Translations under genes and position numbers: made by a program
The notes under the pieces: model-generated
The model's database searches: none
Told to the model about the DNA's origin: nothing
What the model saw: the letters and a program-made list of their open reading frames with translations, nothing else
Shown: in pieces, positions 1-33,114 of the stretch
Position numbering within the stretch: position 1 is the stretch's first letter
Layout: the number at the start of each line of letters is the position of its first letter
Origin: Nitrospirota bacterium
Lineage (GTDB): Bacteria; Nitrospirota; Leptospirillia; Leptospirillales; Leptospirillaceae
Assembly: GCA_021816465.1 (NCBI GenBank)
Contig: JAKAYF010000017.1
Location: 1 to 33,114 of the forward strand
DNA length: 33,114 bases
Direction: 5' to 3'

Positions 1-9
1 TGCCGGTTT

Positions 10-125
10 TCCGGTGGCCATGCCGGAGGGGATCCACCCGTTCCCATCCCGAACACGGCCGTTAAGCCCTCCAGGGCCGATGATACTGCAACTGCAAGGT
101 TGTGGGAAAGTAGGACGCTGCCGGA
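10..125 (+). rRNA. rrf: 5S ribosomal RNA
   Basis: Complementary ends TCCGGTGGC...GCTGCCGGA; conserved 5S core 'CCCATCCCGAACACGG', 'GTTAAGCCCTCCAG', 'GGGAAAGTAGGACGCTGCC'; about 116 nt. Confidence 0.95.
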
Positions 126-134
126 ATTTTCTTT

Positions 135-174
135 GGGTCTGTTCCCGTCCTCGACGGGTTCAGACCCTTTTTTT
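135..174 (+). terminator. Intrinsic terminator of the rRNA operon
   Basis: GGGTCTG-tt-CCCGTC-ctc-GACGGG-tt-CAGACCC followed by T7, immediately after 5S. Confidence 0.93.
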
Positions 175-262
175 ACTCTTCTGATTTTTCCCTTCCAAAA
201 GTTCTTTAACGATGATTTGAGGCATCTTGTCGATGATCAAACCCCTATCGTTCCGGTAAAAC

Positions 263-1846
263 ATGAAAATGCCTCCTGACATCAGGTATTTCCTGATGCT
301 TTTTATCCTGCTGCCGTTATCCATTCTTTCTTGTTCCCCCCATTTCCAGCCAGTTTCCCGCCATGATTCACACACTCTTTTTATGGCAATGGCAGATGAT
401 CCATCGACACTTGACTGGAATAAAGCAACAGACGGTATCAGCTTTGAGGTGATTACCAATCTGATGGATGGGTTGACGCGTTTTGACAAAAATCTCGTCG
501 TTTCTCCTGATATCGCCCTTTCCTGGGAATCGGCAGGGAACAAGGACTATATCTTTCACCTTGATCCCAAGAGAACGTGGAGTGATGGGAAACAGGTAAC
601 AGCCTATGATTTCAGGGATTCTTTTCTAAGGCTCCTTTCCCCGGAAACAGCCTCCCCATACGCCTATTACCTTTTTGATATCAAAAACGCTTCCTGCTTT
701 CATGCGAATAAGTGCACTTCTTCACAGGTGGGAATAGAGGTTCCCAATGCCGAGACGCTTAAAATACACCTCTCCCATTCGATGTCGGCCTTTCCCTCCT
801 TACTGACAAGCCCGATTACGGATCCGATCCGAAAGGACCTGATCCAAAAATATAGGGACGGATGGACACTTCCAGGCCATCTTGTGACAAATGGGCGATT
901 TACTCTAAAAGAATGGTGGCATGGTGACTTTCTTCTTTTGGAAGCACGAACAGATCTCCCTTCGAACACTTCGCTTGCAAGGATCCAGTTTCTGATCGTT
1001 CCTGAGTCGGTTACCCAGCTTTTGCTCTACGATCGCCATATCCTGGATATCGTGGGCGTTCCGAGTTTTTATGTGAAAAAATACGAGCATTCCCCGGATC
1101 TGCATCGGATTCCCCAGTTCAGCACGGTGTATTACAGCATGAACATCAAGCGTCCTCCTTTTGACAATCTTCATGTCAGGAAAGCTTTTGCCCTTGCTGT
1201 TGACCGCTCGGATCTTCGGGAACTTTTTCAGAATGCATTTCCGGTCTCCCGATCCTTCATTCCGAAGGGATTGTTGGGGTATTCGGAAAATGCCGGTTAC
1301 TCGTATAACCCCGACAAAGCCCGTGCAGAATTGGCGATTGCCGGTTATCCCGGAGGGAAAAACTTTCCGAGGGTTACCCTTATTTTTCCTTCCGGCACAC
1401 AAAGCCGCATTCTGGCCGTTCACTTCCAGGAATCTTTCCGGAAAATTCTCCATGTCACGATCCATCTCCGGTCTCTTGAATGGAAAGCTTTCCTGGCAAA
1501 GCTTGATTCAAAGACTCCCCAGATGTACCAGTCCGGCTGGCTGGCCGATTATCCTGACCCCAATACTTTCATGACGTTGATGACAACCGATTCGGGAAAC
1601 AACCGCACTGGGTGGGGGGATCCTCTTTTTGACCATCTGGTTCTTGAGGCTTCCCAATCGGCGAACGATGCTCTCCGTCAAAAATTGTACGAAAAAGCCC
1701 AATTCCAGCTTTTGAGAGCTGGAGTGCCGGTCATCCCTCTTTCGGAAGGACTTTCCAACATGCTGGTCCATCAAGATATCAGGGGATTCTGGCATGACCC
1801 TCTGGGAACGGATCACCTGGAACATGTGAGCAAGGTTCCGGAGTAA
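263..1846 (+). CDS. ABC-type oligopeptide-binding lipoprotein (SBP family 5, OppA-like)
   Basis: Lipobox-like N-terminus (LSILSCS); 'DPSTLDWNKATDGISFEVITNLMDGLTRFDKNLVVSPDIALSWE', 'RKAFALAVDR', 'GWLADYPDPNTFMTLM' typical of the family. Confidence 0.88.
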   Translation: MKMPPDIRYFLMLFILLPLSILSCSPHFQPVSRHDSHTLFMAMADDPSTLDWNKATDGISFEVITNLMDGLTRFDKNLVVSPDIALSWESAGNKDYIFHLDPKRTWSDGKQVTAYDFRDSFLRLLSPETASPYAYYLFDIKNASCFHANKCTSSQVGIEVPNAETLKIHLSHSMSAFPSLLTSPITDPIRKDLIQKYRDGWTLPGHLVTNGRFTLKEWWHGDFLLLEARTDLPSNTSLARIQFLIVPESVTQLLLYDRHILDIVGVPSFYVKKYEHSPDLHRIPQFSTVYYSMNIKRPPFDNLHVRKAFALAVDRSDLRELFQNAFPVSRSFIPKGLLGYSENAGYSYNPDKARAELAIAGYPGGKNFPRVTLIFPSGTQSRILAVHFQESFRKILHVTIHLRSLEWKAFLAKLDSKTPQMYQSGWLADYPDPNTFMTLMTTDSGNNRTGWGDPLFDHLVLEASQSANDALRQKLYEKAQFQLLRAGVPVIPLSEGLSNMLVHQDIRGFWHDPLGTDHLEHVSKVPE

Positions 1847-1877
1847 AAGATTTTTCGTTTTCTGATATGCAGAAGAT

Positions 1878-3677
1878 ATGGTATCCTCAACCGATCAGAC
1901 CTCCTCAAGGCTATTGTATTTTGAAAGGAATCCCTTGCAGTCATTAAAGTCACTACCCGCCGCCGAGCGATTCGAAGAAGAGATCAGGCAGTTTTGTCTG
2001 ACCGGACTCTCCGGAAAGGACCTTAGCCGTATCTCCGAGATTGGAATTGATCCTTTCTGGCAAAATGGGGTGAATGTCTATTTCTATGAAAGAAACATCT
2101 ACTCTCCGATCGGCCAGAAAGAAATTGACGGGCTCCTGCTGACGGACAAGGGTGTTTTTGTCCTCGAGTGCAAGAATGTCATCGGAACCGTCACAGGAAC
2201 ATTGAACTCTGTCTGGAGTGCGGACAACCAGATGATCCATGTCCCTGGTCCGAGAAATTCCAACCCGGTCACGCAGATCAAAAGTCGAATAGGTCCATTG
2301 TCATCGTTTCTGAGAGAGAAGGGGATATCGCTTTTTCTCACAGGTGTGATCATCTTCCCTGATGAAGCCAACCTTGAGGGGCTTACCAAAAGCGGAACGC
2401 TTTCAGTCTCGGAGCCTCCAAACCGGGACCGTTCCTATATCATCACCAATCTCCACAAGCTTCCGGAGATCCTTGGAAATATCCACCCATCCTCTCCTCT
2501 TTCGCATGAGGATGCTTTCAAAATCGCGGATCTCCTTGGTATCGTCATCGCATCCGATCCCAATGATCCCGAGCGGATTCTCCGGTTTCCGGCCGGAGGA
2601 TTTCCCGATATATCGCCTATTGCCAATCTCGAAATTCTCGATAAAAAGAGAGAAGCCATTTTTTCAATCCACCCGGAATATCGGGAAAACCCCGAATCAC
2701 GGGATATTATCGATGGTGCATACAAAACTCTCCGGGAGTCATTTGAAAAACCGGAACCTCCGGCACTCCAGCCCAAAAAAAGCATTCGCTGGACCGTTGT
2801 CGGAGCGGTTTTCTTTCTTCTTGGAGGGCTTTTGATGGTCGGGGCCTTTCATCTGAACGGGAAAAAAATAGAGACAGCAAAGCTTGTCTCCGATGGCTGG
2901 CCTGTTCCAGGTACCAGCCAGCTGACTCCATACCAGTTGCTCCTCGAGTTCTATCACCAGCATCCGTCCATGACGCCGGACTATCAGATCCTCTCCCTGG
3001 GCTTGCCCATGGAACTCAGGACAAAAGCGAATCAGAGCCCCGACAATCGGAAAAATCTCGATAAAGCTCTTGACAACGAGATCAAGAAAATAGGGGTTGT
3101 CAAAACCTTTCCCCTGACGATTCCCGCAAGCATCGTCCAGTACGATTCCCATGAAAAGCTTTTTACCCTTTCAGGGCTTCAGGGTGTTCAGATGGAGTCT
3201 TCGCCTCAAAACTCCGTGCCTTCGTTTCTGGTGCCTTTCGGAGGGAAAATATCCATTGGAATCGCCCAAAAACTGCCTTGCAATTACTGTGACAGCCAGG
3301 TGTTGATCAAGAATTGGCCATTGCAGCCAACGCCTGGTCCAATGGGGCATCTTTTTTTCCGTTTTGCTCCGATATCCGGACTGAATCTCTCTGAAGTCCT
3401 CAAGCAAACACCCTGTCAGGGGTGCAGTATTCCTGTTCATATTCAGGTCCGGCTTGACATACTGCAAGTTGAAATCGGACGGACGAACCTTGGAAAACCA
3501 GTGATTTCATCGCTTGCGACTCTTTCGGAGATTGCCATTCGACTTGATTCGGACAACACGTTGCTTTTTGAAAAACAGTTTGCCAATGAATCGGGCCAAT
3601 CTGTCCAAAAACCCGCAGAAGGCCCAAAACCGGATTGCCCCGGATGCTCCGGATCATCTCCGGCCCAATCCCTTTAG
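1878..3677 (+). CDS. NERD-domain protein with central TM and Cys-rich C-terminal region
   Basis: 'QKEIDGLLLTDKGVFVLECKNVIGTVTG' matches the NERD (PD-(D/E)xK-like) core; hydrophobic segment 'WTVVGAVFFLLGGLLMVGAF'; CNYC, CQGC, CPGC motifs. Confidence 0.75.
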   Translation: MVSSTDQTSSRLLYFERNPLQSLKSLPAAERFEEEIRQFCLTGLSGKDLSRISEIGIDPFWQNGVNVYFYERNIYSPIGQKEIDGLLLTDKGVFVLECKNVIGTVTGTLNSVWSADNQMIHVPGPRNSNPVTQIKSRIGPLSSFLREKGISLFLTGVIIFPDEANLEGLTKSGTLSVSEPPNRDRSYIITNLHKLPEILGNIHPSSPLSHEDAFKIADLLGIVIASDPNDPERILRFPAGGFPDISPIANLEILDKKREAIFSIHPEYRENPESRDIIDGAYKTLRESFEKPEPPALQPKKSIRWTVVGAVFFLLGGLLMVGAFHLNGKKIETAKLVSDGWPVPGTSQLTPYQLLLEFYHQHPSMTPDYQILSLGLPMELRTKANQSPDNRKNLDKALDNEIKKIGVVKTFPLTIPASIVQYDSHEKLFTLSGLQGVQMESSPQNSVPSFLVPFGGKISIGIAQKLPCNYCDSQVLIKNWPLQPTPGPMGHLFFRFAPISGLNLSEVLKQTPCQGCSIPVHIQVRLDILQVEIGRTNLGKPVISSLATLSEIAIRLDSDNTLLFEKQFANESGQSVQKPAEGPKPDCPGCSGSSPAQSL

Positions 3678-3699
3678 CCCAGGATTAATGGGGAAGCCA

Positions 3700-4107
3700 A
3701 TGAAGCCAAGACGGATCAAGGATTTTGTCGCTGTTTTCAGCCTTCTTTTCCTTGGATCCTGCTTCCCCACCTCCGATTATTTCAATGCCCACCTGGCCTC
3801 ATACAAGGGGGAGCCATCGACCTACCTTCTTCGGCGGCTGGGGCCTCCAACGACAACGCTCAAGCTTCCCCATAAACAGACTGTCTGGGCCTACTTTTCC
3901 GACTCGACCACCTATATCAGCAACAACCAGATGTCAACAGTCATGATGCCGCTAACATCATCCTGCCATTTCTGGTTTGTTCTTGACTCGGAGGATACGG
4001 TCAACAAGGTCGGGCACAAAGGGGACAACTGTCAGACGAGCCGTGATGGAACCAGTACGGCAGGGCTGAAGTTCTGGGGCGGAACGATACTCCCTCCTGC
4101 CCGCTGA
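3700..4107 (+). CDS. Small hypothetical lipoprotein
   Basis: Start within the longer tracked ORF 3514..4107; signal peptide and lipobox 'FSLLFLGSC'; 'YKGEPSTYLLRRLGPPTTTLKLP'. Confidence 0.65.
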   Translation: MKPRRIKDFVAVFSLLFLGSCFPTSDYFNAHLASYKGEPSTYLLRRLGPPTTTLKLPHKQTVWAYFSDSTTYISNNQMSTVMMPLTSSCHFWFVLDSEDTVNKVGHKGDNCQTSRDGTSTAGLKFWGGTILPPAR

Positions 4108-4325
4108 AATCAGGTCCTCCGAAAGGGACTCCCTGCTGCTTCGGGATGAGACTAATCCTTGTCATCAGAAGCGGTTTAATGTATCTTTCTTCGATTGAGT
4201 TAATGATTCCGATTCCGACAATGCACTCCAATCGATGGGGCTGAATGCTGTAGATAAACAGCAGGCGATGTTCATTGTGTTTTCTGGCAAAAATGTCCAC
4301 TATCCGCTTTAAGGAGCTTTCCCGA

Positions 4326-5468
4326 ATGAAAAAACAGTATCTTTTGGCACCAGGACCAACCCCCGTTCCACCAGAAGTTCTTCTCGCCATGTCCCGTCCC
4401 ATCATCCATCATAGGTCTCCTGACTTTATCCCGATCATTCAGGATGTTCGCAAGGATCTGAAATGGCTCTTCCAGACCGAACAGGAAGTCATTACTGTTG
4501 CAGGAAGCGGTACGGCAGGAATGGAAGCATCCATTTCGAACTTCATGTCCCCCGGGGACAAGATTCTGTCTGTGAATGGCGGAAAGTTCGGTGAAAGATG
4601 GGCCAAGATCGCCACAGCTTTTGGCGTGACGACCATTGAGATCAAGGTCAATTGGGGTGAGTCGGTCAATGTGTCCGAGATCAAGGCTCATCTGGACAAG
4701 GATCCATCCATCAGGGGTGTATACGTTCAGGCGAGTGAAACCTCAACCGGTGTGGCCCATGACGTCAAATCCATTGCCGAGATTACAAAGACCCGCGAGA
4801 ATACCATTCTGGTCGTTGATGCCATTACCGCCCTTGGTGTCACCAATCTTCCCATGGACCTCTGGGGAATCGATATCCTGATCACCGGTTCGCAGAAAGC
4901 GCTCATGCTTCCACCAGGACTGGCCTGCATCGGCGTTTCGGAGAAAGCCTGGAAACATCAGACTCAGGCCAAGTGCTCCCGTTTCTACCTTGATCTCAAG
5001 AGGGAAAGAGACAATCTTCTGAAAGATACCAATGCCTGGACTCCGGCCGTTACTCTTTGGATCGGTCTTGCGACATCCCTGAAAATGATGCGCGAAGAGG
5101 GTCTTGAAAACGTTTTTGCAAGACATGCGAAGCTTGCCCGTGCCACCAGGGAGGGTGTGAAGGGATTTGGTCTTGAGGTCTTCGCCAAGAATGCGCCTTC
5201 TGATGCTGTGACCGCTGTTCTGGCTCCGGAAGGGTTTGACGGAGAAGCACTTTACAAGAATCTTCGGAAACAATACGGGATCACCGCAGCTGGCGGGCAG
5301 GATCAACTGAAGGGAAAAGTTTTCAGGCTCTCTCATATGGGCTACTCTGATGTTTTTGACATCATCACAGCCATTAGTGGCGTTGAAATGGCCCTTTTCC
5401 GCATGGGATACAAGCATCCTCTCGGATCAGGTGTTGCCAAGGCCCAGGCCGTATTGATCGAGGACTAA
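4326..5468 (+). CDS. Class V pyridoxal-phosphate aminotransferase (serine/alanine-glyoxylate aminotransferase family)
   Basis: 'LLAPGPTPVPPEVLLAMSRPIIHHRSPDF', 'VDAITALGVTNLPMDLWGIDILITGSQKALMLPPGLACIGVS' (PLP-Lys region); SD-like AAGGAG upstream of ATG 4326. Confidence 0.9.
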   Translation: MKKQYLLAPGPTPVPPEVLLAMSRPIIHHRSPDFIPIIQDVRKDLKWLFQTEQEVITVAGSGTAGMEASISNFMSPGDKILSVNGGKFGERWAKIATAFGVTTIEIKVNWGESVNVSEIKAHLDKDPSIRGVYVQASETSTGVAHDVKSIAEITKTRENTILVVDAITALGVTNLPMDLWGIDILITGSQKALMLPPGLACIGVSEKAWKHQTQAKCSRFYLDLKRERDNLLKDTNAWTPAVTLWIGLATSLKMMREEGLENVFARHAKLARATREGVKGFGLEVFAKNAPSDAVTAVLAPEGFDGEALYKNLRKQYGITAAGGQDQLKGKVFRLSHMGYSDVFDIITAISGVEMALFRMGYKHPLGSGVAKAQAVLIED

Positions 5469-5498
5469 AAACAAGAACATCCTATCGGAGGACTACCG

Positions 5499-7106
5499 TT
5501 GTCAGAAAATATCAGGGTACTTGTCAGTGATGCCATCTCTGAAGATGGGTTGAAAATTTTCAGGGAAGCCGGTTTTGAAGTCGTGGTCAAGACAAAACTG
5601 ACCCCGGAAGAGCTTGCCGTTGAAATTGCAGGCTATGACGGTCTTGTCATCAGAAGCGGGACCAGGGTTACCAAGGAGATTTTAAAGGGAGCAAAGCGTC
5701 TCAAGGTTGTCGGACGGGCAGGAGCCGGACTCGACAATGTTGATCTTGAAGCGGCAACGTCACATGGGATCGTCGTGATGAACACTCCTGGCGGAAACAC
5801 CATTACGACAGCAGAGCACACCATGTCCCTCCTGATGTCCATGGCAAGGCGCATTCCCCAGGCCAATGCCTCCAATCGGTCCGGAAAATGGGAAAAAAGC
5901 AAGTTTATGGGTGTGGAGCTTTTTCAGAAAACCCTGGGAATCATCGGAATGGGGAAGATCGGACAACACCTTACCCAGATTGCAAAAGGGCTTTCAATGC
6001 ATGTTATTGCCTTTGATCCCTATCTGACCCCTGAAGTGGCGGAAAAATCGGGCGTTGTTCCTGTATCTCTCGATGAGATTTACCAAAAGGCGGATTTTAT
6101 CTCCGTCCATACCCCACTCAACGCTGAAACAACCAACCTGATCAACAAGACCACTATTGCCAAGATGAAAAAAGGTGTTTATATCGTCAATTGTGCCAGG
6201 GGCGGAATTGTCAACGAGGCTGATCTTGCAGAAGCGCTCCTGAGTGGTCATGTTGCCGGCGCGGCTTTTGACGTGTTTGTTCAGGAGCCGGTTCCTGCCG
6301 ATCATCCCCTGTTGAAGATCGATTCCTTTATCTCAACTCCGCATATCGGGGCGGCAACAAAGGAAGCCCAGGAGAATGTGGCGCTGGCGATCGCAGACCA
6401 GATGGTGGACTACCTTGCCAAGGGTGTCATTCGCTATGCGGCCAATCTTCCATCTGTCTCACCGGAAGAGATGAGCATCGTCACTCCTTACCAGAAGCTT
6501 GCCGAGATCATGGGGAATATCCTTTCCCAGATTTCTTCCTCGCCCCTGTCGAAGGTAACCATCGAATTTTCAGGAGAGATTGCTACTATTCCTACGGCGG
6601 CCGTTACGATTTCCGCATTGAAAGGGATTCTGTCTCCAATCCTCGATACCCGGGTCAATGAGGTCAACGCTCCGATCCTCGCAAAAGAGAGGGGAATCGA
6701 GGTTGTCGAGGTTCGCTCAACTCACAACGGAGATTACACGGGTCTCCTTTCGATCAAGATTTCTTCTGCAAATGATTCCCACCAGATTGCCGGTTCGGTC
6801 TTTCAAAAGAGGGATTATCGGATCGTTTCGATGGATCAATTGCCTGTTGAAGTCATTCCCGAACCAATCATGGTTTACCTTACCAATCAGGATCAGCCAG
6901 GTGTTGTAGGGGCGGTTGGCACCATTTTGGGTAACCACAAGATCAATATTTCAAGGATGCAGTTCGGTCGGGACTTCCCGGGAGGAAAGGCCATTTCCCT
7001 GATTGGCGTGGATGATGAAATCAGCCCGGCTCTTCTTGAAGAGCTTCGGAAGATTCCGAATATCCTTTCTCTCAAGATCCTCCATCTTCCTTCTGCCAAG
7101 GCATGA
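5499..7106 (+). CDS. serA: D-3-phosphoglycerate dehydrogenase (TTG start)
   Basis: 'GRAGAGLDNVDLEAATSHGIVVMNTPGGNTITTAEHTMSLL', 'GIIGMGKIGQHL', C-terminal ACT-like domain; 535 aa. Confidence 0.96.
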   Translation: MSENIRVLVSDAISEDGLKIFREAGFEVVVKTKLTPEELAVEIAGYDGLVIRSGTRVTKEILKGAKRLKVVGRAGAGLDNVDLEAATSHGIVVMNTPGGNTITTAEHTMSLLMSMARRIPQANASNRSGKWEKSKFMGVELFQKTLGIIGMGKIGQHLTQIAKGLSMHVIAFDPYLTPEVAEKSGVVPVSLDEIYQKADFISVHTPLNAETTNLINKTTIAKMKKGVYIVNCARGGIVNEADLAEALLSGHVAGAAFDVFVQEPVPADHPLLKIDSFISTPHIGAATKEAQENVALAIADQMVDYLAKGVIRYAANLPSVSPEEMSIVTPYQKLAEIMGNILSQISSSPLSKVTIEFSGEIATIPTAAVTISALKGILSPILDTRVNEVNAPILAKERGIEVVEVRSTHNGDYTGLLSIKISSANDSHQIAGSVFQKRDYRIVSMDQLPVEVIPEPIMVYLTNQDQPGVVGAVGTILGNHKINISRMQFGRDFPGGKAISLIGVDDEISPALLEELRKIPNILSLKILHLPSAKA

Positions 7107-8488
7107 GCAAGATTTCGCAAAAATATCAGGCACCTGCTTCCCGTTTGGAAAAAAGAGGGCTGACTCCGAAAGGGGTTGGCCCTCTTTTTTCGGGGAATCC
7201 CACGTTCCGGCGGAAAGTGGCAGGGGAACTTCTCGACCTTTTCAGACAGAGAGGGTACCGGGAGATTGCTCTTCCTGCGTTTGAGTACCTTGATGCCTTA
7301 AGACCCGGAATCGATCCGGCCCTCCTTGAAAAGTCCTATACCATACAGGACCGGACTTCGGGGCATGTCCTGATCCTGCGACCCGATGCGACTGCCCAGA
7401 TAGCCAGGCTTTTGGCTCATGCCATCGACTCGGGATTCAATGATTTGAGATTTTCCTACAGCACAACGGTGTTTAGACATGAAGACCACCATGTGCTTGA
7501 ACGGGAACTTTTCCAGGCTGGAGTCGAGTATTGGGGAAATGGAAGCGTCTGGGGCGACTGGGAAATTATTCATCTTTGCCTGCAGGGAGCGCGAAAGCTT
7601 GCCATCTGGGACCCAACACTCGTCTTGTCTCATCAGGGGCTCCAAACAACAATTCTTGACCTTGTGGCAGAGATCGCTCCTGAAGTTTCAAGACAGGAAA
7701 TATCAAGGCTGTTCTATGCTCATGACTCAGGCTCCCTTCACGAAATCATCCAGGGCGGAACACCTAACAAGATTCTTTCGTCCAGAAAGATAAAGTGTTT
7801 TTCTGAAACACTGTCATTTTTCCTTCGAAATGTTGTTCCTCTTCCCGAGGCACTCGCTTCCCTTGAGACCTTGTCGTCATGCTTGCCAAATGGCCAGGTC
7901 GACGCGTCTTTTCTCGCCCTTGTCAAGGAATGGACCCATGCTCCATCCGAGATTGTCCTCGATCTTGCCTTGGCCCCCGTTGGTCCATACTACAGCGGAA
8001 TGTTCTTTCATCTTTATACTCCGGGGTCGACAAGGGAAATTGCATCGGGTGGGAGATACGATAAACTTCCTGCCCTGTTTGGGGCCAATATTCCGGCTAC
8101 CGGATTTGCCTTCCATCTGAACCGGATCGATGACTCAAGCAATATCGGAAAAGAGGTTCGGGACCAGGGAGAAATCCACTTTCTCCTTCAGCCTGAAGAT
8201 GCGGGAGCCTATCATCTGATCGAAAAACTCGTCTCCAGTCTGACGCCAAACCGGCAACCTGTCCGGATCCTTTATCCGGATTCCTTTCCGGGGAACAGGG
8301 AACTCCATCTCCTTGACCTCTCTTATTTTGAGAAATTTCCCAATGTGACCGAGGTCATCTGGAAGAAGGGCGATGATTTTATCTCTTTTTTGAAAAACGG
8401 GTCCTCTCACAGGATCTCCCAGACAGATCATTCTCCTTCACATGAAGACACTGTTCCCCAGCAAGAGCATCATCAAAATCCGTCCTGA
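7103..8488 (+). CDS. hisZ: ATP phosphoribosyltransferase regulatory subunit (HisS-like)
   Basis: HisRS-like core without anticodon domain: 'LLDLFRQRGYREIALPAFEYLDAL', 'LRPDATAQIARLLAH', 'EASGGRYDKLPALFG'-type motif; 4-bp overlap with serA. Confidence 0.85.
   Translation: MSKISQKYQAPASRLEKRGLTPKGVGPLFSGNPTFRRKVAGELLDLFRQRGYREIALPAFEYLDALRPGIDPALLEKSYTIQDRTSGHVLILRPDATAQIARLLAHAIDSGFNDLRFSYSTTVFRHEDHHVLERELFQAGVEYWGNGSVWGDWEIIHLCLQGARKLAIWDPTLVLSHQGLQTTILDLVAEIAPEVSRQEISRLFYAHDSGSLHEIIQGGTPNKILSSRKIKCFSETLSFFLRNVVPLPEALASLETLSSCLPNGQVDASFLALVKEWTHAPSEIVLDLALAPVGPYYSGMFFHLYTPGSTREIASGGRYDKLPALFGANIPATGFAFHLNRIDDSSNIGKEVRDQGEIHFLLQPEDAGAYHLIEKLVSSLTPNRQPVRILYPDSFPGNRELHLLDLSYFEKFPNVTEVIWKKGDDFISFLKNGSSHRISQTDHSPSHEDTVPQQEHHQNPS
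7148..7191 (+). promoter_or_regulatory. Terminator-like hairpin inside the 5' part of hisZ
   Basis: GAAAAAAGAGGGC (7148-7160) perfectly complementary to GCCCTCTTTTTTC (7179-7191); inner ACTCC-GAAA-GGGGT stem with tetraloop; T6 run at 7185-7190. Confidence 0.7.
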
Positions 8489-8517
8489 AAATACAATCGG
8501 CACTCCCCGGAGCAATC

Positions 8518-9909
8518 ATGAAAAATGTCAAAAAATCCGGCAATGAAGCTTTCCGGAATCTTCCTCAAAGCATAGAGGCGGAAAAATCGTTTTTAGGATC
8601 GATTCTTCTCAATAATGAAGTCCTTACCCAGATCGGTGACAACGTCAGGGAGGAGGACTTCATTCTTGATGCCCATCGGAAGATTTATCTGGTGATGAGG
8701 GAAATGGCCGAGATCCAGCATCCCATCGATCCTGTGACTTTGTCGGACCGTCTCAAGAAAAAAGGGTGGGACGGTCTGACAGGAGCTCCCCAATATATAG
8801 AAGACTTGAGCTATATCGTTCCGACAGCTGCCAACGCCAAGCACTACGCCAGACTTTTGACGGAAAAGGGGATTTACAGAAAGCTTATCCTGGCGGCTGA
8901 GGACATTGCTCAAAAGGGCTATGAGGAGACAGAGGAGGTCGAATCGCTTCTCGACCTTGCAGAAAGAAAGATCCTTGAAATTGGATCCCACAAGAACTCT
9001 GGAGGTTTTGTAAAGGTAGGGGATGTTCCGTACCTTGATACCCAGTTCAAGAAGCTTGAAGAGCTTCGTTCAAGGGAAATCGCTGATGCCGTCATTGGAC
9101 TCCCCACAGGATTCATTGATCTCGACAGGATGACAACAGGGCTCTACCCATCGGACCTGATTATTGTTGCCGGTCGTCCTGCCATGGGAAAAACGGCATT
9201 TGCCATGGGTATTGCCCAATACGTCTCTTTTGATCTCAGGCTGCCTGTTGGAATCTTTTCCCTGGAAATGTCCAAGGAGCAGCTTTTCATGCGTCTCATC
9301 AGCTCACAAAGCCGGGTCGATGCCTGGAAGCTTCGTACCGGCCAATTGCCAAGCGATGACTGGCGAGCCGTTATGCAGGCATTCGGTGAGGCCAGCGATG
9401 TGCCCCTTTTTATTGATGATTCGGGGGACCTCTCCGTTTATGAGCTCAGGGCCAGGGCCAGAAGGCTCAAGGCGCAAAATAAAAATCTCTCACTGATTGT
9501 TGTGGACTATCTTCAGTTGGTGAAGGGTTCCCAGAGAACCGACAATCGGGAACAGGAAATTTCCGAGATCTCCCGTTCGCTTAAGGCATTGGCGAAAGAG
9601 CTCAACATCCCTGTCATTGCGCTTGCCCAGTTATCCCGATCTGTCGAGAATCGCCCAAAGGACAAGAAACCCATTCTTTCTGATCTCAGGGAATCTGGCG
9701 CCATCGAGCAGGATGCGGATATTGTTCTTTTTATCTACAGGGACGAGGTTTATAACAAGGAGAACCTCGACAACAAGGGGAAGGCTGAGGTCATTATCGG
9801 CAAACAGAGAAACGGACCGATCGGTTCAGTCAATCTTGCCTTTCTGGGCCATTGCACAAGATTTGAAAACCTCGCTTACGGTTACGACAATATGGATGGG
9901 GGAGAGTAG
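8518..9909 (+). CDS. dnaB: Replicative DNA helicase
   Basis: 'LPQSIEAEKSFLGSILLNNEVL', 'LIIVAGRPAMGKTAFAMGIAQ', 'LSLIVVDYLQLVKG', 'LRESGAIEQDADIVLFIYRDEVY'. Confidence 0.97.
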   Translation: MKNVKKSGNEAFRNLPQSIEAEKSFLGSILLNNEVLTQIGDNVREEDFILDAHRKIYLVMREMAEIQHPIDPVTLSDRLKKKGWDGLTGAPQYIEDLSYIVPTAANAKHYARLLTEKGIYRKLILAAEDIAQKGYEETEEVESLLDLAERKILEIGSHKNSGGFVKVGDVPYLDTQFKKLEELRSREIADAVIGLPTGFIDLDRMTTGLYPSDLIIVAGRPAMGKTAFAMGIAQYVSFDLRLPVGIFSLEMSKEQLFMRLISSQSRVDAWKLRTGQLPSDDWRAVMQAFGEASDVPLFIDDSGDLSVYELRARARRLKAQNKNLSLIVVDYLQLVKGSQRTDNREQEISEISRSLKALAKELNIPVIALAQLSRSVENRPKDKKPILSDLRESGAIEQDADIVLFIYRDEVYNKENLDNKGKAEVIIGKQRNGPIGSVNLAFLGHCTRFENLAYGYDNMDGGE

Positions 9910-9910
9910 C

Positions 9911-10624
9911 TCAAAACCCGCCGACAGAAGAGACGCTGCCCCCTTGAGTCTGCATCACCGTCGACAAAGGGATCGGAACGACGTCCGTAAATGTTTTTTC
10001 TCCATTTTTTCCTGCTCTTACCTTGAGGACAATCTTGACATAAACGGGAAGAAGATGGCTCTGCATGGAATTCCACTGGTTCACCCATTCATGGCTGTCA
10101 AAATAGAAAAGACGCAGGGAGAGAACGTGGTGAAGCAGGGGTTCGGCCTGGACGGCTTCGGTTCCATAGCTTAGGAGGTTCGTGTCCTGCTCATGGGCCA
10201 ATACATATTCCCCTGGCTTCTTTTCCGGGAGGAGTACGTACTGAACGCCCATCAGGTGCGAGACGGGAGCGTTTTGCATGAGTCGTGTCTGTCCCAGGGA
10301 GGTGAAGAGCAGCGTGTCGGTCTCCTCATCCCCGGCACTTTGAGGATTTCCGATAAAGTAGGTGAGGGGATCATTGGGATTGATGTAGGTTGAAAGAATT
10401 TCTCCATGAATGCGAAACAGGGCGCTTTGGACATTTTCATAGATCCTGTTCCCTTTATTTGCAATGGACATAACTTTTTGCGTGCTCTCAACGGCTCCGA
10501 ACAGCAGTCCAAGAATCATGGCAAAGATCATGAATGCGACAAGAACTTCGATCAGGGTAAATCCGCCATCGACACAGTTTGTTTCCTTTCCTGAAAGGCA
10601 GCCTTGGGGCTTATCCAGCATCAC
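9911..10624 (-). CDS. gspJ: Type II secretion/pseudopilin GspJ-like
   Basis: Prepilin N-terminus 'GFTLIEVLVAFMIFAMILGLLFGAVEST' and GspJ-like length; third gene of a pseudopilin operon. Confidence 0.75.
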   Translation of the reverse strand: MMLDKPQGCLSGKETNCVDGGFTLIEVLVAFMIFAMILGLLFGAVESTQKVMSIANKGNRIYENVQSALFRIHGEILSTYINPNDPLTYFIGNPQSAGDEETDTLLFTSLGQTRLMQNAPVSHLMGVQYVLLPEKKPGEYVLAHEQDTNLLSYGTEAVQAEPLLHHVLSLRLFYFDSHEWVNQWNSMQSHLLPVYVKIVLKVRAGKNGEKTFTDVVPIPLSTVMQTQGGSVSSVGGF

Positions 10625-11001
10625 TGAATACCGGAAATATAGGAAACGAGAGTGACCACAATCTTTCTCTTTCCCGACTTTTTCGTGATTTTAACCGTTA
10701 CCTGTCGAATAATGGGCAATGGAGATGCGGTGACAATTTCTTCCCAATGGTAGTCTTTGTGTTCTTTTCCAAATCCACCTGACACGTCTCCGACCGGAGC
10801 AAACCCCTGGCCGACAATCTCGGACATTTTCCTGTTGGCAAGAACGGTCATCTCCACTTCGTCCCGCGCTCTTTCATCAAGTTTTACGGCATTTGTTCTG
10901 ATTGCAAGAAGTGCGATGGCCGCAACGCTGAATATAAATAAGGCCACCATGACTTCGATCAGGGTAAAACCACCGTCATCTGATTTCCGCATGCTTTTCA
11001 T
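10621..11001 (-). CDS. gspI: Type II secretion/pseudopilin GspI-like
   Basis: 'GGFTLIEVMVALFIFSVAAIALLAI' and 'ANRKMSEI'; 4-bp overlap with neighbours. Confidence 0.78.
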   Translation of the reverse strand: MKSMRKSDDGGFTLIEVMVALFIFSVAAIALLAIRTNAVKLDERARDEVEMTVLANRKMSEIVGQGFAPVGDVSGGFGKEHKDYHWEEIVTASPLPIIRQVTVKITKKSGKRKIVVTLVSYISGIQ

Positions 11002-11594
11002 CCGGCTCCCATGAAAGCCCCGCTGCCTGCTCCTCCAGGCAACAACGGGGGCAGGGAAGGAACCTCCACATCGCCCTTGAAGACATGCGTGCGACCGTTG
11101 ACCGGATTGACGGTGATCGTCATGGAGTGGGCATGTCGGTCCGACAGGTGAATGGTTGTTGGTTCGACAGCTCCCGTTGGAAAAAATTGGGTAAAGGTTC
11201 TGCCTGATTCGACCCTTCCCTGATGAAGTGTGTGTATTCGGGTAAATCGGACCTTGGGTGCAATGCTCCAGACCGAGATGCCCCTTATCGATACTGGTTT
11301 TAATGAGCCATCGGGTGCCATCCTGAACGCAGAAACGGTTCCCTTGTCCAGATCATACTTGAGGCGGAGAACCTGTTGTCTTGAGATGGCTTCCCAGTAA
11401 AGCGCCCTGTATTCTCCGGCGATTTTCAGGGAAACCTCTCTGAGACCTGGTGTTTTCTGGAGTTTCAGATGAGGTGAAATAATGGCGACGACAATACTTA
11501 TGACAAAAAGGACCACAACGATTTCGATCAGTGTCCAGCCAGAGTCTTTTTTTGAAAGTGATGACGGAGCCAAATCCGGACTTTGTGGAAGCAT
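10998..11594 (-). CDS. gspH: Type II secretion/pseudopilin GspH-like
   Basis: 'GWTLIEIVVVLFVISIVVAIISPHL'; first gene of the H-I-J set. Confidence 0.72.
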   Translation of the reverse strand: MLPQSPDLAPSSLSKKDSGWTLIEIVVVLFVISIVVAIISPHLKLQKTPGLREVSLKIAGEYRALYWEAISRQQVLRLKYDLDKGTVSAFRMAPDGSLKPVSIRGISVWSIAPKVRFTRIHTLHQGRVESGRTFTQFFPTGAVEPTTIHLSDRHAHSMTITVNPVNGRTHVFKGDVEVPSLPPLLPGGAGSGAFMGAG

Positions 11595-11697
11595 TTTCTC
11601 TCTTTCAAAAAACTGTTCTTTACTGAAGCTAGTCTGCTATCAGGTGTGTTTCTCTGTATTATGACATTTCCGGAATCCTTCCAGATACTCCCGCGGG

Positions 11698-12235
11698 CGA
11701 TAAAAATCAGGCTTTATCGAATCGCGATAAACAATCCTGCCTCTCTGGTGTCGTAATTGAACATCCTGAATGTTTGTTTTAGAATTGGTCTATGGATGAA
11801 AAAACGATCTTGCGTACAGGTAGAAACTGCAGTTTCTCAATTATTATTGAGTTGGTCTTTTTTGCGGTCAAAAAAAGTGAGGTTTTCGACAACCACGCAC
11901 TGAGCATTCTTGAGACGATCTTCAAGAGTGTTTGCAGCGATTTTGACGCGAAGCTCCTTCAAATGAGGGGAGAGCCGGACCATGTTCATCTGCTTGTGGA
12001 AATTCCTCCTAAAACTGCTGTCTCAACGCTTGTCAACAGCCTGAAGTGTGTTTCGAGCCGTCTTCTGAAAAAAGAGCGCAAGGATCTCTCTGACCGGTAC
12101 TGGAATGGGATGCTTTGGTCGCCAAGCTATACGGCTCATTCGCATTTGGGGTGTTTTGGCAAAAAACTTGATTGCCGCTCAGAAGAAAACCCCATATAGA
12201 AACTGGTCTGCGATAAAAACGTTACGGTTTTCATT
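11698..12235 (+). mobile_element. Decayed IS200-type element
   Basis: Defective Y1 transposase ORF flanked by hairpin-forming ends: CGATAAA/TTTATCG/CGATAAA at 11698-11731; CGATAAA at 12211-12217 and AAAAC-gttacg-GTTTT just after. Boundaries approximate. Confidence 0.6.
11792..12199 (+). pseudogene. tnpA: IS200-like Y1 transposase TnpA, frameshifted and degenerate
   Basis: 'DFDAKLLQMRGEPDHVHLLVEIPPKTAVSTLVNSLKCVSSRLLKKE..YWNGMLWSPSY' is TnpA-like with HUH motif; after ~12140 homology ('VLAKNLIAAQKKTPYR') continues in another frame and the catalytic Tyr position is lost. Confidence 0.8.
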
Positions 12236-12255
12236 GTTGTTAATCTGTTTAATGT

Positions 12256-13278
12256 ATGGAGAGTGAATTGATTCCTATGAGTGTTTTAAAAAAATGCAAA
12301 ATCCGGATCGCATACGTTTCACTTGAACTGCTTGCCCTTTTACTGGTTCTCTCGTTTTCTCCTCTCCATCCTGAAAGAGCCGATGCTGCATCGCCGTCTC
12401 CGTCAAGCGCATTACCTCCGCAGACTTCTTCGGCTCTTCTTTATCAGGATCCATTTACACCGGAAGAAGATGCCAAAGATGGCGCCATCAATGCGAATGG
12501 CTACAGGGTCATTTTTTTCCCCCAGGGTGATGTGTTCACACCACTTCTTGCGGATCCAAGACAGCCTACGAGCAATATCAGTTATTTCCTGGGATCAAAC
12601 AACCGTTATGGGCAATTCGACGGGACATTTGGTGCGGATATCGGGATTATCCGATGGGAAAGCGAAATATCCGGGATCAACAAATCGATCCAGCTCGGTG
12701 TGATGGGCGCAGCGTTTTCAAGATTCGCTTTTGTTCAGACGGCAACGTTTCTTGAAAGCACCGATTTCATTATTGGCCTTCCGATCACGATCAGATACAA
12801 CAAATTCTCTGCCCGGATCTTTTTCTATCATGACAGCTCGCACACCGGATACGACTACACCACGTTAATGAATCTCAACAAGAATACGGACTATGGGCAG
12901 GAGCTTCTCCAGATCATACCATCGTATGATGTGACCCGGTATTTCCGGATCTATGGAGGGGGTGCCTATCGTGTCGTAGGTCTCGGGTATTATCCTTCCG
13001 CTCAGGATTCCCTGATCGGGCAGGCAGGATTTGAGCTCTATGCACCTGAATGGAAAGAAGCCTACTCAAGAGCCTATATGGCGGTCAACATTATTTCCCA
13101 GGGGATAAACGGATATACCCCTTCAGAGGATCTGCAAATCGGAATCCTGACCCATCGTCCCGCTTCCTGGGTACAGTTCAGGACTGCCATTGATTTTTAT
13201 AACGGTTATTCGCCAATGTATGATTTCCCGTTCTTGAAGGAAAATTATGTCGCGCTCGGAGCCTATTTTGATTTTTAG
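12256..13278 (+). CDS. DUF1207-like outer-membrane protein
   Basis: 'GDVFTPLLADPRQPTSNISYFLGSNNRYGQFDGTFGADIGIIRWE' resembles DUF1207; signal-like N-terminus; ends 'YVALGAYFDF' (beta-barrel-like). Alternative start 12289. Confidence 0.65.
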   Translation: MESELIPMSVLKKCKIRIAYVSLELLALLLVLSFSPLHPERADAASPSPSSALPPQTSSALLYQDPFTPEEDAKDGAINANGYRVIFFPQGDVFTPLLADPRQPTSNISYFLGSNNRYGQFDGTFGADIGIIRWESEISGINKSIQLGVMGAAFSRFAFVQTATFLESTDFIIGLPITIRYNKFSARIFFYHDSSHTGYDYTTLMNLNKNTDYGQELLQIIPSYDVTRYFRIYGGGAYRVVGLGYYPSAQDSLIGQAGFELYAPEWKEAYSRAYMAVNIISQGINGYTPSEDLQIGILTHRPASWVQFRTAIDFYNGYSPMYDFPFLKENYVALGAYFDF

Positions 13279-13311
13279 CGTGTTTAAAAAAATTTCAGTT
13301 TTTAGGGACAG

Positions 13312-13340
13312 TTGACAGATAGATTTTATCCTGATAAGTT
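13312..13340 (+). promoter_or_regulatory. Candidate sigma-70 promoter for cspA
   Basis: TTGACA - 17 nt - TAAGTT (perfect -35, weak -10). Confidence 0.4.
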
Positions 13341-13403
13341 AGGACCGTGGGTTTCAAGAAGGTGTGGTTTATTTCAGGATTGTCTTCATGACGGAATGAA
13401 TGG

Positions 13404-13438
13404 CCGCAGCTTGAAATTGGAGCTCGCGGTTTTTTTTT
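13404..13438 (+). promoter_or_regulatory. Terminator-like hairpin in cspA 5' leader
   Basis: CCGCAGCT - loop - AGCTcGCGG (one bulge) followed by T9; CCGCAG can alternatively pair with CTGCGG at 13440-13445. Confidence 0.55.
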
Positions 13439-13493
13439 ACTGCGGGACGCCCACATTTACTGACCGTTGGTTCATATCAAGGAGGAACACGTA

Positions 13494-13700
13494 ATGGCAA
13501 GAGGACATGTTAAGTGGTTTAATGCAAACAAGGGTTATGGCTTTATTTCCCAAGAGAACGGTGAGGACATTTTTGTTCACTACACCGCCATCGGTGGGTC
13601 CGGATTTAAAACCCTTGAAGAAGGTCAGCTTGTGGAATTCGAGATCCAGAGTGGGTCCAAGGGACCTCAAGCCGCTAATGTGACAAAGGTTAACGCCTAA
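13494..13700 (+). CDS. cspA: Cold-shock protein
   Basis: '[30 protein letters not shown]' RNP1/RNP2 motifs; AAGGAGGA upstream of ATG 13494. Confidence 0.96.
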
Positions 13701-13872
13701 TTCACATTTGCTAAAACCGCCGATAAAGAACGTGTGGTTTTTGGCTTGTTGCTCCAAGCATCTTGAGTGAATCGTTCAAGCTCTTTCTTCAAGTGCTTTG
13801 ATTGGTTAGGGATGGATCTCTAGGGACAAAGGTCATAATAAATCACTGATTCCATTGGCAGTTCTTAGATTT

Positions 13873-13904
13873 AAGGAGGAGGGGAAACCCTCCTCCTTTT
13901 TTTT
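13873..13904 (+). terminator. Intrinsic terminator between convergent cspA and sigma-54 activator genes
   Basis: AAGGAGGAGGG-GAAA-CCCTCCTCCTT, 11-bp perfect stem with GAAA loop, T8 run. Confidence 0.92.
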
Positions 13905-13909
13905 ACCTT

Positions 13910-15271
13910 TCAATCCCCTTCAAAGGGGCGAATACCGAGCTTCTTCATTTTTCGCCACAGAGTGGTTCTGCTCATTCCCAACATTTCTGAAGCCCTTCCA
14001 ATTTCTCCTTCTGCAGAACGAAGAGCCTGGATGATCAGCTCTCTTTCGCTGGCCATCTCCTCAAGATCTTCCATCTCGCCACTTCCGGACAGATCCTGGA
14101 TAATGGATTTGAGCTCTTCCTTGACCCAGCTTACTGGAACCTTTTCTCCTGATGAAAAAGAACCCAGCATATAGTCCAGAAATGAGAACAGCTCCCGAAT
14201 GTTGCCCGGCCAGGAATAGGACTGGAGGGCTCTCATGGAATCCGTTAAAACAACTGGAGGAGGGGTCTTGTTTTCATCTTCCCATTTTTGAAACTTCCAG
14301 CTCACCAAAGCTGGTATCTCATCGAGTTGCTCACGAAGTGATGGAATCCTGATGGTCTTTCCGCGAATCCGGTAAAAAAAATCCGATCTCAAACGTCCTG
14401 TCGCCAGAAGGGCAGAAAGAGGCTCATTCGTCGCGACCAGGATCCTTGTGTCGATCGAGATCTCCGTTGAAGAGCCAAGAGGGACAAGGGTCTTGCGATC
14501 CAGAAACCTCAAGAGTTTCATCTGGATGGCAAGAGACATATTTTGAAGCTCGTCGATAAAAAGGGTTCCCTTGTCCGCTGCCTCAAGGCGACCTTTCTGA
14601 TCCCCGATCGCTCCGGTAAATGTTCCCTTCCTGTGTCCAAAGAGAAGGGAGTCTGCAATTTCGTTTGAGAAATGTGTTGCGTCAAGAACCACAAACGGTC
14701 CCTTTTTTCGGGGGCCGTTTTCGTGGATCATCCGGGCGAGAAATTCTTTTCCGGTTCCGGTTTCTCCTTCAATGATAATCGGGAGCGACGTCTTGGCAAA
14801 CCCGGCGATGTTTTTGATCGAGGATGCGCTGAAGCTTTGTCCCGGAAGAGGGGAGGATGTTCGATGAAGAATTTTCTCCGCGGAGCAATGCTCCTCGCTC
14901 AATTCCGGTCGTGGAGACGAGAATGTTTTCAGGACTCCCTGAAGCTCGCTTCCCAGGGAAAGGATTCTGGTCTGAACAGTGATCAGTTTTTCTTCCTGGT
15001 CAGCAAGGCATGCCGGTGTCGATTCAAGTGTAAGGGGACCCTCAGCCACTGTTCTTTTGAAAGTACAGGCTGAGCGGCAAAGTTCAGAACCAAGAATCGT
15101 CTTGCACGGGAGGCCTTCAAGACGGTCGTCCGATGCGATACAGAGTTGTTTCTTGGCACCCGTATTGATCGCGTGGATCCTGAAATCGGATCCAACGATA
15201 ACCTGGGGTTCTTTCGATGCTTCCAGGATCGCCCGAAGCAGCTCATTTGAGTTGATATCTGTTTGATCCAA
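13910..15271 (-). CDS. Sigma-54-dependent Fis-family regulator with N-terminal PAS-like domain
   Basis: 'GETGTGKEFLARMIH', 'LFGHRKGTFTGA', 'GTLFIDELQN', Fis HTH 'GRASEMLGMSRTTLWRKMKKLGI'. Confidence 0.92.
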   Translation of the reverse strand: MDQTDINSNELLRAILEASKEPQVIVGSDFRIHAINTGAKKQLCIASDDRLEGLPCKTILGSELCRSACTFKRTVAEGPLTLESTPACLADQEEKLITVQTRILSLGSELQGVLKTFSSPRPELSEEHCSAEKILHRTSSPLPGQSFSASSIKNIAGFAKTSLPIIIEGETGTGKEFLARMIHENGPRKKGPFVVLDATHFSNEIADSLLFGHRKGTFTGAIGDQKGRLEAADKGTLFIDELQNMSLAIQMKLLRFLDRKTLVPLGSSTEISIDTRILVATNEPLSALLATGRLRSDFFYRIRGKTIRIPSLREQLDEIPALVSWKFQKWEDENKTPPPVVLTDSMRALQSYSWPGNIRELFSFLDYMLGSFSSGEKVPVSWVKEELKSIIQDLSGSGEMEDLEEMASERELIIQALRSAEGEIGRASEMLGMSRTTLWRKMKKLGIRPFEGD

Positions 15272-15368
15272 TAGGAAATCCCTTCATCTTTGTCGCAGGG
15301 TACGGACTGAATCCTCTTTTTCGGCGCATGTGCGGTCGAGACACCGGCGGTTGCGCGGGGGGGGAGCG

Positions 15369-15929
15369 TCACAAATGCATTCCGATTGTCAGGGGGAACT
15401 CGATAAGCGAACCTCCAAGAAAGTGGGACTGAGGGAAAACATTAACCCGTGCTTCCGCAAAGAATCGACTGAATGAGTATCCGACTCCGCCACCATACAA
15501 TGGCAACAGTTCGCCTCCCTGTGGGAAAAAAACGGGAGCGATTCCGATCGTGCCGATCACATAGAAATCTCCCGGGTCTGCCTTGATCAGACGGATTCCT
15601 GGGCCAAAAGTCAGCGGAACCAGAAAAATTCCTGGAGAAGGATAGTTTTCAAGGCTGACCGAAAAACGGACAAAGAAGGTATCATTTAAAAAACCGTCTT
15701 CATTTCCGCCGATACCCCAGCCAAGGTCAGGAGAAACACCCGATTGGGAAGGGGTGAGAGCGCCGGGAAGGAACTCTCCGTAGACGCCGGGAATAAAAAC
15801 GCTGTCAGCTGCGGCACTTCGGGGAGAAAAAAGGAACAATCCTGCCAAAATCAGGAAAATAAAAGGGACAGACAGGAATTTTAGACGGCCAGTATGTTGA
15901 AAGTGACTTCTCAGAGTGATACCCTCCAA
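15369..15929 (-). CDS. Secreted/outer-membrane beta-barrel-like hypothetical protein
   Basis: N-terminal signal 'FIFLILAGLFLFSPRSAAA'; Gly/aromatic-rich strand-like C-terminus. Confidence 0.55.
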   Translation of the reverse strand: MEGITLRSHFQHTGRLKFLSVPFIFLILAGLFLFSPRSAAADSVFIPGVYGEFLPGALTPSQSGVSPDLGWGIGGNEDGFLNDTFFVRFSVSLENYPSPGIFLVPLTFGPGIRLIKADPGDFYVIGTIGIAPVFFPQGGELLPLYGGGVGYSFSRFFAEARVNVFPQSHFLGGSLIEFPLTIGMHL

Positions 15930-15987
15930 AAGATTATAAAATGGGTGGCAAGCTTGTCAGCCCAAAATTGAAGAGGGGCTTCATACT

Positions 15988-16608
15988 ATGATTTACCGTT
16001 GTCGGATATGGTCCATTATACTTTTTATCGGTCTGATATGTCCAATAACAAAGGCTTGGGGGGACAGCTCCAATACCAATCCGACCCCGTTTCCGCCGCT
16101 TTTCGGAACGGCCTTTGGCGGCCCTTCCTCACAGTCTGACCAGGCGATCCAAAAAGATCCTCTTCTCAAATATCCGTCACAGGGGCATATTCTGGTATCG
16201 GATCCATCACAGTGCCAATCGTTTGCGTACTCTTCCGATCCTCCAACGTCCGGTGCCATGACCCATGACTGGATTGCCCAGCCGGAAACAGCCCTGACAG
16301 GCATCTCGAACTGTGCAATCGTTCACGTTCTGTCGAAAGGGAATATCGTCCTTTTTATCAATCCCAAAAAGTTGGATCCGGACACATTAAAGGCAATTGA
16401 AATACTCAAGGGGCCCCCGAAGCCGCCGGCGGCATTTCTGTCACAGGAACAAATCGGGTATGCGGTTATCGTCCTGACCACCGAAAAGTACAAGGATCCG
16501 ATTCTCCTGGCTGCATGGAGACGGTTGCTCCCTTTGCCGGCATGGGACCAGATCCTTGTCAATGGTTTCGTTTCAAACCACCTCGGAAATCCCCACAGGG
16601 GGGAGTAG
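15988..16608 (+). CDS. Secreted hypothetical protein
   Basis: Signal peptide 'IWSIILFIGLICPITKAWG'; 206 aa; no family recognised. Confidence 0.5.
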   Translation: MIYRCRIWSIILFIGLICPITKAWGDSSNTNPTPFPPLFGTAFGGPSSQSDQAIQKDPLLKYPSQGHILVSDPSQCQSFAYSSDPPTSGAMTHDWIAQPETALTGISNCAIVHVLSKGNIVLFINPKKLDPDTLKAIEILKGPPKPPAAFLSQEQIGYAVIVLTTEKYKDPILLAAWRRLLPLPAWDQILVNGFVSNHLGNPHRGE

Positions 16609-16691
16609 TATTCCTGTATTAATCGCAAATAATGTATATTATGTAAACTACGAAAAACATGGCAGGGCGATAACCGGCATGAGCCATCGAC

Positions 16692-17474
16692 ATGGATAGT
16701 CTTTTTCACCGCTTGAATTTTTTCCGGATCTTTTTTTATCTGCGTGATCTCTTCCAGATCATCCTGACATCCTTCTACGATTTGGGGACGATCCTTCTGA
16801 AAAGGAGAAGCTATATTCCGCTTCTTCTTCAGCAGATTCTTTCGATCGGATTCGATGCCATCCCGATTCTGACCATTGTCGGACTTTTGCTCGGGATGGG
16901 AACCGTCGCCGAAGCCGGACTTGAGCTTCCCAAGCTTGGAATTCAGAACCTCGTCGGTACGATCATCATTCATATTATTCTCAGGATTGTCGGTCCATTC
17001 GCCACGGCGATGGTTGTCATCGCCCGTTCGGCTTCGGCAATCTCCGTCGATATCGGAAACATGCGTGTTTCCGGAGAGCTTGACACTATAGAGATGCTTG
17101 GTGTGAATCTTTCTTTTTTTCTTATTACTCCACGAATCTTCGGTGTCCTGATTTCAACGATGGCCCTGACGTTCTATTTCGCGATCTGCTCTTTTACCGG
17201 CGGTTTTCTCATGGGGCTCTTCGGGCTCTCGATGCCGATGGTCTCTTTGATCGAGAGTCTCAAGACCAGCCTGACCTTGACCGACCTTCTTGTTCCTCTC
17301 ATGGACAGTGCTGCATTCGGTCTGATTATTGCCGCTGTTTCCGTATACCATGGGCTTTCCGTCGGTCAGTCCCCGAACGATGTTCCCAGGGAAACGAACA
17401 AGGCGCTTGTCAACGCAATCGTTTTATGCACACTGGTCTTGACGATTATTCAGATTTTTCTGATTTTTGCCTGA
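16692..17474 (+). CDS. mlaE: MlaE/YrbE-type ABC permease
   Basis: 'RRSYIPLLLQQILSIGFDAIPILTIVGLLLGM', 'ARSASAISVDIGNMRVSGELDTIEMLGV', multiple TM segments. Confidence 0.88.
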   Translation: MDSLFHRLNFFRIFFYLRDLFQIILTSFYDLGTILLKRRSYIPLLLQQILSIGFDAIPILTIVGLLLGMGTVAEAGLELPKLGIQNLVGTIIIHIILRIVGPFATAMVVIARSASAISVDIGNMRVSGELDTIEMLGVNLSFFLITPRIFGVLISTMALTFYFAICSFTGGFLMGLFGLSMPMVSLIESLKTSLTLTDLLVPLMDSAAFGLIIAAVSVYHGLSVGQSPNDVPRETNKALVNAIVLCTLVLTIIQIFLIFA

Positions 17475-17481
17475 GGACACT

Positions 17482-18207
17482 ATGACACAGGAACCCCTTC
17501 TGGATCTGGATAATGCGACATTTCTCCCTGTTGGAAGCGATGGCCCCCAACTTTCATCTGTCACATTTGCCATCTCCAAGGGAGACCATACTTATATCCT
17601 TGGCAAGGCCGGATCGGGGAAATCGCTTCTGGTCAAGTCCATCATGGGGCTCATTCCCCTTGCAACAGGCCGCTACATGGCTTTCGGGCGCTCAATGAAG
17701 GATCCTGACAACCTTATATTGCATTACATCCGAAAAAAAATCGGTCTTCTTCCGGAAAATGGTGTCTTGATCAACTCCCTGACGATCAGGGAAAATCTGG
17801 TTTTTCCACTCAAGTACCTGAACCAGAACAAGAATGAACGCCCTTATGAAAGGATTGACCTTATTCTGGCAGAGCATCAGATGGAAAAGATCGCCGATCT
17901 TTATCCCTACCAGATCGGGGTTAATGCGCAAAAAAGCATCGGTCTTTTAAGAGCGATGCTTTTCTCTCCGGCACTGCTTATTCTCGATGATCCGTATGAA
18001 GGTCTCGATCAGGACGGGATCAGGCTCTTTCATCAGTATTTTCAGGATATTCTACAAAATCAGCATACAACCATTCTCCTTTTCTCCAGAAAGCCCATCC
18101 AGCCCACAGGGATTTTCAAGAGATCCCTCCTGATGGAGCGAGATAAAACCTTCCGGGATGCGGAAAACGAAAAGACAAACTTCCTTGTTTTTCCGGAAAA
18201 AATCTAA
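17482..18207 (+). CDS. MlaF-like ABC ATPase with degenerate motifs
   Basis: Walker A 'GKAGSGKS' intact; 'IGLLPENGVLINSLTIRENLVFPL' aligns to MlaF Q-loop; 'LLILDDPYEGLD' aligns to Walker B/D-loop; position between mlaE and mlaD. Confidence 0.82.
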   Translation: MTQEPLLDLDNATFLPVGSDGPQLSSVTFAISKGDHTYILGKAGSGKSLLVKSIMGLIPLATGRYMAFGRSMKDPDNLILHYIRKKIGLLPENGVLINSLTIRENLVFPLKYLNQNKNERPYERIDLILAEHQMEKIADLYPYQIGVNAQKSIGLLRAMLFSPALLILDDPYEGLDQDGIRLFHQYFQDILQNQHTTILLFSRKPIQPTGIFKRSLLMERDKTFRDAENEKTNFLVFPEKI

Positions 18208-18269
18208 TTTCACTTTCTGCATGGAACGGGCCGGATCACTTTTCGCGTCCCGACTTTGTTTAAAAAAGG

Positions 18270-18298
18270 TTGTCAAACGTGCTGCGGATCAATATGAT
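18270..18298 (+). promoter_or_regulatory. Candidate sigma-70 promoter upstream of mlaD
   Basis: TTGTCA - 17 nt - TATGAT (5/6 and 5/6). Confidence 0.5.
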
Positions 18299-18445
18299 CA
18301 GAAGACAGCTTATCCACGCCAGCCATGATTCTGGAAAAAATTCTTCTGATAACAATCAACCAGCGGTTCAAACGGCTTTCATCCGAACCTGAATCCATGA
18401 GGAGCCTGTGGCGCTATTTTTGTCCTTTCCGCCACAAAAAACATT

Positions 18446-19360
18446 ATGAAGCTTCACTATGTTCATCGGGAAAATGAAAAGCGCCTTGAGCGACTCGCCG
18501 CCTTTTTTCTCCTGATCCCCCTTCTGGGGTTCTTCTTCGGTCTTTACGAGGTGGCAGTCAATCAGCATGCTTTCGACAAGCGCTACAAAATCTACACGAT
18601 TCTTGACCAGTCGTTTGGCATCGTTCCTGGTGTTCCCGTCAAACTTGCGGGTATCGCCATCGGCGAGGTCAAGTCCGTCGACTTTACCAAGCTGAACCAG
18701 ATTCGTGTCGAAATGGAGGTGCTCAGAAAGTATGAGCCAAAAATCAGGCAGGACTCTTTTATTACCGTGGAAAAATCGGGAATTATCTCCGGAGACGTAA
18801 CCCTCAGGATCAGTCTCGGCTCCCCATGGTTGCCAGTTATTCTTCCTGGCCACAGGATCAAGGGAGAGGCTCCCCTCACCCTTGACCAGATCATGGCAAA
18901 GCTCAATCCCACCATCCTGAACCTTCAGAGAATCGTGGCCAACATTGCCGACCTTTCCGATTCCGTAGACCGCGGAAAAGGAACGGTCGGGGCCATTTTG
19001 AAGAGGCAGGAGATCTATGACGAACTTCGGGATACTGCCGGGAATATCCGCCAGACAACAGAAAAGGTGAGGGATTCGGTGGACCGACTTCCTGCGATCA
19101 TGAAAAATGTGGATCAGTCGATCAAGGATGTCAAAGCAGCCACTCCCAAACTGGCACCAATCTCAAAATCGGCCCTGTCGCTTGTTGTCGATACAAAGAA
19201 AACCATTTCCAACGCGGATGAGATTCTTGAAAGCCTCCAGCAGAGCTGGCCTCTCAGGGACCTGATCCAGATACCTGAAGCGACTCTTCCCCTCGGCCAG
19301 TCGACAAGAGATTCCCTGCCCTATCCACAATCCGGCGCGGGGGGGAACAAAAAGCCATGA
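18446..19360 (+). CDS. mlaD: MlaD/MCE-domain substrate-binding protein
   Basis: N-terminal TM then 'SFGIVPGVPVKLAGIAIGEVKSVDFTKLNQIRVEMEV', 'KSGIISGDVTLRISLG'; helical C-terminus. Confidence 0.88.
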   Translation: MKLHYVHRENEKRLERLAAFFLLIPLLGFFFGLYEVAVNQHAFDKRYKIYTILDQSFGIVPGVPVKLAGIAIGEVKSVDFTKLNQIRVEMEVLRKYEPKIRQDSFITVEKSGIISGDVTLRISLGSPWLPVILPGHRIKGEAPLTLDQIMAKLNPTILNLQRIVANIADLSDSVDRGKGTVGAILKRQEIYDELRDTAGNIRQTTEKVRDSVDRLPAIMKNVDQSIKDVKAATPKLAPISKSALSLVVDTKKTISNADEILESLQQSWPLRDLIQIPEATLPLGQSTRDSLPYPQSGAGGNKKP

Positions 19361-20292
19361 GCGCTCTCTTTCGGCAAAAGACAAAAAGGTGGGCCCTTCT
19401 GACAGGGGTGATTCTTCTTTCCCTCGGAGCATGTTCCTGGTCCTCTCATCGGCTGACCGGTAACATGCTTAAAGCCAACGATAACCTTTTGAGTGCGTCG
19501 AAACTTATCGAGGCCGGCCATCCTGAAGAGGCCCTGATCGTTTTGCGGTCAGCCCTCCACCAATATCAGCTTTTGGGAAATCTTCCCCTTTCTGTCCAGA
19601 CAATGAACCAGATCGGAACCCTTTACGCAAGAACAGGCCAGTATTCTCTTGCCGTTCTATGGTTCCAGAGATCCCTGGCCCTTGCGACAATCCTTTCTGA
19701 TCCTTCCCTGGAGGCCGACACGCTGGCTCTTGTGGCCCAGGTCGAATGGCAGCTTGGCAAAACGTCCGATGCACAGAAAGAGGTTATTGCAGGCATTGTC
19801 ATTTCGAAAAAGATCAAGCATGCGAAAAATCGGCACGAGGTTCTTTCAATCTTGTATTCGGTGAGCGGTTTGGTCAATTCAAGGTTGAACAAACAGGATC
19901 AGGCACTGGCGGATTTTCATCAATCAATCGATTACAGCAAAAAAATTGGTGATCTGAAAAAGGAATCGGAGGCGGAAGGGAATATTGGAAGGATCTACCT
20001 TCTGGAGAAGAATCCTCAAAAAGCCATCACGTTCTTTCAGAGGGCCCTCTCCCTCGACCACAAGACACAAACCCCGGAAGGAATCGCGTTTGACTCCGAA
20101 GGGCTTTCCCTGGCTTACAACAATATAAAAAGCTACAGACAGGCACTCATCAACATCCTTGTTGCCATCCCGATCCGAAAGCTTCAGGGACCGGAAGAAC
20201 TTTACAAAAAAGATCTCTCGCTATTGCATGACATCGAGATGAACAGGCATCACACAGACGAACTCCTGATTCTGGACAAGTGGACGCGCTAG
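19357..20292 (+). CDS. TPR-repeat lipoprotein
   Basis: Lipobox 'SLGACS'; several TPR-like repeats ('IGTLYARTGQYSLAVLWFQRSLALA', 'IGRIYLLEKNPQKAITFFQRALSL'); 4-bp overlap with mlaD. Confidence 0.78.
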   Translation: MSALFRQKTKRWALLTGVILLSLGACSWSSHRLTGNMLKANDNLLSASKLIEAGHPEEALIVLRSALHQYQLLGNLPLSVQTMNQIGTLYARTGQYSLAVLWFQRSLALATILSDPSLEADTLALVAQVEWQLGKTSDAQKEVIAGIVISKKIKHAKNRHEVLSILYSVSGLVNSRLNKQDQALADFHQSIDYSKKIGDLKKESEAEGNIGRIYLLEKNPQKAITFFQRALSLDHKTQTPEGIAFDSEGLSLAYNNIKSYRQALINILVAIPIRKLQGPEELYKKDLSLLHDIEMNRHHTDELLILDKWTR

Positions 20293-20358
20293 CGCTCTGA
20301 TCGAGAGAGCCTCATCCACTTTCCAATCAGGACGAATCTCCACTGCCCTGTGTTTTCC

Positions 20359-20580
20359 TTACCCTTTTTTCTCCCCTTTTCCCTTTTCGGACTCTTCAAT
20401 CGGGTACCCCCAGGGATCAACTTTCGGGCGATCCGCAGGGAGTTTCTTGTCCATCACCTTTTCGTACTGAACCAGCCGCTGAACGCCCAGGCCAACAAGA
20501 AATGCAAGCCCGATCACTCCCATGAAGATGATGATATAGTTCACAGTCGAGTTCAGATTGCTTCCAATATCTGTACCCAT
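20359..20580 (-). CDS. Small single-TM hypothetical protein (73 aa)
   Basis: 'YIIIFMGVIGLAFLVGLGV' TM, charged C-tail; SD-like GGAAGGAA upstream. Confidence 0.6.
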   Translation of the reverse strand: MGTDIGSNLNSTVNYIIIFMGVIGLAFLVGLGVQRLVQYEKVMDKKLPADRPKVDPWGYPIEESEKGKGEKKG

Positions 20581-20635
20581 GGTGTTCCTTCCCCTTTGCT
20601 CTGTTCAAGAGAGTCTGTTCCCTGATAAATGCGCT

Positions 20636-21541
20636 TTAGAACTTTGGGCTGTCAATTCCCGGACGGACAATGATTTCGGCTCTCCCGGGAGGTTGTCCCA
20701 GCGGATGAAACCCCATCTCCATCGCGGCAAGGTCAAGATGGATTCCCAGAATTTCCTGGAAGTCCGAGTCCAGATCTTCTTCCGCATAACGCTGGTCAAC
20801 GACCTTCAGGTAGGAAAAGCATCCCTCGCATGCGAGTATCCCCTGATTCTCTTCAGGATGCTTGTATAAAAGATTAACCCGGTCAGGATCGATCAACCCA
20901 CAGGAAGGACATCCCTCCGGAGGATGCGCCAGCCATGAGAACGAGCAGAAATAGCAGAAATATCGCCTCTCGTCGGGAGAGAGCGTCTGTCCCAGGGAAG
21001 GGGCGGCTCCGCAGACAGGACACAACGGGTAGTCCCAGTCCAGGGAGCGGAGGACCGTTCGCAATGTTTCATGGAGGCGCTCGAAGGAGACCCTGAGCGA
21101 CATCCTCAACAGATGGAGCAGCAAGGGACCCGGTACCTCGGTTTCCTGGGAAACGCGATCCAGAAAGCCGTCATCGTGAGCCAGAACCGAGCGGATGAAC
21201 CAGGCTTCCCCTCTTCCAGATCCACGAAGGTATGCGGCCATCTTTGAGGCCAGAACCTCCCTCTCCCCCCCGCCGGTTTTCATGACGGTAAGAATGCGCC
21301 TCATCTGATTTTCAGAATTGGTCAGCGATATCTTGGAAAAAAGAGGTCGGTCGATCAGTGGTTGTCCTGACTTCATTCTCTGGCGGACATCCGGTTCCGA
21401 AAGACAGACCACCGGCAGAAAGTCGTCAGGGGATGAGGAGTTCCATATTTCCTCGATCCGGTGCTGGAATTCAAAGATATCCCTCAGGTGTGGCCTGGCC
21501 TTTATATGGGCCGCCAGTCTTTTTTCCCTGTCCATGATCAT
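20636..21541 (-). CDS. fdhE: FdhE-like formate dehydrogenase accessory protein
   Basis: Four CxxC motifs in FdhE arrangement: CPVC, CYFC (RRYFCYFCSFSW), CPSC, CEGC. Confidence 0.82.
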   Translation of the reverse strand: MIMDREKRLAAHIKARPHLRDIFEFQHRIEEIWNSSSPDDFLPVVCLSEPDVRQRMKSGQPLIDRPLFSKISLTNSENQMRRILTVMKTGGGEREVLASKMAAYLRGSGRGEAWFIRSVLAHDDGFLDRVSQETEVPGPLLLHLLRMSLRVSFERLHETLRTVLRSLDWDYPLCPVCGAAPSLGQTLSPDERRYFCYFCSFSWLAHPPEGCPSCGLIDPDRVNLLYKHPEENQGILACEGCFSYLKVVDQRYAEEDLDSDFQEILGIHLDLAAMEMGFHPLGQPPGRAEIIVRPGIDSPKF

Positions 21542-23793
21542 GCGGGTTCCGATCTACGGGTATTCTCCCCGGTCATTCGTTTGAGTCGCTGGACGCTGAT
21601 CACACCCCGGACCCTTCGGATTGCTTCCATAATGGATTCAAGGTCAGAGGTGTTTTTAACTCCAAGCGCGATTTCAATAACCGCCATTTTATGTCGATCC
21701 TGCTTGACTTCAGCGTGATTGATGTTTGCACCCTTCTCCGAAATGGCGGCCGAGACTCCGGCCAGCATCCCGGGCTTATCCTCCATTAAAACCCTTATCT
21801 GGACTTCAAAAAGATTGTTCGGATCATTGTCCCATGTCGACTGGATCAGACGCTCCTTCTGAATGGAGAGGTGAACCAGATTGGGGCAGTCCCTGGCATG
21901 AATGACAACACCCCTTCCCCTCGAAATATAGCCGATGATCTCCTCACCGGGAACGGGGCTGCAGCAGCGGGCAAGGCTGATGAGGAGATCTTTTCCTCCA
22001 CCCCGGACAACAACGGGGTGGTTCGTCAGAGGGAAGGACTCCTGTGGGTATTCCTGTCCGGTGGTCTCAGGGGTGACAGGAACGAGCTTCCTCAGGATGA
22101 CATTGGGGGAAATCTGGCCGAACCCGATCCTTGAATAGACATTCTCGAGTGTCGGGGAGGATTGGTCCGAATAACTGAGAATGACTTCAAGGGATGGAGA
22201 CTTCAGATAATCTGAAAGGTTCAGTCGTGCCTTCCTGAATTCATTTTCCAGAGACTTCCTGCCAATTTCGGCACTTTGCCGGTCTTCCTCTTCCTTGAGC
22301 CAGTGGCGTATTCTGGCCCTTGCTCTTGGTGTTGCGACAAATCGGAGCCAGTCCTTGCTTGGGGACTGGGAGGGGCTTGAAATAATTTCCACGATGTCGC
22401 CACTCTGGAGCTCGGTCTTGATCGGCGACCACCGGCCATTGATCCGCGCACCCATGCAGTGATGGCCAAGTTCGGTATGGATGCTGTAGGCGAAATCGAT
22501 AGCCGTCGACCCCTTGATCATTTCCTTGACCTGGCCTTTAGGGGTAAAAACGTATACCTCGTCGGGGAAAAGGTTGACCTTGACCGAGTCCATGAACTCA
22601 CGGTTGTCAGGCAGTTCTTTCTGCCATTCAACGAGTTGGCGAAGCCATGCAACGACCTTTCTCTCTCCCTCTGCCGGAGAGCCGTCGGCATTTTCCTTGT
22701 AGTTCCAGTGGGCTGCGATTCCCTCTTCCGCGACGCGGTGCATCTCCTCAGTCCTGATCTGGAACTCGACAGGAATGCCTTCCGATCCAATAACGGTCGT
22801 ATGGAGAGACTGGTACATGTTGGACTTCGGCACCGCTATGAAGTCCTTGATCCTTCCTGCCATCGGTTTCCAGAGGCTGTGCAGAAGACCCAGGATGGCA
22901 TAGCAGTTGAGTTTTGTATCGGTGATGATCCTGATCCCCATGAGGTCATAGATCTCCTCAAACGGGATCTCCTGGAGAGTCATTTTTCTGTAGATACTGT
23001 AGATATGCTTGTAGCGACCCTGAACCTCGCCCTGCAGATTGTTTGCCAGCAGGGCGTCCTGCACGGTCTTGACAATCGTGCTGATATAGTTCTTTCTTTC
23101 CCGTCTCCGGTTTGAAACCTTTATTTTCAGATCCTGGTAGGTTTCCCTGTCCTGGACAGAAAACGAGAGGTCTTCGAGTTCGGATTTGATCCAGCCGATT
23201 CCAAGACGGTTTGCAAGGGGCGCGTAGATCTCCAGCGTCTCCTGGGCGATAGCCCGCTGGCGATCCATGTTCAGGGAGGCGATCGTCCTCATGTTATGGA
23301 GACGATCGGCAAGCTTCACAAGGATCACCCGGATGTCTTCCGACATGGACAGGAGCATCTTGCGGAAATTTTCGGCCTGCTTTTCCGCTTTTGTCGCCTG
23401 GAAATGAAACTTTCCAATTTTCGTCACGCCGTCAATAAGGGAGACAACCTTGCTTCCAAAAAGGGATTCGATCTGTTCGGAGGTCAGTGTCGTGTCCTCA
23501 AGCGTGTCGTGCAGGAGGGCGGTAATGAGGCAGGTTTCGTCAACCTTCATGCTTGCAAGGATCCATGCCACATTGAGGGGATGCTCAACGTAGGACTCTC
23601 CTGAGCGGCGGAACTGACCCTCATGGGCCTTTGCCGAGAGCTCATAGGCCTGTCGGATCCTCTGCTGGGCCTCTTCGGAAAGGTTGTATTTTCTCGTTGC
23701 TTCGAGCAGGCTGTCGATCGTGACGGGAGGAGCGACCGAAGCAACAGGGACGGAACTGATTTCCTTCACATCAGAAACATCATTGTTATTCAT
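21538..23793 (-). CDS. spoT: Bifunctional (p)ppGpp synthetase/hydrolase, RelA/SpoT family
   Basis: HD domain 'ITALLHDTLEDT', synthetase 'GRIKDFIAVPKSNMYQSLHT', TGS 'STAIDFAYSIHTELGHHCMGARING', C-terminal ACT. Confidence 0.96.
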   Translation of the reverse strand: MNNNDVSDVKEISSVPVASVAPPVTIDSLLEATRKYNLSEEAQQRIRQAYELSAKAHEGQFRRSGESYVEHPLNVAWILASMKVDETCLITALLHDTLEDTTLTSEQIESLFGSKVVSLIDGVTKIGKFHFQATKAEKQAENFRKMLLSMSEDIRVILVKLADRLHNMRTIASLNMDRQRAIAQETLEIYAPLANRLGIGWIKSELEDLSFSVQDRETYQDLKIKVSNRRRERKNYISTIVKTVQDALLANNLQGEVQGRYKHIYSIYRKMTLQEIPFEEIYDLMGIRIITDTKLNCYAILGLLHSLWKPMAGRIKDFIAVPKSNMYQSLHTTVIGSEGIPVEFQIRTEEMHRVAEEGIAAHWNYKENADGSPAEGERKVVAWLRQLVEWQKELPDNREFMDSVKVNLFPDEVYVFTPKGQVKEMIKGSTAIDFAYSIHTELGHHCMGARINGRWSPIKTELQSGDIVEIISSPSQSPSKDWLRFVATPRARARIRHWLKEEEDRQSAEIGRKSLENEFRKARLNLSDYLKSPSLEVILSYSDQSSPTLENVYSRIGFGQISPNVILRKLVPVTPETTGQEYPQESFPLTNHPVVVRGGGKDLLISLARCCSPVPGEEIIGYISRGRGVVIHARDCPNLVHLSIQKERLIQSTWDNDPNNLFEVQIRVLMEDKPGMLAGVSAAISEKGANINHAEVKQDRHKMAVIEIALGVKNTSDLESIMEAIRRVRGVISVQRLKRMTGENTRRSEPA

Positions 23794-25432
23794 GGATGCG
23801 ATAAGAGCAGATCGAGAAATGCCGCTCTACCCTATCCCCCTTTCCAACTAGTTCGGGAGTCATGACAAGATCCACCCGCTCTCCCGAGGGAGGAACCTGA
23901 AGTCCGCTTCTGATCGCTGCACGTTCCAGCCCATGCTTCCACCTGAAATGACACAGAACCGTCCTTCCTCTCCCATCTTCAATGCGCTCAATCAGCGCAT
24001 TCCTGACTCCAAGTTTGGGGGGATGGAACCCTTCACCGAATGGAAGGAGCTCTCCAAGACCTTCCCAGAAGGAGGTCGAGCGGTAGTAGGCCGGGAGAAA
24101 CGCGTCGATTTCAAGAGCCTGATTCATGTCAAAAGAAGTGTCTTCTGTTTTGTTTAACTGGGAGGAGAGTTTTCCTCTCACCTTGTCCAGGATTTCGATG
24201 GGAAACCCCAGTCCTCCCGCCCTGGCATGGCCTCCACCCTGAATTGGAAGACCTTCAAGACATTTGAGAACGGTATCGAGGGTATCTCCTCCCCGGAGGC
24301 GCAAAGAACCCCGAACATCCCCATCTTTTGTCAGGGTGGCGACAAAGACCGAGACATTGAACTCTTCACAGAGCCTGTGCGCAATCCGGCCCATGATACC
24401 GGGGGCCCACCCCGGCTGGAAGACAACCGGACATCCGTCCCATACTTTTCGGATCTCTTCGTAGAGCGACCACTCCGTTTCCTGCCTGCGCCGATTGATT
24501 TCAAGGACGATCTGCGCAAGCCGCTCCCCTTCGGACTCCGTTGTCGCCATCAGAAGTTCGAACGCCGGATAGGGATCGGACATTCTCCCCGGCGCATTGA
24601 TCGCCGGGATGACCAGGAAGGAATAGTCGTTGACCATAACCCGGCGCTGAAGCCGTCTTCTCAGGAGGGATCGGATGCCGGGAAATCCCTCGAGGCAGGA
24701 TTGCTCCCTGAGGGCTCTTATAAAGTAACGGTTTCCATCCATCAGCGGTGCTCGGTCGGCAAGAACGGCAAGACCGGCAAGGAAGGCCATTTCCCGTTCT
24801 TCGTCCGGATGGAAAAAGGGTGCGAGAAGGACGTAAAGGCTCCCGACCGCAGTCAGGCAGGATCGGCCACAAGGATGGACCAGTGCAAGATTTTCTGGCC
24901 ATGACTCTCTTAACAGGTGGTGGTCCACAACGATCGTTCTGAGGCCAAGCGTTTCCATTTCGGAGAGAAGGGAGATATCGGATGTTCCCATGTCCGCAAC
25001 CAGAAGATACCGGTACCCTTTTGAGATCAGGGCCAGAAGCCGCTCCCTCTTTAACCCGTGGCCGTCGTTTCTATGGACCAGAAGGGTGATGTAGGGGTGT
25101 TTCCTTCGCCTCAAAAACCTTGAAAACATGGTGGCGGAGGTCACACCGTCAACATCAAGGTCGGCATAGACCGCTATGGGGGAGGCTGTGTCGAGAACAT
25201 GAAGCAGAATTTGAAACGCAAGGGTAAAGTCCCCCAGAGAGTCGGGACCTGGAGGTTGGGGAGAAGTAAACGCACGCCTGGCGGATCCGCCATCAAACCC
25301 CCTGCCAAGAAGCATCCTGGCCCAGACCGGGTCCGTTCCCATTTCCCTGGCCAGGGTCAGAATTTTCTCGTCATGGATTTGCGGAATTGACCAACCGTTA
25401 GGACTGTCATATTCATTCCTTGGCGATTGCAT
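23786..25432 (-). CDS. recJ: Single-stranded-DNA-specific exonuclease RecJ-like (DHH/DHHA1)
   Basis: 'DLDVDGVTSATMFSRFL', 'IVVDHHLL', 'IQGGGHARAGGLGFP'. Confidence 0.87.
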   Translation of the reverse strand: MQSPRNEYDSPNGWSIPQIHDEKILTLAREMGTDPVWARMLLGRGFDGGSARRAFTSPQPPGPDSLGDFTLAFQILLHVLDTASPIAVYADLDVDGVTSATMFSRFLRRRKHPYITLLVHRNDGHGLKRERLLALISKGYRYLLVADMGTSDISLLSEMETLGLRTIVVDHHLLRESWPENLALVHPCGRSCLTAVGSLYVLLAPFFHPDEEREMAFLAGLAVLADRAPLMDGNRYFIRALREQSCLEGFPGIRSLLRRRLQRRVMVNDYSFLVIPAINAPGRMSDPYPAFELLMATTESEGERLAQIVLEINRRRQETEWSLYEEIRKVWDGCPVVFQPGWAPGIMGRIAHRLCEEFNVSVFVATLTKDGDVRGSLRLRGGDTLDTVLKCLEGLPIQGGGHARAGGLGFPIEILDKVRGKLSSQLNKTEDTSFDMNQALEIDAFLPAYYRSTSFWEGLGELLPFGEGFHPPKLGVRNALIERIEDGRGRTVLCHFRWKHGLERAAIRSGLQVPPSGERVDLVMTPELVGKGDRVERHFSICSYRIHE

Positions 25433-25443
25433 CTTTCTCGTCC

Positions 25444-25557
25444 TTACAGAATCTGCTTCTTTTTCAGGAAAAGGATGAGGAAGACCAAAAGGACCGGGAG
25501 AAGAAAAAGTCCAAAGCTCCCGAGAACCTCTTCCGGATCCACATAATTTGAGTTCAT
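25444..25557 (-). CDS. 37-aa single-TM microprotein
   Basis: Read by hand on minus strand: MNSNYVDPEEVLGSFGLFLLPVLLVFLILFLKKKQIL*; GGAGGT a few nt upstream of ATG; absent from the supplied ORF track. Confidence 0.6.
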   Translation of the reverse strand: MNSNYVDPEEVLGSFGLFLLPVLLVFLILFLKKKQIL

Positions 25558-25587
25558 CCGCTACCTCCAGGACTATATGAAAAAGCG

Positions 25588-26517
25588 TTACAGGGCGGTT
25601 CGTCCTGTCTGTACCGGCTTCTTGACTCCCTTGGGCAGCAAGAGGAGCAGAGGGCTCGCAACAAAAATGGATGCATAAGTCCCCACAATGACACCAAGCA
25701 ACAATGTCATTGAAAAATCATGGATGACCGGACCACCGAAAAAGAACAGGGCAACCAGAACAAGCAGCACAGTTGATGATACCACAACTGTCCTTGAAAG
25801 AACCTGATTGATCCCAAGATTGATAATCTCCTCCATCTTCTGCCTGGATGAGCGGCGCATCTGTTCCCGAATCCTGTCGAAAACGACAACCGTGTCGGTC
25901 AGGGAATAGCCCGCAAGAGTCAGAAGTGCCGTTACGATAAGGAGATTGATCTCGGTCCCCATGATATAAAGAAGACCGAGAACAGCCACAACATTATGAA
26001 AGGTCGAGATGGCCGCTGCCAGACCGAAACGGAATTCGAACCTGAATGCAATGTAGACAATGATGCCGATAATGGAGTACAGGATTGCGAGAAAGGCTTT
26101 TCCGGCAAGCTCGGATCCTATGGACGGACCGATCTCTGTCGCGGAGACAATCGTCATCTTGTCATTCGGAAATCCGCTTTTGAGCGTCTGGAGAATCTTG
26201 CCTGAGACCGAGCCATTGCGATTTTCGTGGGCCTGGGCCCTGATGAGGATATCGCTTGAAGACTGTATGTTCTGAATCTGTGCTCCTGAAAATCCTCCTT
26301 TTGAAAGGATATCCCTGACGCTTGAAACAGGAATGTTCTTGTCAAAATGGACCTGGATAGCTGTTCCACCGGCAAAATCGATTCCCAGGTTGGCGTGTCC
26401 TGTGGCAATGGCTCCGATCGCAACAAACCCCAGAAGAAGAAAACCAGCCGAGATTCCAAGCGTTATTTTTCTCTTGGCCATAAAATCGATTGACGGATTT
26501 TTTATTAGCTCAATCAT
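25588..26517 (-). CDS. secF: Protein translocase subunit SecF
   Basis: 'LGIDFAGGTAIQVHF', 'LTLAGYSLTDTVVVFDRIRE', 'NQVLSRTVVVSSTVLLVLVALFFFGG'. Confidence 0.96.
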   Translation of the reverse strand: MIELIKNPSIDFMAKRKITLGISAGFLLLGFVAIGAIATGHANLGIDFAGGTAIQVHFDKNIPVSSVRDILSKGGFSGAQIQNIQSSSDILIRAQAHENRNGSVSGKILQTLKSGFPNDKMTIVSATEIGPSIGSELAGKAFLAILYSIIGIIVYIAFRFEFRFGLAAAISTFHNVVAVLGLLYIMGTEINLLIVTALLTLAGYSLTDTVVVFDRIREQMRRSSRQKMEEIINLGINQVLSRTVVVSSTVLLVLVALFFFGGPVIHDFSMTLLLGVIVGTYASIFVASPLLLLLPKGVKKPVQTGRTAL

Positions 26518-26594
26518 AAAGACCCATTCCCTTCAAAAAACCGTTTTAAGAATACATTGTCAGCGTTATGGGACCCTGGCATCCGGTCCCCGGT

Positions 26595-28166
26595 CTAGAT
26601 CGAAAGTTTCTGCATCTTCCGCCTGGAGGCCATATAATCATAGACGACCCGGGTTCCGACAAGTGCCGTAAAGAGGTTGATCCCGATCCCGACTGAAAGC
26701 GTCACGGCAAATCCCTTGATCGGTCCGGTCCCGAAGATAAACAGGATCAGGGCGGTGATCAATGTCGTCACATGAGAATCCACAATGGTCAGAAAGGCCT
26801 TGTCATATCCTGAATCGATGGATGTCCTGACCGGTTTTCCCGCACGGATTTCTTCCCTGATTCTCTCGAGAATCAGGACGTTTGAGTCGACACCCATTCC
26901 CACCGTCAGGATAATGCCGGCAATGCCCGGGAGTGTCAGTGTGGCATGAAGCGCCGCCAGTGCTCCGACAAGAATGATCAGGTTTAAGACCAGCGCAAAA
27001 TCGGCGATGACACCGGAGAAGCGGTAGTAGAAGGCCATGAACAGCAGAACCAGAATTACGGCAAGAACCGTTGCCCGAATGCCGGACTGGATTGAGTCAC
27101 GACCAAGAGAAGGACCTACCGTGACATTCTGAAGAATCCGGACGGGGGCCGGAAGGGCTCCGGACCGGAGTACAATCGACAGATCCTTTGCTTCCTTGAG
27201 GGAAAAAGATCCCGTAATCTGTGCCTGTCCACCGGAGATCTCTTCCTGGATGACAGGGGCGCTGTAGACACGGTTGTCAAGAACAATGGCCAGAAGCTGC
27301 TTGACATGGTCTTTCGTGATTTCGTCGAAGAGCTTTGCGCCGGAAGAGTTGAAGGTCATCGACACATAGGGCTCATTGAACTGGCCAAAGGATACCCTGG
27401 CATCAGAGATCATCTCTCCCGTCATCAGTGCCTGCTTTTTCAGGAGGTATGGAGTGGCAACGCCACCTGACTTTTCAGAAGGCTGACCGGAAAGAAGGAT
27501 GTCGTCGGCCGGTACCGGAACCTTTTTTTCGATAATGGCTTCCGCCTGGGGGTTCCTGTCATCGACAAGCATGAACTCAAGCCTTGCCGTTCTTCCGATC
27601 AGGGCCATCGCCCTTTCGGGATCGCTGACGCCCGGAAGCTCGATCAGGATACGATTTTTCCCCTGCCGGGAAATCACCGGTTCTGAGACTCCGAACTGGT
27701 CAATTCGATTTCTGATGACTTCGACCGCCTGCGTCATTGCATGTTCCCGTATGCGCTTCACTTCCGGCGCCGGAAGGCTGTAGGTAATGGTCCTGTCATT
27801 TTTTGATGTTTCCACAACGGCCGGGTATCGTCTTGAAACGGTCTTCCTGACAGCCGCCCGATGGGGCCCGGGGGGGACGGTCAGGACAATGGAATCTCCC
27901 GAGCGGACAGATTCAAAACCTGCTTCCTTGAGGCCTGTGACCATCTCATCGATGGTCCCTGAAACAGCCTTGTCCTGGTCCACTTCAAGCGTCACGGACA
28001 TTCCGCCCTTCAGATCCAGACCAAGGGAGATTTTTCCTTCCGGAAGAAACTTCTTCATGCTGTCAGGAACGTTGTTCCAGATGGGAAGTGAAGGCAAAAT
28101 CAGGAGAAAAGAAATAATGACCGCACCTGTCAAAAGGGCGATCCTGAATCCAAGCTTTTTCTTCAT
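26595..28166 (-). CDS. secD: Protein translocase subunit SecD
   Basis: 'GLDLKGGMSVTLEVD', 'VIRNRIDQFGVSEPVISRQGKNRILIELPGV', 'TLPGIAGIILTVGMGVDSNVLILERIREE'. Confidence 0.97.
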   Translation of the reverse strand: MKKKLGFRIALLTGAVIISFLLILPSLPIWNNVPDSMKKFLPEGKISLGLDLKGGMSVTLEVDQDKAVSGTIDEMVTGLKEAGFESVRSGDSIVLTVPPGPHRAAVRKTVSRRYPAVVETSKNDRTITYSLPAPEVKRIREHAMTQAVEVIRNRIDQFGVSEPVISRQGKNRILIELPGVSDPERAMALIGRTARLEFMLVDDRNPQAEAIIEKKVPVPADDILLSGQPSEKSGGVATPYLLKKQALMTGEMISDARVSFGQFNEPYVSMTFNSSGAKLFDEITKDHVKQLLAIVLDNRVYSAPVIQEEISGGQAQITGSFSLKEAKDLSIVLRSGALPAPVRILQNVTVGPSLGRDSIQSGIRATVLAVILVLLFMAFYYRFSGVIADFALVLNLIILVGALAALHATLTLPGIAGIILTVGMGVDSNVLILERIREEIRAGKPVRTSIDSGYDKAFLTIVDSHVTTLITALILFIFGTGPIKGFAVTLSVGIGINLFTALVGTRVVYDYMASRRKMQKLSI

Positions 28167-28242
28167 CGGCGACGGGGCATCCTTTTAAAGAGTTTTTACA
28201 AAATAAAAATAAATACAGTTGGCCACAAAAAATCCGGAAAAA

Positions 28243-31473
<3,231 letters not shown>

Positions 31474-31870
31474 ATCCTGCTCCTCGAATAAAAAGATGCT
31501 TTCCTAAGACAATTCTGGAATCGTACCATTATTTCCGGGGTTCTCTCAATTGTGAAAAAGAAAAAAATTGCGAAAAGACCCCCGCCCTCATGCCGGAAGA
31601 GATCTCAGGGAGTCAGAAGCGCCGTGGAAAAGAAAGCTTAAGGCCAAGGATGGGCCACTGTGTCAGGATGGTTGTTGCATGATTTTTGGAGTGCTTGAGG
31701 AGTGATCGAAGAAAAAGAGAAGAGGTGAGAAAGGGCAATGCGGCAGAAAACGATCCGGCGGTGCGGGATCGGAAAACGGAAAGAACAAGGGCGAAAGAGT
31801 GCAAGAAAACCAGAAGCCTCGAACTCTCTGTAGTCCCAGCCTGGTGGCGGAAGAGTTTATGCCGATGTGC

Positions 31871-32317
31871 TCAGACGAGGACTATTCCGTTGACCTTTTC
31901 CCGGATCTCCTCCATCGAAAGCCCGGAGTAATCCTTGGCTATGGTCTCAAGAATTTTTTCATGAACCCTGGCGTCCAGGGATTCTCTCAATTTTCCGAGA
32001 AATTCGGGAGGAGCAACGAGGACGAATCGATCATAGCGCTGATGCGTCCTGCCTTCAGCCAGTTCTTTGCCGATGATCCTGGCAAACAGGTTTGCATCAG
32101 CCTCATGTGGAGATGTCGACCAGAGAACCGCCGGACGAGATCCCTGGCCAGCAGCTGTGTTGTTTCTTCCCCCAACATCGCTTGTCATTTCAGAGTTCTT
32201 AAGTTTTCCCTCGGGATGATCAATAGATTTGAGTAAAGTCCATTTCTGCCCGATCCCATTGCTCTGGTAAATTGACGCCAATGTCCTGTTTGCCGAGACG
32301 ATCCATGTTATTGACAT
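31871..32317 (-). CDS. Host-attachment-protein family
   Basis: 'WIVSANRTLASIYQ', 'HEADANLFARIIGKELAEGRTHQRYDRFVLVAPPEFLGKLRESLDARVHEKI'; GGAGGAGG upstream of ATG. Confidence 0.75.
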   Translation of the reverse strand: MSITWIVSANRTLASIYQSNGIGQKWTLLKSIDHPEGKLKNSEMTSDVGGRNNTAAGQGSRPAVLWSTSPHEADANLFARIIGKELAEGRTHQRYDRFVLVAPPEFLGKLRESLDARVHEKILETIAKDYSGLSMEEIREKVNGIVLV

Positions 32318-32445
32318 TTTGCCTCCTCCCGGAATGAGTTCCTGATGGAATACTGATCCTGCCTTTAGAAGAAGTCAAATCAACCGTCTCGTGAGGGAGG
32401 CATTCTTTTTTCAGGTCATGCGCATATGCCGTCAGTCGCATCCCG

Positions 32446-32920
32446 ATGGCATGGCCGGTCGGAGGAACTCTGGCCCAGGTTCTGGGGTTTGGACGACATC
32501 GTCTGGCGGTGGACGAGAAGCCCACGATCCAGGTGACCCTCCGTCCGAGCGGATACGTCAAGAGCTCGAGCGGAAAGGTGGTTCGTGGCACGGAAACTAC
32601 CTACAAGCGTCATGGAAGGGTCAATCTGTTTGCGGCGCTTGAAGTGGCGACCGGCATTGTCCGGGGCAAGAGACCCAGACCAAAACGCGGGAAGACTTCC
32701 AGGACTTTATGGAAGAGGTCGTGCGGATTATCTGCCTGATGGAAATCCACGTGATTCTGAAGGACCTGACGGGAGCGAGCTTCCCGAGCCGGGAGAAACT
32801 GATTACATCTCTTAAGGATTTCATGTCGGCCTATAATCAAAACTTGGCTCCGTTCCTCTGGAGAAAACGGGAGGTTAAAGGAGCCAGCTCAGAAATACAA
32901 ATACAAACTTATACAAGTGA
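32446..32920 (+). pseudogene. IS630-family transposase remnant (frameshifts, internal deletion)
   Basis: 'VDEKPTIQVTLRPSGYVKSSSGKVVRGTETTYKRHGRVNLFAALEVATG' in one frame; 'FMEEVVRIICLMEIHVIL' and 'FPSREKLITSLKDFMSAYNQNLAPFLWRKREVKG' in another; final '(S)QLRNTNTNLYK*' in a third. Confidence 0.82.
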
Positions 32921-32971
32921 CTGCTCCCGCCACTAAACCTGAGAAACGGTTGTAGTGGGGGCTTCTCGGGG
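32917..32971 (-). ncRNA. Candidate IS200/IS605-type right end / omegaRNA scaffold
   Basis: Just downstream of tnpB stop; stem CCACTA/TAGTGG (32930-32935 / 32953-32958) extended by AACC/GGTT, then GGGAGCAGTCAC at the inferred element end. Confidence 0.5.
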
Positions 32972-33114
32972 CTAACCCGGAGACTCCAGCCCGAGTCTCA
33001 AAATATTCAGGGAGGCATTGTGGTCCCGATCCTTTTCCATTCCACAACACGGACAGACATACGTCCGGCAGGACAGCGGCATCTTCTGCCGATGGCCACA
33101 GGAGGAACAGGTTT
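32972..33114 (-). CDS. tnpB: TnpB (RNA-guided nuclease, IS200/IS605-type), C-terminus; truncated by window end
   Basis: Reverse strand reads TCSSCGHRQKMPLSCRTYVCPCCGMEKDRDHNASLNILRLGLESPG*: zinc-ribbon CxxC pairs plus RuvC-III 'DRDHNA'. Confidence 0.88.
   Translation of the reverse strand, partial: TCSSCGHRQKMPLSCRTYVCPCCGMEKDRDHNASLNILRLGLESPG

Follow-up and report, generated by a model that had tools for sequence, protein, structure and literature searches.

A terminator-like hairpin within the hisZ coding sequence of Leptospirillum and related genera

Introduction

In sequence terms, an intrinsic terminator is a stable stem with a U tract at its foot. Terminators of this kind lie between the genes of operons, where partial read-through gives rise to unequal expression. 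Mapping of 3' ends in Escherichia coli and Borrelia has also placed ends inside open reading frames (ORFs), which were attributed in part to premature termination (PMC7815308, PMC10319736). In attenuation of the pyrBI/pyrL type the terminator is prevented by a translating ribosome, and the his operon is governed by leader attenuation.

The hairpin described here lies within hisZ, close to the end of serA, and resembles each of these systems in part. It shares with operon intergenic terminators a GC-rich stem and a U tract following an upstream gene, but is embedded in conserved codons of the gene that follows, where every base also serves HisZ. The ORF-internal terminators of E. coli and Borrelia are mapped 3' ends, whereas the evidence for the hisZ element is of selection at the sequence level across several genera. 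As in pyrBI/pyrL, the terminator would overlap a translated frame; the hisZ frame, however, encodes a full-length enzyme subunit and not a leader peptide, no signal for a sensed codon or a pause was found, and gating by translation is a candidate at most. The his leader likewise joins a histidine-pathway gene to a terminator, but the hisZ case has no His-codon leader and no alternative antiterminator was identified, so that it is not a member of this class of attenuators. No paper combining L. ferrooxidans with hisZ was found in the literature searched.

Gene context of hisZ

The window is the entire stretch of DNA analysed, a contig of 33,114 nt from a Leptospirillum genome (GCA_021816465.1). 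Members of Leptospirillum are acid-loving bacteria. Relatives from the same class were compared as genera g1 to g5: g1 comprises three Leptospirillum genomes (the window, G001 and G002), which are not mutually independent; g2, g4 and g5 are represented by one genome each; and the remaining genus, g3, by 14 genomes. The hairpin-bearing set consists of six genomes from four genera, namely the three of g1 and those of g2, g4 and g5. Four genes of the window are relevant:

4275-5468, + strand: class-V aminotransferase, first gene of a conserved cluster (profile matches, gene order); the true start is probably 3' of the ORF start
5499-7106, + strand: serA, phosphoglycerate dehydrogenase, immediately upstream of hisZ (TIGR01327, 649 bits)
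7103-8488, + strand: hisZ, regulatory subunit of ATP phosphoribosyltransferase, its ATG overlapping the serA stop as ATGA (TIGR00443, Pfam tRNA-synt_His)
8518-9909, + strand: dnaB, replicative helicase, downstream of hisZ (profile matches, gene order)

All loci of sufficient length retained this order, those of g3 included. The hisZ frame scored 181.7 bits against Pfam tRNA-synt_His, over the cut-off, and 180.7 bits against TIGR00443, under its cut-off of 271.65; its product is 83% identical to HisZ of Leptospirillum sp. clean858 (L032). No strong Shine-Dalgarno sequence was found for hisZ. With the hisZ ATG at 7103-7105 and the serA stop at 7104-7106, the hairpin begins 45 nt into hisZ and 41 nt past the serA stop, in agreement with a preliminary description of this DNA, which had placed it approximately 45 nt inside a hisZ frame whose ATG overlaps that stop. 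The window has no His codon ahead of the hairpin, which bears out the earlier view that this is not classical his-leader attenuation.

The codons of the hairpin encode RGLTPKGVGPLFS, and the motif TP[K/T]GV[G/S]P[L/V]FS is conserved throughout the class; the earlier proposal that the frame through the hairpin fits the N-terminus of HisZ is thereby upheld. A hisZ start downstream of the hairpin, offered previously as an alternative, was rejected: the hairpin encodes conserved HisZ residues and the start therefore does not lie downstream, and, apart from the hisZ start itself (in g1 the overlapping ATG), the hisZ frame ahead of the hairpin contains no start codon in g1, the window included, or in g2 or g5. 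The sequence TPKGVG-FF is also present, with weak stems, in distant Nitrospirota-type relatives outside the class (family f3), and part of the structure was therefore inherited with the protein. These comparisons indicate that the HisZ motif predates the class and that a moderate hairpin is favoured by the protein motif alone.

The aminotransferase resembles aspartate-glyoxylate aminotransferase (330 bits, below cut-off) and lies beside serA in relatives; it may act as a phosphoserine transaminase. At the other end of the cluster, dnaB (+ strand, ending at 9909) and a gene resembling type II secretion system (T2SS) protein J (- strand, ending at 9911) converge without a gap and with no obvious terminator between them (9905-9915). 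Minus-strand transcripts would enter dnaB and hisZ in antisense orientation. Elsewhere in the window, a 5S rRNA gene occupies 10-126 at the window edge, the corresponding place in G002 being followed by a U-tailed hairpin, and an ORF for an IS200-like (Y1) transposase lies at 11792-12199 (135 aa, family match across most of its length).

Structure of the hairpin

The element comprises the following features:

7148-7191, + strand: 20-bp intrinsic-terminator-like hairpin with GAAA loop at 7168-7171, within the hisZ coding sequence (folding; kept in relatives)
7155-7184, + strand: GC-rich core of the stem, GAGGGCUGACUCC GAAA GGGGUUGGCCCUC, with a counterpart at the same codons in three other genera, bases partly different
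7185-7190, + strand: U6 tract, codons CTT TTT TCG; U6 also in five further hairpin-bearing genomes

The sequence GAAAAAAGAGGGCTGACTCC-GAAA-GGGGTTGGCCCTCTTTTTTC (7148-7191) folds into a single unbroken helix of 20 bp, G.U pairs counted, in which 7148-7167 pairs with 7172-7191 across the GAAA tetraloop. The local hairpin energy was -34 kcal/mol; the 91-nt context yielded a z of -3.9, with 0 of 200 shuffles as stable. The preliminary description was correct in the sequence and coordinates of a strong terminator-like hairpin, its T-run being the U6 at 7185-7190, and in the GAAA loop. Its architecture of a 13-bp stem and a separate inner 5-bp stem did not hold, the two forming one 20-bp helix that is stronger than stated.

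The U6 run lies at the base of the 3' arm and is itself part of the stem; a simple scan for the terminator consensus missed the hairpin for this reason. Rfam yielded no match for the hairpin, the 5S rRNA being the only match above gathering score in the window. An origin as a repeat element was rejected, since the 141-nt region is single-copy in a DNA search of the whole of the window's own assembly. In Leptospirillum the minus strand likewise folds into a U-tailed hairpin (-19.2 kcal/mol). The terminator had earlier been described as possibly bidirectional; the minus-strand hairpin was confirmed in g1, but bidirectional function is not conserved, since the 5' arm carries an A run in that genus only and not in g2, g4 and g5. 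A role on the minus strand is thus unsupported outside g1.

The background was a 418-kb sample of G002, a congener genome in a single contig, in which ORFs stood in for genes. With loops of 3-8 nt, every other perfect stem in the window or on either strand of the sample is shorter than that of the hairpin, which is also the most stable of the hairpins adjoining a U tract in the sample, exceeding intergenic and 5S rRNA terminators. One high-scoring 'intragenic' hit in the sample (L043, 1229-1261) is, to judge from where it lies, apparently the 5S rRNA terminator beneath a spurious ORF. A terminator score of the d'Aubenton-Carafa type ranged from 49 to 63 in five of the six hairpin-bearing genomes and was only 10 in G006; most 5S and other probable terminators of Leptospirillum scored 44-68. 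In stability the hairpin is comparable with these probable terminators.

Conservation within Leptospirillum

The 44-nt hairpin is 100% identical in G002, where hisZ overall is 76% identical. A single change was found in G001, a synonymous GGG to GGA that turns a G.U pair into A-U. Between the window and G002 all 14 codons of 7148-7187 are identical, against a hisZ background of 49% of same-residue codons. Across all three Leptospirillum genomes 13 of the 14 hairpin codons are identical, compared with 2 of the next 14 (Fisher, 7e-5).

The first 15-16 codons of serA (5499-5546) are identical in all three genomes, which exceeds any other such run in the four genes, and a second RNA-level constraint is possible there. 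As the start of serA is about as conserved as the hairpin, codon conservation alone is no proof of selection on RNA.

Codon-randomised null

The contribution of the protein was assessed with a null in which the amino acid sequence was fixed and codons were drawn from local usage, each of 4000 trials per genome being scored on hairpin energy and U6. In the three g1 genomes 7, 6 and 3 of the 4000 trials attained both the energy and U6; the counts were 0, 4 and 2 of 4000 in g2, g5 and g4, respectively. The joint probability is therefore at most about 2 in 1000 in each of the six genomes, each treated alone. Mean null energies of -13 to -20 kcal/mol show that the TPKGVG motif alone gives a moderate hairpin. 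A null scored on minimum free energy only, over a wider region of 72-90 nt, gave weaker values (P 0.006-0.08), that test being too diffuse. These results indicate that the hairpin and U6 together exceed what the HisZ protein sequence requires.

The hairpin in related genera

In g2, g4 and g5 the same codons form a hairpin in which some of the paired bases differ, following the pattern GGGGCC..ACTCC-NAAA-GGAGT..GGCCCC-G and then U6. Ungapped alignment between genera revealed a change of A-U to G-C at one pair and of G.U to C-G at another. All six hairpin-bearing genomes carry U6, compared with 2 of the 14 g3 genomes (p = 7e-4, genomes treated as unrelated). Conservation of the stem through synonymous and compensatory changes in relatives had been put forward earlier as a check, and was borne out by conserved synonymous sites in g1, paired changes between genera and retention of U6.

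The distance from the hisZ start to the hairpin is conserved at about 45-48 nt. The distance from the serA stop varies, from about 39-41 nt to about 86 nt in G005, where there is no ATGA overlap and hisZ begins 40 nt after serA; the hairpin is kept there at a similar distance from the hisZ start.

Genus g3 is the exception. Its 14 genomes carry a TPTGVSP motif and no hairpin at those codons; a GC hairpin without a U tract on the + strand is found instead shortly after the hisZ start, upstream of the site of the g1 hairpin. Each of these 14 hairpins exceeds its null mean in stability, but with P of 0.02-0.45 among related genomes they are not clearly beyond the codon null. RNAalifold gave five pairs, three with double-sided changes. 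Several of the g3 loci L048-L061 have an A run ahead of the GC hairpin, which is U-tailed on the minus strand. The absence of the terminator from g3 shows that this gene order can exist without it; its function there may have been either lost or replaced by another type of structure.

Proposed function

The element, located among the first 30 codons of hisZ, is probably a selected, partially efficient intrinsic terminator within a coding sequence, which lowers expression of hisZ-dnaB relative to serA. RNA polymerase leaving serA would form the 20-bp hairpin, reach U6 and stop in a fraction of rounds, yielding transcripts of the aminotransferase and serA whose 3' end the hairpin protects. The remaining polymerases would continue into hisZ and dnaB, giving a lower mRNA level of both. 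A dual role in HisZ coding and as a terminator-type hairpin is supported by the synonymous conservation, the paired changes in other genera and the retained U6, and the plausibility accorded earlier to a coding and regulatory role is thus strengthened. From these features we infer termination of transcription at the hairpin, its partial nature and control of the serA : hisZ-dnaB ratio. Rho was present in 21 of 21 genomes, and absence of Rho is therefore no argument for Rho-independent release. Points against a terminator are that the protein motif alone favours a moderate hairpin and that g3 lacks the terminator; in addition, a terminator inside hisZ would produce non-stop hisZ fragments, which is a cost.

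The least certain component is a lowering of termination by hisZ translation reinitiating at the ATGA overlap. Were read-through to need ribosomes that, having finished serA, start again at the hisZ ATG and mask the hairpin, transcription of hisZ and dnaB would sense translation (or translation of serA) and fall when it is slow. Such an attenuator, which the preliminary description had raised, is conceivable but unlikely: the ATGA overlap, the lack of a strong Shine-Dalgarno sequence, the position of the hairpin 45 nt past the hisZ start under a conserved translated frame, and the established suppression of terminators by ribosomes in pyrBI-type systems are consistent with it, whereas G005 retains the hairpin without the overlap and no codon bias toward a sensed amino acid was found. 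Furthermore, translation in E. coli cost a terminator placed 30 bp into a second ORF only about 10% of its efficiency, and terminators worked close to their maximum once they lay over 30 bp beyond a stop codon (PMC4824070). Those data suggest that terminators within the first 100 bp of a gene mostly escape suppression by ribosomes. Here 41 nt separate the serA stop from the stem, which exceeds the 30-bp distance where ribosomal repression tails off in E. coli. On account of these data on terminator position (PMC4824070), termination that is partial and for the most part does not depend on translation of hisZ is favoured. An RNA structure without termination, slowing hisZ translation or, after processing, shielding the 3' end of serA from nucleases, is rather unlikely. 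The g3 hairpins, which follow closely on the hisZ start, lack a U tract and in all 14 cases surpass their own null mean in stability, suggest that a hairpin alone might be a common feature, but they do not clearly exceed the codon null, and U6 and the hairpin occur together in six genomes drawn from four genera, most g3 genomes having lost the tract.

That the TPKGVGP motif and its flanks merely happen to form a palindrome, the RNA being unselected, is improbable; the protein alone yields moderate hairpins and the motif predates the class, yet the joint null probability, no more than about 0.002 in any of the six genomes from four genera, the synonymous conservation in g1 and the paired changes between genera argue for selection. 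A bidirectional terminator acting mainly to block antisense transcription from the convergent minus-strand genes abutting dnaB is very improbable. The U-tailed minus-strand hairpin of g1 and the gapless junction of dnaB with the T2SS-type gene fit such a role, but the A run of the 5' arm is limited to g1 and the hairpin is 2.7 kb away from the convergent junction.

Significance

Intragenic terminators are usually regarded as rare accidents or have been mapped singly. The terminator-like element in hisZ lies in a biosynthetic coding sequence, is conserved at synonymous sites, and has been rebuilt with partly different pairs in four genera while absent in a fifth. It offers a route to asking whether transcription and translation are coupled in this lineage, a subject on which no data were found. 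A translation-sensing gate kept by the lineage, in which faltering reinitiation at hisZ would stop transcription of hisZ and dnaB, is a decidedly doubtful prospect; if true, expression of a replication gene (dnaB) would be tied to amino-acid metabolism. The partial terminator proposed here would be a naturally occurring case, open to testing, in which the same bases serve both a protein and termination.
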